A stretch of DNA of 64,000 nucleotides from a virus, in the IMG/VR virus record IMGVR_UViG_3300010883_000011, positions 1 through 64,000 of that record; one strand, written 5' to 3'. Shown here in pieces: positions 1 to 64,000 of this stretch (positions within the stretch are counted from its first letter, which is position 1; every line of letters begins with the position of its first letter). Both the position numbers and the translations under genes were made by a program. The notes under the pieces were generated by a model. That model ran no database searches. It was not told the origin of the DNA and saw nothing but the letters and a program-made list of their open reading frames with translations.

Positions 1-356
1 GGGGGTGGGGGGAGGGGGGGGGGGGGGGGGGGCGGGGGGGTGGGCGGGGCAGGGGGGGGGGGGGTGGGGGGGGGTCTGGCATGTCGTAGTGGTTCGGCTA
101 TGTCCGGCTCGGCATGTAGCAAGGCTGTGGTGCGGAAAGGCAAGACTCGGCACGTCGTGATGGCCTGGGCTGGCGAGGCGTGTATTGGATGGGCGTTGAG
201 TGTCATAGAGGTTCGGAGTGTGTTGATTCGGCGTGGTCTGTCGTACTGGTGTGAAGTGTGGTGGTTCGGCGGGGTCTGTAGTTATGGGTGAACGGGGAGG
301 CACTCGGACCTTGTCACAGAAGACTTGGTCACCCGTGCCTCCCCACTCCCTTTGCT
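1..356. other. Poly-G left edge and non-coding G/T-rich gap
   Basis: The first 75 or so bases are almost pure G with a few T, A and C. Real phage DNA rarely looks like this; poly-G runs of this kind are typical of sequencing or assembly artefacts at contig ends, although a G-quadruplex-forming end cannot be excluded. From about 76 to 290 the plus strand is strongly enriched in G and T over C and A. The short open frames there have no convincing start site or protein-like composition. The only clear element is the hairpin at 294-344. Confidence 0.6.
294..344 (-). terminator. Hairpin closing the leftward arm
   Basis: A perfect 10-bp inverted repeat, GGGGAGGCAC at 294-303 and GTGCCTCCCC at 335-344, has a second short stem (GACC/GGTC) inside the loop. 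It lies just downstream of the stop of the last leftward gene at 357, where a transcription terminator would be expected. No T-run follows the stem on either strand, so a classical intrinsic terminator is not proven; it could instead block transcripts arriving from the other side. Confidence 0.5.
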
Positions 357-1244
357 CTACGCGTAGGCTACGCCGGTGGCCCCATTGTCGGGCTCATCCT
401 CTACGGAACCGTTCTCGATCTTCTTTTTCAGGCCTGGAGCCTTGCCACCCTTTACCCACGGGATGTTGGTGAGGCGTTCCAAACGCACAATCCAAAACTT
501 TCCGTGACCCTGTGAACGACAAGCTCCCAAGCCGTCTTCCTGTCCGTGTGTCAGGATCTTGACGACTTCCTCGTCCTTGAAGGTAGCGGTTGCGCGGTTC
601 TTCGGCAGGTTGGCGGGAGCCCGAATGCAGAACCGAATCGTGGCACCAACGATGCGTTCATGTTGCTTGATGCAAGATCGCGGTCCCTGTGGCCCCATGA
701 CATGAGCGCACATTTCAACGTAGTCGTCGGCTTCGGTGATGACCTCGCCGTCGCGGTAGAAGTTGATCTGTTGCCCTGCGGGACCGTCCAACGGGTTTCC
801 GTCCTCGTCAGCAGCTACGACTCCAATGAGGTGCTGGAAGGTCTGCTTCAAGCCACGGTGTTGAACGAACAAACCCTGCGTGCTTGCCATCTCCCGAATC
901 ATGGCCTTCACCTGTCGGGGTTCAATGTAGGGGCCAGCCTTGTTGATCTTGAAGATCGTGCGGGTCTTTTCCGTTTCGGCGTCGATGGTGGCCTCCACGT
1001 CAGCGCCGAACATTTCTTTCATTCGACGACCGACGATCTCCTGAATCCTCTCTTCGGTGGGAGGTTCAAGCCCGAGCTTGTTGGCCCGCTTCGCTTCACG
1101 GCGTAGACTCGACTCGATGTGCGTTCGGAACACTTCCGGGTTCTTGGGATTGCCGCCGAGAACGCTATCAAGGAATTCGATCTCCACGGTATACAGGTTG
1201 GTGGTCTTAAGGAGCGTTTCTCCAACATTGTCGGTGAGGTCCAT
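357..1244 (-). CDS. Hypothetical phage protein, 295 aa
   Basis: Last gene of the leftward arm; I do not recognise its family. The protein is soluble, with no signal peptide or membrane segment. The N-terminal third is rich in charged helices and contains several Arg/Glu stretches; the C-terminal end is basic, then acidic. The ATG at 1244 is preceded by an A/C-rich leader of the CAACAGGAAA type that is also found in front of other leftward genes (6475, 9091, 12569), which supports this start. Transcription probably ends at the hairpin at 294-344. Function unknown. Confidence 0.75.
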   Translation of the reverse strand: MDLTDNVGETLLKTTNLYTVEIEFLDSVLGGNPKNPEVFRTHIESSLRREAKRANKLGLEPPTEERIQEIVGRRMKEMFGADVEATIDAETEKTRTIFKINKAGPYIEPRQVKAMIREMASTQGLFVQHRGLKQTFQHLIGVVAADEDGNPLDGPAGQQINFYRDGEVITEADDYVEMCAHVMGPQGPRSCIKQHERIVGATIRFCIRAPANLPKNRATATFKDEEVVKILTHGQEDGLGACRSQGHGKFWIVRLERLTNIPWVKGGKAPGLKKKIENGSVEDEPDNGATGVAYA

Positions 1245-1268
1245 GGTGATGTTTCCTGTTGTTGGTGT

Positions 1269-1586
1269 TCATGGGTTGGACTCACTGTATGTGAGTATCT
1301 GGGCTAACTTCTCCTCATAGGGAAAGAGAAGAACTTGGTTTCCGTCTTCATCGAGAGCCTGCCGGATCTCGTCGTCGACGAAGTGAACTATGATTGGCTG
1401 ATTGCTGCGCCAGATGGTGATCTTGTATGTGATCTCCTCATCTAAGAGAATGGGCTCCTGACAGGCCCACTCATAGATCGCGTCCATACGCCTGCGCTTA
1501 TAGCTACAGTAATTTGCGTAGGACCACACGCATATGATTATCCATACAACAAGGGCAACTATAAGCATCTGTAGAGCTACTATCAC
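1269..1586 (-). CDS. Small single-pass membrane protein
   Basis: A predicted protein of 105 residues. A strongly hydrophobic helix, rich in Val, Ile, Leu and Trp, lies near the N-terminus and is followed by a Lys/Arg cluster (KRRR). A soluble acidic domain of about 70 residues follows, so the topology is probably N-out, C-in by the positive-inside rule. I chose the GTG at 1586 because it overlaps the upstream stop as GTGA, the junction style used throughout this genome. A GTG at 1631 or an ATG at 1568 are alternatives. Function unknown. Confidence 0.65.
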   Translation of the reverse strand: MIVALQMLIVALVVWIIICVWSYANYCSYKRRRMDAIYEWACQEPILLDEEITYKITIWRSNQPIIVHFVDDEIRQALDEDGNQVLLFPYEEKLAQILTYSESNP

Positions 1587-2248
1587 GGATTGTTCCCATA
1601 CAAGCTCGCTGATGTGTTCAGGCTGGCCCACACGTCAAAGTACAATGACTTGGACGAATAGGTATCTACGCTCTCGATGAAGTCCATTCCACCAGCCAAG
1701 TCGCCCAGCCAAAACTCTATATACACGGGCCAGTGTTCGTGACTGGACCCATGCACCTTGCGCCATTCGCGGTGGACTTTCACCATGGCTCGATTCTTCC
1801 CGTCGACAACCTCATCCGTGTTAGCGAGATAGACGGTTGCCTGGGGAGTCTCTTTCCCGCCGTATGCTAACGCAGTCACGGTTAGGGTAGGTTGTGCAGC
1901 CCCGTCTTGTTCTGCGCCAACAGCCTTGCGAGTCCGTGTCTGAAAGAACCCGGCAAGCTTCGGTTCCTCGGCCATCAGCTTTCTGGCGTAGAGCGCCCGG
2001 TAGTTGTTGTTCAGCTTGAACTCACCAGATGTCTTGATTGCGTATTCCCACCGCAGTCGTTCAAACAGACCACCGATGCCATACCGCTCCCTGCCACTCG
2101 TTCGCATCTGCAAGGCAAGCTGCTTCAACAATCGGTAGACGTGCGGATTGGCTGCGTGGAACAGCCTGAACGCTCCGTCGATGGTATGACCGCGACCGTC
2201 TATAGAAACGATGTCTTGGAGGTCAAAAAGTTTTCCCTGTTTATCCAC
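1583..2248 (-). CDS. Conserved hypothetical phage protein, 221 aa
   Basis: An FHAANPHVYRLL-like segment followed by GIGGLFERLRWE and FKLNNNYRALYAR resembles an uncharacterised family seen in many phages and bacteria. The family has no known reaction that I can name. The start is GTG at 2248: an AGGAG site lies about six bases upstream and overlaps the stop of the preceding gene (2257). A longer frame back to 2338 exists, but its extra residues lie wholly over the preceding gene and look like out-of-frame translation. The protein is soluble. Confidence 0.7.
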   Translation of the reverse strand: MDKQGKLFDLQDIVSIDGRGHTIDGAFRLFHAANPHVYRLLKQLALQMRTSGRERYGIGGLFERLRWEYAIKTSGEFKLNNNYRALYARKLMAEEPKLAGFFQTRTRKAVGAEQDGAAQPTLTVTALAYGGKETPQATVYLANTDEVVDGKNRAMVKVHREWRKVHGSSHEHWPVYIEFWLGDLAGGMDFIESVDTYSSKSLYFDVWASLNTSASLYGNNP

Positions 2249-2256
2249 GGTGTCTC

Positions 2257-2493
2257 CTACAGTTTTTTCCAATGGGTTGTTCCTATGCGGCGAAAGGCGT
2301 ATACGCGGGGGTGCTGCAATTCGCATGTTTGAGGACACCAGCCTTCCATCATGTCATCTGCTAAACGGCTTGCGTGGTTCGTGGCGAGCGTGAGGTTGTC
2401 TGCCCAGAACCGGAAAGTCGTGCTGTCCTGTTCTGGTTTCTCGTCGCCGTTTCCGCCGATGATCAGAAGCTCGTAGGGAATACCAATGGGCAT
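2257..2493 (-). CDS. Hypothetical protein, 78 aa
   Basis: The ATG at 2493 overlaps the stop of the upstream lipoprotein gene as TGATG, with an AGGA site about seven bases upstream. The composition is protein-like, with a hydrophobic N-terminal strand and a basic, Trp-containing C-terminus with two Cys. There are no recognisable motifs. It is translationally coupled in the 2.2-3.4 kb run of overlapping genes. Confidence 0.6.
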   Translation of the reverse strand: MPIGIPYELLIIGGNGDEKPEQDSTTFRFWADNLTLATNHASRLADDMMEGWCPQTCELQHPRVYAFRRIGTTHWKKL

Positions 2494-2666
2494 CACTCGG
2501 TCCTATGGCAAGAGCAGTCGTGCCAGTCAGGCATAGGCTGTGAACAATGACCGCTCCACCACGGCTTGTTTCGGCGGTGATTGTCAGGGTGGTGCTGGTG
2601 TGGTGTCGCACACGCAGTCACCAGCCACGCCAAAAGCAGGCCGAGTATCACGACTATACGGGTCAT
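2493..2666 (-). CDS. Predicted 57-aa lipoprotein
   Basis: A short gene squeezed between two others: its ATG overlaps the upstream stop as TAATG at 2664-2668, its TGA overlaps the next ATG, and GGAGG lies just upstream. Residues 1-19 form a lipoprotein signal: basic start (MTR), hydrophobic core and lipobox LVTAC with Cys19. The mature part is about 38 residues, rich in His, Trp, Pro and Cys. By family knowledge such tiny phage lipoproteins are often outer spanins (Rz1-like) or superinfection-exclusion proteins. There is no embedded inner-spanin partner here, so neither role is assigned. Confidence 0.65.
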   Translation of the reverse strand: MTRIVVILGLLLAWLVTACATPHQHHPDNHRRNKPWWSGHCSQPMPDWHDCSCHRTE

Positions 2667-3073
2667 TACGCGCCTCCCTTGAAACTGTCATCATCATCCG
2701 GCGTATCGTCTACCGGACTTAAGATTGCCCATGCCCGGTTCTCGTCTGCCTTGCGAACCCAAAGCACCGGAGCATGAAAGCTAAGGCCGTGGAGCCGGTG
2801 TGGGATGCCAGTCTCTTGGAGTTGACGCATCAACCAGCCGAGCTTTGGCAGGTTGGTTCGCCGCGTGAAGACTTCCCAGTGATTCTCTGGATCGCCCTCC
2901 TCAAACGGCGACAACCATGGGCAGTGAACACAGTGCATCGACCCGCCATCGCAGTTGTCTGCTTGGTCTGATGTGAACCCATTGTTCAGGGCGGTTCCGT
3001 TGCAAGCCGCCTCCGATGCTGCGTCCTGGGCATCAAAGTACCGACCCGCTGCTACGCTTGGGCATTCGGCCAT
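2666..3073 (-). CDS. Hypothetical Cys-containing protein, 135 aa
   Basis: The ATG at 3073 overlaps the stop of the upstream HTH gene (TGATG). The N-terminal half holds five Cys, including a CVHCPW segment and a more distant NCDGG, compatible with a small metal site. The C-terminus is very acidic (DDTPDDDD). The family is not recognised. Its position directly after the HTH gene means the two are probably co-expressed. Confidence 0.65.
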   Translation of the reverse strand: MAECPSVAAGRYFDAQDAASEAACNGTALNNGFTSDQADNCDGGSMHCVHCPWLSPFEEGDPENHWEVFTRRTNLPKLGWLMRQLQETGIPHRLHGLSFHAPVLWVRKADENRAWAILSPVDDTPDDDDSFKGGA

Positions 3074-3399
3074 CACTTGACCCCGCCAACCACATCGTCA
3101 TCTTGAACGATTCGGATCTCACCGGCAGACAACGTGATCTTCTTGTTGCACTCTTTACAGAGCCGCATGATCGCCCACCACGGGGGAATGCGTCGGTCGC
3201 TTCCAGACGCCCACTGGCTGACGTGCTGTGGTCTTACCTCCAACAGCTTCGCAAGGTCTTGGCTTTTTCTGGAATCGTCTTCCTCCATCCACATGCGTCG
3301 CAGTTCCTTGAACAACGAGTTGCGCGGGATATCGGCGTCTGGATTGGCGAATGGGTATTTCTGGGAATCAACGGCGGTTTGGAGTTCTGCGTCTGACAT
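3073..3399 (-). CDS. Cro/YdaS-like helix-turn-helix DNA-binding protein
   Basis: A 108-residue protein with a helix-turn-helix at about residues 44-72: DLAKLLEVRPQHVSQW, then a basic turn and an IPPWWAIMRL helix. The spacing fits Cro/CI-type and YdaS-type repressors, which bind short palindromes as dimers. The ATG at 3399 has GAGG seven bases upstream. A plausible but unproven target is the inverted repeat found inside leftward promoters at 6853, 9119 and 10517. It overlaps the next gene by one base and follows the sigma-like gene after two bases. Confidence 0.7.
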   Translation of the reverse strand: MSDAELQTAVDSQKYPFANPDADIPRNSLFKELRRMWMEEDDSRKSQDLAKLLEVRPQHVSQWASGSDRRIPPWWAIMRLCKECNKKITLSAGEIRIVQDDDVVGGVK

Positions 3400-3401
3400 A
3401 T

Positions 3402-3911
3402 CTACCTCACTTGTGTTCTAAGGATTTGTCCAGAAAGCCTGTAAAGACGGGCGTTCCTGGCTGTGATACCGCACCCAAGCTGTTCACGAATCTCTGTTCC
3501 TGACAGGCCGACCATCAGGGATTCACAGGCTTCGCGTTGATTGGGTGTGGCGAGTTCAAGGGTTTGCTTGACCAGAATCGATTGCTCGATCTGTCTCGCG
3601 CCGTCGTCCACCCCGCTTAGTGCGGTCTGGTCGACGAAATCTGCTGGATCGGTTGCAAGCTCCCTGCTGTTCTTTCGCACCATTCGTGTCTGAACAGCAC
3701 GGATGCGCCAGACGATGAAAGTGGATGGCTGGCCCTTGGTGGGATCGTATTTGTGGGCTCGTTCCCCGAGGTCTACGACGACTTGCGCGTCCAGTTCCTC
3801 GTTCTCGATGTTGGGGTGACAAAAACGGTTCACCAGTTTTGTGATCCGTTCCTTGTGTTGGAGAACGAAACTCCAGGCTGCTGCTTGTTCTGATAGTGTT
3901 TGTGGGGGCAT
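3402..3911 (-). CDS. Sigma-70-like factor
   Basis: A 169-residue protein shaped like a minimal sigma factor. Residues 40-80 resemble region 2 (ELDAQVVVDLGERAHKYDP, then STFIVWRIRAVQTRMVRK), where the -10 element is melted. Residues 125-165 resemble region 4 (LATPNQREACESLMVGLSG, then a basic helix), which reads the -35. The ATG at 3911 has AGGA six bases upstream; a longer frame to 4091 only overlaps the previous gene out of frame. It could redirect host RNA polymerase to phage promoters such as the TGTGGCTATAAC sites. Moderate certainty, since short HTH regulators can mimic region 4. Confidence 0.6.
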   Translation of the reverse strand: MPPQTLSEQAAAWSFVLQHKERITKLVNRFCHPNIENEELDAQVVVDLGERAHKYDPTKGQPSTFIVWRIRAVQTRMVRKNSRELATDPADFVDQTALSGVDDGARQIEQSILVKQTLELATPNQREACESLMVGLSGTEIREQLGCGITARNARLYRLSGQILRTQVR

Positions 3912-3918
3912 TGTGGTC

Positions 3919-4122
3919 CTATTGGCGGGGCGTGTTGGCATGAGCGCATGAGTGCCATGCGTCAATGGATTGGGATTCAGGCCAGATCTGGCCGTGGCGG
4001 GATTGCCATGTTTCCATGGAGCGGGTGTGGCAGTCGGTGACCACCAGCAGGGCTTCGTCTTTGCGTTGTAGCCAGAGGCCAAACACGACAACGAGTGAAA
4101 GGGTGAAAGCGATACGAATCAT
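3919..4122 (-). CDS. Small exported or membrane-anchored protein, 67 aa
   Basis: The ATG at 4122 overlaps the upstream stop as ATGA and has GGGGAAG upstream. Residues 1-19 are a hydrophobic helix after MIR, then a charged QRKDE turn, so it is either a signal anchor or an uncleaved signal peptide. The remainder is hydrophilic with two Cys and several Trp and His. Function unknown. It lies in the coupled run between the DUF7694-like and sigma-like genes. Confidence 0.55.
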   Translation of the reverse strand: MIRIAFTLSLVVVFGLWLQRKDEALLVVTDCHTRSMETWQSRHGQIWPESQSIDAWHSCAHANTPRQ

Positions 4123-4802
4123 TCTTCCCCCTCAAAGGACATCGCAAGAGCGCGGTCTACTTGCTTGTCTTGTTCTGGGTTCCCTGACTTGGCGGTTTCA
4201 GCAGCCTGTATCCGCTGGTCTTTTGGGATCTTCCGAAACGCCCTGGCATACAAGGGGATCACGTCCTTCTCCAAGTCGTCAGGTGCCATGTCCTCCGTGA
4301 AGGATCGTTGGCGTCCACCGGGCGGCGGTTCCTGGCAAACGTATCGCCCGTCCCGCATCATGTACGGCAACGTCGGCCACTCCCCGTCTTCGGTGTACGG
4401 GACGAGGCAATAGATATGGTATTGGTTCGCGGTATCTACAAGTTCCGATTCCGGTGGGAACACCTGGAACGCATAAGACTCTGGCCCGATCAATTCGGAC
4501 TTGATCCGCTGTACGTCACGGAAGTCTGTGATGGCGATGTTGTCCAGCCTCTTGAGTGAGACATGGACAAATGGCGGCATTCCATTCGGGGGATGCTCCA
4601 CAGGGTATACAGCCACCTGATACCGACTGTTGAGAAAGATGGCGGCACCCGCCCAATGCGCTTTGTCGCCTTGTGCTGGAACGAGCGGGGTCCACGGCTT
4701 GTCTTGCACTACCATGACGGAGGCGTGGTGCGACGACTCGCTTTTCCGAACAATCGTACTCATGCCGTGACGGCCTTTACGGTTTCTACTTCCCTTGCTC
4801 AT
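4119..4802 (-). CDS. DUF7694-like phage protein
   Basis: A 227-residue protein. The central part (N-S-R-Y-Q-V strand, SLKRLDNIAITDFRDVQRIK, GPESYAFQVFPPES, VDTANQYH) matches the pattern I associate with the uncharacterised DUF7694 family of phages and prophages; no biochemical role is known. The N-terminus is basic (SKGSRNRKGRHG) and the C-terminus acidic. The start is ATG 4802, with AGGAGG seven bases upstream; the extra residues of a longer frame to 4853 overlie the preceding gene. Confidence 0.7.
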   Translation of the reverse strand: MSKGSRNRKGRHGMSTIVRKSESSHHASVMVVQDKPWTPLVPAQGDKAHWAGAAIFLNSRYQVAVYPVEHPPNGMPPFVHVSLKRLDNIAITDFRDVQRIKSELIGPESYAFQVFPPESELVDTANQYHIYCLVPYTEDGEWPTLPYMMRDGRYVCQEPPPGGRQRSFTEDMAPDDLEKDVIPLYARAFRKIPKDQRIQAAETAKSGNPEQDKQVDRALAMSFEGEE

Positions 4803-5274
4803 CGTCGTCCTCCTGTCCCGCCTTGTGGTGGTAGTTGAGTGGTTCTGGTTCAACCGGGGTACCCATCGAGATCTCCAAGACCGCTTTCAGCGCCTGCATA
4901 CGGTCTTCCTCTGTTGGTGGTTTCGGATCTTCGAAGTCGGGGACCGGGCACGCCATGTCATGTTCATGCTCGTCAAAGAAGAAGCCCTGGTCATCCGACG
5001 ACTTCGAAGGTGTGTAGTCTGTGGGGCTTCCCGCTTTCAGCCAGCAAGCCTCATGGTGGCAACAGGGCTCATGTGAGAGCACCCCGTTGACCCACGTTCC
5101 ATAGTCGATGGGGCGGCTCTCCACGCGCCCGTAACCGTCGTAGATTCCTTTCAAGATCGACCCGGTTGCTTCAATCACAACCACGCTCCGCATCCAATCA
5201 TTGCTGGGGCTCGCTGACCATTCACTCAACATAGGGTGGCCGCAGCCTTGGCAGTCCCATGAGAAGAAACCCAT
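4786..5274 (-). CDS. Hypothetical CxxC protein, 162 aa
   Basis: The protein begins MGFFSWDCQGCGHPML, so a CxxC knuckle lies at the very N-terminus; a second group (CCHHEAC) at about residues 70-76 could complete a zinc site. Proteins starting this way are common in phages, of unknown function. ATG 5274 overlaps the preceding stop (TGATG) with a G-rich ribosome site. The C-terminus is acidic (QEDDDEQ). Confidence 0.7.
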   Translation of the reverse strand: MGFFSWDCQGCGHPMLSEWSASPSNDWMRSVVVIEATGSILKGIYDGYGRVESRPIDYGTWVNGVLSHEPCCHHEACWLKAGSPTDYTPSKSSDDQGFFFDEHEHDMACPVPDFEDPKPPTEEDRMQALKAVLEISMGTPVEPEPLNYHHKAGQEDDDEQGK

Positions 5275-5675
5275 CACGCACCCCCTTCGGCAGCGATGTC
5301 TCGGAACGGAACCCACGGGTTTTCAGGGTCGTTGTTTGAGTGCGGATCGCTGTGCTTGCGGTCTACATCTTTGAGTTCACGGGTATACGGGGCTTGCTTG
5401 CCGCCGCTTGTAGTCCAGACCTCTACCCGTCCACAACGGTTGCAGGTTGAATGGACCCAGATGCCGATCCCTTCCATGTCTACGCGGTGTGTCCAGACTT
5501 CGGTGTCTTCGTCCCAGGCTTCCATCATCGTGAAGCCGCAATCGTTGCAAGCGACAGATGACCCAAGGGCTACAGGTGCGAGGTTGAAGTCAACTTCGTT
5601 CGGCACTTCCAGCCTTGACAATAGGATTTGGTTTGGGCGGTGCGTTTTCGGCGTCCAGTCAGAAGGTAGAGTCAC
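5274..5675 (-). CDS. Hypothetical zinc-ribbon-like protein, 133 aa
   Basis: Two CxxC knuckles, CNDCG and CNRCG, are separated by about 35 residues, which suggests a zinc ribbon. The start is GTG 5675: it overlaps the upstream TGA as GTGA and has GGAGG seven bases upstream. An upstream in-frame stretch to 5828 overlies the previous gene and looks like noise. The function is unknown; a nucleic-acid-binding role is only a guess from the fold. Confidence 0.65.
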   Translation of the reverse strand: MTLPSDWTPKTHRPNQILLSRLEVPNEVDFNLAPVALGSSVACNDCGFTMMEAWDEDTEVWTHRVDMEGIGIWVHSTCNRCGRVEVWTTSGGKQAPYTRELKDVDRKHSDPHSNNDPENPWVPFRDIAAEGGA

Positions 5676-6475
5676 TTGCCACCTCCCTTGACTTCTTCGA
5701 TCTTGGATGAGTCCTGGTTCATTTCCTTGGCACAAGCCTTGGAGCAAAAGGCGTCGACATTCGGTCCCTTGAGAGGGTGGTCGTTGTAGTAGCGATGAAG
5801 AATGGCTCGCTTCGGAATCAATGACCATCGGCGACGAGTTGGTTTGCGGCAGCAGCTACACCGGCGCTCGGGTCGCTGGCTTTCTTGCAGTCTCGCTTCT
5901 ACCCACAAAGGGTGCTCGATGGGCTCGCTGTTGTTGTTGCTCCAGTTTGTCTTGACGCTTGGCAGCGGTGGCTCTGCCCTTTGTTGTCCACCCCGCTTTG
6001 GCTTCTCTTTGGCCGGTGGCGTGGTCCCTTCGACGTGTACCGTTTCGTCAACCTCGACGTAGGGCGCAAAGCCCTCAACCAGCGGGATCACAACCCGCCC
6101 CGCTTTCTTCACGGCCTGCACAGTCTTCACCGTCGTCGTGATTGTCGGAAAGACGGACAGAGAATGATCAGCAGCTACAAGTGGGGTTCCTGTCTTGTGA
6201 GTCTGAAAGTCCCACGCAACTTGGTCATAGGACAAGCCTCCGCACTTGGGACACCAGATGTCGGGGCACTTCATGTTGTCCCGTCCTGGCCGTTGTCCTT
6301 TGAAGCTGATGCAGAGGTCATGCTCGATACAGCGCAAAACGTATTTGTGGGACGGATCGGGAGGCTCCAAGCCTGCTTGATCCGCTTTGTAAAGGGCGAC
6401 CCTGCTCTTCGTCAGAGTCGACTTGGAGTGCAGGATGCAACCCGGCTCTCCGTTTGTGTTCCATAGTTTGGACAT
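5672..6475 (-). CDS. Hypothetical protein with several zinc knuckles, 267 aa
   Basis: Two candidate metal sites: an N-terminal CPDIWCPKCGG and a C-terminal CSCCRKP plus CSKAC. Between them is a Pro/Lys-rich linker. The C-terminal part (basic RRRW, then SKACAKEM) looks like a treble-clef or MYM-type zinc finger. ATG 6475 is preceded by AGGGAAAATCA, the shared A/C-rich leader, so this gene probably starts a translation unit. I do not recognise the family. Confidence 0.65.
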   Translation of the reverse strand: MSKLWNTNGEPGCILHSKSTLTKSRVALYKADQAGLEPPDPSHKYVLRCIEHDLCISFKGQRPGRDNMKCPDIWCPKCGGLSYDQVAWDFQTHKTGTPLVAADHSLSVFPTITTTVKTVQAVKKAGRVVIPLVEGFAPYVEVDETVHVEGTTPPAKEKPKRGGQQRAEPPLPSVKTNWSNNNSEPIEHPLWVEARLQESQRPERRCSCCRKPTRRRWSLIPKRAILHRYYNDHPLKGPNVDAFCSKACAKEMNQDSSKIEEVKGGGK

Positions 6476-6517
6476 TGATTTTCCCTGTTGGTGGAAAAGT
6501 GGTTGGAGGATAGTGAG

Positions 6518-6802
6518 TCAGTCCACACGCCAACCGCGCTCGGCGACTTGCGTTGGGGTGAGGTGGAGGCCGTCCTCTCGGATACGTCGTTCCCCTTCTT
6601 CGGACAGCATGAGGCCGTCAAGGGTAGTGAGGAAGACGTTGGCGTCTTCTACCAGAACAAGGGGCTTGTCATTCGTCCTGTCGCCGCTGAGGAAAGCAAC
6701 CGCGTGCCTCGGAGCACCTTGCCGTTTTAGTGGGACGGCAACGAGGTGGTGCCATTTCTGGGGATCGGAGAGGTAGTCAATACTTTGTTGCGGTTCTTTC
6801 AT
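6518..6802 (-). CDS. Hypothetical protein, 94 aa
   Basis: A small soluble alpha/beta-type protein, first gene after the promoter at 6851-6879, with AGGA upstream of the ATG at 6802. No recognised motif. Because its promoter carries the arm-wide operator, it probably belongs to the same regulon as the MoxR and VWA genes. Confidence 0.65.
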   Translation of the reverse strand: MKEPQQSIDYLSDPQKWHHLVAVPLKRQGAPRHAVAFLSGDRTNDKPLVLVEDANVFLTTLDGLMLSEEGERRIREDGLHLTPTQVAERGWRVD

Positions 6803-6850
6803 TGTCGGTGTCCTGAAGGTGTTGGTGGAGGGCTTCTACCCTCTACTATG

Positions 6851-6879
6851 TTATAACCTTTTTCTGGGTATATCGTCAA
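6851..6879 (-). promoter_or_regulatory. Sigma-70-like promoter with operator copy
   Basis: On the minus strand TTGACG (6874-6879), a 17-bp spacer and TTATAA (6851-6856) form a promoter for the 6518-6802 gene. The plus-strand sequence ATAACC-N7-GGGTAT at 6853-6871 sits inside it and matches the operator GTAACC-N7-GGTTAC of the 9119 and 10517 promoters at 9 of 12 arm positions. Confidence 0.55.
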
Positions 6880-7307
6880 CCACTATTTTCAAAAGAATGT
6901 GGATGAAGTTTTGGTGCGAGTTCCATTGGTGGTTGAGAGCCATACCTGTCAAGCCAAACGCTTTTCAGGATGCCGTATGTTCTGCCGTCAAGTTTTGCTC
7001 TGACGTGTCCACCGAGAACGTGCCAAAGGGCTCGGTCAAGAGCGTGTTCTTGCGGGAGCGTGAGTTGGTTCCTGGTAGCTGCTGAATAAAACTCCCGCAG
7101 TTTGGGATGTAGTGACACCCAGATACGCGTCATGGCTCGTAGCCGCACGATATCGTTTCCTGTGAGTCCGTCGTGTCCCTGGATAGCGCCATAGAGCCCC
7201 TCCAAAAGGGCGCCAACCGGTTGCCATGCGTCCATTTCACGCAAGGGTCGGACCTCAAGCGCCAAGGTGGAAAGAGAGACAAGTTCTTGCAGACGTTTAT
7301 CGTTCAT
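6876..7307 (-). CDS. Hypothetical helical protein, 143 aa
   Basis: Mostly amphipathic helices, no signal or membrane segment, no motif I recognise. ATG 7307 has GGGAG eight bases upstream; it overlaps the preceding gene by 11 bp, suggesting coupling. The 3' end touches the -35 box of the next promoter. Confidence 0.65.
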   Translation of the reverse strand: MNDKRLQELVSLSTLALEVRPLREMDAWQPVGALLEGLYGAIQGHDGLTGNDIVRLRAMTRIWVSLHPKLREFYSAATRNQLTLPQEHALDRALWHVLGGHVRAKLDGRTYGILKSVWLDRYGSQPPMELAPKLHPHSFENSG

Positions 7308-7542
7308 CGGAATCTCCCTTGCGCGGCATCGAGACGGTCACTTTGAATTCGGTTCCGTTCTGTGCTTTGAAAACGAGACTGTTCTTTTCGCGCCGGAACG
7401 AGTCGGGTGAGAGCCCTCTTTTCGCCCACGGGGAAGATGCCATTACGATCCGCATCGCGGGCGTAGAAGCCAAGACCAACAGGGCGTCTTGAAGAAGATC
7501 GAGCATGTCTCGCTTTCTCGGGTTTCTGGGGGGAAGACTCAT
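7297..7542 (-). CDS. Hypothetical protein, 81 aa
   Basis: A basic protein beginning MSLPPRNPRKRDML, with a short hydrophobic helix (LLQDALLVLASTP) and an Arg/Lys-rich remainder. ATG 7542 has AGGAG upstream. It directly follows the VWA gene and could belong to that unit. The intergenic space (7543-7582) holds a copy of the GTCCACCCCGC repeat. Not recognised. Confidence 0.6.
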   Translation of the reverse strand: MSLPPRNPRKRDMLDLLQDALLVLASTPAMRIVMASSPWAKRGLSPDSFRREKNSLVFKAQNGTEFKVTVSMPRKGDSDER

Positions 7543-7582
7543 TGTTCTCTCCTGTCCACCCCGCTTTGTGCGGTGGTGTCGT

Positions 7583-9091
7583 TCATTTGTGCATTCCTCT
7601 GGTCATGCGCCCGAAAGAAGAAGCCGGGTCTTGCGCCCGGTCCAGGTCTTCGGATTCATCGCAAAGGGATTGGACGGCGGATGAGATGGACCCGCCATTG
7701 ACGGTCAAACCGTATACGCGGAGGCCACGTTCCTTGCATTCGTTGAGGTCACGGATGATGTCGGCAGATGCGCTTGCACCGCCATCGGTCACGAAGATGA
7801 GGTCTGCTCGGTCTTCTCGCACACCGGAGTTCAGCGCATAGTCGAAGATGACATTGAAGTCCGTGCCGCCTTCGCAGTTTTGGTTTGCGACAGCAAGCGC
7901 CAGCGGTCCAACACCGCCAAGGTCAGCCCAGACTTCTTCCGGGTCACGCGGCGAAAGCTGCTGTGCCTTGCCACTTGCGGTCAAGCGGTAGACGCTGCGG
8001 ATCCTCGTATCAAAGCCGATGATTGTGACCTCTCGCTTTTGTTGGGCTGCTTGGCCGATGCAGGCGAGGCCGATGGCCCTGGCCCAGAGGTGAGGGTCGC
8101 CGTGCATTGAACCGGACTCGTCAAGCATCACGACTATCGGACCACGTCCCTGCGGTTCGCGTCCCTCCATCGAATACTGGAGTGCGCGGGCCTCGGCGAT
8201 GTTCAAGAGAAGCAGCCATTCCAGATCTTCGTCCATCAGCTTCATTGTCTCGGAGGGGAGGAGCCGGGGGATGTCGTCACCGAATTCGACGCCAACGATC
8301 TCTTCCTTGTTCTGCGTGACAGTGGGCTTTGAGCGGCCAGCGATGCGTTGGATTCTACCTGCTCGCCGGATAGCCTCTTGCATCCTGGGATCGTTCATCA
8401 GGCGTTCTGCAAGGTTCATACGCGCCGGGTCGTGTTGCATGTGTTGTGGCGGGCAGTGTTCGGTTCCGGGTGCCAGACCAGAAAGCGCCTCTTTTCCATC
8501 AGCTACTTCGTCTGCGGCTTTCTGGCAGGCAGACCGCATCGCAGCCTTCATGCCGTCCTGTGCTGACGGTAGACCTTCGGGGCACGGGTCTTCTCCGTTT
8601 TCGCTCCGTTCTTCCTCTTGCCGTGACTTCTCAATAAACTGTTCAAGCTGCTCGGCTGTTCTTTGGATGACGCCAGCAGCAGCCAGAGCGGAGAAGTCCG
8701 GGTCGCCTGCGACTTGTTGACGCAGGCTGTCCCATTCGGGAAGCTCCCCCAGCATGTCCTGCATCCAGGTCATCCACTGTGGAGCGGTGCTGTTTTCGAT
8801 GCGTTCCGGGTTTCCATAGAGGCGTGAAAAGACTTCGCCCCCGAAGACGTTTGCGTCATCGTTGGTGAGGGACGGGAGATCCCTCGGTGCGTCGTCCACC
8901 CCGCCCGCTGCGCCGTCGTTGCGGTATGCGTTCATCAGCGCATCCTCTACCGCAAAATGGGCCATACCAAGTGCGCCTTCCTCGCTCACCCGGCCATCGT
9001 AGAGGCAGCGGTGCCACCGCGAGACATCGAAGGTACCCCGCCGGTTTTCCTCGGTGAAGAAAGCTGCTGATTTCGTTTGGTTGAAAGCCAT
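7583..9091 (-). CDS. VWA-domain protein, ViaA/CoxE-like partner of MoxR
   Basis: A 502-residue protein. The N-terminal 300 residues are helical and include an acidic Gln/Glu-rich linker. From residue 315 there is a von Willebrand A domain with a complete MIDAS start: DESGS at 324-328, after a hydrophobic strand. ViaA-type VWA proteins act with MoxR ATPases in remodelling or metal-insertion machines; the VWA domain binds Mg2+ and a partner or substrate. The MoxR gene lies immediately upstream. It has its own promoter (9116-9144) with a perfect operator and an A/C-rich leader ending CAACAGGGAAAACATC. The substrate is unknown. Confidence 0.85.
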   Translation of the reverse strand: MAFNQTKSAAFFTEENRRGTFDVSRWHRCLYDGRVSEEGALGMAHFAVEDALMNAYRNDGAAGGVDDAPRDLPSLTNDDANVFGGEVFSRLYGNPERIENSTAPQWMTWMQDMLGELPEWDSLRQQVAGDPDFSALAAAGVIQRTAEQLEQFIEKSRQEEERSENGEDPCPEGLPSAQDGMKAAMRSACQKAADEVADGKEALSGLAPGTEHCPPQHMQHDPARMNLAERLMNDPRMQEAIRRAGRIQRIAGRSKPTVTQNKEEIVGVEFGDDIPRLLPSETMKLMDEDLEWLLLLNIAEARALQYSMEGREPQGRGPIVVMLDESGSMHGDPHLWARAIGLACIGQAAQQKREVTIIGFDTRIRSVYRLTASGKAQQLSPRDPEEVWADLGGVGPLALAVANQNCEGGTDFNVIFDYALNSGVREDRADLIFVTDGGASASADIIRDLNECKERGLRVYGLTVNGGSISSAVQSLCDESEDLDRAQDPASSFGRMTRGMHK

Positions 9092-9115
9092 GATGTTTTC
9101 CCTGTTGATGTCTAT

Positions 9116-9144
9116 ATTGTAACCGGGGTCCGGTTACTTGTCAA
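9116..9144 (-). promoter_or_regulatory. Consensus promoter and perfect operator for the VWA gene
   Basis: Minus strand: TTGACA at 9139-9144, 17-bp spacer, TACAAT at 9116-9121. The spacer is filled by a perfect palindrome, GTAACCGG-GGT-CCGGTTAC on the plus strand, at 9119-9137. A protein bound there would block polymerase, so repression is the likely mode. Confidence 0.75.
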
Positions 9145-9230
9145 TGCCTTTGTGGGGATTTATTTCTTTTATTTGGAGGGTAGGTTCTGGCCAGACCCCA
9201 ACAGACTGACCAGAACCGTGACACCGTCCA

Positions 9231-9246
9231 CCCCGCCGGAGCGGGG
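9231..9246 (-). terminator. Hairpin after the MoxR gene
   Basis: CCCCGC-CGGA-GCGGGG directly downstream of the MoxR stop (9249) forms a 6-bp GC stem with a tetraloop. It overlaps a GTCCACCCCGC repeat copy (9226-9236). There is no T-run, so it is a weak or factor-assisted terminator at best. Confidence 0.35.
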
Positions 9247-9248
9247 GT

Positions 9249-10460
9249 TTAGATGCCCAACGCCTCCCTAGCGATACGCGCCACCTTCAGTTGCATCGCA
9301 GCGATCTTGTCCGACAATCCCTCAACCTGTCCCGATTGGCCGAGCTTCTGAAGTTCCTTGACGATCTTCTTCAACTCGGAGTTGATTGCGCCAAGCGCCC
9401 CGGAATCGCCAATCGCCGATGCCTGCTCCACGTTGCGGCGAATCATATCACCCGTTCTCGGATCGAGGACTTCGATGCCGTTTGCGTAGATTTCCACCGC
9501 CGCGTCATGCAGCTTCATAGCTGCTTCAAGGTCTGGACTCACCAGCTTGGCGACACAGTTGAGAACCTTCGGATGGTCGACTTCTGGGTCCGCGACGATG
9601 ATATCTGCCAGCAGCAGGAGATCGGTCGGCTCGCAGACCATGCGACCCTGAACAACGGCATAGGCGCAAAGGGCGTCGATGATGTTGACCAGGGAGCGGT
9701 CACTGACTTCGATTGCGTGCTGCCGCCCGAGTTCTTCCAATACGTCGCACAGTAGTTCCTCAATGGGAGAATAGTCGACGTTCTCGGCGGCGTTCCGCAG
9801 GCATTCCAGGCCCGCCGGTGACAGGGTATTGTGAACCTCGATTGTCTCGCCCTTCCGCTTCATCGCCATAAGACGCAACCGATCTGCCCGGTCCTGCAAG
9901 GGTGTCACCCAGCGCCGAAAGAGGAACCTGTCCCAAAGAGCGTGCAGATCGTCCGACTGCGGCAATTCGTTGGAACATGCCATCACCATTTGGAGGGGGA
10001 TGTCGATGCGCCCGCAGGTGCCGTTGTCGTATTGCTTTTCATTGATGGCAGTGAGGATGCTGTTGTTTGCACCGGACGAGCCCTTCCAGATTTCGTCCAG
10101 CAGCGCCACCTGACACTGGCCGAGACGGTTGGTCAGAATCCGCTTGTATTGCCCCTTCTTCAAGAGAGGGAGATCGTAGGGTCCGAAAAGTTCTTCTTGC
10201 GTGGTGTCCTTGCGGATCAGATAGGTGAAGAAGTCCATTCCGAGCGCCTTTCCAAAAGCACTTGTGAGGGCTGTCTTCGCCACGCCGGGAGGTCCACCGA
10301 AGAAGACGTTTTTGCGGGCGATAATAGCGACGAAAAGAATCAGGATTTCCTGGTTCCGTTGAATGAACCGGCTATCCATTTCTCTCATCAGCGAATCCAT
10401 CTCGCCGTGGGCTGCTTCAAACTCTTTGGTGTCTATTGCCTGGAGGGTCTTGGTGGCCAT
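9249..10460 (-). CDS. MoxR-family AAA+ ATPase, RavA-like
   Basis: A 403-residue ATPase. Walker A GGPPGVAKT is at 55-63, Walker B VALLDE at 118-123, sensor-1 Asn in ACSNELP near 164 and an Arg finger in the LWDRFLFRRW segment near 178. The FTYLIRKDTTQEELFGP and LLDEIWKGSSG segments are close in pattern to the RavA branch of MoxR proteins. A helical C-terminal lid follows. RavA-type ATPases work as hexamers with a VWA partner, and here the VWA gene lies next downstream. Transcription starts from the 10514-10542 promoter. The target is unknown; in phages it might be host protein remodelling or virion assembly. Confidence 0.9.
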   Translation of the reverse strand: MATKTLQAIDTKEFEAAHGEMDSLMREMDSRFIQRNQEILILFVAIIARKNVFFGGPPGVAKTALTSAFGKALGMDFFTYLIRKDTTQEELFGPYDLPLLKKGQYKRILTNRLGQCQVALLDEIWKGSSGANNSILTAINEKQYDNGTCGRIDIPLQMVMACSNELPQSDDLHALWDRFLFRRWVTPLQDRADRLRLMAMKRKGETIEVHNTLSPAGLECLRNAAENVDYSPIEELLCDVLEELGRQHAIEVSDRSLVNIIDALCAYAVVQGRMVCEPTDLLLLADIIVADPEVDHPKVLNCVAKLVSPDLEAAMKLHDAAVEIYANGIEVLDPRTGDMIRRNVEQASAIGDSGALGAINSELKKIVKELQKLGQSGQVEGLSDKIAAMQLKVARIAREALGI

Positions 10461-10513
10461 TGTCGGCCTCCTTGGTGTTGGGGTTGTTGGTGTTGTTCCT
10501 TGTTGGTATATAC

Positions 10514-10542
10514 ATAGTAACCGGAGCAGGGTTACAGGTCAA
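10514..10542 (-). promoter_or_regulatory. Promoter and operator for the MoxR gene
   Basis: Minus strand TTGACC (10537-10542), 17-bp spacer, TACTAT (10514-10519). An inverted repeat, GTAACCGG-AGC-AGGGTTAC, lies at 10517-10535 in exactly the same position relative to the boxes as the operator of the VWA gene. Confidence 0.7.
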
Positions 10543-10592
10543 CAGAAAAGTCAGAAAAGATTGATCTTTTTTCGACCCCTTTTTAGCAGCTA

Positions 10593-10620
10593 CGACCCGG
10601 TGACAATCGCCACCGGGTCG
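10593..10620 (-). terminator. Hairpin between the 10647 gene and the MoxR promoter
   Basis: A perfect 10-bp stem, CGACCCGGTG / CACCGGGTCG, with an 8-base loop. It lies between the stop of the leftward gene at 10647 and the next promoter, the expected place for a terminator. It lacks a T-run on the minus strand. Confidence 0.45.
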
Positions 10621-10646
10621 CGTCTGCGGGGTGGACCGTAGAGCGG

Positions 10647-11201
10647 TCATTCGTCAATCGAGCCAGAAAGTGGTTCTCGGAGTGGAGCGGTACAATCGTG
10701 GAACCGACCCACAGACTCCGTTGAATCAAATTCAATGACAGCACCAAGCGTGCCATCTTCATTGATCTGACGTTTCCAAAGTCGGCTGGTAGTCGCGCCG
10801 TTGAGACTGGCGAGGACGATTTCCTCCCGTCCTGGGTAGTCCTCAAGACTGCCGCCAGAAGCGATGAACGCAGCAGCCTTCGATGCTTCGCTGGATGGGG
10901 CGTCTTCGTTGACGGTGTACGCTTCACAGATCTGGATGACGAAATCCGGTTCCAGAACTTCCAGTGCGGTTTTTACCAGGAAGGCTTGAACGTCCTTGCT
11001 CACGTCATTCCAATCTTCGAATGGGGGAGGCGGCGGAATCAGTTGAATTTGGCGTTGTCCATCCAATGGGTCGCGGCGTAAAGCAATCCAAGTCACGGGG
11101 ACTTGCAGCCCGTCCTTGGCTCGCTCCTCGCAGACGAAGTCAAAAAGATTCCGTATTGCTTCAGAGGCTTCTTCTTCTGTCATTACATTGTGGGCTGTCA
11201 T
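10647..11201 (-). CDS. Hypothetical protein, 184 aa
   Basis: A soluble, acidic protein with no recognised family. The N-terminal half is helical (TEEEASEAIRNLFDFV); a PPPPPF segment lies near residue 60. ATG 11201 is preceded by an A/C-rich leader with CAGGGAAC. It lies between the 429-residue gene and the MoxR gene, so it is a candidate fourth member of that module. Confidence 0.65.
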   Translation of the reverse strand: MTAHNVMTEEEASEAIRNLFDFVCEERAKDGLQVPVTWIALRRDPLDGQRQIQLIPPPPPFEDWNDVSKDVQAFLVKTALEVLEPDFVIQICEAYTVNEDAPSSEASKAAAFIASGGSLEDYPGREEIVLASLNGATTSRLWKRQINEDGTLGAVIEFDSTESVGRFHDCTAPLREPLSGSIDE

Positions 11202-11231
11202 GGTGTTGCTGTTCCCTGCTGGTGGTGGAAT

Positions 11232-11262
11232 GCCCCCGCCTGACAGAATGCCCGGCGGGGGC
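11232..11262 (-). terminator. GC hairpin after the 429-aa gene
   Basis: GCCCCCGCC at 11232-11240 pairs with GGCGGGGGC at 11254-11262 (9 bp, 13-base loop), 18 bases after the stop at 11280. There is no T-run. It could attenuate rather than stop read-through into the 10647 gene. Confidence 0.4.
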
Positions 11263-11279
11263 TGGTGGTGTTGTGGTTT

Positions 11280-12569
11280 CTATGCTGCCAGGATTGCTTC
11301 AATCATGGCGTCCCGAGTCAACGCACCCGGCTCTTCGCCCAGGACCGTCGAGTACGCGGTCTTGAGGTCATCGTCTGACTTGTTGTTCAGCTTGGTAGCC
11401 GGTCCTTCCTGCTCGGCTTCTGGGGTGACCGTGGCGGCAACGTCTACTGCCTGCACGGTGGCGGGCGTGTCGGCGAGCGGCCTGATGACCAGGAAGCCCT
11501 TGGTCAAGGTACCCCGGAACCCCAAAGACCCGAGAGCCTTGCCACCCGAGTTTGTGCGGCTGTAGTAGGTAGCGTGCGTGAACGCAGACTTGGACAGACC
11601 GGACTCCTCAAGGTCAGCCGCCGGAACACGACGGACGCCATCAACGATGGGATACGTCTCTTCGTCCTCGGTGAACGAGGAATAGATCCGCACCAACCGT
11701 GGGCTGGGCTTCCATTCATCGTCTGTACCGAGAAGCAGACGTGCCTCGGCAGAAGCGGTGTCGATTTGATCTGTCAGGTCTTGCAATCCGATTTCAAGAG
11801 CGTCCTGGTACAGTTCAGCAGCTACCTTCAACTCCTGAAAATCGGACAGTACGCCTGAAACCGCGTCGGACCGTGGACGGTTGTTGCGTGCGTCTGCCGT
11901 CCATTCGGCCATCTGCGCCAGCAAAGCACTCAGTCCAGATTCGACTTGTCCACGAGCAATCCCCTGTGCGTCTTGGATTGTCTCGGCATCGTTGGCGTCG
12001 ACTTTCAGGGACCGGAGACTGCATCCACCGATTTGTGACAACACCCTCTTGAGAGCGGCTGTCGTGTCTTCGTGTCCAGGCAGAATGAAGTAGACGCCGG
12101 ACTTCAGGGTCATCTGCCCTGGGATGTTGTCAAAGGTCTTCTGGAGAATGTGCGGTCGGAGGAAATTGTGATCGAGAAAGTTGCGTTCCAGATCTGCCCG
12201 ATCCACGAAGCGGGAGGCGGCATCGCTGGTGCCAGTTGACACCCAAGATTCCGCGCCCTTGTCGAAGGTGACCAGATCAACTTGATCCGCGCCACTTTCC
12301 TTGAAGCCACGCTTCACCTTCTTCAAAATTCCAACGTCGATGCTTGCGTCATCTTCGTGAACCTTGTCACTGTAGAAGGCATCGGCCTTTCCACGACCGT
12401 GCGTAAAATTGGATGCTACTCGCTTGACGGCAGATGCGTGATTGATGTCGGGCACCTTGAATGACAGGCCCTCGCCTGCGAGCAATGAACGCAACTTGGT
12501 TGGCGTCACGCGACTGTCCTCAAGATTCCAATAGATCAAGTATCCGATATTTTTGATTGCCTTTGCCAT
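11280..12569 (-). CDS. 429-aa protein linked to the MoxR-VWA module
   Basis: The N-terminus (IGYLIYWNLEDSRVTPTKL) and general length recall an uncharacterised family I associate with DUF6744, with low certainty. The middle is helical, and the last 40 residues (NNKSDDDLKTAYSTVLG, then EAILAA) look like a SAP/Rho-N-type helix-loop-helix, often nucleic-acid-binding. It is the first gene of the leftward arm, with a sigma-70-like promoter at 12629-12657. Co-regulation with MoxR and VWA suggests a joint function, perhaps as substrate or adaptor; this is inference. Confidence 0.65.
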   Translation of the reverse strand: MAKAIKNIGYLIYWNLEDSRVTPTKLRSLLAGEGLSFKVPDINHASAVKRVASNFTHGRGKADAFYSDKVHEDDASIDVGILKKVKRGFKESGADQVDLVTFDKGAESWVSTGTSDAASRFVDRADLERNFLDHNFLRPHILQKTFDNIPGQMTLKSGVYFILPGHEDTTAALKRVLSQIGGCSLRSLKVDANDAETIQDAQGIARGQVESGLSALLAQMAEWTADARNNRPRSDAVSGVLSDFQELKVAAELYQDALEIGLQDLTDQIDTASAEARLLLGTDDEWKPSPRLVRIYSSFTEDEETYPIVDGVRRVPAADLEESGLSKSAFTHATYYSRTNSGGKALGSLGFRGTLTKGFLVIRPLADTPATVQAVDVAATVTPEAEQEGPATKLNNKSDDDLKTAYSTVLGEEPGALTRDAMIEAILAA

Positions 12570-12872
12570 GATGGGCTCCTGTTGATTGGGTTGGTGTTGG
12601 GTCTTCGTTGTCCCGAATCCCTACTATACTTATACCCCGGAACGGTTAGATTGACAAGGGAAAAGGGGGAAAATATGTAGAAAAAGTCCTGTTTTTAGGT
12701 ATTTGCAAGGATTCAAGGTATTTAGCCAATAACTTTTTGTTGGTTATCGCACCACCCTGGCTGCTGATAACTGTCGAGAAAACACGAGGTGGACGAAAGT
12801 ACGGGCATACGCGATCCTCGCTTTTCGGTTAGGATGGCAAACGCGCCATGATAGGGTTTGGTCGGAGGCAAA
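12570..12872. promoter_or_regulatory. Divergent regulatory gap between the two arms
   Basis: About 300 bases without a gene separate the leftward arm from the portal gene. The sequence from 12650 to 12740 is purine- and AT-rich. It holds the leftward promoter at 12629-12657 and, on the plus strand, a perfect TTGACA at 12651-12656 whose best -10, 17 bases on (TATGTA), is poor. The two -35 boxes overlap in TTGACAA, so the promoters may compete. The 12841-12872 part contains only out-of-frame start codons and the GGAGG ribosome site of the portal gene. Confidence 0.55.
12629..12657 (-). promoter_or_regulatory. Promoter of the leftward arm (429-aa gene)
   Basis: Minus strand TTGTCA (12652-12657), 17-bp spacer, TATAAG (12629-12634), with a second TATAGT just downstream. 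The spacer holds a degenerate relative of the operator, ATACCC-N6-GGTTAG (plus strand 12632-12649), one base shorter than the perfect copy at 9119. Confidence 0.6.
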
Positions 12873-15425
12873 ATGAAGCTGCTAAAGTTTGGGACACCCC
12901 ATGTCCGGGTGAACGAAAACCCAGAAGCTGGCGGGTGGCTTGGGCAGGCGGGCCAGGAAACCAGAAAGCGCAAAGGCCTTTTCGCGGGAAATTTTGTCCC
13001 CGTTTTCCACGGTCCCGATCAGCCACGTTCTTATGCGCTGGCCGACAGATTTCTGACAAACACGGAACTCTGGCAGGTTTATCGTAGAACCCCAGAAGTC
13101 AGATCAGCCGTAGATTCAATCGTGCGGCGTGTAGCAACCTGGGACTGGATTGTAGAGCCCTCTATTGAGCCATCCCACGACGGCTTTCAATACGCGTCAG
13201 ATAAAGCCGCAGAGATTCAACGGTGGCTCTCATATCCAAATTCTGACGGCGATACATGGCAAGAGTTGATGACAACTGTTCTCACGGATCTTCTGGTTTA
13301 TGACCAGGGTGCGGTGGAGGTGGTCAGAAACGGAAGCGGTGAGTTGACCGAATTGGTAGCTCTCAAGGGTTCTACCATTCAACCCATCATCGATGACTAT
13401 GGGCGTCTGTACGAATATCGACAAGACCTCTACTCGGATGATGGCATTGTCGCCGGTGCTGGTGACATGCCCGCGTTCAGCACGGAGGACATCTTGTTTC
13501 TCCGCATGTATCCGACGACTCAAACCCCATGTGGGAACCCGCTGATTGAATCGTTGGTCAACGAGGTGATCACCATGCTTCGCGCTGGCGAACACCTCAT
13601 GCTGACAATGGACGCCGACGAGATCCCGCCGGGGCTTCTCGTCCTCACCGGAATCGCAGGTAACGCCGCGAAAGCAGCGATGGCTGATCTTGAAAACATG
13701 CGGGGGCAGGACCACAAAATCCGAGTTCTAACTACGCCCGATCCTGCGGGCGTTGGTGCAAGCTGGGTAGAGTTACGGCATACCCCGAAAGACCTTGAGC
13801 TACGCGAAACGCTTGAAGATGTACGTCGAGCCATCTGGCGAGCGTTCGGCGTGATGCCTGTCGAAATGGGAATGAGCGATGGAATGCCAAGGGCAACGGC
13901 GCAAGTTCAAATGGACGTTGCCGCTTCCCACCTCATCACGCCCATGCTGGAGCTTCTGCAAGCCAAGATCAATGCGAGGATCATTCCTCTACTTTGCGAC
14001 AATCCAGAACTTATCCACTTCAAGTTTGACAGAGAAGCGCGGCTAACATCCGACGACACCAAGAAGCGTGCAGATACTCATCGCGTGTATGTGATGATGG
14101 GAATGATGACCCGCAACGAGGTGCGGAAGGAGCTTGGATACCTTCCGATTGAGGGCGGAGACGTACCCACCGTCGACACGCCCAACGGACCGGTCCCATT
14201 CGAATTCTTCATGGGCGACGCTCGTGTCGAAGAACCACCGATCCCCGATGCTCCTGAACCTCCTGGCGTAGCCGAAATGGACGAGGACAAGGATGCGCCA
14301 CCGCTTACTGATACGCTTGGCGCAGACGATGGGCTGATGCCCGGCGAGGAAGTGCCCGTCGTTGAATCGATACACCTACAGATGAGCGAGCGTGTTCTGT
14401 TGAAGCTGGATTCGATACAGCGAACCAGGGCAGATTTTGCGCTCTCGGTGATGGAGGATCTGCCCAAGCATTGGGTTAGCGCCAAGTCGCTTCGTGGCAA
14501 ACGGACGTTGGATCTCAAAGAGTTAGGCGATGTGATGGTGCGCTACTACAAAGACATCGCCCCCCTGTACGACCAGACCACAAGCGATGTCTTGGCAATC
14601 GTGGCGGCACGAGGCAAGAAAGACGGCTCCTTTGATATGGCCCATTCAGAGGGTGCGCTTATCGCCATCCAGAATCGTCTTGAAAAAATGGCGATTGATT
14701 GGGACTTGAGAACAGCGAATCTTTATCGCAAGGCCGCTGAAATCGGTGTAGCAGCCGCCGAGACATACACGGGACAACAATCGCTTCGCACAGGTAAAGA
14801 GTGGGGCGAAAACTATCAACAAGAAGCGATGGATTGGCTGATCGGAGAACGTGGACCTATTCAGGCGATTATGACGAGGATCAATAACGCCCTGACCGGC
14901 ACGTCTGACCGCTCTCTTCCCGAACATGATGAATGCGATCACCACCAACGCGCCGAAGATCCGCAATTCGGGGACATCGTCGATGAGGTGCTAACCGACA
15001 GCCCTGCTGTTGCTGCGGGCGTGGTCACAACTGAACAAGCCATGTTGCTGACTGGTGCCGCATTTGTAGCGAATCGTCACCGCATCGGTAACTGGCAAGG
15101 CAAATTGGTGTATCTCGCAAACGAGGCGCTTCGACAAGAAATGATCTCGGCTGGCACTTCCCCAGAAGAAGGCGAAACGCGGTGGTTTGTTGAGTGGGTG
15201 TCGGAAATGGATAAACGAACATGCGCCATTTGCGCCGCAGAGGGCGACAAAGACATTCGCCCACTTGAAAGTCTTACCGTCGAGCCCGGTGGCGACACTG
15301 ACTGTGGAGCCATGTGTCGTTGCGTGCTGGTCATGTGGACCGAAGAAGAAGTGAGAAGGGGTCGTGCCGAGAGGATCGGTCCGTTGTCTGACGAGGCAGA
15401 AGTACCGGGTGGAGATGACGACTAA
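12873..15425 (+). CDS. Portal protein fused to a MuF-like head protein
   Basis: An 850-residue protein. The first 450 or so residues are a phage portal: helical stem with YRRTPEVRSAVDSIVRRVATWDW, then DLLVYDQGAVEVVRN and ALKGSTIQPIIDDYG. The last 100 contain the minor-head signature WVSEMDKRTCAICAAEGD followed by DCGAMCRCVL, where Cys pairs and His/Cys resemble the MuF C-terminal motif. Portals form the 12-subunit DNA gate of the capsid; MuF-type domains sit inside the head. The start is ATG 12873 with GGAGG at ideal spacing; longer frames begin at TTG. It is the first gene of the structural arm. Confidence 0.85.
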   Translation: MKLLKFGTPHVRVNENPEAGGWLGQAGQETRKRKGLFAGNFVPVFHGPDQPRSYALADRFLTNTELWQVYRRTPEVRSAVDSIVRRVATWDWIVEPSIEPSHDGFQYASDKAAEIQRWLSYPNSDGDTWQELMTTVLTDLLVYDQGAVEVVRNGSGELTELVALKGSTIQPIIDDYGRLYEYRQDLYSDDGIVAGAGDMPAFSTEDILFLRMYPTTQTPCGNPLIESLVNEVITMLRAGEHLMLTMDADEIPPGLLVLTGIAGNAAKAAMADLENMRGQDHKIRVLTTPDPAGVGASWVELRHTPKDLELRETLEDVRRAIWRAFGVMPVEMGMSDGMPRATAQVQMDVAASHLITPMLELLQAKINARIIPLLCDNPELIHFKFDREARLTSDDTKKRADTHRVYVMMGMMTRNEVRKELGYLPIEGGDVPTVDTPNGPVPFEFFMGDARVEEPPIPDAPEPPGVAEMDEDKDAPPLTDTLGADDGLMPGEEVPVVESIHLQMSERVLLKLDSIQRTRADFALSVMEDLPKHWVSAKSLRGKRTLDLKELGDVMVRYYKDIAPLYDQTTSDVLAIVAARGKKDGSFDMAHSEGALIAIQNRLEKMAIDWDLRTANLYRKAAEIGVAAAETYTGQQSLRTGKEWGENYQQEAMDWLIGERGPIQAIMTRINNALTGTSDRSLPEHDECDHHQRAEDPQFGDIVDEVLTDSPAVAAGVVTTEQAMLLTGAAFVANRHRIGNWQGKLVYLANEALRQEMISAGTSPEEGETRWFVEWVSEMDKRTCAICAAEGDKDIRPLESLTVEPGGDTDCGAMCRCVLVMWTEEEVRRGRAERIGPLSDEAEVPGGDDD

Positions 15426-15518
15426 CCTTGACGGGGAACTATCCGACGAGCTACTCTACCGCAGACGCCCAACGAGGCGCGTGCGGTCCCGATTCAGATA
15501 AAAGTGGAGGACTCCACG

Positions 15519-17432
15519 ATGTCACAAGAAGGCGCTTTGAGCCCAGAGAACGCAGAATCTGTTACGCCCCTCCCAGGTGGTGGGTCCGAATATACGATCC
15601 GGTGCAGGGAATCTTTCTCCGTACCGATGGATCTGCAAGTACGCGCTCAGATAGTAGTAGCGAACGGCGAACCGGACCAGAAACTCGATCCTGACACCAG
15701 AGCAGAGGCTGCTGGTGGTGGCAACATGATCGAGGGGATCGCGTCAAGTACCAGCATAGACTTCTACGGAACCGAAATGTCCTTGATGGGGCTTCGGAGT
15801 ATGGCCGACCAGATGCAACGAGGCATCCCGGTTATCCCGCGCCACCAAAGCCTCACCGGAAGCGGAATGGCTGAATGGGACGAGGTTATCGGTCGCACTG
15901 TGCAGGCAGAGGTCACGTCAGCAGACGTAATGAACGGCGCTACGTTGGCAGAGCCCGGCTACATCTTGCGTTCCACTACGATGCTCTATTCAGATTCATC
16001 GTTAGCGAATCAGCTTGTAACGCGCCTTGACCGTGGTGAACCTATCGGTCAAAGCATCGGTGGTTGGTTCTTGAGCGTGCGAGTGCAAACGAACGACGAC
16101 GGCGAAGTAGACCGTGTGATTGTTGATCAGGTTGAGCTTGATCACCTTGCGATCACACGAGCCCCCGCCAACCCGGACAGCAACAGTCTTGTCACCATGC
16201 GTTCACGCGCCGAGGCGTTCGCTAAAGACTTACTCCCCGACTTGGAAACGAGGGGACCGGGAGGTAGTAGCGACCTGCCGCTTGCCCCCGAGACAATGCC
16301 CTGGTCTTTCGACGCCAAAGAACAAGACGAGGTGCTTGGCGACCCGCCGGACTGGAAACGCTACCGAAGCGTTCACGCTTGGTATGACTACGACAAACCA
16401 GAAGTGAAGGGCTCCTATAAGTTGCCCTATGCGAAGGTGGTGGACGGAAAGATTCAAGCCGTGTGGCGCGGCGTTGCCGCAGCTATGGGCGCTCTGTTGG
16501 GGGCTCGCGGTGGCGTAGACATCCCCGATGAAGATCGTGAGGGTGTATACAAGTTGCTCTCAAACTATTACAAACGCTTTGACAAACCTGTGCCGGATTT
16601 CAAGTCCTACGACGGCAAAGAGTACGGTGCTGGCGACGATGATAAGAAGTATTCAGTGGACGAAAATCAGGAATACGCATCAGATCCCTCGATGAATGAT
16701 TCCGCTTGTGATACAACAGAAACAGAGGTTTCCATGGAACTTGAAGAACGAACCCCGGAACAGGTCACTGATTCCCAAGATGGCGTTACTGAAGCCCTTG
16801 ACACGGCGAAAGAAACAGCGCAGGATTCCGACTCAATCGAAACACTTTCAAACCCAATCCCGGAAGACGCTCAAAGAAGCGCAGAACCGGCTTCACCCCC
16901 CCCGACCCTTGAGGACGAATCCATGACTGAATCAGATCTTTTGAAGATCGACGAAATGATCAGCAGGGCCGTCAGCGGTCTTGCGGAACGGTTCCAGGCT
17001 TCTGAAGCCAGCACGGGGGATTCCCCAAGCGTAGCCGAGCCCGCAGAGCCGTCTGTCGATACTGTTGACGATGAAACAACCGCACGTTTGCGAACGGAAA
17101 TCGAGGCACTGCGTGCCAAGGTTGCCGAAGCAGACGAGTCGCTCGCTCGCGTAGCCGACTACGGACTGCGCCACGGACGCCGCTCGGCGACCGAGGCCCC
17201 ACAGTCTGGACCCGGCGCAGGTGGCGTTTGGGATCTGATGGTGTCGCGCACAAGGGACAATAACGCCCAGAGCGTTCTTGCTACCTTCGTTGACAGCAAC
17301 AAAGAGCCGCTTGCCGAAGAAGTCGAAACCAATACTCAAAACCGTCGTCAGTTGGTGTCTACGCTGGAGGCTGGTCTTCGGGCCGCCGCAGCCGATGGCC
17401 TCATTGGCAATCACACCGTCGAATGGCGATAG
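15519..17432 (+). CDS. Prohead protease fused to scaffold domain
   Basis: A 637-residue protein with three parts. Residues 60-230 resemble prohead proteases of the S78/U35 type: IEGIASSTSIDFYG, a His in IPVIPRHQ, a Ser in GQSIGGWF and LDHLAITRAPANPDS. Residues 250-390 hold a domain with WKRYRSVHAWYDYDK and ALLGARGGVDIPDEDREGVY. The last 230 are acidic, low-complexity and coiled-coil, as expected of a scaffold that is digested during maturation. GGAGG lies eight bases before the ATG. It directly precedes the major capsid gene. Confidence 0.75.
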   Translation: MSQEGALSPENAESVTPLPGGGSEYTIRCRESFSVPMDLQVRAQIVVANGEPDQKLDPDTRAEAAGGGNMIEGIASSTSIDFYGTEMSLMGLRSMADQMQRGIPVIPRHQSLTGSGMAEWDEVIGRTVQAEVTSADVMNGATLAEPGYILRSTTMLYSDSSLANQLVTRLDRGEPIGQSIGGWFLSVRVQTNDDGEVDRVIVDQVELDHLAITRAPANPDSNSLVTMRSRAEAFAKDLLPDLETRGPGGSSDLPLAPETMPWSFDAKEQDEVLGDPPDWKRYRSVHAWYDYDKPEVKGSYKLPYAKVVDGKIQAVWRGVAAAMGALLGARGGVDIPDEDREGVYKLLSNYYKRFDKPVPDFKSYDGKEYGAGDDDKKYSVDENQEYASDPSMNDSACDTTETEVSMELEERTPEQVTDSQDGVTEALDTAKETAQDSDSIETLSNPIPEDAQRSAEPASPPPTLEDESMTESDLLKIDEMISRAVSGLAERFQASEASTGDSPSVAEPAEPSVDTVDDETTARLRTEIEALRAKVAEADESLARVADYGLRHGRRSATEAPQSGPGAGGVWDLMVSRTRDNNAQSVLATFVDSNKEPLAEEVETNTQNRRQLVSTLEAGLRAAAADGLIGNHTVEWR

Positions 17433-17444
17433 AGGGTTCTCATC

Positions 17445-18446
17445 ATGGCTGACTACAACGTACCTACTTGGATGGGTGAATCAGACCCAGCCCGCAGGGA
17501 AGCATTTGAGCGTGCAATCAATGTTTCCAACGCTGGCAGCGTCCTGCTTCAAACCTTCATCAACCGCGTCGTCCAGCAGCTTTCGCTGCGGGAATTCGGT
17601 GTTCAGGCGGTTCTTGACCGCAGACCTGGATCTGGCAACGCGTCCTATGTCAACCGTCGTACCGTTGGGTCGACCGGTGGAGCATGGGTCGCTGACACAG
17701 CGTCGTTGACCGAGGAAACTGGCTCATACGCACAGACCTCGTTCACCTACCGCACTCTCGCCACCCGTGGCAAGGTGACCCGGAAGCTCCAAGCTACGGG
17801 CCGCAGCTACGGTGACGTGTTGGCACAGGAGATTTCGGGAAAAGCCGAAGACTTCGCCGCTGCACTTGAGAGCGCACTAATCATCGGTGACACCAACGCG
17901 TCTGCTGTCCAACTGAACGGATTGCTGACGCTTGTTTCCAACGTCGGTGCCAACGCTGTCACGTCGATTACCGACGCGGCTGGCGGTGACTCCCTGACGC
18001 TGGCGAAGCTCGACACTACGATTGATCAAGTGAAGGGCTCTGCCGCCCGTAGCGATCTGGTCATCGTGGGATCGTTCAACGGTATCCGCAAGGTCAACGC
18101 AGCACTCCAGTCGCAGCAGCGATTCATGGACACCACGGAAGTTGCCGCTGGTTTCCGCGTTCGCACCTACGATGGAATCCCCCTGGTCGTGTCAACGGCC
18201 ATGCCGAACGCCCTGGTCGTGACCTCTGGAGGAGCCGCCGTGAAGGCGTTTTCCGGTGGCTCGTCGACTGCGCTCGCCGTCATCAACAAGCGGTACATGT
18301 GGATCGAGGAACTGACCCCGACCACTGTGATGCCTCTTGCCAAGGACAGCAGCCAGTACGACCAATTTGATATGTTCTGGGATGGCGCATTGACCCTGTC
18401 AAACACCAAGGGCGCCGCCCTGTTGGTTGGCATCGCCGGCTCGTAA
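17445..18446 (+). CDS. Major capsid protein, HK97 fold
   Basis: A 333-residue protein of the size and style of HK97-type capsid subunits. It has an N-terminal helix region (ARREAFERAINVSNAGSVLL), central beta-rich segments, an FRVRTYDGIPLVVST strand near the A domain and a C-terminal KGAALLVGIAGS. Position after the protease-scaffold gene, the relaxed composition and the strong hairpin directly behind it support a highly expressed shell protein. Confidence 0.85.
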   Translation: MADYNVPTWMGESDPARREAFERAINVSNAGSVLLQTFINRVVQQLSLREFGVQAVLDRRPGSGNASYVNRRTVGSTGGAWVADTASLTEETGSYAQTSFTYRTLATRGKVTRKLQATGRSYGDVLAQEISGKAEDFAAALESALIIGDTNASAVQLNGLLTLVSNVGANAVTSITDAAGGDSLTLAKLDTTIDQVKGSAARSDLVIVGSFNGIRKVNAALQSQQRFMDTTEVAAGFRVRTYDGIPLVVSTAMPNALVVTSGGAAVKAFSGGSSTALAVINKRYMWIEELTPTTVMPLAKDSSQYDQFDMFWDGALTLSNTKGAALLVGIAGS

Positions 18447-18475
18447 CCGCGCTACACTGACCCCGCCCCCCACAT

Positions 18476-18508
18476 CGACCCCGTTAGGCACTGTGCCTCT
18501 CGGGGTCG
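18476..18508 (+). terminator. Hairpin after the capsid gene
   Basis: CGACCCCG (18476-18483) pairs with CGGGGTCG (18501-18508), with an inner stem AGGCA/TGCCT. It sits 30 bases after the capsid stop, the usual place for a partial terminator that boosts capsid over downstream genes. No T-run follows. Confidence 0.5.
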
Positions 18509-18538
18509 TCGTGCTATGGTTGGAATGGAGGTATTCAA

Positions 18539-18850
18539 ATGCCCGAACAGCAAGTTCCGCCCACTCATTCTTTCAACTTCGTGTGTCGCCGATACGACAA
18601 GTCACCGGACCTTCCGTGGCTTGAAGCGACATACGAGGAAACCGTCGAAGCACGGCCCATTGAGTTGGACGGCGTTGTTGCCGCCACCCTGTTCATCAAA
18701 CGCGAAGACATGCGCGAACGAGCGGTTGCCCTCGGCTGGAAAGACGAGACAACGAGATGGAACGCACAGAACGTTACTGCGTCTGAAGAAATCACCCTGA
18801 CAACTACCGACGAACGCCCAAAGCGTCGCAGGTTACCACGGAAAAAGTAG
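18539..18850 (+). CDS. Hypothetical structural-region protein, 103 aa
   Basis: A soluble, charged protein with a very basic tail (RPKRRRLPRKK). GGAGG lies nine bases before the ATG at 18539. It lies between the capsid and head-tail connector genes and ends exactly where the next begins, so an assembly-related role is likely, but the family is not recognised. Confidence 0.65.
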   Translation: MPEQQVPPTHSFNFVCRRYDKSPDLPWLEATYEETVEARPIELDGVVAATLFIKREDMRERAVALGWKDETTRWNAQNVTASEEITLTTTDERPKRRRLPRKK

Positions 18851-19429
18851 ATGCCGGTTTTCAGTACGTTAGCGCGTTGCAAGTCGTTGCTGTCCATTCC
18901 GACTGCGGTGACGACACACGATATGCTGCTCACTACGCTGCTGTCCGTTTCGGATCAGATGATCCTGGACGAAATAGATCTCACTGGCACGAGCGTTACG
19001 ACCTACAGCGAAAAGTTTGACATTGATCGGGCGGGGACAAAAGATCTACAGGTCAACCGGACACCGCTTGTCTCGGTTACCGCACTTACCGTCTCGGAGG
19101 CGTTACAGGCGGCTACCACCTACTATTCGACAGCTTACGGGCAAGTGCGGCTAACGCAAGACGACGGCTTTTTTCCGGTAGGCAGGCAGGTCGTTGAGGT
19201 CTGCTATACAGCGGGCTTTGCCACAGTGCCTCAAGACCTACACCATGCGGGCACTTTGATTGTCGCAAGTCTTTTCAACTCTGGTCCCCATGTAGGGTTT
19301 CAGCGCGAAAGTGTTGGCTCGTACAGCTATGCGATTGGAAAAGCAGGAGCAGGCAATAGTCTTCCAACTATCGCACAACGTATTTTGTCTAAGTATAAGC
19401 GGGTGTTTGTGAAGCATCCCGGTCAATAG
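18851..19429 (+). CDS. Head-tail connector (gp6-like adaptor)
   Basis: A 192-residue protein. An N-terminal helical part (SDQMILDEIDLTG) is followed by a beta segment and then a helical C-terminal segment (DLHHAGTLIVASLFN). Size and pattern fit the HK97 gp6/SPP1 gp15 adaptor family, which forms a ring below the portal and links it to the tail. Its place after the capsid gene fits. Confidence 0.6.
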   Translation: MPVFSTLARCKSLLSIPTAVTTHDMLLTTLLSVSDQMILDEIDLTGTSVTTYSEKFDIDRAGTKDLQVNRTPLVSVTALTVSEALQAATTYYSTAYGQVRLTQDDGFFPVGRQVVEVCYTAGFATVPQDLHHAGTLIVASLFNSGPHVGFQRESVGSYSYAIGKAGAGNSLPTIAQRILSKYKRVFVKHPGQ

Positions 19430-19437
19430 GAGTTTCA

Positions 19438-19872
19438 GTGGCACTAACAATCATGCGACGCTCTACGAAAAACGGCGACAGAGATCCGTTCTTTACTCCA
19501 GAGGAAGCGGTAAAGATTCGTCTGCTGCCTGGAAATGTCACCGAGGCACACGTCAGGACGGGCGGCGCAAGGCAAATCTTGGAACGCAACGGGTTTGAAG
19601 TTGTAGTGGCACAGTCGGCCCCTGCGAAGAAAGCTGCTCCCGCGAAGAAGCCAGCACCCACACCAAAGCCAGCAGGCCCCCCTGCGCCGGAACCGTCTCT
19701 CGGTATTGAGTACGAAATTTTGCGTGGGTCGGTAACCGATTTGGAAAGGGGTCTTCGCACAGGTGAATACGACCACCAACTTGACGAGCTTCTTGAGTGC
19801 GAGAAGAATGGAAAGGGCCGGAAGACAGCGGTAGAGGCCATTCAAACGCGTATCGATCAAGCCGGGATGTAG
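19438..19872 (+). CDS. Hypothetical protein with Ala/Lys/Pro linker, 144 aa
   Basis: Starts at GTG 19438 with AGGAG six bases upstream. An N-terminal domain of about 58 residues is followed by a low-complexity AKKAAPAKKPAPTPKP linker of the H1/TolA type and a C-terminal acidic helical domain. Such linkers join independently folding modules. No family recognised; probably a head or neck accessory. Confidence 0.65.
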   Translation: MALTIMRRSTKNGDRDPFFTPEEAVKIRLLPGNVTEAHVRTGGARQILERNGFEVVVAQSAPAKKAAPAKKPAPTPKPAGPPAPEPSLGIEYEILRGSVTDLERGLRTGEYDHQLDELLECEKNGKGRKTAVEAIQTRIDQAGM

Positions 19873-19874
19873 AG

Positions 19875-20603
19875 ATGGCGAAAGCCCTCCAGAAACGAAA
19901 ACGGGAAAGCGAGCCTGCCCACCGAGCCTTGTTGTTGTTCTCTATGCAACAGGTTGGTCGACGCAGCGCCCGTGCTGCTGGGAGGGCTGTAGGCAGGTCC
20001 GAGTCGACTGCCCGTGAGTGGCGCAAGCGATGGGATTGGGACGAACGGTCTGAAGGAAAGTTGTCGGAAGTACAGGGTATCGCTGTTTACCGCGCTCTTT
20101 ATTATCAAGAGTTCAAGCTGCGCGAAGTGATCGAAGTCGAAGACCGAATGGCTGCTCCATTCATGCCCGACACCCCGGTTCCTGCGTCCGTCGCCGCCGC
20201 CGTGAAAGACGCCATTCATCCAGACAAACGAAAAGACAAAGAACGTGAACGCGAAAAGCTCAACCAAACGCGGCATGTTGCTTTGATCGATGGAGCATTG
20301 GGCTATATCGCCCAATCGCTACAGGCTGGTGAGATTAGAGCAAGCCTACGAGACATCCCGCTTCTTCTTCGGATGCGAGAAGAACTCCAACTGGCTCTTC
20401 ACCCTTCAACATCGAGTAACGGCGTGTCTCTTATAGAGTCGACCCGTGTGCGTTATGCAAAGGAAACAGGGTCTGACACCCTAATCGCGATGCACGAAGA
20501 CTCCGTGGAGATCACGACCATTCTTGGCGCACTTGTGGCTGCAAAGCAGCTTCAAGCCGAACGTGCAGAAGAAAGCGCGGCTGTACTTGAAGAGGCGCAG
20601 TAG
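19875..20603 (+). CDS. HTH protein, candidate small terminase subunit
   Basis: A 242-residue protein. The first 60 residues contain an HTH with RRSARAAGRAVGRSESTAREWRKRW, WDERSEG, a pattern common in small terminase subunits and related phage DNA-binding proteins. A basic, Lys/Glu-rich middle and a helical C-terminal half follow, as expected for a multimeric packaging protein. The start is ATG 19875, two bases after the preceding stop. A large terminase is not adjacent, so the assignment is tentative. Confidence 0.5.
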   Translation: MAKALQKRKRESEPAHRALLLFSMQQVGRRSARAAGRAVGRSESTAREWRKRWDWDERSEGKLSEVQGIAVYRALYYQEFKLREVIEVEDRMAAPFMPDTPVPASVAAAVKDAIHPDKRKDKEREREKLNQTRHVALIDGALGYIAQSLQAGEIRASLRDIPLLLRMREELQLALHPSTSSNGVSLIESTRVRYAKETGSDTLIAMHEDSVEITTILGALVAAKQLQAERAEESAAVLEEAQ

Positions 20604-20622
20604 CGGACCTCGCCTGGGGCGC

Positions 20623-20628
20623 TATAAC
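20623..20628 (+). promoter_or_regulatory. TATAAC element before the epimerase gene
   Basis: GGGGCGCTATAAC lies 17 bases before the ATG at 20645, within a 40-base gap. It is a looser relative of the TGTGGCTATAAC sites at 46502 and 52566. A -35 box is not visible. Confidence 0.25.
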
Positions 20629-20644
20629 AGCACCGGAGGTATAG

Positions 20645-21763
20645 ATGCGCGTTTTAGTTACGGGTGGTGCTGGGTTCATCGGATCGCATGTTGTAGACAT
20701 GCTTGTGCAGAACGGAGAGGACGTTGTCGTCTACGATTCTCTTGACCAGCAGGTTCACGGGCAGGACGCAGATTGGCCCGACTACTGCAACGAGAAGGCA
20801 GCATACATCAAGGGCGATGTTCGTGATAGCGCCTTGCTTCGAAAGTCCTGTGTTGGTGTAGAAGCCATCATTCACCTCGCCGCGAAGGTTGGGGTGGGAC
20901 AGAGCGCCTATGACATCGCCGACTATGTAGACGCGAATGTTGTTGGAACCGCAAAGCTGTTTGAAACTATTGTTTCAGTTTGCCCAGATCTTCAACGGCT
21001 GATTGTGGCGGGCAGCATGAGCACCTATGGCGAAGGCATGTACCTACGCCCAGGACAAGGCAGCGTGCCCGGAATCGTCAGATCGACCAAAGACCTTCTC
21101 AACCGTCGCTTTGAAATGTACGACAGTGTTTCTGGAGAAGCCCTCCAGCCAGTCGGAACACCAGAATGGAAACGACGTGATTGTCAATCGGTCTACGCCC
21201 TTACAAAACGGGACCAGGAAGACATGACACTTCTGTTCGGCAAACAGCGAAACCTGTCTGTGTGTGTTCCACGGTTCTTCAATGTCTACGGACCAAGACA
21301 GGCACTTGGAAACCCATACACGGGCGTCGTAGCCATCTTCTCCAATCAGATCAAGGCAGGTGACCAACCGTTGATCTACGAGGACGGACAACAAACACGC
21401 GACTTCATTCACGTTTTCGATATCGCACGTTCAGTGTTGGCGATGTTGTACGGCGGCTCTATGGGCATTTTGAATGTCGGCACAGGTGTCCCCACAACCA
21501 TTCTCGGCCTCGCCCTGAAGCTGCTTGGTCTGCATGACCGTTGCGACCTTGCGCCAGACGTGCGTGGTCTTTACCGTAGCGGCGATATTCGTCATTGTTA
21601 TGCCGCGATAGAGAAGCTTGAAAAGGAAGTCTTCGACTGGAAACCTATGACGCTGGACGATGGGCTGCCCGATTTGCTTGCGTGGACAGCCACCCAAGAG
21701 GCGCGTCCAGAAATGTCGTTCCAGGCTCATCGAGAGCTATTGCGTGAGGGAATGCTTCAATGA
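20645..21763 (+). CDS. NAD-dependent sugar epimerase/dehydratase
   Basis: A 372-residue extended short-chain dehydrogenase. The N-terminus VTGGAGFIGSHV is the GxxGxxG dinucleotide site, IIHLAAKVGVG is the second NAD motif and YALTK carries the catalytic Tyr-x-x-x-Lys, with the Ser of AGSMSTYG completing the triad. NVYGPRQALGNPYTG and DFIHVFDIA are typical of the GalE/WbpP branch acting on nucleotide sugars. The gene sits inside the head-tail operon, where it is not needed for assembly. A role in glycan precursor supply for the glycosyltransferase at 26122 is plausible. Confidence 0.85.
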   Translation: MRVLVTGGAGFIGSHVVDMLVQNGEDVVVYDSLDQQVHGQDADWPDYCNEKAAYIKGDVRDSALLRKSCVGVEAIIHLAAKVGVGQSAYDIADYVDANVVGTAKLFETIVSVCPDLQRLIVAGSMSTYGEGMYLRPGQGSVPGIVRSTKDLLNRRFEMYDSVSGEALQPVGTPEWKRRDCQSVYALTKRDQEDMTLLFGKQRNLSVCVPRFFNVYGPRQALGNPYTGVVAIFSNQIKAGDQPLIYEDGQQTRDFIHVFDIARSVLAMLYGGSMGILNVGTGVPTTILGLALKLLGLHDRCDLAPDVRGLYRSGDIRHCYAAIEKLEKEVFDWKPMTLDDGLPDLLAWTATQEARPEMSFQAHRELLREGMLQ

Positions 21764-22419
21764 TTGTTTCCATAGGAGATGTTCTGTTGAGGTCGGAGGG
21801 AGACTATTTGGGGCTCTCGGTCAGAATAGCTGATCGGCTCTCTACACTTCCTGGTGGCGGGTGGCACGAAACAGCCGAGATCACAACAAGCCAGGGTATT
21901 AGAGATCTTCTCAATCTCATCGCTGAAAGTAACGTGTTTAGCAGGCTCTCAGAAAATGATACAGTCGTCTTGTGTGTTGGCGTCCACGACGCGAGAGGCA
22001 ATATGCCCCAAGGTCCGTGGTTCAAAGCGTATGATCATCTCTTGGAGTCCACAATTCGTAGTGGGTGCGGCACCATCGTTGTATTGATTCCGCCAAACCA
22101 ATCCAAACCACACGGCACTGCGGCATCGCGTAGATGGCTTCGGAGGGCCGCCGAGCATATCAAGACCAGCGCAAACGGTGTCGTTGGTGTTCAGGTGGTA
22201 GATCCAAACACCAGCCAAGGATTTCTCCCCAACGTCTGGGTCAATGATTGTGAACTCACGTCGCAGGGATATGTTGATTTAGCAATCGAAGTTGTCGGTC
22301 ATATTGCGGCTGACAACGTCAAAACGGACGTACCCGTGGTGGTTGCCTCTGTACCAGGACCCGCGCATGGTGTTACCATTACCATGCCTGCTGACCGAAA
22401 AAGATGGAGGGGCGCATGA
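21760..22419 (+). CDS. Degenerate SGNH-hydrolase-like protein
   Basis: A 219-residue protein overlapping the epimerase stop by four bases. Its order of blocks resembles SGNH/GDSL hydrolases: MIVSIGDV at the start, VVLCVGVHDARGN in the middle and NDCELTSQGYVDLA near the end. The nucleophile Ser is Val (GDV instead of GDS) and the catalytic His position appears to be Glu, so it is probably not an active esterase. The assignment rests on pattern only. Its tight linkage to the epimerase suggests a glycan-related role. Confidence 0.45.
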   Translation: MIVSIGDVLLRSEGDYLGLSVRIADRLSTLPGGGWHETAEITTSQGIRDLLNLIAESNVFSRLSENDTVVLCVGVHDARGNMPQGPWFKAYDHLLESTIRSGCGTIVVLIPPNQSKPHGTAASRRWLRRAAEHIKTSANGVVGVQVVDPNTSQGFLPNVWVNDCELTSQGYVDLAIEVVGHIAADNVKTDVPVVVASVPGPAHGVTITMPADRKRWRGA

Positions 22420-22943
22420 CCACAAGAATCGTAGTCACCGGGGGCGTTGACCGAACCTCACACCCCGGACACCCAGATCTGTTGAGGTGCGATGCTATCG
22501 TAGCTTTTGAATGTCTCGGTGAGGACACCAAGGGCTCGCACTACAACAACAACCCCATCTTCTATCCTGATGACGACCCAACCGTAGTGGTCGTAGCTGG
22601 TGTCTCGCTTGTCATGGGGCCAGATAAAAAGGAAACCGCAGACTTGGCTCTGGCGTCGCCGCATGGATCTCTTGTTGTGGTTGTGACAGGCAAGAAAGCC
22701 ATCAATGTGGCACGAGCACTCAAGGCGGAAAAGAAAAATCGGAATGTGGTTATCGAGGTGATTGGTGCCGACGTTGTTTGCGAGGTGATGGGAAATGCGT
22801 CATCGGAAGTGCGTCGATACCCACTGTTTCACCAGGACGAGCCAATCGAAATCGCGGTTGAAGAACCAGAAGCCGAGCAACCGCCCGAACCGGAACCGCA
22901 ACCTGCTGGCGACGAGCACCAAGAGGAGTCCCCTGAAGGATGA
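22416..22943 (+). CDS. Hypothetical protein, 175 aa
   Basis: The ATG at 22416 overlaps the upstream stop (ATGA) with GGAGG eight bases before. Alternating hydrophobic strands (PTVVVVAGVSLVMG, SLVVVVTGKKAINVA, NVVIEVIGADVV) suggest a small Rossmann-like fold. The last 35 residues are a Glu/Pro tail. Not recognised. Confidence 0.6.
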   Translation: MTTRIVVTGGVDRTSHPGHPDLLRCDAIVAFECLGEDTKGSHYNNNPIFYPDDDPTVVVVAGVSLVMGPDKKETADLALASPHGSLVVVVTGKKAINVARALKAEKKNRNVVIEVIGADVVCEVMGNASSEVRRYPLFHQDEPIEIAVEEPEAEQPPEPEPQPAGDEHQEESPEG

Positions 22944-23569
22944 ACTACGCGCTAGCTGGCAGGGCTTTCAATGTCTACCGTCAAACAGCGTTTATCCTTG
23001 ATTCTACCGCTGCAACGGCTTCTATCACCATCACACGCCAACCCAAGCGTGAGTGCGTTGTTCAGATCAAGATCACAGGTGGTACGACCAACACGGGGAC
23101 GGTTCTGCTCACTGGCACAGTGGGGGGCGCCACAGGCCAGACGGAGACGCTGACCTTTACTGGAGCCGGTACCCAGCTTTCCACAAAGCGGTTTACAGCG
23201 ATTAGCGCCGCCACTACCAGCGGGCTGGCAGACGAGGCAACGCCACCAACTATGACGATTGAGGCGGTTGGGACCGGTGGTTCTCGTCAGAACGCAAGCT
23301 ACTTATTTCGGTCTGGTGTCAAGGTAAGCATGAATCACGCTGGTACGCAGTGGGCCATTGGAGACATTCCTGGTTCCGCCGAGCGTGAGAAGGTTGGGTT
23401 CCTCATTCCATTCGACCCGTCTTGGACGACGCGAGAAGGAGATATTTTCATCGATGATTGGAACGCCGAACAGTATATGGTTGAGGGAGTATCGTTGATG
23501 CGCGGGCCAAAGTTTGGCTCACCCGTCTTTTATCAGGTTAGAGCAGTACGGAGAGATGGGTCAGTCTGA
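22940..23569 (+). CDS. Beta-rich structural protein, 209 aa
   Basis: The ATG overlaps the preceding stop. The sequence is Thr/Gly/Ser-rich beta sheet (ITGGTTNTGTVLLTGTVGG), like virion surface proteins. It shares overall character with the next two genes. Probably a decoration or neck protein; identity unknown. Confidence 0.6.
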   Translation: MNYALAGRAFNVYRQTAFILDSTAATASITITRQPKRECVVQIKITGGTTNTGTVLLTGTVGGATGQTETLTFTGAGTQLSTKRFTAISAATTSGLADEATPPTMTIEAVGTGGSRQNASYLFRSGVKVSMNHAGTQWAIGDIPGSAEREKVGFLIPFDPSWTTREGDIFIDDWNAEQYMVEGVSLMRGPKFGSPVFYQVRAVRRDGSV

Positions 23570-23592
23570 TACACTCTTTGTCGGAGGTTCAA

Positions 23593-24003
23593 ATGGGAAA
23601 TCCACGCGCCGCAGGCGGCAGCAGACTTTACGTCAGGCACTATACTGGCTCGGGAACGAGCGTCGGCTCCTCGTATGCGGAGGTGGAAATCTCCGTACCA
23701 GACCGTGGCATGTTGAGGCGCATTCGCGCCGATGTGACTGCGGGAACCTCTATTAGTCAGGTATCGCTGGAAATCCGCGAAACAACTGGAGCTACCGGAA
23801 ACGGCGTTATCGCCCTCTATCCGCTTCAGAGTGAACCGCTTGACGATGATCTTTCTGTGGGTCCACTTTTTTATCAACTGGCCGGTACCGGGAGTCTTCC
23901 CGATGAGACTACGTCTGGCACGTTGTTTGTCGCTGTCAAAGTCGACGACGCCACAGCAGACCATACTGTCGCTATCAGTCTCGACATTGAAGCGGTGGAT
24001 TAG
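23593..24003 (+). CDS. Beta-rich structural protein, 136 aa
   Basis: Start ATG 23593, GGAGG six bases upstream. A beta-sandwich-like composition with no recognised family. Nine bases after it begins the long repeat-containing fibre-like gene, so the two are probably virion components made together. Confidence 0.6.
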   Translation: MGNPRAAGGSRLYVRHYTGSGTSVGSSYAEVEISVPDRGMLRRIRADVTAGTSISQVSLEIRETTGATGNGVIALYPLQSEPLDDDLSVGPLFYQLAGTGSLPDETTSGTLFVAVKVDDATADHTVAISLDIEAVD

Positions 24004-24011
24004 GAGGCAAC

Positions 24012-26054
24012 ATGGCGACCAGAACAACCCCGCCGAGGGCTCTTGCATCGGCCCAATGGAAAGAGCCAGTCGCCACGCAAGGTGCGTTGCCATCTAGCGG
24101 AAACACTGCCGGAGATATCCGAGAGGTGCTTGATGATGGCGACGGCAAACCGGCCATCTACCAGTGGGGCGGATCATCCTGGCTGAAGATTGCCGACCCT
24201 GACGCGGCGGGAGGCAGCGGCACCGTCACCAGTGTGACTCTCTCGTCGGACAGCGGCTCGACATCGGCTATCACAGCCTCTGGAACGTTCACGGTTGCTG
24301 GTGGAACCAACGTGTCCACCTCCGCTACTGGTACAACGGTCACAGTTACATCGACAGATCAATACGAAGGCACCGTCACGAGCGTAACCCCAGCCGCAGA
24401 CAGTGGGTCTGGTACGGCGATCACTTCAACCGGCACGCTTACAGCTACTGGTGGAACAGGAATCACCACTTCGGTGAGTGGCACGACAGTTACCATTGAT
24501 GCAGACAACAATGGGACAGTCACCAGCGTCACACCAGGGGCGGATTCTGGAAGCGGTACTGCCATCACTGGCAGTGGGACCATCACTGTCGCTGGCACCT
24601 CCAATGAGGTAGACACGTCCGTATCCGGCACCACCGTGACGGTGGGCCTACCCGACGACGTGACCGTGGGCAACACGCTCACGGTAGACACGGATGTCAC
24701 AGACACAACAACCCACACGACCGCCGCTTCCCATATTGACTTTGACGCGACGGGCATCATCGCAACAGGTCAAACCGGAAACAACATCGGCCTAAACCTG
24801 GACCTCAACTCCGACTCACCCACAATGGTTGGAACGGTGAACAACACCGGGTTGGATATCGACTTGGTGGGCGGGGCTTCTGGTACTCAAACGAACACCG
24901 GAATCGATGTCAATGTCTCCGGCGCTGCCACGAACTACTCTGCCATTTTCATGGGCGGAAACGTGGGCATTGGAACGACGGAACCAACATATGCCCTTGA
25001 GGTCGCTGGTAATGTCGGGTTCGACGAGTATCTGTACCACAACGACGATCCCGACACGTTCATCCGACTACAGGCAAATGCGCTTGATATCAACTGCGGC
25101 AATGTAAAGCTAATCAGCTACTACGAGACGGGCAACGATGCTGTCCACGTCAACCCACAAAACGGGGATGTCAACTTCCAGGTTGATGCGAGTGGAGGAG
25201 TAGAGGCAGACTATGCGTTTTTTGTTGATGCCGGGCTAAATAAGGTTTCAATCGGTACTGGCACTCCAAAGACCAAGTTGACGGTTGCGGGGGCGATTAC
25301 TCTTGTAGAGCAAGCCGCTGCCGATGCAAGCGTTGAGACCTACGGCCAAATCTGGGTGAACACGGCTACGCCAAACGAACTCTACTTCACGACAGATGCT
25401 GGGGATGATATCCCGATTACATCTGGTACGGCTGTTGCTTCGGTGACGAGCCTTGACTTGGCATCTGATAGTGGAAGCACCAGCGCAATCACTACCAGCG
25501 GCACGCTCACGATTGCAGGCACCGCCAACGAGATCGAAACGAGCGCCACCGGAACAACTGTGACTGTTGGTCTTCCGTCCAACGTGGTTATCGCTGGCGA
25601 CCTCAAGGTGAGCGGGAACGACATTGAGGACTCTGGCGACAACAACATCATTGGGTCGGACGGAAGCGGAAACATTGATATCGCGGCGTCGACTAAAACC
25701 ACATCCATTTCTGGTCCGACGATTCATGGAGAGGGAATTCGTCAGGCATTCACAGAGATTAGTGTGCTTGGGGCGACTGCGTTAGACACGACCAACACCT
25801 GGATCAACGCTAACGCTGCCAGCAATGCCGTCAACCTCACCCTTCCAAGTGCGGCTGGGGTTGGTCCTGGGTTCTTGTTGTTTATCCATGACTTCAACGG
25901 AACCGGGGCTACGAATAACATTGTGATCTCTCGCGCTGGCTCCGACACGATTGGCGGGGCCGTCAGCAAGACCATCTCAATGGCTAACGGGCATCTGGAA
26001 GTCATTTCCAATGGCGTAAATGCGTGGGGCGTTATCAGCGAGCTACTGTCTTGA
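24012..26054 (+). CDS. Repeat-containing fibre-like virion protein
   Basis: A 680-residue protein. Residues 70-215 and 475-520 contain tandem copies of a beta repeat built around GTVTSVTxxxDSGSxTAIT, then GTxTVxGT and TSVSGTTVTV. Such repeats are frequent in phage fibres and spikes. The middle includes GNVGIGTTEPTYALEV, a trimeric-fibre-type strand also seen in receptor-binding proteins. The last 100 residues form a distinct head (TNTWINANAASNAVNLTLP). It is far from the other fibre genes (48-52 kb), so it may be a head fibre. Confidence 0.7.
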   Translation: MATRTTPPRALASAQWKEPVATQGALPSSGNTAGDIREVLDDGDGKPAIYQWGGSSWLKIADPDAAGGSGTVTSVTLSSDSGSTSAITASGTFTVAGGTNVSTSATGTTVTVTSTDQYEGTVTSVTPAADSGSGTAITSTGTLTATGGTGITTSVSGTTVTIDADNNGTVTSVTPGADSGSGTAITGSGTITVAGTSNEVDTSVSGTTVTVGLPDDVTVGNTLTVDTDVTDTTTHTTAASHIDFDATGIIATGQTGNNIGLNLDLNSDSPTMVGTVNNTGLDIDLVGGASGTQTNTGIDVNVSGAATNYSAIFMGGNVGIGTTEPTYALEVAGNVGFDEYLYHNDDPDTFIRLQANALDINCGNVKLISYYETGNDAVHVNPQNGDVNFQVDASGGVEADYAFFVDAGLNKVSIGTGTPKTKLTVAGAITLVEQAAADASVETYGQIWVNTATPNELYFTTDAGDDIPITSGTAVASVTSLDLASDSGSTSAITTSGTLTIAGTANEIETSATGTTVTVGLPSNVVIAGDLKVSGNDIEDSGDNNIIGSDGSGNIDIAASTKTTSISGPTIHGEGIRQAFTEISVLGATALDTTNTWINANAASNAVNLTLPSAAGVGPGFLLFIHDFNGTGATNNIVISRAGSDTIGGAVSKTISMANGHLEVISNGVNAWGVISELLS

Positions 26055-26064
26055 TAGAATAGCT

Positions 26065-26085
26065 ACCCGCATACAATGTGCGGGT
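26065..26085 (+). terminator. Hairpin behind the fibre-like gene
   Basis: ACCCGCA (26065-26071) pairs with TGCGGGT (26079-26085), a 7-base loop, followed by TATTG. It lies 11 bases after the stop at 26054 and is one of the more terminator-like hairpins here, though the T-run is only partial. Confidence 0.45.
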
Positions 26086-26121
26086 TATTGAACCGGCAAT
26101 ATAGACGCCCAGGAGGTGCAA

Positions 26122-29100
26122 ATGCCAACCGAACCGATGCTGCCAGCCACCAATGAAATCACGCTCGACGAAGACAACCTTGTCTTGATCGTTGTTCCAA
26201 CCGTCGCGGACCCAGATGTTCTGGTTCCAACTATTGTGAGCCTTGCGACTCGTCTGCCGTACTCCACACGGGTTGTGCTGGCTGTCAATTCGGATCGCCC
26301 CGAGCTTGCGAAGAAAGCAGTCGAACAGTGCCAGAATGTGAAGCTGCCTAACGGCGACCCAATGAACCTTGATGTGTATTGGGATGATGGCCTTGTTGGA
26401 TTCGGAAACGCGATCAACCACGGCATTATGCACGCCGCACAAACTGGTGGTCTGCCCCCGTACACCATCGTTTTCAACGATGACCTGCGTGTCACAGAGG
26501 GGTGGATGCAGGGGCTTATTGCGGCAGCGGAAGCCGACTACATTCACCTGTTGAGCGAGCCAGCCCAACCTATACGGTCGACCATGAACATCGACACCGA
26601 CGATGACGCGCTGGTTCACCCCCCACGGGACCGCAACCTCTATGGGAGGGTGGGCATGGTTGGTCCCGTGACCGACTGTGCGGCTGGGGTGCAACAGGTC
26701 GTGCATGACCAGGGCTCGCGAAAGGCCATGATCTCATCTGTGGACGGCTACGAACAGTTTGCCGCCGGATGGAGAGCCGCCAACGAAGGGAAAATATTTT
26801 CGACTTCCTTCTTGTCTGGCTACTGCATGATGTTCACAAGGGACTGCCTTGTAGACTTGTTTCTCAAGGACGCCTCTGGAGAAAACTATACAGGCCCCTT
26901 CGATGGTGACCAGTACCCGGTAGCGGGATTTGAAGACAACGACATCTGCCTGCGTGCGGAGTTGTTGGGTTGGCGTCAGGCCGTGGCCTATGACACCTTC
27001 ATCGGGCACCTTGGTCATCAGACCTTTGACCGGGCGTTCCCAGAAGAGTTGCGCGGAATGCGGAATCGATTGCAGTACCTTCGACGGTGGCGCGATTTCA
27101 ACAACCACGAAGAACCCCTCAAGCTGGTCGGGATGTACCGAGCCCGCATCGGGAACGTCAACGATCTCCACGTTTTTCGACAGTCGGTATTGCGCCACTC
27201 ATCTGTGTTGGATGGGTTCGCGGTGATGCTGACAAACAATCCTCTCGATATGCAAGACGGCAACGATTGGGAAATGTTGAAGCCGTCTTTGCGGCCCGAA
27301 GACCTTGAAATGCTGCAAGCGTGTAGCGAGGCTTCTCAACAAGAAGTCACGGCTGCTTTGCAGACATGGCTGACCCGGCTTGTGGAACAGAACCCCGGCG
27401 GCTGTTGTGGAGACATTCAAGTCGACGCTTGGACCGGCTCATTCAATGAACGGGATGAACGAAACGCGGGTATCGCCCTTGCGGAGTCCATGGACGCGGA
27501 CTGGATTATCTCCATTGACACAGACGAGTTTTTGGAAGACCGCGTTACGCGCAGGTTGCTTGACAGGATCATGCTCCATCCAGATCCTATGGTCGATAGC
27601 GTAGACGTTGGTTGGTTGAATCATTGGGACTCCACCCGCTCGGTACGCATTGACAGACCGTGGGGAGACGACGGTACGCACACGGGCGGTATGCGTGGGC
27701 CCCGGCTGTGGCGGGTCTGCAAAGCTGCTCCCAAGCGCATCCAGGCTGGAAACTACCTCGGGCTCCACTGCGGCAACGCCCCGGAGTCAAACAACTTTTC
27801 TCGCGTGATTAGCGGAATTCGATTCCGGCACTTTGGGTACACAAGGGACATGGATCGGGCGACAAAATATGCCCGCTACATGCAAATCGATCCGACGCCG
27901 GATCTGAACATGGTCGGACCTAACGGCTACACGCACATTGTCGACGACGAAGGGATGCGTCTACGCCCATACGTTTCATCGAACGGAATCGGTTTCTTCA
28001 TGTTGTGCCACGCTGGGGAAGACATCGGGCAACTCATGAACTGGCTACACCAGACATACGCGCTCGTTGACCGTCAGATGCTCGTATGGACCGATGCGTG
28101 GAACGACGACGACAAGTCCTGGACCGAGATGTCAGGGGCAAAGATCGAGGCGATCACAGAATGGCCCGCCACCGGACCAAGCCAGGAGCTTGCAGAGTTC
28201 TGCGCGTACTATGGCGTTCAGTGGGTTCATAAAGAGCTTGACGATAACTTGGCCGAGGCACGCAACGCTGGTATCGATGCCATGCGTGAACACCACAAGG
28301 AAGGTGTTGGTTGGGCGTGGTTTATGGACCCAGACGAATGGGTAAATTGGGGGGAAGCTGCTTACGCTATCCGCTCGATGGCGGAGATCTCGGATTCTTG
28401 GGGTTGGATGTTGAAGTTCCGAAACATCCACAACGACGGCGAAGACTTCAGCTATTCCGAACGTGTTTCTCTTTGTCGGCTCGACAAGGAGGGACGGATG
28501 AGAATGAATGGCAGGGTGCATGAGGGCTTTGACAAGTCGCTCGCTGCTATCCAAGAAAGCGGAATACACCCACGTCTTCGGTATGCTCCATTTGAGTCGA
28601 TCCATCTTGGGCTCAACAAGACGCCGGAACAGATCCAGAAGAAGCTGCAATACTACACTGGCTTACTTTTGAAGCAGCTTGAAGAAGACCCGCTGTCTCC
28701 AGGTAGCTGGACCTCACTCGGGCTTCAGCTTGTCAATGAGGGACAAGTCGAAAAGGCTATCGAGTGCTACGAGCGTGGAATCTTGTGCGCTGGTAACTCC
28801 TATCTGCCATACAAAGAACTCGGCCTTGTCTATCTACGATTGGCACGCCAACTGTTTGAACAAGTGCGCGACCTCACTATCGAGGAACACAAATTTCATC
28901 AGTACGCAGTGGAGATCGTCGAGTCCGTTTCGCGCTTTGCCCCGGAACAAGCCATCATTGGTATGCCGCATCCAGATGGAGAAACCAATTCGTTTGAGCT
29001 ACCGCATTTTCCGTTTGAGATGATGGTGCAAAACGAGGTTCTTGAGGTAGAGGCACCGGTTGTTGAGGTAGAATGCACAAATGGCAAAACCACTCATGCA

Positions 29101-29163
29101 GATAACGGCAACGTCCATGCGGGCAACGGTAATCGCGTTCAAGAACCTCAAATACAAGGCTAA
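26122..29163 (+). CDS. Three-domain glycosyltransferase with TPR tail
   Basis: A 1013-residue protein with three GT-A-like segments, each with an acidic metal-binding motif: FNDD near residue 119, IDTDE near 464 and MDPDE near 735. The first also has SGYCMMFTRD and FEDNDICLRAELLGW, typical of GT2 acceptor regions. Residues 850-920 resemble TPR repeats (GSWTSLGLQLVNEGQVEKAIECYERG). AGGAGG lies at ideal spacing from ATG 26122. It should transfer sugars from nucleotide donors to a protein or glycan; phage virion or host surface are both possible acceptors. It ends with an acidic, Asn/Gly-rich tail. Confidence 0.8.
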   Translation: MPTEPMLPATNEITLDEDNLVLIVVPTVADPDVLVPTIVSLATRLPYSTRVVLAVNSDRPELAKKAVEQCQNVKLPNGDPMNLDVYWDDGLVGFGNAINHGIMHAAQTGGLPPYTIVFNDDLRVTEGWMQGLIAAAEADYIHLLSEPAQPIRSTMNIDTDDDALVHPPRDRNLYGRVGMVGPVTDCAAGVQQVVHDQGSRKAMISSVDGYEQFAAGWRAANEGKIFSTSFLSGYCMMFTRDCLVDLFLKDASGENYTGPFDGDQYPVAGFEDNDICLRAELLGWRQAVAYDTFIGHLGHQTFDRAFPEELRGMRNRLQYLRRWRDFNNHEEPLKLVGMYRARIGNVNDLHVFRQSVLRHSSVLDGFAVMLTNNPLDMQDGNDWEMLKPSLRPEDLEMLQACSEASQQEVTAALQTWLTRLVEQNPGGCCGDIQVDAWTGSFNERDERNAGIALAESMDADWIISIDTDEFLEDRVTRRLLDRIMLHPDPMVDSVDVGWLNHWDSTRSVRIDRPWGDDGTHTGGMRGPRLWRVCKAAPKRIQAGNYLGLHCGNAPESNNFSRVISGIRFRHFGYTRDMDRATKYARYMQIDPTPDLNMVGPNGYTHIVDDEGMRLRPYVSSNGIGFFMLCHAGEDIGQLMNWLHQTYALVDRQMLVWTDAWNDDDKSWTEMSGAKIEAITEWPATGPSQELAEFCAYYGVQWVHKELDDNLAEARNAGIDAMREHHKEGVGWAWFMDPDEWVNWGEAAYAIRSMAEISDSWGWMLKFRNIHNDGEDFSYSERVSLCRLDKEGRMRMNGRVHEGFDKSLAAIQESGIHPRLRYAPFESIHLGLNKTPEQIQKKLQYYTGLLLKQLEEDPLSPGSWTSLGLQLVNEGQVEKAIECYERGILCAGNSYLPYKELGLVYLRLARQLFEQVRDLTIEEHKFHQYAVEIVESVSRFAPEQAIIGMPHPDGETNSFELPHFPFEMMVQNEVLEVEAPVVEVECTNGKTTHADNGNVHAGNGNRVQEPQIQG

Positions 29164-29617
29164 GGACATGGAGGCTATGGCCATGACCCAAGCGGGAGTC
29201 ATCTACAAGACGCAGGTTATGATCAATGCGTCTGTGAAAGGCCCGAGCCTTGATCGCCTGCAAAGGATGGGGTACCCGTACAGCAAGCGGCGTCACCCAG
29301 GCGGGATCGATACCTCAACGCTCGGCGGAAAATACATCCGGCAACGCTACCTTGTGCATAAACGGAGCGGGAAGTTTGCCCGCTCAATCAAAGGAAAGCT
29401 GGAGCTTCACAAGGGGAGACAGAGCTACCTTGTCTATGCCAACAAAGGCACCGCAAAGCACATCAAGTTTGTGATCGAAGGAACCCGGATCATGCACGGT
29501 CGCAACATTATCTGGATGACTGGAAAAGAGAAAATGGTACAGCGTCGAATGAAGAAAGCAATCGTGAAAACATTTGGGGCACAGTTGCGAGCCCAAGCGA
29601 TGATTAGGATCGGATAG
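29081..29617 (+). CDS. HK97 gp10-like tail completion protein
   Basis: A 178-residue basic protein with an N-terminal amphipathic helix, SVKGPSLDRLQRMGYPYSKRR, a GKFARSIKGKLEL strand and a C-terminal MKKAIVKTFGAQL helix. This is the pattern of the HK97 gp10 family, which caps or joins the tail to the neck. It overlaps the glycosyltransferase by 83 bases. A shorter start at ATG 29168 is possible, but the N-terminal helix belongs to the family. Confidence 0.6.
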   Translation: MAKPLMQITATSMRATVIAFKNLKYKAKDMEAMAMTQAGVIYKTQVMINASVKGPSLDRLQRMGYPYSKRRHPGGIDTSTLGGKYIRQRYLVHKRSGKFARSIKGKLELHKGRQSYLVYANKGTAKHIKFVIEGTRIMHGRNIIWMTGKEKMVQRRMKKAIVKTFGAQLRAQAMIRIG

Positions 29618-29625
29618 GTATTTGA

Positions 29626-30051
29626 ATGGCTTTATCAGTAGCGAGTAGTACAGAAGATGTCATGCAAGTGCTTAGGCACGCGCTGGTCACAGATAGCACT
29701 ATCGCTGCCGTGGTTGGCGACAACGTCTGGACCTCCCATGTCATGGATGCGGATGCTGCGTCAGTGCCGTTTCCCTGCATCGTAATGAGCGTGGAGGGTG
29801 GCAGCGGATTCTACAACGGGGTGCTGCAATTCGTCACCATCGATATCTACGCGTACTCCAAGATCAGCCAAGGCCAAGCAGCCTCTATCTATGACAAGAT
29901 CTACAAGGTTCTCCAAGCAAATCGATTGGCTCTGGACAACGTAGACGCAAAGGGCGTGATCACCGAGAACGAGCGCCCAAGTGCCATGTATAACGACTCC
30001 CTCAAGGCTTGGGCTATGCGTGGTATTTGGGTAGCACTGACGGCGGGCTGA
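29626..30051 (+). CDS. Tail terminator-like protein
   Basis: A 141-residue protein with SVPFPCIVMSVEGG, FVTIDIYAYSKISQGQAASIYDKIYKVLQ and a DSLKAWAMRGIWVAL end. Size and pattern fit tail terminator/DUF3168-type proteins that cap the tail tube. It follows the gp10-like gene, the canonical order. Confidence 0.6.
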   Translation: MALSVASSTEDVMQVLRHALVTDSTIAAVVGDNVWTSHVMDADAASVPFPCIVMSVEGGSGFYNGVLQFVTIDIYAYSKISQGQAASIYDKIYKVLQANRLALDNVDAKGVITENERPSAMYNDSLKAWAMRGIWVALTAG

Positions 30052-30056
30052 AGCGT

Positions 30057-30584
30057 ATGTCTACTTCCCACGCATGGGCTGTCATTCACAGCAGCAAAGA
30101 CACCTCTTGGCGTACTCCTCGGGCACTTTTCGACGCACTGGATAACGAGTTTGGATTTCAACTCGACGCCGCAGCGGCGAGCGATAACCGCCTCTGCGCT
30201 TCCTATTTCGGACCAGACCACGTTCTCCCCGAACGTCGCGATGCTCTAGAATCGCCCTGGGACCGTGCTGTGGTCTATTGCAATCCACCTTATGGGCGTG
30301 GGGTTGGCAAGTGGGTTGAGCACGCCTGGAGGCAAAGCAGGGCTGGTGCAACGGTCGTTCTTCTGGTCATGTCCTGCACGGATACGGCTTGGTGGCACGA
30401 CTTTGCTTGGAAGGCGGATGAAATCCGGTTAGTGCGTGGTAGGCTAAGGTTCACACGAAGCGATGGCACACCTGCTGCTGCTGCGCCAAAAGGCAGCGCA
30501 ATCATCATCTTTAGATCTCATGTTCCAGGGGACGGATGGCCCGATGGTCCCCGCGTACGAAGCTGGCAAATGGAGGCCAAGTGA
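30057..30584 (+). CDS. Phage N6-adenine DNA methyltransferase
   Basis: A 175-residue enzyme of the phage Dam-like (DNA N-6-adenine) family. It has SSKDTSWRTPRALFDALDNEFGFQLDAAA at the start, CASYFGP, and the catalytic motif NPPYG at residues 76-80. It transfers a methyl group from S-adenosylmethionine to adenine N6. The start is ATG 30057, five bases after the tail terminator stop. Being inserted among tail genes marks it as an accessory gene, likely protecting phage DNA from restriction; target site unknown. Confidence 0.85.
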   Translation: MSTSHAWAVIHSSKDTSWRTPRALFDALDNEFGFQLDAAAASDNRLCASYFGPDHVLPERRDALESPWDRAVVYCNPPYGRGVGKWVEHAWRQSRAGATVVLLVMSCTDTAWWHDFAWKADEIRLVRGRLRFTRSDGTPAAAAPKGSAIIIFRSHVPGDGWPDGPRVRSWQMEAK

Positions 30585-30787
30585 AAACTCAAGCGACACA
30601 CCCCAGACAGCGTTCCACCGCAGACCCGGTAACCAATGTGCGTTGCATGGAGTGTTCCAAGGTTTGCGCCGTGGTTCCAACTGGTTATCGGATTGCAATG
30701 AGCAAGGATAAGGCGCTTAGTCGAATCGTGGGCGTATGCGAATGCGGTACGAAGTTTTCCTTTCCGACAACCGAAGAGAGTGAATAG
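30581..30787 (+). CDS. Zinc-ribbon microprotein, 68 aa
   Basis: Starts at GTG 30581, overlapping the methyltransferase stop (GTGA) with GGAGG six bases before. CMECSKVC and CECG give a CxxC...CxC metal site. A small zinc ribbon directly coupled to the methyltransferase and to another zinc-ribbon gene downstream. Function unknown. Confidence 0.65.
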   Translation: MKTQATHPRQRSTADPVTNVRCMECSKVCAVVPTGYRIAMSKDKALSRIVGVCECGTKFSFPTTEESE

Positions 30788-31185
30788 TGCCCGCGCCGAA
30801 GGGAGAAGAACGCATTGGGAAGCTGGAAAGGCATCTGGCGATGCAAGAGCATGAGCTACAGACGCTAGCCGCTCTTGTTTCAATCGCCATCAACAACAAC
30901 AGCGAACCAGACGAGCAGGACGACAGTAAACGCGGCAACGTAAATCCAGACCATATCTGGTCTTGCAAGAAGTGTGGGTCGCGGTTGGGGTTCTACGATC
31001 CGAATGAAGATATGCTCCGCGTGAGGTACAAGGACTTCGTCGCGTACATTCGTTTGGGAGAGGGAGGCATGTTCAAAGTCTTATGCCGCTCATGCTCCGA
31101 AATGAATGAGGTAAATTGGATCAACGAGATTCCCAAGGAAGCAACCACAAACGGGACACCCGATCCAAATCTACAGCGAAGGTAG
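30787..31185 (+). CDS. Zinc-ribbon protein, Com-like, 132 aa
   Basis: GTG 30787 overlaps the previous stop (TAGTG). A helical N-terminal half is followed by CKKCGSRLGF and, 40 residues later, VLCRSCSEMNEV. The second half resembles Com, the zinc-finger translational activator of phage Mu's DNA-modification gene mom, but the match is by pattern only. Its coupling to an adenine methyltransferase is suggestive of the same regulatory logic. Confidence 0.5.
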   Translation: MPAPKGEERIGKLERHLAMQEHELQTLAALVSIAINNNSEPDEQDDSKRGNVNPDHIWSCKKCGSRLGFYDPNEDMLRVRYKDFVAYIRLGEGGMFKVLCRSCSEMNEVNWINEIPKEATTNGTPDPNLQRR

Positions 31186-31278
31186 ACTGGAGGGATGCAC
31201 TGTGATAGGTTTTTGAAAGACGCCTTTTAGGTGCGACCCGCTCCATAAATCCAATGATCTCAAGCGAGGCGCAGCACT

Positions 31279-31833
31279 ATGCCACTTAATATTCCCTCCG
31301 GCTCTACTTCCAAAATCAGCTTCGGTCCTGGCGTTGTCAAGATGGGAAGTGCGGGCGCGACTCCCGGAATCGATGTCGGCTACCTGTCTGAAGACGGTGT
31401 GTCCGTAGAAGTCACCAATGAGAAGAAGGATATTCTCCAGGGAAATCCAAAGCTCGTTGAATACACCTTCTCCCAGACCCAGGGAGCGACCCTTTCGTTC
31501 ACGAGTATCGCATGGGACTTCACCAACTTCTGGTGGGCGCTCGGAGCAGGTGTCACCAGCATCAGCGGTACCAACCACAACATCTCCTATGGCGGTGATC
31601 CGCTTGTCAAGACGGTTGCGATTCATTTGCAGCACCAAATGGCTGTGAGTGGCAACACCATCAACGTCTATGTCTGGCAGGCTGTCAGCGACGGAGGGCT
31701 CACGTTCCCGTTTGGCTCGGACGAGCATTCGTTTGAAATGACGTTCAAGGCGCAGCGGGCTGCTACCGATTGGGCGAGTGCGTCGTTGGCATACAACAAG
31801 CAGCTTATTTATATCGAACGTGACATGAGCTAA
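31279..31833 (+). CDS. Major tail tube protein
   Basis: A 184-residue beta-rich protein with FGPGVVKMG, DVGYLSEDGVSVEV and a C-terminal FEMTFKAQRAA strand, in the size range of siphovirus tube subunits. It lies after the tail completion genes and before the chaperones, the canonical position. Subunits stack as hexamers to form the tail tube. Confidence 0.75.
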   Translation: MPLNIPSGSTSKISFGPGVVKMGSAGATPGIDVGYLSEDGVSVEVTNEKKDILQGNPKLVEYTFSQTQGATLSFTSIAWDFTNFWWALGAGVTSISGTNHNISYGGDPLVKTVAIHLQHQMAVSGNTINVYVWQAVSDGGLTFPFGSDEHSFEMTFKAQRAATDWASASLAYNKQLIYIERDMS

Positions 31834-31846
31834 GCCGGGGGCGCGT

Positions 31847-32071
31847 GTGATATGCCCCTTCTGCGGGGCTCACACTATCGTCACAGATTCCAGAACTCCA
31901 CAGTGGCCCGGCAACGCAGCGACGCTTGTTGAAAGTGTATCTGAGGCTGCGGAAGAGTTAGCAGGCGAAAACGCGCCAACACGGATTCGGAGACGAAAGT
32001 GTAGGTCTGGACACACATTCGTGACTGTCGAAGTTTCACTTCCGACTTTGATGGGATTGATACAAAAGTAA
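31847..32071 (+). CDS. NrdR-like zinc-ribbon protein, 74 aa
   Basis: Starts with GTG at 31847. CPFCGAHTIVTDSRTP at the N-terminus and RIRRRKCRSGHTFVTVE at the end match the zinc ribbon of NrdR, the repressor of ribonucleotide reductase genes, but the ATP-cone domain is absent and the last ligand is Ser-Gly-His rather than Cys. Proteins with only this ribbon may bind DNA. Its location between tail genes suggests an accessory regulator. Confidence 0.6.
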   Translation: MICPFCGAHTIVTDSRTPQWPGNAATLVESVSEAAEELAGENAPTRIRRRKCRSGHTFVTVEVSLPTLMGLIQK

Positions 32072-32159
32072 ACGCTTTCTACATAGACGGCGTTGCTGGC
32101 TTTTCCTGTTGCGTTACTGTGGTAGTGTCAAACCTGCCACCCGATGCCCAGGAGGTACC

Positions 32160-32744
32160 GTGGCCGATAAAGAAACGCCGCCCACCGATCCGTCTACACC
32201 AACCGCCGAAGAGGCGGTGCCCCAAACTGATTCGCCTAACCAGAATGGCGCACCTACTAACGGGGCAGGTGAGCCAGCCGCGACGGCGGATTTTCAAGCA
32301 CTCATGGAGATGCTTGTACCTCCAATGTCTATCACCGTTGTAGATATCTTTGGAGAAACCTACGAGGTTCCTTCTGCGATTCCAGCGAGAGCGCAGATCA
32401 AGGTGATTCGGCGCTTGGAGTCCATCAAAAGTCTTCCGGTGGCGAGCCAAATCAATTTGGAGGGCGGGCTTAATGGGCCGGCGATTGCGAAGTTGATTCT
32501 GACGTTGGCGCAAGACCCACGGGTAATGGCGGCGCTTGCGGAATCGTTTGAGTTGGCACACCCTGCGCCGTTTGCCGCTACGAAGAAACGCGCTGAGACA
32601 GAGGGTACCCCATTTGAAGATGCCGCTGACTTGTTTCCCATTGAGGAAATCGTAGGTGCGCTTGTCCCTTTATTCGTGCGCCTCGCTCAGAAGGCGGGGG
32701 CGGCAGTCCGGGGTCTGGGCGAGGTGACGAATCAAATGGTCTAA
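32160..32744 (+). CDS. Tail assembly chaperone (gpG-like)
   Basis: Starts at GTG 32160, with AGGAGG five bases upstream. The first 60 residues are an Ala/Pro/Thr-rich disordered tail. The rest is helical (MSITVVDIFGETYEVPSAIPARAQIKVIRR). Position between tail tube and tape measure fits the chaperone that coats the tape measure before tube assembly. The -1 frame opens into the next coding region, giving a fused longer form; see 32690-32744. Confidence 0.7.
   Translation: MADKETPPTDPSTPTAEEAVPQTDSPNQNGAPTNGAGEPAATADFQALMEMLVPPMSITVVDIFGETYEVPSAIPARAQIKVIRRLESIKSLPVASQINLEGGLNGPAIAKLILTLAQDPRVMAALAESFELAHPAPFAATKKRAETEGTPFEDAADLFPIEEIVGALVPLFVRLAQKAGAAVRGLGEVTNQMV
32690..32744 (+). other. Probable -1 frameshift site in tail chaperone
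   Basis: The chaperone frame stops at 32744, while the -1 frame is open from before 32684 through 33073 and encodes GLTWEEVYQLAGGLFSSGW just before the ATG at 32798. That segment has the usual T-domain style, so it should be translated by slippage. The run GGCGGGGGC at 32693-32701 lets the P-site GGG codon slip back one base onto GGG. It is not a canonical X XXY YYZ heptamer. Confidence 0.5.
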
Positions 32745-32797
32745 CGTGGGAGGAGGTATACCAGCTTGCTGGTGGACTGTTCTCGTCTGGCTGGACG

Positions 32798-33073
32798 ATG
32801 GAAGACATGCTCGATCTGACAATCGATCAGATTCAGTTTGTCTCTCACTCAATAGTGTCTCACAAGGTGTGGCAACTGAACTTGGTGTTAGAGCCGATTT
32901 CTCAGGCTCTTGATTCTGGATTCAACAAGGGGAAGGTGAAAGGCAAAAAAAACCAGAGACGCCAGACGCCAAGCAAGGCGCAGTCAGAGAAAACCATGAC
33001 TCCTGAACAACAAGATGCGCGTCTGTCGCTCCAGCTTCAAATGATGGGGATGCCAATACACGACCCCAAATAG
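32798..33073 (+). CDS. Tail chaperone frameshift extension (gpT-like)
   Basis: 91 residues from the only in-frame ATG, but protein-like sequence in this frame continues upstream of it (TWEEVYQLAGG), so it is probably made only as the C-terminal part of a frameshifted fusion. TMEDMLDLTIDQIQFV is typical of the T domain that contacts the tape measure. The C-terminus is Lys/Gln-rich. It ends 62 bases before the tape measure gene. Confidence 0.65.
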   Translation: MEDMLDLTIDQIQFVSHSIVSHKVWQLNLVLEPISQALDSGFNKGKVKGKKNQRRQTPSKAQSEKTMTPEQQDARLSLQLQMMGMPIHDPK

Positions 33074-33135
33074 CGCAAATCGTTCGGGCTAAAGACCACC
33101 GCACGATATGATAGTTCTGCGCTATTGGGAAAGAC

Positions 33136-36100
33136 ATGCCAACTTCTGAAACTATTGCTCAACTTGCCGTCCGACTGGTCATGGAGGACCAGGACTTTCA
33201 GCGCAAGCTGACAGCAGCGCAGACCTCTACCACCAAGTTCAGCGGAGGCATCAAGAAGCTCGGCAACATGCTCGGCACCGTCTTGAAGCGGGCATTTGCA
33301 GCCGCAGCGGCATCGATGGCTGCATTTAGCGCCGCAACAATCGTTACCGGGGCGCGGTTTGAATACGAGATTCGAAAAGTTGCCGCGATCAGCAAAGATG
33401 GTTCTGACCGTATAGGGGATCTGACAGATAAGGCGCGAGAGCTTGGTTCCCAAACCTCGTTCTCGGCTACCCAAGCCGCCGAGGCCATGCTGAACTTCTC
33501 GCGTGCTGGTATGTCGACAGTCGACATCCTAAGCGCCACCCGCCCGGCCCTGTTGCTGGCCGAAGCTACTGCGTCCGATATGACGCTGGCAACGGAATCG
33601 ATGGCTGCGGCTCTTAAGGTTTTCAACCTCACAGGGGATCAGGGTACCAGAGTAGCAGACGTATTTTCAGCCACGCTACGCAACAGTCTGTTCAACCTAC
33701 AGGGCCTCACGGACGGTATGAAGTATGCCGGTGTCGCGGGTTCTGCTTTCGGCATTAGCCTTGAGGAAACCGCTGCTGCACTGGCCACCTTTAGAAACCA
33801 GGGGCTTGAGGCGTCACAGGCCGGCGTGTATTTCCGGGCGATGCTGGCGAAGGCTGCCAACGTCACCCCGAAAGCTAGCGCGGCTTTGTCGGAGCTTGGC
33901 CTAACTGCACGCGACATCAACCCAGAGCTTCACGACTTTTCAACGATCATGCAGACTCTTGGGGACTCGGGAATCTCAGCCTCACAGGGCATGAGGATCT
34001 TTGGGCAACGAGCCGGCGCGTCGGTCGCAAACATTGCACAACAGTTTCAGGCCGGGGCTACCGACTTTCACGACATCACGGATTCAATCAGTGAGTCTGC
34101 CGGGGAGACGGAACGCATTTGGGAAGAGATGACCGATACGGTTCAGTATCAGTCCATCGTCGCAAAGTCGGCGTTCCAGGAGCTAATGCTCACGGTCTTT
34201 GACGTGTGGGGTGGTCAACTCAAAGAACTGTTCATGGCCCTCACGGATGTCATCAACTTCACGTCGATGTATATCCAAATGCAAACGACGCAGATGAAAA
34301 AGGACTTCGATGGTTCTCTTGGTTCTGTGATCGATATGCTGAAGAACAACAAGGAGGAAATCGCAGTAGGGTTCGTGAAGCTCTTGACCGTAATGGCGGA
34401 TGTGTTCGCGTGGACAATCAAGATCATTCCGCATCTGGACAACATCTTCCGCATACTCTTTTCGATCTTTGTGGGGCTCAAGGTCACGGGCTTCGTGACC
34501 GCTATTTACACAGCCGTCATTCCCGCGCTGGCGGCTGCTGGGACGGCGGCTGCGTTCTGGGCAACGGCGGTGAACATAGCGACGTTCGGGGCGGCTGCGC
34601 TGGCTGGTGGAGTGATTGCCTTCGGTGTTGCCATGAGCGTGACAAGCGGCATGGTCAACGAGGCCGGTGGGGAGGTAGAAAGCCTGCGGTCGACCATGGC
34701 GGCTCTTGCCAGAGAAACAGAGAAACGGGAGTTCCATAACGAAGACGAATGGAACACGCTGATCTCAGACACCAAGACGCACACCCAGGAGGTTCGCGCA
34801 CAACTGATCGAGCAGGGAAATCTCAATCGGGCTCTGGATCGAGAGCTACAAATTCTTCTTCAACTGAATCCCGCAGAAGCGGAACGAATGCGACTCAATG
34901 GTCAGCTATTCGAATCCGAGGGACGACTCATCACTGTTCGTCAGGCGCTCATAAGTGGCGACGAAGCACAGTTGGCCGCGCTTGAAGCCAACAGGACAGC
35001 GATGGTTGAAAACATCGCCGGCCTGGAAGCCGAACGCCAGATGATGAACTACCGCCTCGCTGATATGCGGAGCATTCATGGAGCGCGTGTAGAAGAAGGC
35101 GATGTAACCGCGAACATGCTGCAACTGTTCAAGTTGGAGTACAACTCCGTTGAGGAGGTCAACGCGGCGCATAAGGCCCTACGGGACTCCATCGTGGCCG
35201 AGGGTCAGGCGTATCTGAACCTTGAGCAACAGATCGAGGCTGTCAACCAAAGCATCGCCGAGCAACAAGCCGCGAGAAAGAAGCTGGCTGGCGAAAGGGC
35301 CTCTGCCGATGCTGCGCGTGCTTGGGCGAAACTGCAAAAAGATCGAATTTCAGCCGCCGAGAAAAGAGCCAAGATCGAAGCGGCACTTGAAGAGCGGGGC
35401 ACGCTTGCCGGAGCCACTGCTCTTGAAACCTTCAAGCATCAGCTAAACGAAAGAACAGCAGCCATCACAACGCAGATTCAGGAAGAGATGAATCTGTACC
35501 ATGGACGCCGTGGTAGCCAAGAGAAGCTGCTGGAGCTTGAGGTTGAGTTTTATCGCCTCGCTGATCTGGAAAGATCAACGAGTCGCCAAGAGATCCTGGC
35601 CGAAATGGACTCCCAGGAAGCGGAGTTCTCCCGGAACCGTAAGGGCGACATTCAGGACGAGAAAAATGCCATTCTCACCCGCTATACAGAAGAACTGGAC
35701 GCCATAGACGAATTGCACGCCAAGGCGCAGGCAACAATCGACGCGCAAAGCGACATGAACGTCGATCATTTTGCGGAATCAATGGCGTTGGCTAAAGAGA
35801 CATCGGCACACCGCGAAGAAGCCGCCACCACCGTAGCCATACAGCTTTCCCGTCTCGACAGGGATCAACATGCTCTCGCGCAATCGGAAATCGCGGGGCT
35901 TACAGAGGGGAGACTCGATCAGACCAAGGCACTGGAACAGGAATATCGAGATTTCGTCTATTCGCTCCAGGTCAACGGCTATCAACTCTCACAGGAAGAA
36001 CAGCAACGAATAGCCGACGAATTTCTAAAGCGACGACAGGCGCGAGAACTGCAAATCGCCGACAACGTCCGAGCCATCACAGGGGAGGAGTTGAGTTGGC

Positions 36101-37866
36101 GTGAGCAGGCGCAGCGCGAGTATTCAGACTGGGACAAAGAAAACTCGGACGCTACAGAGGAGCAGAAAGAAACCGCCAGAAAGGCGTTGATGAAGAAGTT
36201 TCTTTCTGAAGAGCTACGAGAGCGTCTTGCGAAGCTGAAGAAGTACGCTGGTGCAGCTATCGCTGTTTTCAAGACGATAGCGAAAGCTGGGGCAGCGGTC
36301 TTCAAGGGCTTGGCGTCAGCGTCGCAGGCGGTATTCGGGCTCTTTCAGTCGATTTCTGGATTCTCGTTCAACCTTGTTGGGATGATTGGCGACCTCACAT
36401 CTGCGGCGCAAGAAGCCGGTGGCGCGTTCAACATCACCGAACAAGCGCAAACCATGGTCGATGACATGGTTGGCGGCGCGATCACCATGATGGAAATGTT
36501 TGTCGCTGGCGCTCCTATCTTGATCGCACGACTCGCAGAAAGCATTCCCGAGCTTATGCGAAAATTCGCTGCCGCCTTGCCACAAATCGTCCGGGCTCTT
36601 GCGAACGGTGTCCCAAACGTTCTTAGAGCAATCGCAAGCAACATCGGAATCGTGATCGACGCGCTCGCGTCCTCCATCCCGATCTTGATGCGTGGGGTGG
36701 GAGAGGCAATCCCCATTGTGGTCACTGCGATTGTCGAGGCTGTTCCGCAGATCATCTCGGCGATTCTTGAAGCGTTGCCTGCGGTGTTGTCCACCATTCA
36801 AGATGCCATTGGCCCGCTTATCGAAGCGATAGTGGGAGCGGTTGTTCAAATCGTCGCGGCGATTCCAGAAATCATCACCATGCTCTTGGCGTCTCTACCA
36901 GCGATCATTGTAACGCTCATGGATGGGGTCACAGAGATCATACGTTCCGTCATCGAGGCGTTGCCGCTTATCATCCTCGCTATTGTTGAGTCGTTTCCCT
37001 ACATTATTCGGGCGTTGATGGAGGGGCTCGTCGGGCTTGTAGTCATGCTTGTGGAGATGATTCCGGTTCTCATCGCCGAGATCATTAGCCTGATACCGGA
37101 GATTGTCCTTGCGCTCATCATGTCGATTAGCGAGATCATGACCGCTCTTGTTCTTGCGGTACCAGATCTCATTATCGCGCTCGTACAAGCCATTCCTGTG
37201 ATTATGGTGGCCCTGGTTGCGGCGATTCCAGAAATAGTCATGGCGCTCGTTTTCGGCATCGTCGGTTCCATCGGGCAAATTATCAGCGCGTTGGTGGTGG
37301 GCGTGATTGGCCGCATACCGGAGATCTTGGCAGAGGTCTGGCTGGGACTGATGGACCTTCTCTACAATGCCTGGGACAACATCATGGTCCGCATCAGGGA
37401 GTTTTTCGATAAGTATCTCGGATGGATCACAAATGTTTTCGGCGGAGGAGAAGACGGCGAAAAGGGAATGATAGGTAAGGCGTGGGACGCGACCGTCGAT
37501 GGCCTTAAATCCGCAGGCGAGAAAATGGCTGGCTGGTTTAGCTACAGCGGGATTGATTATGTCCCAGCCACCATGCGTGTCACGGTCCATCCGGGTGAAG
37601 CTGTGGTACCAGCCGACCGCAACGCCAGAGGCGGGAAGTCGGGCCAGGGCGACCCCGCTACGCCGGGATATGGCCCCCCATCCGGCGGTGGGCAATCACA
37701 ACCAATAGACATCGCAATCATGGCAGAGGGTAGGCTGTTAGATGCTGTCCAGGTAACCGCTATGCAGCGTGGACATGCTCCCAAGATCACCCGCGAGCTT
37801 CGGCGTCAGAGCGGCGTGAAAGTGGGATTCAATCGCGGTAAGTTTCAATCTTGGAGTAAAGCCTAA
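33136..37866 (+). CDS. Tape measure protein
   Basis: A 1576-residue protein, the longest in the window. Residues 80-330 match the TP901-type core (ALKVFNLTGDQGTRVADVF, GMKYAGVAGSAFGISLEETAAAL, GVYFRAMLAKAANV). Hydrophobic helices lie near 430-500, a long coiled coil near 550-1020, then about 300 residues of Pro-punctuated hydrophobic repeats (IPEIIxxL style). It spans the tail and is ejected with DNA. By the usual 0.15 nm per residue, the tail should be about 235 nm long. Confidence 0.9.
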   Translation: MPTSETIAQLAVRLVMEDQDFQRKLTAAQTSTTKFSGGIKKLGNMLGTVLKRAFAAAAASMAAFSAATIVTGARFEYEIRKVAAISKDGSDRIGDLTDKARELGSQTSFSATQAAEAMLNFSRAGMSTVDILSATRPALLLAEATASDMTLATESMAAALKVFNLTGDQGTRVADVFSATLRNSLFNLQGLTDGMKYAGVAGSAFGISLEETAAALATFRNQGLEASQAGVYFRAMLAKAANVTPKASAALSELGLTARDINPELHDFSTIMQTLGDSGISASQGMRIFGQRAGASVANIAQQFQAGATDFHDITDSISESAGETERIWEEMTDTVQYQSIVAKSAFQELMLTVFDVWGGQLKELFMALTDVINFTSMYIQMQTTQMKKDFDGSLGSVIDMLKNNKEEIAVGFVKLLTVMADVFAWTIKIIPHLDNIFRILFSIFVGLKVTGFVTAIYTAVIPALAAAGTAAAFWATAVNIATFGAAALAGGVIAFGVAMSVTSGMVNEAGGEVESLRSTMAALARETEKREFHNEDEWNTLISDTKTHTQEVRAQLIEQGNLNRALDRELQILLQLNPAEAERMRLNGQLFESEGRLITVRQALISGDEAQLAALEANRTAMVENIAGLEAERQMMNYRLADMRSIHGARVEEGDVTANMLQLFKLEYNSVEEVNAAHKALRDSIVAEGQAYLNLEQQIEAVNQSIAEQQAARKKLAGERASADAARAWAKLQKDRISAAEKRAKIEAALEERGTLAGATALETFKHQLNERTAAITTQIQEEMNLYHGRRGSQEKLLELEVEFYRLADLERSTSRQEILAEMDSQEAEFSRNRKGDIQDEKNAILTRYTEELDAIDELHAKAQATIDAQSDMNVDHFAESMALAKETSAHREEAATTVAIQLSRLDRDQHALAQSEIAGLTEGRLDQTKALEQEYRDFVYSLQVNGYQLSQEEQQRIADEFLKRRQARELQIADNVRAITGEELSWREQAQREYSDWDKENSDATEEQKETARKALMKKFLSEELRERLAKLKKYAGAAIAVFKTIAKAGAAVFKGLASASQAVFGLFQSISGFSFNLVGMIGDLTSAAQEAGGAFNITEQAQTMVDDMVGGAITMMEMFVAGAPILIARLAESIPELMRKFAAALPQIVRALANGVPNVLRAIASNIGIVIDALASSIPILMRGVGEAIPIVVTAIVEAVPQIISAILEALPAVLSTIQDAIGPLIEAIVGAVVQIVAAIPEIITMLLASLPAIIVTLMDGVTEIIRSVIEALPLIILAIVESFPYIIRALMEGLVGLVVMLVEMIPVLIAEIISLIPEIVLALIMSISEIMTALVLAVPDLIIALVQAIPVIMVALVAAIPEIVMALVFGIVGSIGQIISALVVGVIGRIPEILAEVWLGLMDLLYNAWDNIMVRIREFFDKYLGWITNVFGGGEDGEKGMIGKAWDATVDGLKSAGEKMAGWFSYSGIDYVPATMRVTVHPGEAVVPADRNARGGKSGQGDPATPGYGPPSGGGQSQPIDIAIMAEGRLLDAVQVTAMQRGHAPKITRELRRQSGVKVGFNRGKFQSWSKA

Positions 37867-40800
37867 TGCCAACGACTCCAGGACCACAGCAGTTCTTCAT
37901 TATGCCTGACCCCTATTTAGTGGGGAAAGACAATGTGACGGCTTTCACCAACGCGTCGGGTTCGTACCCGGCACGGGCGGTGCCCGCGACGACGAATGAA
38001 GGATCTGGCTCCGCGTTCCTCACGGGCACCTACTCGACGCCAGCCGGTTTCAACATTCGTTGCATGGCGAGTGGGGGCGTCTATTCCGGTGGAACATGGG
38101 GATGGAAAGGCTCAAAGGAAACGCCGACGCAAACCTATGTCGCGGTCGATTACAACTCCTACCGCGCAGGCGAATCGGTTGATAGCTTTTTCTATAACTG
38201 GACGGGCTATTGGCGTGGCATGAATGACCTTCGGTATGGTCATGCGTACAACCCGCCAACCTTCACCACCGGAATCGTTCCATACACCGAAAAGTGGTAC
38301 AGCCTGGACGGGTGCTACATCCCGCATCTTCGGCGCGAAATCTACTACATTACGCAATCGTCACTGACCATCACTGCGGCTTATCGCGATGAACCGCATG
38401 TTCCTGGCAACGAGGAAAACTGGACAGTCAAGAACATCACCATCGCAGATACAGGGAACGATTTTTTCGTCGATGAAACCTACCTGGGACGACCGGATTC
38501 CTTTTTCGCAGTTTGCGTATTGCGGGATGGAAAACTACGCATGGCGACGCGCCGTGGTTCAGACATCGACATCTACGAAAGCACGGATGGTCTATCGTGG
38601 TCGAAGATCGCTGATGACATCGTAAACAGGTTCACGACGACACAGTGCCGTCAAGTAGAGCAGGTCTGTCTGGCTGCAAGCGGTGACTGGCTGCGTTTGT
38701 GCTGGGTAGACCACCACAAGGCGGCTTCTGCACCAACAAGCACCTACCCTGTAAGAACCCTAATCAGCGCAGATCGTGGAGCATCTTGGGTAGAGGTAAA
38801 CAACCCGGATGGGGCAGGGGAGATTTTCCCGTTTGAGATTGGTCGTGTCGCGAATCCATATTGCTATACGCTTGTTGCTGCTGACGACGACGCGGGTACC
38901 TTCATTCTGTACGCTGGACAAAGCACAAGCGCGTGTACCGTCTACACAGCGACTCGTGACGAGTCTTGGCTGGAGGCCCCGGAAATAGGTGGGTCGTCTG
39001 GTGTTCTGTTAGTGCATCCCTATTCTGTGGCCTACAACGCTGGCGGGGCGAGAGGGGCGGGCTGGATTTATTTCGTGCGTCATCAGCGCAACTTTGGGAC
39101 GGATTGGGCCAGGAGTGACCAAACCGGGCAAGGTAGCTCTATAGCCCACGCTTGGGACAGCCCGTCCACGGTGGCCTTTTCTGGGTGGGACGATGGCGAC
39201 ACGCTTGAAGTCTGGTTGGTGGACCCGGCAAATATTCGTAGTGCCAAGGGTTGGAAGCGTCTGAAGCAAGACAACAACCACAATGTCTGGGTGCCACGCG
39301 ACAAGTGCAACATCACAGTTGTGAACTGTGGTTCCTACATGGGGATCTCCTGGTCAAACCTGGACAACTTCGCTTATACGCAGGACAACGAGGGTAACTA
39401 TATCGCGTCGGGCGGGTATTTCCGTCTTGGTGGGTGGGATACGCGCCCCATCAAAGAAGCGTTCTCTCCCAAATTCAGTCCGCCTGCTGTCGAGGAAGGT
39501 ATCGCTCTAATGGGCGGTGCTGGGAACATTATTCCTCACCAACCAGGGCATGATCTTTACCGCATCAAGTGGTTCGCGTCGATGGGTATGCCATCGGCTG
39601 GTGGCGACAACTACCCGCTCCCAAATGCGCTCGGTACGATTTACCACGGATGGCCGTGGGAGGAAGTATTGACAGCAGGCGCGGGCGGCTTCGCCTCGAA
39701 TCCTGCCCATCTGTTGATCTACAGCGATACCGTCGTGGGTGGCGGTGACTATCAGTATTTCAAATATAACGGAGCCGAGTCCAACTCACGCGAATCGAAT
39801 AGCTGGACTACTACCAGCACCATAAACGACGCCCCCGGTGGCTCCTGCATCGAATGGGTCTTCAACATGAATGCGGGCGGTGATTGTACTCGTGACGAAG
39901 TTGCCCTAAAAGTGCGCGGGACACCCTGGGCGTGGGGTGGAAGCAACACACACGTCATGATTGAGGCGTACCACGATTCGGGTTGCGTAGCGGTGTGGGA
40001 CACCAGTGCCACTACAGAAGCCACAGCTACAGTCACAGTCGCGGACCCCCTAACTGCCGCTCCCGCAGACAAGATCACTATCGGCGGTATCGACTTGGTG
40101 GGTGTGGTCGGTCCAAGCCTGTTGGCCGACCAGTTTATGGTTGGTGCGAGTGCTGCCGCTTGTGCAACGAATATGGCGAGCGCCATCAATACCGCGACCA
40201 ACAGTTTCACATCTATAGCGACCGCAACATCTGTTGGGAAAGTCCTGACCCTAACCGCAGTACCCACCGGCACAAGCGGAAACTCAACAACCCTAACGGC
40301 TACCGTGGCGGTGGCTGGCGCTCTTGCTCCGTCTGGGGCTACATTTGCTGGCGGTCTTGATACTGCCATGCTCTTTGCCATCACGGGCGACATGGTGAAC
40401 TACTGGTGGACGTTCCGGTTAGTGTTCAGGCCGATCCCAGGCACGAGCGGCACCACTGACGATACGCAGGTGTATTTCGCAGCACGCCGGAACGACCAGA
40501 CATATTGGCGATCTAAGAAGACCGTTGTAACGCCCGCAACTGGTGTCAACCGAATCTCGCAGCACATCTCGTTCGGTCATCACGGTCTGGGGACGGGTGG
40601 AGCCGCCGGCCAGAACATGAGTCGCTGGAAGTCTGTTTCTGTCCTGGGGTTCAGCGATTGTGTGCAGACTGTTGGGACCACCGCTGCCCTATCGGCCCTG
40701 TGGACAACACCAGACAACACACGCGGCCAACTGATGGTTCAAGACCCGGTCTATATCGAGAGTGGGGCGAACGCCCATTGGGTCGGGTTGGGGACATTTG

Positions 40801-41834
40801 AGAACGACCATTTTCTGGCAGAACCGGAGTACAACTTCCATCCAGGCAACGTGTTCCTTCAAAGCCCGCGTGTCCAGTGGCGTTCTACCTCTGACGGTTC
40901 AACCGCATTTGTGGGTTTCCAGGCAGCGTCCGGCAACACCTACCTTTCTTTTGACCACAACGCGTGCGCGGTATTTGGGACTAACGTACCGGAAATCACG
41001 GTTCAGTACGACACCGACTCAACCTTTGCCTCACCACCAGCGACGTTCACGTTGGATGCGAAACTCTACGATGGTCTACGGATCGCATCTTCTGGATATC
41101 AGAAGATCGTTCTGGACACCGGAAACGCCTCGCTACCCTCCGATGGTGAACTGGTTTCGGGTATGCCTCGCCGCACCAGAAACGCGCCAAGTACCACCTA
41201 CATCAAAATTACAACCGGGTCCTACAGCGGAAAGGTGTACCGGATCATGCGACAAGTCGGTCAAACGACTCTTCACATCGATGATGTTGGAACCCCGTTT
41301 GCATCACTCGCGGGTCAAAGCTGCTTGATCTTCGGTGACCGGGCGTCTGTCGTTTATGGTAGCGGTGTTGATTCATACCCGTACATGCGTCTGTCGATAA
41401 CCGCGACAGAGACTGCGGAGGACTACTACAAAATCGGAACGGTAGTCGCGGGGATCTCGCTGCCCATTTCGGTTCCGATGGATTGGGCATTCCAAAACGC
41501 GCAGCAGCCAAACATCACCGAATACAGAACAAGAAGCGCGGTGAGGTGGGGGTTTGTAGAGGGGCCGCCTCAACGCGTAATCAGTGGGCGCGTGATCGGC
41601 GATGTCCAACAATGGCGCGTAAAGTTCAGGCGCTTGCTACAACAAACAGCGGAGTATTCCAATCGATGTCTCGCGTTGTGTCTGGATGACCAGCAGCTAA
41701 ACCATCAGGACTCATTGATTCTTGGCTATGTCTCAAGCGGCGGCGATCTGGACAATGCCGCATGGTACCTGGACAGTGCTGGCACCTGGAGGTCCGCTGG
41801 GGATATCTCAATCCAGTTTGACGAGGATGTGTAA
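37866..41834 (+). CDS. Large tail-tip or spike protein
   Basis: A 1322-residue protein, its ATG overlapping the tape measure stop by one base. Residues 220-310 contain SADRGASW, an Asp-box-like motif of BNR/sialidase propellers, and a shorter STDGLSW. Residues 705-820 form a Thr/Ala-rich beta domain (ADKITIGGIDLVG). The C-terminus is beta-rich. The position right after the tape measure fits a distal tail or host-recognition protein, possibly with sugar-binding or hydrolytic ability; no catalytic site is established. Confidence 0.65.
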   Translation: MPTTPGPQQFFIMPDPYLVGKDNVTAFTNASGSYPARAVPATTNEGSGSAFLTGTYSTPAGFNIRCMASGGVYSGGTWGWKGSKETPTQTYVAVDYNSYRAGESVDSFFYNWTGYWRGMNDLRYGHAYNPPTFTTGIVPYTEKWYSLDGCYIPHLRREIYYITQSSLTITAAYRDEPHVPGNEENWTVKNITIADTGNDFFVDETYLGRPDSFFAVCVLRDGKLRMATRRGSDIDIYESTDGLSWSKIADDIVNRFTTTQCRQVEQVCLAASGDWLRLCWVDHHKAASAPTSTYPVRTLISADRGASWVEVNNPDGAGEIFPFEIGRVANPYCYTLVAADDDAGTFILYAGQSTSACTVYTATRDESWLEAPEIGGSSGVLLVHPYSVAYNAGGARGAGWIYFVRHQRNFGTDWARSDQTGQGSSIAHAWDSPSTVAFSGWDDGDTLEVWLVDPANIRSAKGWKRLKQDNNHNVWVPRDKCNITVVNCGSYMGISWSNLDNFAYTQDNEGNYIASGGYFRLGGWDTRPIKEAFSPKFSPPAVEEGIALMGGAGNIIPHQPGHDLYRIKWFASMGMPSAGGDNYPLPNALGTIYHGWPWEEVLTAGAGGFASNPAHLLIYSDTVVGGGDYQYFKYNGAESNSRESNSWTTTSTINDAPGGSCIEWVFNMNAGGDCTRDEVALKVRGTPWAWGGSNTHVMIEAYHDSGCVAVWDTSATTEATATVTVADPLTAAPADKITIGGIDLVGVVGPSLLADQFMVGASAAACATNMASAINTATNSFTSIATATSVGKVLTLTAVPTGTSGNSTTLTATVAVAGALAPSGATFAGGLDTAMLFAITGDMVNYWWTFRLVFRPIPGTSGTTDDTQVYFAARRNDQTYWRSKKTVVTPATGVNRISQHISFGHHGLGTGGAAGQNMSRWKSVSVLGFSDCVQTVGTTAALSALWTTPDNTRGQLMVQDPVYIESGANAHWVGLGTFENDHFLAEPEYNFHPGNVFLQSPRVQWRSTSDGSTAFVGFQAASGNTYLSFDHNACAVFGTNVPEITVQYDTDSTFASPPATFTLDAKLYDGLRIASSGYQKIVLDTGNASLPSDGELVSGMPRRTRNAPSTTYIKITTGSYSGKVYRIMRQVGQTTLHIDDVGTPFASLAGQSCLIFGDRASVVYGSGVDSYPYMRLSITATETAEDYYKIGTVVAGISLPISVPMDWAFQNAQQPNITEYRTRSAVRWGFVEGPPQRVISGRVIGDVQQWRVKFRRLLQQTAEYSNRCLALCLDDQQLNHQDSLILGYVSSGGDLDNAAWYLDSAGTWRSAGDISIQFDEDV

Positions 41835-43612
41835 TGGCGACAACTCCCGCGAATAGGCGAGGGGCTATCGTCGAACAATGGAGGGAGCGTTGGTATGGAC
41901 CGCATGGTCGCTTCAATAGCGACTGGACGCTGATCCTCAACGAAGACCCGGTTCTAGACACTGTTTCTATGTGTATTGATCTGGTGTTCGGGCCAAACAT
42001 ACGTCTACGCGTCTCGACTAAGCCGCTCACCCTCAAGGACGTTCTTCGGACAGGTGATCCGAAACGTGGCTATCTCCCGTTATTGATGGAGGAGCCATCT
42101 ATCACGATGGACTACTCTATCGGAAGTGGCGCGGCATCCTTGCGTTCATTTAGTATCAGCGTGAGCGAGCAGCTTCTCGATCCGTGGGACATCATTCGAA
42201 AGGGAGGGATGCTCGCTGGTTGGGCAGAGGTATTCCTGGCTCAAGACGGAATGAACTTTGAAGATCGATTCGTCATAATGCGTGGAGACATGGCGGGGGG
42301 AATCACGTTCGGTGGGGTAGACGAAATGCTGGAAGTCGAGATCGTAGATCCATCACTCACCATCGACTACAGCATCACGCCCTATGTCTGTTATCGTAAA
42401 AATGAAACCTCTACATCAATGCCAGACGCCAACTTCGGTGACCTTCCAGACGAGGCTGTTGGGCAACGCTTTCCGTTGATCATAAATGGCTATCCCTTCA
42501 CGGAGTGTCTGCGTCTTGATAGGTCGGACTATCCGATGTTCATGGCCTGCCTTGGAACCAAATTTGCCAGCACGACGCTCTATATAGACGGGGTTGTCAG
42601 TGGAAGTTTGTCGCTTTCGGCATCAACATCACTGGATGGCATCGTGTTTCTTTCTGTGCAGTCTTCTGCGGCCATGCCGCTTGACGACACACAAACCGTT
42701 CACGCGAGCCTTGTTGCTACCGACGACCCAAAAGACGCCATTGACTGTATTCGCTACTTAGTGGAGACATGGAGCCTTATGGGCCCCGCTGGAACCAATG
42801 ACGAATTGTTCGAATTGGCGAAGGCGAAATTCCCAGCCACCGGGTACCCATTCATTCTCATAAATGGTTCCAGCACAAATAATGGCGCGAAGGCGCTTGA
42901 GTACATTGAGTCTACGTTGTGTGGCGAATTTCCGATGATAAGCATGACTTATTTTGGGGGAGGCTACGGTCCCATCGTGACGGACAGACGTAGCAAGTTG
43001 ATTCGCGGGCGATTTGTCGTTGGGCAGTATCCATTCGTTGACCGCAATACCGCGTTTCAAGAAACCTCTAAGAGTGAACTCTACAACCGTTTCGTTATCA
43101 AGTATAAATACAACGCGATGGACGATACCTGGGGTGGGGCTATCGTGCGCGACCCGTCAAACAGCAGCTTCTGTTTGTTGTCAGAGGCTATGACAGGGCC
43201 ACGCGACTACGCAACAATGGAATGCATCACTGTTCATGATGACAGCACGGCTGGCTACATAGCGGATTGGCTCGTGACACACTTCGCGGTTCCGAGCTAC
43301 TACGTCGAATATGATTGCTACGGTGGGGCGCTCATGGCTTTACGCCTTGGCGACAACATCAAGATCCTTGAGCCAGACATTCACGAAACCGATTATCTGG
43401 ATGCGACTGTCGAGAAGATAGAATACTCCTCCGGTAAATGCGTCGTTGGAATCAGGCTGTGGGTTCTCTACCCGGATCTTGGAGGAGCCTCGACTACTGG
43501 TCTAACCATTGGTGGAAAAGAAGAAGAAGACGAAGAGGGGGTAGGGGGTGAGGAAAAGAAAGCGCAAGAAGTCGATGAATACATCACCGGAGACTGGTTC
43601 ACGGGGTGGTAA
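41834..43612 (+). CDS. Tail-tip/baseplate hub-like protein
   Basis: A 592-residue protein starting at the overlapping stop of the previous gene. It has mixed beta/alpha sequence without signal peptide and an acidic Glu/Gly-rich region (KEEEDEEGVGGEEKK) near the end. The order tape measure, large tip protein, this gene suggests a hub or Tal-like component. No catalytic motif recognised. Confidence 0.6.
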   Translation: MATTPANRRGAIVEQWRERWYGPHGRFNSDWTLILNEDPVLDTVSMCIDLVFGPNIRLRVSTKPLTLKDVLRTGDPKRGYLPLLMEEPSITMDYSIGSGAASLRSFSISVSEQLLDPWDIIRKGGMLAGWAEVFLAQDGMNFEDRFVIMRGDMAGGITFGGVDEMLEVEIVDPSLTIDYSITPYVCYRKNETSTSMPDANFGDLPDEAVGQRFPLIINGYPFTECLRLDRSDYPMFMACLGTKFASTTLYIDGVVSGSLSLSASTSLDGIVFLSVQSSAAMPLDDTQTVHASLVATDDPKDAIDCIRYLVETWSLMGPAGTNDELFELAKAKFPATGYPFILINGSSTNNGAKALEYIESTLCGEFPMISMTYFGGGYGPIVTDRRSKLIRGRFVVGQYPFVDRNTAFQETSKSELYNRFVIKYKYNAMDDTWGGAIVRDPSNSSFCLLSEAMTGPRDYATMECITVHDDSTAGYIADWLVTHFAVPSYYVEYDCYGGALMALRLGDNIKILEPDIHETDYLDATVEKIEYSSGKCVVGIRLWVLYPDLGGASTTGLTIGGKEEEDEEGVGGEEKKAQEVDEYITGDWFTGW

Positions 43613-43947
43613 TGACTGAACGGAAAAAAACTCTTCTTCTGATAGCCGCGATTATTTTGGTCGTCGTAGCGGTCATGGCGGCGGTTTTCGGGTTCGGGTG
43701 GCAGTCTGGGGCGGCAATCGGGGCTGCGGCTGGCGCTCGCCTTGTCGCTGGAAACGTCAAAGCAGCCAACGAGGTTGAAAATGCGCTGAAAGAAACATCC
43801 GATGCACTAAAGGCAATAGCGGCTACAACAACAGAGGCGGATGAGAGCATTCGTTTGTTGCACGCAGAGATTGACGAAATGAGTCCAGAAGAAAAAATCG
43901 CACTTGCCAGCAAGGTACTAAACCGTGTCGAGCAGGACGCGACATGA
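43612..43947 (+). CDS. Membrane-anchored coiled-coil protein, 111 aa
   Basis: ATG 43612 overlaps the upstream stop (TAATG). After MTERKK comes one hydrophobic helix (LLLIAAIILVVVAVMAAVFGF), then Gly/Ala-rich sequence and a coiled coil (NEVENALKETSDALKAIA). The layout, N-terminal anchor and periplasmic coiled coil, resembles inner-membrane spanins, but no outer partner is embedded. Part of a candidate lysis cassette with the next two genes. Confidence 0.6.
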   Translation: MTERKKTLLLIAAIILVVVAVMAAVFGFGWQSGAAIGAAAGARLVAGNVKAANEVENALKETSDALKAIAATTTEADESIRLLHAEIDEMSPEEKIALASKVLNRVEQDAT

Positions 43948-44057
43948 AGTGCGTGATTCAACGAATCTGCTTTGAGTGCGACCACTGTTACATCGGAACG
44001 ATTTATTGTCCGAAGTGCTTCAAGGCTTCTGGTGAACCGTTACCGGTGACCTCTTGA
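43944..44057 (+). CDS. 37-aa zinc-knuckle microprotein
   Basis: A tiny gene, coupled on both sides: its ATG overlaps the preceding TGA (ATGA at 43944-43947) and its own TGA overlaps the next TTG start (TTGA). CFECDHC and CPKC give four or five Cys that could hold one zinc. Such short zinc knuckles occur in phages with unknown roles. Confidence 0.55.
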   Translation: MKCVIQRICFECDHCYIGTIYCPKCFKASGEPLPVTS

Positions 44058-44458
44058 TTCTGTTGATCGTTGTTGGGTCTGTTCTGGCCCAGGATGTTCC
44101 GGTGTTCGTGGATACCGGCGACAGTGTGACTGCTACCGTACCGTCATATCTATTGCCATCTCCGATGTTCGATCTGTGTTTGAAGAACACCGTAGCCGCG
44201 AACGATATTCTGCGTCCCGCTTTAGATGGATGCGAATCTACTTGCACGACCGCACTAACAGAGGCTCAAGAAGCCCTGGAGACTTGTCACGCAACCCTGG
44301 AAATTGACCGAGACGAGATTCTTGACATGAGCACTCATGTTCTGGGTCTGCAACGATCCGTTGCAACTCTAAAGCGTCAACGCAATACAGCGTGGGCAGT
44401 GGCTGGTGGTATCGTCGCAGGGGTTGGCGTCACTACATACGTTGTCTCCGTGCGATGA
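44054..44458 (+). CDS. Exported coiled-coil protein with C-terminal anchor
   Basis: Starts at TTG 44054, overlapping the preceding stop. The first 12 residues (MILLIVVGSVLA) are a signal peptide with a likely cleavage after Ala-Gln. The middle is a coiled coil with three Cys, and a hydrophobic C-terminal helix (AWAVAGGIVAGVGVTTYVV) ends in Arg. This signal peptide, coiled coil, membrane anchor layout is frequent in phage lysis regions and could bridge envelope layers; unproven. Confidence 0.6.
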   Translation: MILLIVVGSVLAQDVPVFVDTGDSVTATVPSYLLPSPMFDLCLKNTVAANDILRPALDGCESTCTTALTEAQEALETCHATLEIDRDEILDMSTHVLGLQRSVATLKRQRNTAWAVAGGIVAGVGVTTYVVSVR

Positions 44459-44461
44459 TTT

Positions 44462-44947
44462 ATGGCAAAGCATCTTTTTCCACTTAGCTCTCTCTTCCAT
44501 GCGCTACATAGCGCCGTTATCGAGGCCACAAAAACGGCGAGGGAAACCGGCCTTGCGGCGTTGAAAGAAGACTACTTCGCTCAAGTCCACAACGAGGCTG
44601 GTGAGCCCACAGGAGTCTGGAAGGCCAAGACCATGACCATGACTCTTCCCACCCAGGAGAAGGGCAACGTCGAGCAACAACAGTATGACGTGCCACTGTT
44701 TGCAATGGTCAAACACCAATCAGTTGCGCTCGACACGCTCAAACTCGAATTCGACGTAGAGTTGCATGGCCTATCACCGACCGATGACGACGCCGAGTCA
44801 GTGTCAAGCTATATGGTCGCGTGTACCCCGACGGGGGCGTTCAGTAGAAAGACTGTCGCAAAAGTCGAAGTTACATTCAAAGGTGAAGACCCGTGTGAGG
44901 GGATTATGCGAATCAATGATAAGATCCTCAAAACCTTTCCAGTTTAG
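44462..44947 (+). CDS. DUF2589-related protein, 161 aa
   Basis: A shorter, more divergent relative of the next gene: an N-terminal helix (FHALHSAVIEATKTA), an alternating beta segment with VPLFAMVKHQSVALDTLKLEFDVEL, and CEGIMRINDKIL near the end. These align in order with the DUF2589 layout. Start ATG 44462. DUF2589 proteins often occur as adjacent pairs, as here, and their function is unknown. Confidence 0.6.
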   Translation: MAKHLFPLSSLFHALHSAVIEATKTARETGLAALKEDYFAQVHNEAGEPTGVWKAKTMTMTLPTQEKGNVEQQQYDVPLFAMVKHQSVALDTLKLEFDVELHGLSPTDDDAESVSSYMVACTPTGAFSRKTVAKVEVTFKGEDPCEGIMRINDKILKTFPV

Positions 44948-44956
44948 GAGTACAAC

Positions 44957-45565
44957 ATGGCTGATGGTCTTGTGAGTATGAGTAGCCAGTTTTCCGGTCT
45001 TCCCATGAAGGACTTGATCGGAGGCCCGCTACAGGCGGCGTGTGATGCACAGACATTGCTGGCAAACGCCAGTGCGAACTTCATCAAAGAGATCGGGCTT
45101 GAGGCGGGAGCGGACGGCTCGTACTCGGCGCGTACAGTAGACTTTGGTTTCACCCGCCCCAAGCAGTTGCCAGACGGAACCGTTGGTCAGGAAAAGGTAG
45201 ACCTTGAGGTACCGCTGCTGGCTATCATCAATACACCCTCTCTTTCCGTGAAAGAAGCCGAAGTCAACTTCACCATGAGTGTGTCTTCAAGCACAAGTGA
45301 TGAGAGCACCACAGACAAAGAAGCTGATTTCGACGCTACCGCAAAGTTGAACTATGGGATCTTCTCGATGAAGGTTCATATTCACGGGCATGTAGCTTCT
45401 CATAGTGCCCATACACGCAAGTCCGACAACAGCGCGAAGTACGATGTTCGGGTTGTTGCGCGAGACGATGGACCCCCCGAAGGTTTGATGAAGGTTCTCG
45501 ACATGCTGAACGGTGCTATCGCCCCTACTGCTGTGTCAGCCGATCCCCCGCCACCCACCAAGTAG
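44957..45565 (+). CDS. DUF2589 family protein, 202 aa
   Basis: Good match to the DUF2589 pattern: FSGLPMKDLIGGPLQAACDA at the start, then LANASANFIKEIGLE, EVPLLAIINTPSLSVKEAEVNF, a SAKYDVRVVARD strand and GLMKVLDMLNGAIAP. No known activity. AGGAG precedes the ATG. It is found mostly in bacterial chromosomes, so in a phage it is unusual and may be an acquired accessory gene. Forms a unit with the genes on either side. Confidence 0.8.
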   Translation: MADGLVSMSSQFSGLPMKDLIGGPLQAACDAQTLLANASANFIKEIGLEAGADGSYSARTVDFGFTRPKQLPDGTVGQEKVDLEVPLLAIINTPSLSVKEAEVNFTMSVSSSTSDESTTDKEADFDATAKLNYGIFSMKVHIHGHVASHSAHTRKSDNSAKYDVRVVARDDGPPEGLMKVLDMLNGAIAPTAVSADPPPPTK

Positions 45566-45568
45566 AAC

Positions 45569-45865
45569 ATGGACCCTGTCTCTTTATTGCCATCACTGAT
45601 TGGTTCAGAAAACAAGAACCCGCATTTAGCAGAGCTTATCTCGGTCGCGAACACGCAGCAGGTTGACGCCATTCGTGCCGTGATTCGGGAAGCGTATGAC
45701 CAGGGGCGGAAGGATTCCGACCGGTATGCTGCGTCCTTTGTGGGACTGGTTCTGAACGTCATGCTCGGTGCCGAGACGCCGGACGAGGAGGACACTGAAC
45801 GCGTGTCTCTACGCAGACAGGGTATTCGTCAGGTGGTTCGTTTATTCCGACCAGAGATTCGTTGA
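45569..45865 (+). CDS. Hypothetical protein, 98 aa
   Basis: Starts three bases after the DUF2589 stop. A helical, soluble protein with an acidic loop (TPDEEDTE) and basic end. No recognised family; co-transcribed with the DUF2589 pair. It ends directly against the leftward gene at 45866, so the two transcription units converge here. Confidence 0.6.
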   Translation: MDPVSLLPSLIGSENKNPHLAELISVANTQQVDAIRAVIREAYDQGRKDSDRYAASFVGLVLNVMLGAETPDEEDTERVSLRRQGIRQVVRLFRPEIR

Positions 45866-46477
45866 CTACTTGATGATTTTACGCAAAACAGCGATATCGT
45901 AGCCACCACTCTCAACGGCTCCGGTCTTGTGGTCAATGAGTTTCCAACTACGCAGAATCCAAATACGGTTCCGGTTGTCGAGATAAGTTTTCACCTCCAT
46001 GAGAGGTGTGCCGTCGTGGCACTTGATTTCGAAGATCTCTTGAAAGTTCAAGCCGAAATCGACCTGTTTTAGTTCAAGTCTTTTGATCAATGCACAGGCA
46101 CCATCCATTGAGACAGGGGCATAGACAGAGCCGTAAATATCTTGTTCAAGGTTCAATGGGGTCAGAAGGGAGGATGGAGATGTACCATGAAACTCATAGC
46201 CCTTTTTGAGTTTGGACTTTGCTCGCTTGATTCCTACGTCGGCCTCAACATATTGCATGGTCTGCTTGGCCCCAAGCGCACCGAATGAGACATACGACTG
46301 CCCTGCTGGCAGGTATACGAAGCTCCATCTTTTACGCGAATGCCCGCCATCGACTGTCGGATTCGCGCCAACATAAATGAGCGTGACATACCACCCATTC
46401 TGGGGTCGCTGCTCATAAAGACGAAGGGCACTTTCCATTGAAGACATGGATGCCCCTGGTAGGGTCTGTTTTGCCAT
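45866..46477 (-). CDS. Hypothetical protein of leftward island, 203 aa
   Basis: A mixed alpha/beta protein with WYVTLIYVGANP, KRWSFVYLPAG and a C-terminal DIAVLRKIIK. Not recognised. ATG 46477 gives 203 residues; ATG 46447 has a better ribosome site (CAGGGG) and may be the true start. The TGTGGCTATAAC element at 46502-46513 lies just upstream. It converges with the structural operon. Confidence 0.65.
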   Translation of the reverse strand: MAKQTLPGASMSSMESALRLYEQRPQNGWYVTLIYVGANPTVDGGHSRKRWSFVYLPAGQSYVSFGALGAKQTMQYVEADVGIKRAKSKLKKGYEFHGTSPSSLLTPLNLEQDIYGSVYAPVSMDGACALIKRLELKQVDFGLNFQEIFEIKCHDGTPLMEVKTYLDNRNRIWILRSWKLIDHKTGAVESGGYDIAVLRKIIK

Positions 46478-46501
46478 CGATCTGCCCGTGTGGTGTAGTT
46501 T

Positions 46502-46513
46502 GTTATAGCCACA
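46502..46513 (-). promoter_or_regulatory. Phage promoter candidate TGTGGCTATAAC
   Basis: The 12-base sequence, read on the minus strand, is identical to the one at 52566-52577 before the helicase gene and differs in one base from 54316-54327. All three lie in intergenic DNA at plausible -10 distance. No -35 is visible. Confidence 0.4.
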
Positions 46514-46535
46514 CGACCAAAAGGCATTCCGTTCT

Positions 46536-47951
46536 CTAAGGGGTGCTGGACCCTATCAGGCTAACCCTATACGGCTCTCCCCAATCAAGCAGCCGCCAAC
46601 CGGGTCGCCTACCAAATCTGCCCCCTGCAAACGCGGATTGATCGACGATTCCGCCAGTACACCCCATTTCCCCAAGGTAGTCGAGCGATCCCTTTCCAAG
46701 ATCGTTCAACCACTTGCGGGTACGCCAAGAGCGGAAGAACGGTTCTGGGTCTTTGGGGTTAGCCAATTCGTACCAAATCTGGATTCCATTGGGACTTGTT
46801 CTCACGGACGCAAACTTGCCAGACAGCTTGTTGTCTCGCTCCGCTACAGCAGCTACCCACGAAATGAACTTCCTTTTGCCGTACATAATCGGCGTGCGGT
46901 CTAAGTTGTCCAAATCCATGAGAACCCACCTTTGCCGGGTGGCCTTGAAACGAGACGGGACAAACACTTCTCGCTGCCCACGCTGAAAAGATCTCCACGA
47001 AGACGCCCTCATCTCACTTACAGAAACAAGACGGTCAGGAAGGAAGGTTGTTGGTGTGTTGTCATGCCACCCTGTCGCATAGTAAGCGGAAGCAGAGTAA
47101 GCACGGCGCTCCGCGGCCTCGCCACATCGGTCGGCCCACTTGAGCGTTTCCAGGAGTCCCCCTTTGGCGTAGTCCCCCACCAAACCAGCCGGGGACAACC
47201 TTCCCAACACGACCCGACCGGGTGAACCCACCTTCCCCAAAGCCCCCTGATTATGTATTCCATCAATAGGTGAGTACGAATTCACGGGCTGGAGGTTTTC
47301 TGCGGCACTTTTGGCCGCTCTTGAGAGTCGTGCTTCCCAGGATACCCCATCGTGTGAAAGACGAATGAAGGCAGAAAGTCGCTTGGCTCCTACATGACAA
47401 GCCATGCAGACGCCGTAGCCGGTGCGTGGATCATCCTGGTTGATATTGATCAACATGCTCGGAGTGTTGTCTTCGTGCCAGGGGCAGTGCGCCACCAATC
47501 GGTTGCGTCCCCGGACAACCCGAAGAGGGGTCCAGTCAACTTCGCTGATATCTGGTGACGGTGGATACCAGAGCCCGTTTACGATCATCCACTCCGCAAA
47601 CTCTTGTAGCTGCTGATGGACGCCCTCCTCAAAGAGAAGGTGTTGTCCCCATTTGCCACCTTTTCGAATCTGGCGTGGCATGAAGCCCAGCCGTTCGATC
47701 TTGTTCCGGTGTATGGGGTGCCAGGGAAGCCGAGACGAGGTGATATGCCATGCCGAATTGGCGCTTCCGTAGCTGACCTCTGCAAGTCGTTGGAGGTATC
47801 CAATCGACAACTCAACGTAGACTTGTCCATCGTGGAGTTGGTGCGGATGGGTAGCAAGACGCCAAAGTAGGGCGCGACACGCAATAGATACGGCAGGTCT
47901 GGATGATGTTTCTGCTATGATTGACAGAGCAGAATCTGCCACTTTCGCCAC
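46536..47951 (-). CDS. CHC2-zinc primase-like protein
   Basis: A 471-residue protein starting at GTG 47951 with AGGAG eight bases upstream. After a helical N-terminal domain comes a DnaG-type zinc ribbon, LVAHCPWHEDNTPSMLINI and CMACHVG. The C-terminal half has VLMDLDNLD, VRTSPNGIQIWYEL and GGIVDQSAFAGGRFG in the order of archaeo-eukaryotic primase motifs, but the match is loose. It may make primers or bind origin DNA. It lies in a leftward island with one other gene, apart from the primase-helicase at 57969. Confidence 0.6.
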   Translation of the reverse strand: MAKVADSALSIIAETSSRPAVSIACRALLWRLATHPHQLHDGQVYVELSIGYLQRLAEVSYGSANSAWHITSSRLPWHPIHRNKIERLGFMPRQIRKGGKWGQHLLFEEGVHQQLQEFAEWMIVNGLWYPPSPDISEVDWTPLRVVRGRNRLVAHCPWHEDNTPSMLININQDDPRTGYGVCMACHVGAKRLSAFIRLSHDGVSWEARLSRAAKSAAENLQPVNSYSPIDGIHNQGALGKVGSPGRVVLGRLSPAGLVGDYAKGGLLETLKWADRCGEAAERRAYSASAYYATGWHDNTPTTFLPDRLVSVSEMRASSWRSFQRGQREVFVPSRFKATRQRWVLMDLDNLDRTPIMYGKRKFISWVAAVAERDNKLSGKFASVRTSPNGIQIWYELANPKDPEPFFRSWRTRKWLNDLGKGSLDYLGEMGCTGGIVDQSAFAGGRFGRRPGWRLLDWGEPYRVSLIGSSTP

Positions 47952-48056
47952 TGATGCGCTCCTGTTGGTGTGATGGGGGTTTACGTCATCGTCCAGTTAT
48001 AGGACGTTCTGGCGTGAATCGCCAAGACACAAAGTTAGTCGAAGAGAGTACCCTAA
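47952..48056. promoter_or_regulatory. Divergent gap between primase-like and fibre genes
   Basis: A 105-base divergent spacer. On the minus strand CCTATAAC (ending 47996) could be a -10 for the primase-like gene, a relative of the TGTGGCTATAAC element. Two small hairpins, CGTCC/GGACG and TGGCG/CGCCA, lie here. No clear plus-strand promoter was found. Confidence 0.3.
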
Positions 48057-48926
48057 ATGCCCCTGACACAAAACCGACCCGACTATACCGCAGCCCGGCT
48101 CAACAATATCTACGAGACTATCCGAGACGGGTTTGCGCGGTTGCTGCCACGCGAATTGTCGGGGGCCGGGACACACAGCAACGGAACGGCCAAGCAGCGC
48201 ACATACAAGGCGATCTCCGATCTGACGATGGACGAGGCGGAAGCCTCAGCGGTCGCGGCACCAATGGATGTAGTCAGGTTCTTCAAGGAGCAAATGAACG
48301 CGAGATGCGTTGCATACATTGAAACAGAAACCACCAAAACAGACACCTTCACGATCTATGCGGGAAGGCAGGCCGTCAAAGCCGATGTGGCAGCGCCACA
48401 GATTTTCCGTGGTAAAAAGAAGGGGTCCTATGCCTGGACAGAGAGCGCAAAACGGGTCGTTGTCGCTCCGCAAAGGTTGGTTTCTCTCGTGGTGTCCGTG
48501 GCAGGAACGACCGTGGGGGTTGATGACGTGTGGTCAACGACCGCCGGGAACAACTCAAACAACCTTTCGATAGGAAAGGTAGAGACATTCACTTCGTTCA
48601 TCTACCAGCCGCTCACACGGACGGGACAGGTTGAATACTTTACCGACTTCACGCCCGCCAACGAAATCGTACAAACCAACCAACCATACAACGTCCTATA
48701 CACGCAGGCGAAGCTCACGGTAGCGGATCTGTCCAGTCAGTGCGACGGCGCTATTCAGACATTCACCACCGGCAAATACATTTCCGGCACGCTTCGGGTT
48801 TATTGGAACGGGCAGAGGCAGACCACAGGAGAACAAGTGACCGAGGTGACTACGACTACATTCAGCACAACATTTGTACCCGCGTCGGATGACGTGTTGT
48901 TGGTTGACTACCGCCCTGACTCGTAA
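48057..48926 (+). CDS. Tail fibre-associated protein, 289 aa
   Basis: An N-terminal helical segment is followed by beta-rich sequence. The last 65 residues (GTLRVYWNGQRQTTG, then FVPASDDVLLVDYRP) parallel the end of the next gene (SGTVSRNGQVVD, then LTGDVLRILYFA), so the two share a C-terminal beta domain of the kind used in fibre attachment or receptor binding. Probably a virion component. Confidence 0.6.
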   Translation: MPLTQNRPDYTAARLNNIYETIRDGFARLLPRELSGAGTHSNGTAKQRTYKAISDLTMDEAEASAVAAPMDVVRFFKEQMNARCVAYIETETTKTDTFTIYAGRQAVKADVAAPQIFRGKKKGSYAWTESAKRVVVAPQRLVSLVVSVAGTTVGVDDVWSTTAGNNSNNLSIGKVETFTSFIYQPLTRTGQVEYFTDFTPANEIVQTNQPYNVLYTQAKLTVADLSSQCDGAIQTFTTGKYISGTLRVYWNGQRQTTGEQVTEVTTTTFSTTFVPASDDVLLVDYRPDS

Positions 48927-49077
48927 GTTCTGGTGTTTCGGTTCCATATATTGTTCGTTCGGTAGGGTCGCGTAGGAGCCTGTTACAGTGAGAGCGTACT
49001 TGTAGCCATGGTGACATCCAAAGATGGGTGGGGGCCTGGGTGTACGCTGCCATTCACACTAAATCAAGGAATCCCCC

Positions 49078-50637
49078 ATGGCTCTCCAGTTTGTAACCGA
49101 CCAGATCAAAGACAATGCAGTCACCGCCGGGAAGATGGCGAACAGCACCATCACCTCGGCCCAGGTAGACCTGACGGCGGGCTTCGCTTTCTCTGGCGCA
49201 CTGACTTCGTCTGCTGTGCCTTCGACTGCGAACGATGTAGCCAACAAGACCTACGTTGATAATATCGCGGCGGGCCTGCACTGGAAGGACTCCTGTGCTT
49301 CCGCCACCACCGCCAACTTCGCAGCAACCTACCACAACGGAAACGGCACGCTGACCGCGAGCAGCAACGGTGCATTCACCACCGATGGTCAGGCAGGCGT
49401 TCTCGACCAGCGGGTTCTGGTCAAGAACCAGAGCGCAGCCGCCGAGAACGGAATCTACACCGTCACCACCGTCGGAACCGGTGAAGCACCTGCTGTGCTC
49501 ACCCGCGCCGGCGACATGAACGCAGCCGCCGAGTTCCCTGGTGCAGCCTGCTTCGTGCGAGCCGGAACGACCCTGGCCGACTCTGGCTGGACATGCACTA
49601 TCGACGCAGATCCTACGCTTGGAACAACCGCTATCACCTTCGTGCAGTTCACGGGTGGTGGTCAGTTGACTGGTGGCGACGGAATCAGCATCGTTGGCAA
49701 CGCGGTCGCTATCGACCTTGTGGACAGCGGCTCGGGCCTCTCCTTTGACACCGGCGAACTCCAGATCGCTTCGACTGGCGTGACGAACTCCATGCTCGCG
49801 GGCAGCATTGCCAACGCCAAGCTCTCCAACAGCGCCGTCACGGTCACTGCTGGCACGGCCCTGACGGGCGGTGGCTCGGTGTCCCTGGGTGGCAGCGTCA
49901 CCCTCAATGTCGGCGGGATTGTCAACGCCCAGCTTTCTGGCTCTGCGGGCATCGTGAACGCCAATCTGGCCAACAGCGCGGGCACTGTCCCTGCTGGCGA
50001 CGGCTTGAGCGGTGGTGGCTCGGTGGCCCTGGGGGCGGCTGTGTCCCTGGCTGTCGGAGTCGACGATAGCTCGATTGAGACGAACCTCGACGTTCTGCGA
50101 GTCAAGGCAAGTGGTGTCACCAACACCATGCTCGCGGGCAGTATCGCGGACAGCAATCTGTTGACCATCGCCACCAGCAACAAGGTCAGCGGCTCGGCGG
50201 TACAGTTGGCCTCGTCCAACAGCACCATCGAGAACTCGACCGGGCTTCAGGTGAAACTGGTCGCAAGCAAGGGCCTTGAAGCCGTTGCTGGCGGCCTTCA
50301 AATCAAGCTCGACGGCGCCTCGCTGGCGCTGGGTGCAGCCGGTATCAAGATTCCAGACGCTGGGGTGACCCCTGCCATGCTGGGCTTCCAGCCCCGCAAG
50401 GAAGGATTCACTGGCAACGGATCGGCCACCGCCTTCACTCTTGGCTTCCGCATCTTGAGCAGCGATTGGCTTGACAGCGGCACCGTTTCACGGAACGGGC
50501 AGGTGGTTGACCAAGTCGGCGACTCCCCCACAGGGAACACCGAGTACACCGTCACCGACAACGGAAGCGCCACCACCCTGACCTTCGGGGCTGCGCCCCT
50601 GACCGGCGACGTTCTCCGCATTCTGTATTTCGCGTAA
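49078..50637 (+). CDS. Tail fibre protein
   Basis: A 519-residue protein. Residues 50-140 contain NKTYVDNIAAGLHWKDSC and NGNGTLTASSNGAFTTDG, RVLVKNQSAAENGIY, a module typical of phage tail fibres. The middle is made of Ala/Gly/Ser/Thr-rich beta repeats (GGGSVSLGGSVTLNVGG). The end (FTGNGSATAFTLGFRI onward) resembles the preceding gene. AAGGA lies eight bases before the ATG. Likely binds the host surface; followed by the strong 50676-50717 hairpin. Confidence 0.8.
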   Translation: MALQFVTDQIKDNAVTAGKMANSTITSAQVDLTAGFAFSGALTSSAVPSTANDVANKTYVDNIAAGLHWKDSCASATTANFAATYHNGNGTLTASSNGAFTTDGQAGVLDQRVLVKNQSAAAENGIYTVTTVGTGEAPAVLTRAGDMNAAAEFPGAACFVRAGTTLADSGWTCTIDADPTLGTTAITFVQFTGGGQLTGGDGISIVGNAVAIDLVDSGSGLSFDTGELQIASTGVTNSMLAGSIANAKLSNSAVTVTAGTALTGGGSVSLGGSVTLNVGGIVNAQLSGSAGIVNANLANSAGTVPAGDGLSGGGSVALGAAVSLAVGVDDSSIETNLDVLRVKASGVTNTMLAGSIADSNLLTIATSNKVSGSAVQLASSNSTIENSTGLQVKLVASKGLEAVAGGLQIKLDGASLALGAAGIKIPDAGVTPAMLGFQPRKEGFTGNGSATAFTLGFRILSSDWLDSGTVSRNGQVVDQVGDSPTGNTEYTVTDNGSATTLTFGAAPLTGDVLRILYFA

Positions 50638-50640
50638 GTC

Positions 50641-50982
50641 GTGGCGTTTCTTGTCCGATGGAACACAGGAACATCAGAGGCGACGGTACGGTGCATCGAC
50701 ATCGTACCGTCGCCTCTCCTGGGAGGGTGCCTCCGGCTAACTGGAGTCGCGGGTGTTTCCGATCCAGATCACCCGGATATTCAGGTCCAGACAATGGACA
50801 TTCGGAAAGACCACATCACATACATCGTGCAGGGGGAAAGTGATGGAACCACTGTCGGTGATAGCGAGCTACCCGGCCTTGGTTCTGTCGATGCTGGTGA
50901 TGGCGTGAATAATGAGAACGGTACGCAACAGAGCGGGGTAGACCATGAATGGGGGCGAACCGGAAGCCGCGAACACCGATAA
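50641..50982 (+). CDS. Doubtful 113-aa reading frame
   Basis: An open frame from GTG 50641 with no ribosome site. The first 75 residues look protein-like (MDIRKDHITYIVQGES), but the first 25 codons lie across a perfect 15-bp hairpin. The last 30 are Gly/Asn/Glu-rich and less convincing. It may be a real small gene whose start is the in-frame ATG near 50794, or chance. Confidence 0.3.
   Translation: MAFLVRWNTGTSEATVRCIDIVPSPLLGGCLRLTGVAGVSDPDHPDIQVQTMDIRKDHITYIVQGESDGTTVGDSELPGLGSVDAGDGVNNENGTQQSGVDHEWGRTGSREHR
50676..50717 (+). terminator. Perfect 15-bp hairpin after tail fibre gene
   Basis: AGAGGCGACGGTACG (50676-50690) and CGTACCGTCGCCTCT (50703-50717) are perfect complements with a 12-base loop, 39 bases after the fibre stop. 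It is the longest perfect inverted repeat I found. No T-run follows, so it may stabilise the fibre mRNA 3' end or bind a protein instead. Confidence 0.5.
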
Positions 50983-51087
50983 AGCTTAAGAATCGGACCG
51001 AAGAAGACCCTATCGTAGAAAGACCATCGAGAGTTTGTTAGACTCTTGACATGGTCGTGTTTGGAGTAAATACACAGGGGATTCATT
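50983..51087 (+). promoter_or_regulatory. Leader of the lectin-like gene
   Basis: A perfect TTGACA starts at about 51049; a -10-like TAAATA follows after only 15 bases, so the promoter is uncertain. ACAGGGGATTCATT before the ATG at 51088 gives a weak ribosome site. Nothing else is seen here. Confidence 0.25.
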
Positions 51088-52530
51088 ATGGCGAAGGCTG
51101 ATTGGACACAGCAGATCTGGTACAGCTTTCCCGACCCTACCGGAATGCTGGACAGCATTGTTGTCGGGCAACGCACGGTAGCGGGGAAGGTCTGCAAGAT
51201 GATCTCTCCGACCAGCGGCTTTTGGTCTGACAGTCTGAAGTATGAGATCGGTAGCGATCCGCAGGCCCTTTGGAGCCAGACAGACTACCTCGTCACCTAC
51301 CAATACGCCTGGAAGGGCGGGGCAATGACTGTTCCGCGTATGCAGGTTGCGGATGAAATCTACATTTGGTCGCGCACCTCTGGGGCAACCTACATTGGGA
51401 CCAACTACCTGTTCACGGGTGGCTATCGCGCCAAAATGGTGGCTGGAGCAGACAACGCGGCCACGCTGACCCTGGAACGGATTGTGGGTGGTGCGGCCAC
51501 TTCTCTTGGAACTACAACGATCACCAGCGGAGCAAACGCAACGTGGTTCAAGCCAGGAACCAGACATACCTATACGCTCTCAGCTTCTGGTGGCGCTTCC
51601 AATGTCGCGCTTGTTGTCCAGATCGATGGAGTCGAATGGCTCAACATCAACGACACACACGAAGCCGCAATCACGACAGGAGCCCCCGCTATGGGCATCA
51701 AGTCGGGTGGCGTGAGTGGCGGCGGTGCTGTCTTTGTAGACAACTTTGAGGTGCGAAAACTCACAGTGGAGGCGGGGCCAGAGGCTTGGCTACCAACACT
51801 TGTCACCGGGCTTTCGTTTTGGACGAAAGCGACAGACGGCTACACCAAGACCGGGTCAAATGCAGTTTCAGAATGGGCGGACCAGTCGGGGAACAGCAAC
51901 AACGCAGGACAAGCAAATCTCACGCTTGCCCCGACCTGGACCGGAAACGCGATCAACTCCATGCCTGTTATGGATTTCGACGGCGTAGACAACACAATGG
52001 CAGCAGCGGACGCCGCAACGCTCGACCTAACCGCGATGTCGGTACTTGGCGTTGTCAAGGCCGATACATTCGGCGGTGCGTCTGGAGAGAACTTCACTTC
52101 CGACTTCGTTTCCAAGGGCACTAATTTTGCGGTAGGCATTATCAACTCAGCCTCTACCGGCTCTGGACAAATGATCTTCACCGCTGGCGGTGAAAACGAA
52201 GAAAGCTCCTCAGATGTCTTCGCCACGGGCAGCGATACCATCATCTGTTGCATAGCCAAGGTTGGCGAGGCCAACGGAGCGTTTTTCATCAACGGTACGA
52301 CATCTGGCACTGTCACCCAGACAGTGGGGGGGGTAAATAGTACCGCTATGTCGCTCGGTACGGACGGAGCCCGGTTCTACAATGGAGAAATCGCAGAGCT
52401 TCTCGTCTACAGCACCAAGCTGTCCGATGCAGACAGAGCGAAAGTCGAAGGCTACCTCGCGTGGCGCTACGGGTTGGTGGCAAACTTGCCCGCCCTCCAT
52501 CCATACAAGACGGCTCCACCCACCCCCTAA
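51088..52530 (+). CDS. LamG/lectin-like receptor-binding protein
   Basis: A 480-residue protein. The first 225 residues form one jelly-roll-like module. Residues 235-470 fit a concanavalin/LamG fold (LSFWTKATDGYTKTGSNAVSEWADQSGNSNNA, MDFDGVDNTM, EIAELLVYSTKLSDADRAKVEGYLAWRYG), the last being the typical end of LamG-type phage and bacterial lectins. It is probably a carbohydrate-binding tail component after the fibre genes. Confidence 0.75.
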   Translation: MAKADWTQQIWYSFPDPTGMLDSIVVGQRTVAGKVCKMISPTSGFWSDSLKYEIGSDPQALWSQTDYLVTYQYAWKGGAMTVPRMQVADEIYIWSRTSGATYIGTNYLFTGGYRAKMVAGADNAATLTLERIVGGAATSLGTTTITSGANATWFKPGTRHTYTLSASGGASNVALVVQIDGVEWLNINDTHEAAITTGAPAMGIKSGGVSGGGAVFVDNFEVRKLTVEAGPEAWLPTLVTGLSFWTKATDGYTKTGSNAVSEWADQSGNSNNAGQANLTLAPTWTGNAINSMPVMDFDGVDNTMAAADAATLDLTAMSVLGVVKADTFGGASGENFTSDFVSKGTNFAVGIINSASTGSGQMIFTAGGENEESSSDVFATGSDTIICCIAKVGEANGAFFINGTTSGTVTQTVGGVNSTAMSLGTDGARFYNGEIAELLVYSTKLSDADRAKVEGYLAWRYGLVANLPALHPYKTAPPTP

Positions 52531-52693
52531 GCGATTCAACGATGGGGATGGCTATTCGTCCCGGTTGTGGCTATAACTATAGTGTCATGGCCTATTCCCG
52601 GCAGGGAGTAGAAACTGTGACGCCCTGTTGGTGTTGGGCCCTCGGTGACGGTGTTGTTGCCGGGGGTCCACTTTCTATGGGGGTAGATAGGGC
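52531..52693 (+). promoter_or_regulatory. Long leader of replication genes
   Basis: A 163-base gap holds TGTGGCTATAAC at 52566-52577, the best copy of the proposed phage promoter, then a possible hairpin (CCCTCGG with CCGGGGG, near 52640-52667) just before the helicase ATG. This layout marks the start of the replication module. Confidence 0.4.
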
Positions 52694-54295
52694 ATGTTGA
52701 TTCTCATTCGATCTGGCTTGCAGATACCCAAAGAGCATCTGACTCCAGAGATAGACCGCGCACTGCGTACCCGTTTGTGCAAACCCAACCCGGCTTATGA
52801 GTCGAGTCAGCGATATGGCCGGTACACAGGGAACATGGAGCGGCTGCTTTGCTTCTACGAAGAACAGCCCGATCATCTTAGGATTCCCAGGGGCGCATTA
52901 GGGCTGGTAAGAGAAACGCTTGCCAGATTTGGTATCGTGCCAGACTTCGATTCTGGTGTTCATACAAACACGATGCGCTCCGTACCCATCGAGGACTTTG
53001 ACGTGGAGTTACGCCCGTATCAACGGGACTGTGTTGAGGCCATGCACAGCCGGGTTCAGGGTGTCGTTCAAATGCCATGTGGTTCTGGTAAAACAACTAC
53101 TGGTGCGGTTGCTCTTTTATCTACTGGAGAACCTGGGTTGGTTCTCGTACATACAGAAGACATCCAGCAACAATGGGTCCAGGCAATCACCGAGCTTACG
53201 GCAGGGGATCGGCCCCGCATAATCCAAGGCAAAGGAAGCAACCTGAAGCCCCTGCGACCGGGGGAAATTGCGGTCGCTATGGTGCAGACCCTTGCAGGGG
53301 CTCGTCAAGTGAGGCAACTCATGCAAAGCGTAGGTGCATTGATCACAGACGAAGCCCACCATGTACCAGCGAATCAATGGAGGCCCATTGTAGATCTCTG
53401 TCCTGCTCGGTACAGGTGGGGACTGACAGCGACACCAGACCGCGCCGATGGTCTTGGCTTTATGCTCCACTTCTTGATGGGTCCTACGATTTTCAAGATC
53501 GGGACAAACGAGCTTATCCGTCAGGGCTACTTGTTCAGGCCGCACATTATTCCGGTGGCGTCGGGATGGGAGCCTGGGGACGACCTATACCCAGCTAACG
53601 TGCCCTGTTATAGCTGCGGTGCCAGAGTCCAAGTTGTACCCGCTCGACACACAAGAGAGGGAACGACCTGTCCGAAGTGCAACAACTACCTTTCATCGCA
53701 ATCGGACACTGAACGCGGAAGGCTCAACTATAGCAAAGCGGTCACGGTTTCGTCGAAAGACAAAGATCGAATGGCGCTAATCTCCGATCTCACGGAAGCT
53801 GCTGTTGCTGATGGTCGCACGGTCCTGGTGTTGGTACCCAGGAAGCAGGCCGTTTGGAGCCTCGTAAAACGCCTGGAGTCGCGTGGAATCATCGCTATAG
53901 GGATAACGTCACAAGACGGAAAGGAACTACGCAGCAACAAACTGCGTGACGCAAGAGCGGGTCGGGTGGAGGCTGTGGTGGCGACACAGCTTGCAGACGA
54001 GGGGCTGGACCTGCCAAGGCTCGACTGCGCCATCAACACGAGCGCGGGAAGAAGCAAGGGACGGGCGCGGCAGAGAGTTGGTCGTACCCTGCGGCCTGTA
54101 GGCAAGACACCTATTGTCTTTGAACTGGTAGATGGTGGGGAGTTTCAAAGTCAATGGGACAGCCGAAAGCGTGCCTACATACAGGAATATGGGCCATGCG
54201 TACACGGTAGCGAGCCACTTGGATTGACGGAGGCCCTGGACGCTCTACGAGCCGTCAACGCCAAAAGCCAAAAACTGTCCGGGGTAGGTTTTTAG
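52694..54295 (+). CDS. SF2 DEAH helicase with zinc insert
   Basis: A 533-residue helicase. The Q-type ELRPYQRD motif near 105, Walker A CGSGKTT at 129-135, DEAH at 219-222, LTATP near 244-248 and RARQRVGRTLR motif VI near 457 are all present. Between the two RecA domains is a four-Cys zinc insert (C305, C308, C326, C329). The fold fits XPB/UvsW-type translocases that remodel forks and R-loops. The N-terminal 100 residues are a separate domain. It follows the 52566 promoter candidate. Confidence 0.85.
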   Translation: MLILIRSGLQIPKEHLTPEIDRALRTRLCKPNPAYESSQRYGRYTGNMERLLCFYEEQPDHLRIPRGALGLVRETLARFGIVPDFDSGVHTNTMRSVPIEDFDVELRPYQRDCVEAMHSRVQGVVQMPCGSGKTTTGAVALLSTGEPGLVLVHTEDIQQQWVQAITELTAGDRPRIIQGKGSNLKPLRPGEIAVAMVQTLAGARQVRQLMQSVGALITDEAHHVPANQWRPIVDLCPARYRWGLTATPDRADGLGFMLHFLMGPTIFKIGTNELIRQGYLFRPHIIPVASGWEPGDDLYPANVPCYSCGARVQVVPARHTREGTTCPKCNNYLSSQSDTERGRLNYSKAVTVSSKDKDRMALISDLTEAAVADGRTVLVLVPRKQAVWSLVKRLESRGIIAIGITSQDGKELRSNKLRDARAGRVEAVVATQLADEGLDLPRLDCAINTSAGRSKGRARQRVGRTLRPVGKTPIVFELVDGGEFQSQWDSRKRAYIQEYGPCVHGSEPLGLTEALDALRAVNAKSQKLSGVGF

Positions 54296-54315
54296 GTCGG
54301 TTCAGATACTTGATC

Positions 54316-54327
54316 TGGGGCTATAAC
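54316..54327 (+). promoter_or_regulatory. Promoter candidate TGGGGCTATAAC
   Basis: One base different from TGTGGCTATAAC at 52566 and 46502. It lies 29 bases before the ATG at 54356 in a 60-base gap. Confidence 0.35.
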
Positions 54328-54355
54328 GAAACACACCGACAGCACCGGACAGGAA

Positions 54356-55630
54356 ATGAAACTGGTTCTACCCCGCTATGAAGATACCCCCGTTCTCGGT
54401 CTACCAGACCGAGCATGGCCCATCACCAACAGTGAACGGATGGGGGCTGCTTGTCCTCGCAAGTACCTGTTCAGCTATATCGAAGGGCTGCGTGCCAAGG
54501 TAGACGCTACCCCCCTGCGGTGGGGTACCGCATGGCATCTCGTCATGGAAACGATCTATGGCTACTGGAAAGAACGAGACGAGCCATGTCCGATGTCTCG
54601 TGTCGAGCGCGTTCTGTACGACATAGACCAGGAGTGGACGATGAATGTCGGCCAGGGCTTGTTGGACGCAGAGGACACCAAGAAGGATCTTCAGCGGCTG
54701 CGTCGGTGTGTCCAGGGTTGGATTCATGTATATGGTCTTGACCCGCTGGAAAACTTTGAAGTCATCGCCGTGGAGCTTGCGGTATCGCGGCCCGTTCTCA
54801 ATCCGTCTAGCGGCAAGCCCTACTGTCCCTCTATGTGGGTGGTTGAGCAAAACGGCGTCTATCGGCCAGCCCGCACCACGGAAAGGTGGACCGCCCAGAC
54901 AGGTGACACCACAGTCAAGCGTGTCCAGTGGCCTATGTACCAAGTCGGCAGGCTCGACTTTGTCTTACGGCACCGCCACACCGGGACCATCTGGGGCGGC
55001 GACCACAAGACCAGCAGTCGACCAGAATCCTATCTCCAGGGGTTGTCCGTTGACCCGCAGATGCCTGGATATATGTGGATGCTGGAAGGGTGCGTGCGGC
55101 GTGGTCTGTTGGAGGGCGTTGATCCACAGTCTCGCATCGGTGGGTTCTTTTATGAGGTCGCGTATAGTGGGATGCAACACGATCCAGATCTATTGAAATC
55201 TGGCAAACTCTCTACCGCGAGAAAGAGGAAGACACCTTCTTGGCGTTTTGAGATGACGGCAAAAGCCCTTGGACTCCCGCTCGCGGAATACGATGAACAC
55301 CTCCGGTACCTCATGGACTCTATTGATCCGGGGTTCTATCTGCGAGAATGGATGACGGTAGGACCGGAACAGCGGCACCGTTATTCAAAAGAAATCTTTG
55401 CAGAGGCAAAGAGGCTTTCAGGTTTGCGTCGCCTCGCGGCACAGTCCAAATCCGAAGAGACATACGAGACTCACCCGAGAGTGCCTGTATGTAGACTGCC
55501 TGGAGGGTCGTGTATTTATCGCGGTCCTTGTTTCGAAGACGGGGTCAACGCCCGCGCAAATTTCAATCTGGCCCCATCTATCACCTGGAACATCAACAAG
55601 TCCACCACAGGAGACTCCAATGGACAATAG
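54356..55630 (+). CDS. Cas4/AddB-like PD-(D/E)XK nuclease
   Basis: A 424-residue protein. An N-terminal CPRKYLFSYIEGLR with RWGTAWHLVMETIY is the usual start of this superfamily. The catalytic core is QVGRLDFVLRHRHTGTIWGG and DHKTSSRP, followed by a Gln-containing QMPGYMWMLEG. Cys33 with C379, C386 and C392 could bind a 4Fe-4S cluster as in Cas4 and AddB. Cuts or trims DNA ends, probably in recombination next to the Sak4-like gene. AGGA precedes the ATG. Confidence 0.8.
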   Translation: MKLVLPRYEDTPVLGLPDRAWPITNSERMGAACPRKYLFSYIEGLRAKVDATPLRWGTAWHLVMETIYGYWKERDEPCPMSRVERVLYDIDQEWTMNVGQGLLDAEDTKKDLQRLRRCVQGWIHVYGLDPLENFEVIAVELAVSRPVLNPSSGKPYCPSMWVVEQNGVYRPARTTERWTAQTGDTTVKRVQWPMYQVGRLDFVLRHRHTGTIWGGDHKTSSRPESYLQGLSVDPQMPGYMWMLEGCVRRGLLEGVDPQSRIGGFFYEVAYSGMQHDPDLLKSGKLSTARKRKTPSWRFEMTAKALGLPLAEYDEHLRYLMDSIDPGFYLREWMTVGPEQRHRYSKEIFAEAKRLSGLRRLAAQSKSEETYETHPRVPVCRLPGGSCIYRGPCFEDGVNARANFNLAPSITWNINKSTTGDSNGQ

Positions 55631-56414
55631 CCCACAAGAACCCGCGCCTAACGGCGCACAGAAGAAAGAACAGAAGAAACCCCTTTTTCAAACCGCTGGC
55701 GAGATCGCCCTTGAGTTTCCCTTCAAGGTGATGCTCTTTGGGGATTCTGGTGCTGGGAAGACCTGGGCTGCTGCGACTGCACCGAAGCCTTGTTTCCTCT
55801 TGACCGAACGGAACGGTCTTCATTCCATTCGTGCTTGCAATCCAGATGCGCTTGTTCGCTACTGTGAATCTGCAAACGATATCCGTGAGGTGCTGATGAT
55901 GGCACAGAATGGTGAGTTGCAGAGTCATGGCGTGGAAACGCTTGTGGTGGATTCGTTGACGGAGGTTCAACGGATCTTCCAAGACGAGATCCTGAAAAAG
56001 AAGCGTGGGTCTGGTGGGGAGGACGCCATGCAGCTTCAAGACTGGATGACCCTGACCGAAACAATGAGACGCTTCATTCGGTGCATTCGTGACCTTGACA
56101 TCCACGTTGTTGCTACTGCGCTCGTTGAGTTCAAGCATGACGAGGCCAACGGGGTATCGAGGGTTTGTCCCGCATTTCAGGGGCAGAAGCTCCACAACGA
56201 AGTGGCACAGTTTTTCAATGTCGTTGGCTTCATCTTCCGCCGGGAGGCAAAGGATGATGATGGGAATGTGTCCATCGAGCGGGCCGTGATGCTGGAAGGT
56301 CCGAGCCGCTATGTTGTGAAGCCCTGTGCGCCCCTTCTTGGAATTCGTGAGCCGGATCTTGGCAAGTGGTTTGCCGATGTCCAAAACTTCAACACCAACC
56401 AACCGGAGAACTAA
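55620..56414 (+). CDS. Sak4-like RecA-fold ATPase
   Basis: A 264-residue protein starting at ATG 55620, overlapping the nuclease stop by 11 bases, AGGAG seven bases upstream. Walker A FGDSGAGKTWAA is near residue 40 and Walker B LVVDSLTEV near 110. Sak4 proteins are minimal phage recombinases that anneal or pair ssDNA and work with an SSB, which is the next gene. The protein is slightly longer than the minimal Sak4 core. Confidence 0.8.
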   Translation: MDNSPQEPAPNGAQKKEQKKPLFQTAGEIALEFPFKVMLFGDSGAGKTWAAATAPKPCFLLTERNGLHSIRACNPDALVRYCESANDIREVLMMAQNGELQSHGVETLVVDSLTEVQRIFQDEILKKKRGSGGEDAMQLQDWMTLTETMRRFIRCIRDLDIHVVATALVEFKHDEANGVSRVCPAFQGQKLHNEVAQFFNVVGFIFRREAKDDDGNVSIERAVMLEGPSRYVVKPCAPLLGIREPDLGKWFADVQNFNTNQPEN

Positions 56415-56416
56415 TC

Positions 56417-57025
56417 GTGGCACTCATTGATCCGAACGCCCTCGCGGGCGAGAACAGCACCAAGTCAGAGGTACGCAAATGCGGCTCTGGTCGAAAAACA
56501 CTGGTACCCGTTGGGTACGAACACCGCACAGCCGGTGAGAAACCTGTAGTGGACATCAGGTATGTCTGCGTCGAAGACCACGAAGGCAACGGGGACGAGG
56601 GAGCAGAGGTGACCGACACCTTCTGGCTCAACTCTCCGTCGTTGTGGGTGATCGCCAGTTGGGCGCTTGCTATGGGTCAGGTCGAACCATTCGATCCAGA
56701 AGTCGGTGAAGACTTGACGAAGGTACTGATGCGTGGCGCTGTCACCGCACAGGTCGGCGTCACCGAGAGGAACGGGTACACCGGCCATGAGATCAAGGCC
56801 AAGGCGTACACCAAGGCAAGCATCGAGACGGACCCCGCGACACAACAGCCCAACTACACCTCTGCTCAACGCGATATGATCGCAGCAGCCGAGAAGAGGT
56901 GGACTGGCTACCTCCGCTGGCGCTCACAGAACCCAAGAGGCGGAAACGCCCCTACGGGCTCTACGCAGCAAGGAAGCACCAGTGGAGCAAGTGCCCAGAC
57001 AGACTACTCGGACATCCCGTTCTAG
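56417..57025 (+). CDS. SSB-like ssDNA-binding protein
   Basis: A 202-residue protein starting at GTG 56417. The last residues, QTDYSDIPF, form the acidic D-I-P-F tip by which bacterial SSBs recruit partners, preceded by a Gly/Ser/Thr/Gln-rich linker. The N-terminal 140 residues would be the OB-type core, though this is not recognisable by motif. Position after the Sak4-like gene is canonical. Coats ssDNA during replication and recombination. Confidence 0.7.
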   Translation: MALIDPNALAGENSTKSEVRKCGSGRKTLVPVGYEHRTAGEKPVVDIRYVCVEDHEGNGDEGAEVTDTFWLNSPSLWVIASWALAMGQVEPFDPEVGEDLTKVLMRGAVTAQVGVTERNGYTGHEIKAKAYTKASIETDPATQQPNYTSAQRDMIAAAEKRWTGYLRWRSQNPRGGNAPTGSTQQGSTSGASAQTDYSDIPF

Positions 57026-57614
57026 CGGCTATGCCATTGGGGTCGACCCTGGGAAAGAGGGTGCGGCGGTAGTGTTGCTCGGCAGGTCGGCTGTCGCAGC
57101 CGCATGTTGGAAACAAGTGAAACGCCAACGCAAGTCGGTGTTTGAGTTCAAGCTGGCAACACCTGAACAGCTTGTTTCCGTCGAGTACCTACCCCGCGCT
57201 TCGGCTGTTGGACAGTCGCTTTGCCAGTTCCTTCGTGCCTTTAGTATTGGAGAATCCTTACTTGCTTGTGAAGACATCTTTTTCAGTAAGAATGTCCGTA
57301 GCGCCGTATCGCTGGCGCGAACAGCAGGCGAAGTAGTTGGGGTTCTTGAGAACCATCTGGACACCAAGTCCGAATGGGTCATGGCCGGGGAGTGGCGGTA
57401 CGACATTCTCGGCCTCGCCAGAAACACCAAGAGGGAGATAGCCAAGGCGGCTTCTCTCAAACTATTGCCTGCGAGGGTCAAGTTGCTCGATCAGATTTTG
57501 GATCGGGTCGGGAAACTTGACCACGTTACCGACGCGGCTGGCGTAGCCGCTTGGGTGCAGGCACAGGAAACCAGCAGGAACAATGAACATGTCTACAATT
57601 CGCGTGTCTTCTGA
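56982..57614 (+). CDS. RuvC-like Holliday junction resolvase
   Basis: A 210-residue protein with the RNase H-fold acidic sites of RuvC: AIGVDPGKEG near residue 20, LLACEDIFF near 92, and DHVTDAAGVAAW near the end. VRSAVSLARTAGEVVGVLE is also typical. It resolves branched DNA before packaging. It overlaps the SSB-like gene by 44 bases; GTG 56982 and GTG 56991 are both possible starts. Confidence 0.8.
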   Translation: MEQVPRQTTRTSRSSGYAIGVDPGKEGAAVVLLGRSAVAAACWKQVKRQRKSVFEFKLATPEQLVSVEYLPRASAVGQSLCQFLRAFSIGESLLACEDIFFSKNVRSAVSLARTAGEVVGVLENHLDTKSEWVMAGEWRYDILGLARNTKREIAKAASLKLLPARVKLLDQILDRVGKLDHVTDAAGVAAWVQAQETSRNNEHVYNSRVF

Positions 57615-57972
57615 GGACATAGAAAAGGTCTTTGAGAAATGGCGTAGCCACCAGAAACGCCCCCACCTCTGTCGCCTCACAGAAGATCGGAAAGATCTAA
57701 TTCGAAAACGAATGCGCCTCGGCTATTCAGTCGATGACTTCTTGGCGTTGATTGAGTACGCGTACCGGTCCAACGATCCCGGTCCCCGGTGGTGGCGCGG
57801 CGAGAACCCCAACACCAGAACGTATTTAGGCGTTGACAACCTCTTTAGAAAAGAGCCGCTTGCAAGCCGGATTGAAGCCGCCCTGAACTGGCAAGAGGAT
57901 GGGTCGCACACCGTAGAGGAACAGGACGACAACTTCGGTCCGTTTCGCCTTATAAGTGGCGGGAAGCCGTGA
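57583..57972 (+). CDS. Replication-initiation-like protein, 129 aa
   Basis: A helical protein with RLTEDRKDLIRKRMRLGYSVDDFLALIEYAY, NPNTRTYLGVDNLFR, a pattern seen in the C-terminal domains of phage replication O-like and helicase-loader proteins. It overlaps the resolvase and the primase-helicase on either side. Probably helps load the helicase; not certain. Confidence 0.6.
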   Translation: MNMSTIRVSSEDIEKVFEKWRSHQKRPHLCRLTEDRKDLIRKRMRLGYSVDDFLALIEYAYRSNDPGPRWWRGENPNTRTYLGVDNLFRKEPLASRIEAALNWQEDGSHTVEEQDDNFGPFRLISGGKP

Positions 57973-59891
57973 GTGGCGGGACTTGGCTGGAACAAGTCAA
58001 GCGAACCGCCGTTTCCGACGCTGGGCGCGCTTTGGGTCTACACCCTGGCAGGATGGGTAGCCTCGGCCCTTGTCCCGCCTGTAAAGCCCCCAAGAGGGGT
58101 TCGTCGGACCCACGCGGGCCAATCGGGGTGGGAGGATCTGGGCAGGCGTGGGAGTGCTTCCGTTGTCACGCGAAGGGAGACGTGGTTGATCTTGTTTCCC
58201 ATATTCAGGCCGGTTGTCGTTTCCGAGAGGCTTCACCGGAAGCGAGACAGTCTGTACGGGACTTGTGCTTCCGTATGAAGTGGTGCGACGACAAGCCGGT
58301 CCCGGTTCAGTCTATCGCAAGAATCACAGGACGAGGTACACCAGACGCCAGCGTCGTTTCCCATGCGTCGGAGTCTGCGCCCGAGACTGGTTCCTTTGCG
58401 TGGCGAGACAACCTCCACGGACAGGCCGTGCATACGCTTCACAACACCCAAGAGGGGGAGCAGGTTTGCAAGTACCTACGGGAACGCGGTTTTGAACAGT
58501 GGATTCTCGATGACTATGGCCTTGGCGCACTTGTCATAGACTCGCAGACGTGGCTTGTGATTCCTTTGCGTGACGCCAAGGGAACCGTGGTCAATCTACG
58601 ATTTCGTTCTATTCCTCCCGCGAAGAAAACATACAGAGTATGCCCAGGACGACCACTCCCTCTCTTTGGTGGGGACTGCCTCTCGGCAGATACCAGCGCA
58701 GAAGTCTTGATAGCTGAAGGGGAGTTGGACGTTCTCGCTCTCTACCAGTACGGTTATCAAACAAACTGTGTAAGTGGAACCGCAGGGGCGTCGGCAAACT
58801 GGAAAGAGTCCTGGCTGGATTTACTGGAGCCATATTCATCGTTTGTCTTGTGCTACGACGACGACGAAGCAGGAGAGGCTGGGGCGAAGAAGCTCTCTAC
58901 GAAGCTCGGAGACTACCGATGCAGTCGAGCCAAGTTCCCTCACAACGATGCAAATGATTGTTTGATGTTGGGTGTAAAGACCCAGAGCATCGTTGACTCT
59001 ATTGCAAACGCAGCCCCCATGATCGGGGTGTCGTTGCTACGCGTTCACCAATTTACCGAGGATTTGGAAAAGCTCATCACTAATCCAGACGACTTGGTTG
59101 GTAGACCTACTGGCTCGCTCAAGCTGGACAAGCTGCTTGGCGGTGTTCGGCCCGGTCTGTGGGTGTTCACCGGGGAGACAGGGCACGGAAAGACCACCTT
59201 CGCCACTTGGCTTATACGAGAACAAGCCCTGCTCGGCGTGCCTGTCATGCTTACGTCCTTTGAACAGCGACCTATCGGTACGGTCCAGAAGCTACTTCGA
59301 AGCCAAATGGGAGGAGACTTCCTAAAACATACAGTGGAGGAACGTCGAGAGGCGTTAGCCGAGTTGGGGCGATTGCCGATCTTCATCATGGATCATTATG
59401 GCGAAGCGTCCGCGGAGAAAATCGTAGACACCCTTCGCTACGCCAGAAGAAGACACGGGGTACAGGTGGCGCTCATTGATCATCTTGGATTCTTGACCAG
59501 GGGATCCGGTGACAGGGAGCGGCAGGCTATCGAAGAAGTGGTCAGGACATTGGCCCTAAACGCGGTTCAAGACGGCATTACTATAATCTTGATCTGCCAC
59601 CCGAATCGTACCTTCTCCGCACAGCAACGGCGTGTCCTGATATCAGATCTCAAAGGCGCATCTGCCATCGAGCAGGACTCCCACGTTGGGTTGGTTATCG
59701 AGCGGCAGGCAATAGTCTCCACAAGGGGGTTTCCGGCAGCGAAGATTTACGTCGACAAGGTGAGATCAGAATTCGGGTCGCCCGGCGGACATATTCTGCT
59801 TCCATTCGATCCGTTGGCGTGCGTCTATTCGGACACCTGGGAGGACACCCCAAGCGGAATGAGTGGCCTAAAGCCTGTTTCTCCATGTTGA
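57969..59891 (+). CDS. Primase-helicase (T7 gp4-like)
   Basis: A 640-residue bifunctional replication protein starting at GTG 57969. Zinc ligands C35, C38, C63 and C66, then a TOPRIM domain with AEGELD (249-254) and YDDDEAG (296-302), make the primase. A DnaB-type helicase follows, with Walker A GETGHGKTT at 402-410, IDHLGF near 506 and ICHPNRT after it. It unwinds DNA at the fork and lays down RNA primers. The order zinc, TOPRIM, RecA fold is intact. Confidence 0.9.
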   Translation: MSGGTWLEQVKRTAVSDAGRALGLHPGRMGSLGPCPACKAPKRGSSDPRGPIGVGGSGQAWECFRCHAKGDVVDLVSHIQAGCRFREASPEARQSVRDLCFRMKWCDDKPVPVQSIARITGRGTPDASVVSHASESAPETGSFAWRDNLHGQAVHTLHNTQEGEQVCKYLRERGFEQWILDDYGLGALVIDSQTWLVIPLRDAKGTVVNLRFRSIPPAKKTYRVCPGRPLPLFGGDCLSADTSAEVLIAEGELDVLALYQYGYQTNCVSGTAGASANWKESWLDLLEPYSSFVLCYDDDEAGEAGAKKLSTKLGDYRCSRAKFPHNDANDCLMLGVKTQSIVDSIANAAPMIGVSLLRVHQFTEDLEKLITNPDDLVGRPTGSLKLDKLLGGVRPGLWVFTGETGHGKTTFATWLIREQALLGVPVMLTSFEQRPIGTVQKLLRSQMGGDFLKHTVEERREALAELGRLPIFIMDHYGEASAEKIVDTLRYARRRHGVQVALIDHLGFLTRGSGDRERQAIEEVVRTLALNAVQDGITIILICHPNRTFSAQQRRVLISDLKGASAIEQDSHVGLVIERQAIVSTRGFPAAKIYVDKVRSEFGSPGGHILLPFDPLACVYSDTWEDTPSGMSGLKPVSPC

Positions 59892-59943
59892 TCGCGTTAC
59901 GGTTGGCCGCCAGATTGCTAAAACGAAACGAGGATTTCACCCC

Positions 59944-60843
59944 ATGATTATCGATCTCACAGAGCGCACGACCGAAGGGCAGGGCATGTTGTCGCGGATT
60001 GCTGTCAGAAGAGACGGGACCAGCGAGGACGACTTGCTCTTTGACGCCGACATTGGATTCGAAATTCAATCGAGCGACGACGCGAAGATCATTAGTAAAC
60101 TCATCCCAGGCGCCAGCGAGTTGTACGAACAGGTAGAGGCGGGTGACGAGCGTAAGACAACTATTCGTGCATCCCTGGCCGACCGGAGCGTCCACGTTGA
60201 GCTTTGTGATCTGAATGGTGAGGTGTTGGCGGCTGGACCGACAGAGATTCGGTCGGTTGTCTACAAGGCTGATCCGGTCGCAGTTTATATGACCGTGAGG
60301 TTCCGGTTCTTTGGTATCTCGGAGGACAAGTCTGGTCAGATTGTCAACGCTCTCGGTCGCCGTGTCGCTGTGCTCGCGGAGCATCTACAGCAGGTTTTCG
60401 ACTATGCCAACCCAGGAGATACTCCCATAGCTGAAAGAAGCCCAGACATGAACGATGTGGTGACTTTTCAGAATGGAGAGGACCACGAATTCGGCATGGT
60501 CGTTGGGGAGGGGAACGGGCAGATCGAGGTATCCAATTTTACAAGCGTCAAGACCATTGATGACTCTACTGTCGTGTCCCGAATCTCTGTGACCGGGGAG
60601 GCGGGTGTGCCGCTGGCAACGACACTGATGAACTACCACATGGAATGCAGGACAATGGATGTCATCCCTAACTGGCAGTGGTTGTTGCTTGCGCTTGGGG
60701 AAACCTATGCGACCGCAGAAGAAACAGAGGCTCCGTTGGTCATCGATGGCGCCGTGATTGCACTTGCTGTGTCGCGGGCAAGGTCAGTGCTGACCCCAGA
60801 CTTCTCGGACAAGGATCGCTCCGGTGAAGCACAGAGTCATTAG
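59944..60843 (+). CDS. Hypothetical protein, 299 aa
   Basis: An acidic soluble protein without signal peptide or known motif. Strand-rich in the middle (VHVELCDLNGEVLAAGP), helical at the end. It begins the segment of small genes between the primase-helicase and the deazaguanine cluster. Function unknown. Confidence 0.65.
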   Translation: MIIDLTERTTEGQGMLSRIAVRRDGTSEDDLLFDADIGFEIQSSDDAKIISKLIPGASELYEQVEAGDERKTTIRASLADRSVHVELCDLNGEVLAAGPTEIRSVVYKADPVAVYMTVRFRFFGISEDKSGQIVNALGRRVAVLAEHLQQVFDYANPGDTPIAERSPDMNDVVTFQNGEDHEFGMVVGEGNGQIEVSNFTSVKTIDDSTVVSRISVTGEAGVPLATTLMNYHMECRTMDVIPNWQWLLLALGETYATAEETEAPLVIDGAVIALAVSRARSVLTPDFSDKDRSGEAQSH

Positions 60844-61102
60844 AGATATGGACTACTTTGACCCAGACGCAAGCCCGGCAAGGATGGTTACTATCAAGCA
60901 GGGCACTGTGATTGAACAGGTGCCGTTGAGTAGCCTGACTCACGCCGAAATGGGCGCCTATGAACGAGAGGGAAGGGCTCATGCTGGCAATGCCCGCCCC
61001 GTAGCGTTTCGATGGGATGGTCATGTTCGGATAGCTTCAACGATTGTTGATCTTGAACCGGTTTCTCGTTCGTCCATATCCGCTGGAGTGGTTAGACATT
61101 AG
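60824..61102 (+). CDS. Hypothetical protein, 92 aa
   Basis: Starts at GTG 60824 with AAGGA eight bases upstream and overlaps the preceding gene by 20 bases. An alternative ATG at 60848 gives a shorter form. Beta-type pattern (MVTIKQGTVIEQVPLSSL). No family recognised. Confidence 0.55.
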   Translation: MKHRVIRDMDYFDPDASPARMVTIKQGTVIEQVPLSSLTHAEMGAYEREGRAHAGNARPVAFRWDGHVRIASTIVDLEPVSRSSISAGVVRH

Positions 61103-61132
61103 CACCGCGAAACGAGTCCCAGGAGGACCTAA

Positions 61133-61387
61133 GTGGCGAATTGTAGACTGTATAAACTTGACGCAAGAGATCTGGATCGCGCAGTAGACGATCCAGCGTT
61201 GACCGCTATTCTTAGGCAGGGCTGGTCAGTAGTTGCTCCAGTTGCCTTAGAGGACAAAGGAGTGGTGTCGGTCGCGCTGATCTTGGCACCACCGCCCCCA
61301 TTGGATTGGAAGAGAGGGCTTCTGCTCGGACTCTCTGTAGCTATAGGCTCGTTGGTTGGTGGATTCCTTCATGGGGTTCTCTTGTGA
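61133..61387 (+). CDS. Small membrane-anchored protein, 84 aa
   Basis: Starts at GTG 61133 with AGGAGG six bases upstream. After a soluble N-terminal domain (ILRQGWSVVAPVALEDKG) and PPPP is a C-terminal hydrophobic helix ([23 protein letters not shown]). It overlaps QueE by four bases, so the two are coupled. Function unknown. Confidence 0.65.
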   Translation: MANCRLYKLDARDLDRAVDDPALTAILRQGWSVVAPVALEDKGVVSVALILAPPPPLDWKRGLLLGLSVAIGSLVGGFLHGVLL

Positions 61388-62055
61388 TTATCAAAGAGAT
61401 CTTTCCCACGCTCCAGGGGGAGGGTAGCAAGGCTGGTCGGCCTGCTGTCTTCATTCGGTTGGCTGGCTGCAATCTGTGGTCTGGAAAGGAAGCGGGGCGT
61501 TCTACAGGGAAAGGCACTTGTGCGTTGTGGTGTGACACAGACTTCGTCGGCGGAACCAAATACAACACTCAAGAACTTTGGGAAACGGTGAATAATCTGA
61601 TGCAGGGATGGGCCGCCCCATTCGTTGTCATCACGGGCGGGGAGCCAGGGCTACAGCTTCAAAAACCCGAAAACCGCGAAACCGTTACCTTCCTTCTTGA
61701 ACGTGATGTTGCCGTCGCTGTGGAAACCAATGGCACGATATCATGTGTCGCTTTCGATCTCTTGATGGACTTTCCTAACGGACACCTCACTGTCAGCCCA
61801 AAGATGTTGGGCAACGATATCGAAAGCCTCCACCATATCGTTCAGCGTCGCGGTACAGATCTCAAAGTGGTCGTTCCGAGTGAAGCGGCCCTGCATCTTT
61901 CTGAAATGGATACCTGGGACTTTGAACACAAGTACATCCAACCGCTGGACATAGGGGACACCGGAAGCGAGGCTTTGCCATCGTGCATGGGTGTCGCACA
62001 GGGTCTTGGGTGGTCTGTGTCGGTACAAACACACAAACTGATAGGTCTACCATGA
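61384..62055 (+). CDS. queE: QueE, 7-carboxy-7-deazaguanine synthase
   Basis: A 223-residue radical SAM enzyme starting at GTG 61384, which overlaps the preceding stop. The N-terminal IFPTLQGEG and [14 protein letters not shown] and the later [13 protein letters not shown] and ETNGT segments are those of QueE. It rearranges 6-carboxytetrahydropterin into 7-carboxy-7-deazaguanine, the ring-forming step of preQ0 synthesis. The cluster Cys are C29, C46 and C50, giving CX16CX3C instead of the CX14CX2C I know from related enzymes. Overlaps folE by four bases. Confidence 0.9.
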
Positions 62056-62636
62056 ACGAGAAACCTTCAAGAGAAGCAGCAGAAGAAGCAGTCAGAACCC
62101 TCCTGCGGTACGCAGGCGACAACCCAGACAGGGAGGGGCTGGCCGGGACACCGGGCCGGGTGGTACGCGGCTATGACGAATGGTTCGGCGGGTACCGCCA
62201 AGACCCTGTGTCGCTGATGTCTACCACCTTCGAAGAAATCGAAGGGTATGACGAGATCGTCGCTCTACGAGACATTCGGCTGGAGTCCCATTGTGAACAC
62301 CACATGGTTCCGATCATTGGCAAGGTTCATGTTGCGTACCTACCGACCAATCGGGTCGTTGGCATTTCCAAGCTGGCGCGGGTGGTAGAGGCGTATGGAA
62401 AACGTCTTCAGATACAAGAGGTCTTGACAACCCAAATCGCCGACGCAATCGAGGAAGCTCTTGAGCCACGGGGGGTGGCGGTCGTCATTGAAGCATCGCA
62501 CATGTGCATGTCCACTCGGGGCGTCAGAAAGCACGGCGTGTCAATGTGGACTTCGGCTATGCGTGGCGTGTTCAGAGATAAACCAGAAGCCCGCCAGGAG
62601 GTTCTTTCTCTTCTTGGCGTCAGCCGATTGCGCTAA
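62052..62636 (+). CDS. folE: FolE, GTP cyclohydrolase I
   Basis: A 194-residue enzyme beginning ATG 62052, overlapping the queE stop. [19 protein letters not shown] and [10 protein letters not shown] carry the zinc ligands of GTP cyclohydrolase [11 protein letters not shown] and [19 protein letters not shown] are also typical. It converts GTP into dihydroneopterin triphosphate, the precursor for both folate and deazaguanines. The genome setting shows the deazaguanine use. Confidence 0.95.
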
Positions 62637-62660
62637 CCCCTACGCCACACTGGAGAACTT

Positions 62661-63404
62661 ATGGCACTTAGTATGGGACATATAGACAACCAACACGAAT
62701 CAGATCCTCGCTCCAAGCGAGCGATTGTTCTGCTGTCGGGTGGGCAGGACTCCACCACCTGTCTGTATTGGGCGCTGGATCGGTTTGAAACGGTACATGC
62801 ACTCTCAATCAACTACGGACAGAAACACCACATCGAAAACGATGCCGCGAAGAAGATCGCTGAGATGGCAAACGTGTCGTTGGAGATTCTGGATCTGCCC
62901 CGCCTTCTGGTTGGTACCAGCCCGCTTGTGAGTGATAATGAGCTTGGCAAATACGACAACGCAGAGGAGCTACCGGGGGGGATTGAGCCAACCTTTGTCC
63001 CAGGACGCAACGCCCTGTTCCTCGTCATTGCCGCCAACCGCGCCATGGCAAAGGGCGCACGGCATATCGTGACGGGCGTGTGCGAAGAAGACTATGGGGG
63101 CTATCCGGACTGCCGACAGGTCTTCATCACTTCAATGCAGAAGTCTATCGGGCTCGCCATGACTTCCAATGAAGCAGAGCTTGAGATCCATACACCGCTC
63201 ATGTCCCTCAACAAGAAAGCCACCGTCTTTATGGCGCAGCGGTTCGACGGCTGCATGGACGCCATAGCGTGGTCGCATACCTGCTATGAGGGGTCGTGCC
63301 CGCCGTGTGGTGAGTGCCATGCGTGCATTCTACGCTCAAGAGGGTTTGAGCAGGCCGGGGTAGCAGATCCGCTTGTCGAACGATGCGAGGCCACAAATGT
63401 CTGA
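62661..63404 (+). CDS. queC: QueC, preQ0 synthase
   Basis: A 247-residue enzyme of the ATP pyrophosphatase type. SGGQDSTTCLYWA is the PP-loop near residue 27, GQKHHIEN and FVPGRNALFL are typical, and SCPPCGECHACILR carries the zinc Cys. It turns 7-carboxy-7-deazaguanine and ammonia into preQ0 with ATP. GGAG lies six bases before the ATG. It overlaps a membrane microprotein that leads to the DpdA-like gene. Confidence 0.95.
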   Translation: MALSMGHIDNQHESDPRSKRAIVLLSGGQDSTTCLYWALDRFETVHALSINYGQKHHIENDAAKKIAEMANVSLEILDLPRLLVGTSPLVSDNELGKYDNAEELPGGIEPTFVPGRNALFLVIAANRAMAKGARHIVTGVCEEDYGGYPDCRQVFITSMQKSIGLAMTSNEAELEIHTPLMSLNKKATVFMAQRFDGCMDAIAWSHTCYEGSCPPCGECHACILRSRGFEQAGVADPLVERCEATNV

Positions 63405-63531
63405 AAAGATGAACGTCAATGAAGCGATGAGTGGTTGCCTAATGCTCTGCGCCAGCGCCAGCATCATGTTGCTGGGGATTGGAGGATTCGTTTTCCTTCT
63501 GTCCAAGTCTGGTTGTATTGGTGCCGGGTAG
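63397..63531 (+). CDS. Membrane microprotein, 44 aa
   Basis: ATG 63397 overlaps the queC stop. A short polar start is followed by one long hydrophobic stretch (LMLCASASIMLLGIGGFVFLL) and a brief KSGCIGAG tail. Wedged between queC and the transglycosylase gene. Function unknown. Confidence 0.5.
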   Translation: MSEKMNVNEAMSGCLMLCASASIMLLGIGGFVFLLSKSGCIGAG

Positions 63532-64000
63532 GTGGGGCTATACGCGCCAGCCAGGGATCGTGAGTTTGGTGTCTTGATGTCATTTCACTATTTCCAAAAG
63601 GACGATATCTCGCGCATGGTAAATGGTTGGCCGTGGCGACCTAAGATCTTCACGGACTCGGGCGGCTTCTCTGCCCATACGCAGGGGTGCGACGTAGACC
63701 TGCACGACTACGCCCGCTGGATACGCAAACACCAAGGCGTCATAGACCATTATGCGAATCTGGATGTGGTGTATGACTGGAGAAAGACTCTCCAGAACCA
63801 GCTTCGAATGGAACGGCTTGGCTTGAGGCCGATGCCCGTGCTTCACTTCCGGTCGCCTGTAGAGGAGATCGAGAGGTACAAGAGGCGTGGCTATGACTCC
63901 ATGTGCTTGGGGGGGCTTGTTCCCTACAACCTCTACATTAGCCGGGCCTTGGCCTCGCTTGCTGGCTCAAGAGATCCGGCAAGTCTTCCCAGGGCGGAGG
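63532..64000 (+). CDS. dpdA: DpdA-like 7-deazaguanine DNA transglycosylase (partial)
   Basis: Runs off the window after 156 codons. FTDSGGFSA (Asp42 when counted from GTG 63532) matches the DSGGF motif of tRNA-guanine transglycosylases, and YANLDVVYD, NQLRMERLGLRPMPVLHF and MCLGGLVPYN are the DpdA-type continuation. DpdA swaps guanine in DNA for preQ0 or a derivative. The GTG 63532 start keeps a conserved first strand (LYAP...LMSFHYF); ATG 63577 is the alternative. Its placement behind queE, folE and queC supports the DNA role. Confidence 0.85.
   Translation, partial: MGLYAPARDREFGVLMSFHYFQKDDISRMVNGWPWRPKIFTDSGGFSAHTQGCDVDLHDYARWIRKHQGVIDHYANLDVVYDWRKTLQNQLRMERLGLRPMPVLHFRSPVEEIERYKRRGYDSMCLGGLVPYNLYISRALASLAGSRDPASLPRAE

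Follow-up and report, generated by a model that had tools for sequence, protein, structure and literature searches.

Several promoters of this virus appear to share one short inverted repeat, and the question is whether it is the operator of a common repressor and which protein would read it. The window, i.e., the stretch of 64,000 nt that was analysed, spans positions 1-64000 of a virus record of 85,772 bp (G000). The preliminary description reported GTAACC-N7-GGTTAC, or copies related to it, in four promoters of this window. The dyad search was extended beyond the window to all 85,772 bp, and genes were called with a simple codon model. The features considered here are listed in Table 1.

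Table 1. Predicted promoters, putative operators and genes discussed in the text
Feature	Position	Strand	Remarks
Candidate regulator gene, XRE/Cro-type HTH protein of 108 aa	3073..3399	-	Weak but consistent HTH matches in Pfam and PHROGs; orthologs in G010, G005 and G011
Gene for sigma-70 region-2-like protein of 169 aa	3402..3911	-	Pfam Sigma70_r2, E = 2.9e-7; directly upstream of the HTH gene
Promoter TTGACG-18-TATAAC (or TTGACG-17-TTATAA)	6850..6879	-	Putative operator with one mismatch, 6853-6871
VWA (CoxE-like) protein gene	7583..9091	-	Pfam VWA_CoxE, E = 1.6e-6; downstream of the 9116-9144 promoter
Sigma70-type promoter TTGACA-17-TACAAT	9116..9144	-	Serves VWA gene 7583-9091; exact putative operator 9119-9137
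MoxR-type AAA ATPase gene	9249..10460	-	Pfam bpMoxR, E = 7e-40; downstream of the 10514-10542 promoter
Promoter TTGACC-17-TACTAT	10514..10542	-	Serves MoxR-type gene 9249-10460; exact putative operator 10517-10535
Conserved gene, no assigned function	11280..12569	-	Orthologs in G010 and G005, same gene order; downstream of the 12629-12657 promoter
Promoter TTGTCA-17-TATAAG	12629..12657	-	Serves gene 11280-12569; half-degenerate putative operator 12632-12648
Isolated dyad ATAACT-N7-GGTTAT	12729..12747	.	Between divergent genes; the -35 at 12657 follows 72 bp downstream
Rightward promoter with dyad	69872-69900	+	Register identical to that at 9116 and 10514

Gene content of the record

Genes encoding portal, capsid, terminase and primase-helicase proteins were present in the record. 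No integrase was identified among the approximately 50 proteins scanned, and this virus is therefore likely, though not proven, to be a virulent phage. The 7-deazaguanine pathway is represented by FolE, QueC and QueD-like proteins recognized by Pfam as well as by QueE-like radical-SAM and DpdA/TGT-like proteins. The respective genes are located at 61384-64000 of the window and at 64001-65637 and 83128-84045 of the record. DNA modification by 7-deazaguanine synthesis and the DpdA/TGT-like genes is probable. Scans of the window for Rfam families and tRNA genes gave no matches. The two ends (window 1-120 and record 85680-85772) are G-rich, of low complexity and have GGCATGTCGTAGTGGTTCGGCTATGTCCGGC in common, possibly due to a terminal overlap or an assembly artefact.

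Dyad-bearing promoters of the window

The promoters at 9116-9144 and 10514-10542 were said to carry the dyad at exactly the same place, and this is what the sequence contains: in both cases, it is separated from the -35 hexamer by 1 bp and extends 3 bp into the -10 hexamer. On the minus strand, these promoters read TTGACA-AGTAACCGGACCCCGGT-TACAAT and TTGACC-TGTAACCCTGCTCCGGT-TACTAT, and the corresponding dyads are GTAACC GGGGTCC GGTTAC and GTAACC GGAGCAG GGTTAC. The former promoter received the top score of all promoters in the 85.8-kb record.

The closely related copy and the degenerate copy mentioned in the preliminary description were also found. The former, located in the promoter originally delimited as 6851-6879, reads ATACCC-N7-GGTTAT on the minus strand, i.e., one mismatch from ATAACC-N7-GGTTAT. 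If TATAAC is taken as the -10 element, with an 18-bp spacer, this copy has the same register to the -10 as the dyad at 9116, and its distance from the -35 is greater by 1 bp. The promoter is the only good one ahead of the gene run from 6802 to 357, which includes the genes for the sigma-like and HTH proteins. The degenerate copy, TAACC-N7-GGTAT, has one half intact and the other degenerate, and is shifted by 1 bp relative to the -10 of the 12629-12657 promoter. No convincing promoter was found around the isolated dyad at 12729-12747, which could be an auxiliary operator or a chance occurrence (about 0.8 such dyads are expected per genome). The designation of the promoters as leftward holds for the four in the window but not for most of the sites; these are located outside the window, at 69.9-79.3 kb, and more than half of them belong to rightward promoters.

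Abundance and location of the dyad

The record contains 20 copies of TAAC-N9-GTTA versus 0.79 expected (Poisson P = 2e-21). This is the most over-represented of all 256 x 13 four-base dyads (spacers 0-12, whole record), and 300 Markov simulations averaged 0.33 copies and never exceeded 3. The exact core TAACC-N7-GGTTA was detected six times versus 0.06 expected. The arms of the dyad are reverse complements of each other, with no constraint on the seven central bases. A loose count in the window, allowing three mismatches, was barely above background (24 versus 17.1 expected) and uninformative; exact cores and the whole record were therefore used.

The dyad is not as common inside genes as in promoters, and the preliminary description stands in this respect: 19 of the 20 TAAC-N9-GTTA sites are intergenic, with intergenic DNA comprising 16% of the record (P = 1.4e-14). 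The sole genic copy, at 1868, matches the number expected by chance. About 15 sites are located inside sigma70-like promoters, many of them in a cassette array at 73.4-79.3 kb. Scoring of sigma70-like promoters in the whole record revealed the dyad in nine of the ten best intergenic matches and in none of the 13 genic promoter-like ones. The long structural-gene block is almost devoid of such promoters. The observation of a repeated dyad in promoters is confirmed, and the set is larger than first reported.

The array at 73.4-79.3 kb (L005:3400-9300) comprises small genes and holds about 15 TAAC-N9-GTTA sites; its small-gene cassettes have putative operator-promoters of their own. The rightward cassettes display an A+T-rich block, a -35-like element, the dyad, the -10 and, mostly, a CCAACAAGG leader. 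The -35 elements of the array promoters are poor (GAGACT or TAGAGA), so that an activating role of the operators is possible there. Six array sites face leftward (73482, 73671, 75095, 75186, 76945 and 78525). No leftward gene was found behind any of these six; a good -35 is present at four and GGTGACG just after the -10 at five of them. At dyad 75308, no evident promoter was found.

Two further repeats were noted in the record. The repeat GTCCACCTCGC occurs in 23 copies on the plus strand and none on the minus strand; 22 copies are intergenic, and most are located at 72-80.6 kb. Five copies of GTCCACCCCGC are located at 3606-9226. The short repeat (T)CAGCAGCTAC includes AGCAGCTAC, with 14 copies on the plus and four on the minus strand, several of them just upstream of array operator-promoters.

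Candidate regulator

The product of 3073-3399 was initially proposed as a Cro/YdaS-like regulator. This label proved to be weak: the Pfam matches to YdaS (PF15943; E = 0.0029, 17.8 bits versus a gathering score of 30), HTH_3 (E = 0.024, 15.1 bits versus 23) and P22_Cro (E = 0.05) are all below the gathering scores, as is that of the G011 ortholog to HTH_26 (19.0 bits versus 22). Most of the weak Pfam matches of the HTH proteins belong to the XRE/Cro-C1 class, and 'XRE/Cro-type HTH' appears to be the safer label. The AlphaFold model of the protein is poor (pLDDT 57); its best fold matches in PDB are to HigA, with YdaS lower, at E of 1 or worse. The best match in a PDB profile search had E = 0.03. 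The recognition helix region reads LEVRPQHVSQWASG. No second XRE-type HTH protein was identified among the approximately 50 proteins of the record scanned with Pfam.

As a candidate, the protein gained independent support from the phages related to this virus. Terminase homology revealed 13 relatives among viral contigs, while a search of these contigs with the MoxR protein gave none. An HTH ortholog is present in three of the terminase relatives (G010, G005 and G011), and a profile search of the viral contigs revealed nothing beyond these three. The G011 ortholog, encoded on a 19-kb fragment, is 37% identical to the product of 3073-3399. That fragment contains a single exact dyad, located in the consensus promoter TTGACA-AC-TAACCAAAGCAAGGT-TATAAT (17-bp spacer), and the gene of the ortholog follows at a distance of about 30 bp. 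Since the exact core is expected only about 1e-4 times per given 100 bp by base composition, this placement argues strongly for a pairing of the site with the regulator and for autoregulation of the HTH gene there.

The situation is different in G010 and G005. The exact dyad is absent from both, and the variant TAACC-N8-GGTAT occurs once per record, before a gene of the run: in the promoter of the MoxR ortholog (9249-10460) in G010 and upstream of the ortholog of 11280-12569 in G005. The recognition helix reads PQHVSQW in the 3073-3399 protein, PQVASTY in G011, and EQAVSQW and QQAISQW in G010 and G005, respectively. Site and helix thus seem to change together which, with one variant site per record, is only suggestive. 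The sigma-70 region-2-like gene also has syntenic orthologs in G010 and G005.

The cassette array was sought in G005, G001 and G007 and not found there. A record of another relative, G008, contains an array of about eight cassette promoters (L051 400-6900) with a conserved and less symmetrical spacer motif near ATAACnCAnnATGyTATAT; this is perhaps a diverged counterpart of the dyad system. Another element, TTGACG-N15-RGCTAC, occurs with exact spacing once per record in seven records, i.e., at 15428-15454 of the window and in G001, G003, G004, G005, G007 and G010. It sits between the portal and prohead-protease genes and is possibly a late promoter without an operator.

Occurrence of the dyad in other phages and genomes

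Outside this record, the promoter-embedded dyad was detected in 12 viral contigs and in 26 contigs from genomes, most of the latter being from Clostridia. About half of these dyads adjoin an XRE-type HTH gene of one of two families and are sometimes located in that gene's own promoter; the five HTH neighbours checked were assigned to HTH_3 in Pfam. Judging from gene neighbourhoods, XRE-type genes do associate with the dyad-in-promoter geometry elsewhere too. A number of Clostridia loci (L014, L016, L017, L020, L033, L042 and others) have ATAACC-N7-GGTTAT in the same register, with the HTH gene adjacent or driven by the promoter. They usually possess one to three sites near the regulator gene, in contrast to the genome-wide set described here, and their HTH proteins need not be orthologs of the 3073-3399 product.

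The decoy dyad TCAAC-N7-GTTGA gave one match in the viral contigs and the composition-matched dyad TACAC-N7-GTGTA gave 62. In view of these counts, no particular enrichment of the TAACC dyad in phages is asserted here. A dyad in the promoter spacer is a common phage layout that is not specific to the 3073-3399 protein family; this lends support to the mechanism proposed below and makes the layout itself less new.

Proposed mechanism and alternative explanations

In our opinion, TAAC(C)-N7-(G)GTTA is quite probably the operator of a phage XRE/Cro-type HTH repressor, most likely the 3073-3399 product. The perfect dyad located in the spacer and overlapping the -10 fits repression by a dimeric regulator, as predicted in the preliminary description. 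The sites with their statistics and register, the HTH gene and the arrangement in G011 are observed, whereas repression is inferred from the position over spacer and -10, and dimeric binding, timing and the identity of the binder in the phage are likewise proposed. A repressor dimer would bind one operator over the promoter spacer and the start of the -10, thereby blocking RNA polymerase from the promoter. Approximately 15 sigma70-type promoters would be controlled in this way: the four leftward ones of the window, those of the array at 73.4-79.3 kb and a further one at 69.87 kb. The regulator gene belongs to the run that is probably transcribed from the operator-bearing promoter at 6850-6879, which would result in autoregulation. 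With putative operators in most host-type promoters, accumulating repressor could turn off the early programme, its own gene included, and operators with one imperfect half might differ in the repressor level at which they are occupied or vacated.

We see a small but appreciable chance that this phage, probably a virulent one, possesses a timing switch made up of the HTH protein and its neighbour in the gene run, the sigma-like protein. The former would shut nearly all host-type promoters, including its own, and the latter would redirect RNA polymerase to late promoters lacking the operator, for instance the conserved TTGACG-N15-RGCTAC behind the portal gene. The leftward operator-promoters of the array would yield regulated antisense RNAs against the small-gene cassettes.

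The dyad might also be read by a host-encoded regulator (LexA-, CtrA- or Xre-like) that couples the early genes of the phage to the state of the host. The same dyad is found in the same register in unrelated Firmicutes elements and phages, so that several different proteins can read it, and phages using host-regulator sites are known, such as CtrA in phages of Alphaproteobacteria (PMC9437464). This phage, however, possesses an XRE-type HTH gene, the ortholog of which lies directly behind the site in G011, and operator and recognition helix differ together among the relatives. We regard a host regulator as unlikely. Considerably less probable still is that the dyad is a promoter element for the sigma-like factor 3402-3911 rather than an operator. 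The phage does encode a Sigma70_r2 protein, and the -35 regions of the array promoters are non-canonical. Sigma factors, however, read asymmetric elements, whereas this dyad is symmetric, with seven unconstrained bases at its centre. Good sigma70 hexamers are already present in the promoters at 9116, 10514 and 69872, and the structural-gene block, the expected place of phage sigma action, is almost without dyad sites.

Activator, looping or partition (ParB-like) sites, some of them maybe relics copied with the cassette array, are an equally improbable explanation. It agrees with the presence of a ParB_N-like protein encoded at 64460-65224 (E = 6.6e-4), of dyads without an evident promoter (12729 and 75308) and of leftward sites without a gene at 73.5-78.5 kb. 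The fixed register to the -10 observed for most sites would, however, be needless for partition or looping. MerR-type activators need spacers of 19-20 bp, whereas the spacers here are 16-18 bp long.

Comparison with known systems

A literature search for a TAACC phage operator revealed no report. The putative operator and HTH protein described here represent a concrete, sequence-defined candidate pair, with its predicted regulon listed, in a phage whose named relatives are all distant. They open the question of how a Cro-type protein is used by a phage probably lacking lysogeny genes. The occurrence of ATAACC-N7-GGTTAT in promoter spacers beside several XRE-type HTH families may help to assign operators to such proteins.

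The half-sites of the dyad resemble those of two HTH antitoxins, MqsA (AACCT-N3-AGGTT; PMC4894380) and PaHigA (TTAAC..GTTAA; PMC6987408), which combine promoter repression with autoregulation through AACC/GGTT or TAAC/GTTA half-sites. Both are toxin-antitoxin systems with shorter spacing, and their kinship with the 3073-3399 protein is at the level of the HTH class only. The dyad is not the MqsA operator: its AACC/GGTT arms are spaced by 7 bases versus 5 in MqsA. Many small genes of cluster K mycobacteriophages are likewise preceded by inverted repeats, named SAS/ESAS (PMC3203893). These are 17-bp imperfect repeats tied to start codons and of unknown function, while the dyads described here reside in promoter spacers.

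The L5 repressor has more than 20 sites over the mycobacteriophage genome, in promoters and intergenic spaces (PMC9283540), and the present phage is similar in having about twenty sites of one kind dispersed over its genome. The L5 stoperators are asymmetric, monomer-bound 13-mers, many of which are located outside promoters and stop elongation (PMC9283540); the sites examined here are dyads, mostly inside promoters, and thus not of the stoperator type. In the phage SPbeta, one protein, MrpR (YopR), acts on about ten short SPBRE repeats in the promoters of dispersed phage genes, and SPBRE had been proposed to be a repressor site on computational grounds ahead of the discovery of its binder (PMC10516654). 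The repetition of one site across promoters of dispersed genes is shared with this phage, in which the binder is a candidate proposed from sequence. MrpR, a relative of the tyrosine recombinases, maintains lysogeny (PMC10516654), whereas the candidate regulator is a small XRE-type HTH protein and no integrase occurs among the proteins scanned. With 20 near-identical sites, 19 of them intergenic and about 15 in promoters, the dyad system has the appearance of a dispersed regulon. By function, it likely belongs to the dispersed single-operator class, with an XRE-type HTH protein as the candidate regulator, and corresponds to neither MrpR nor L5.
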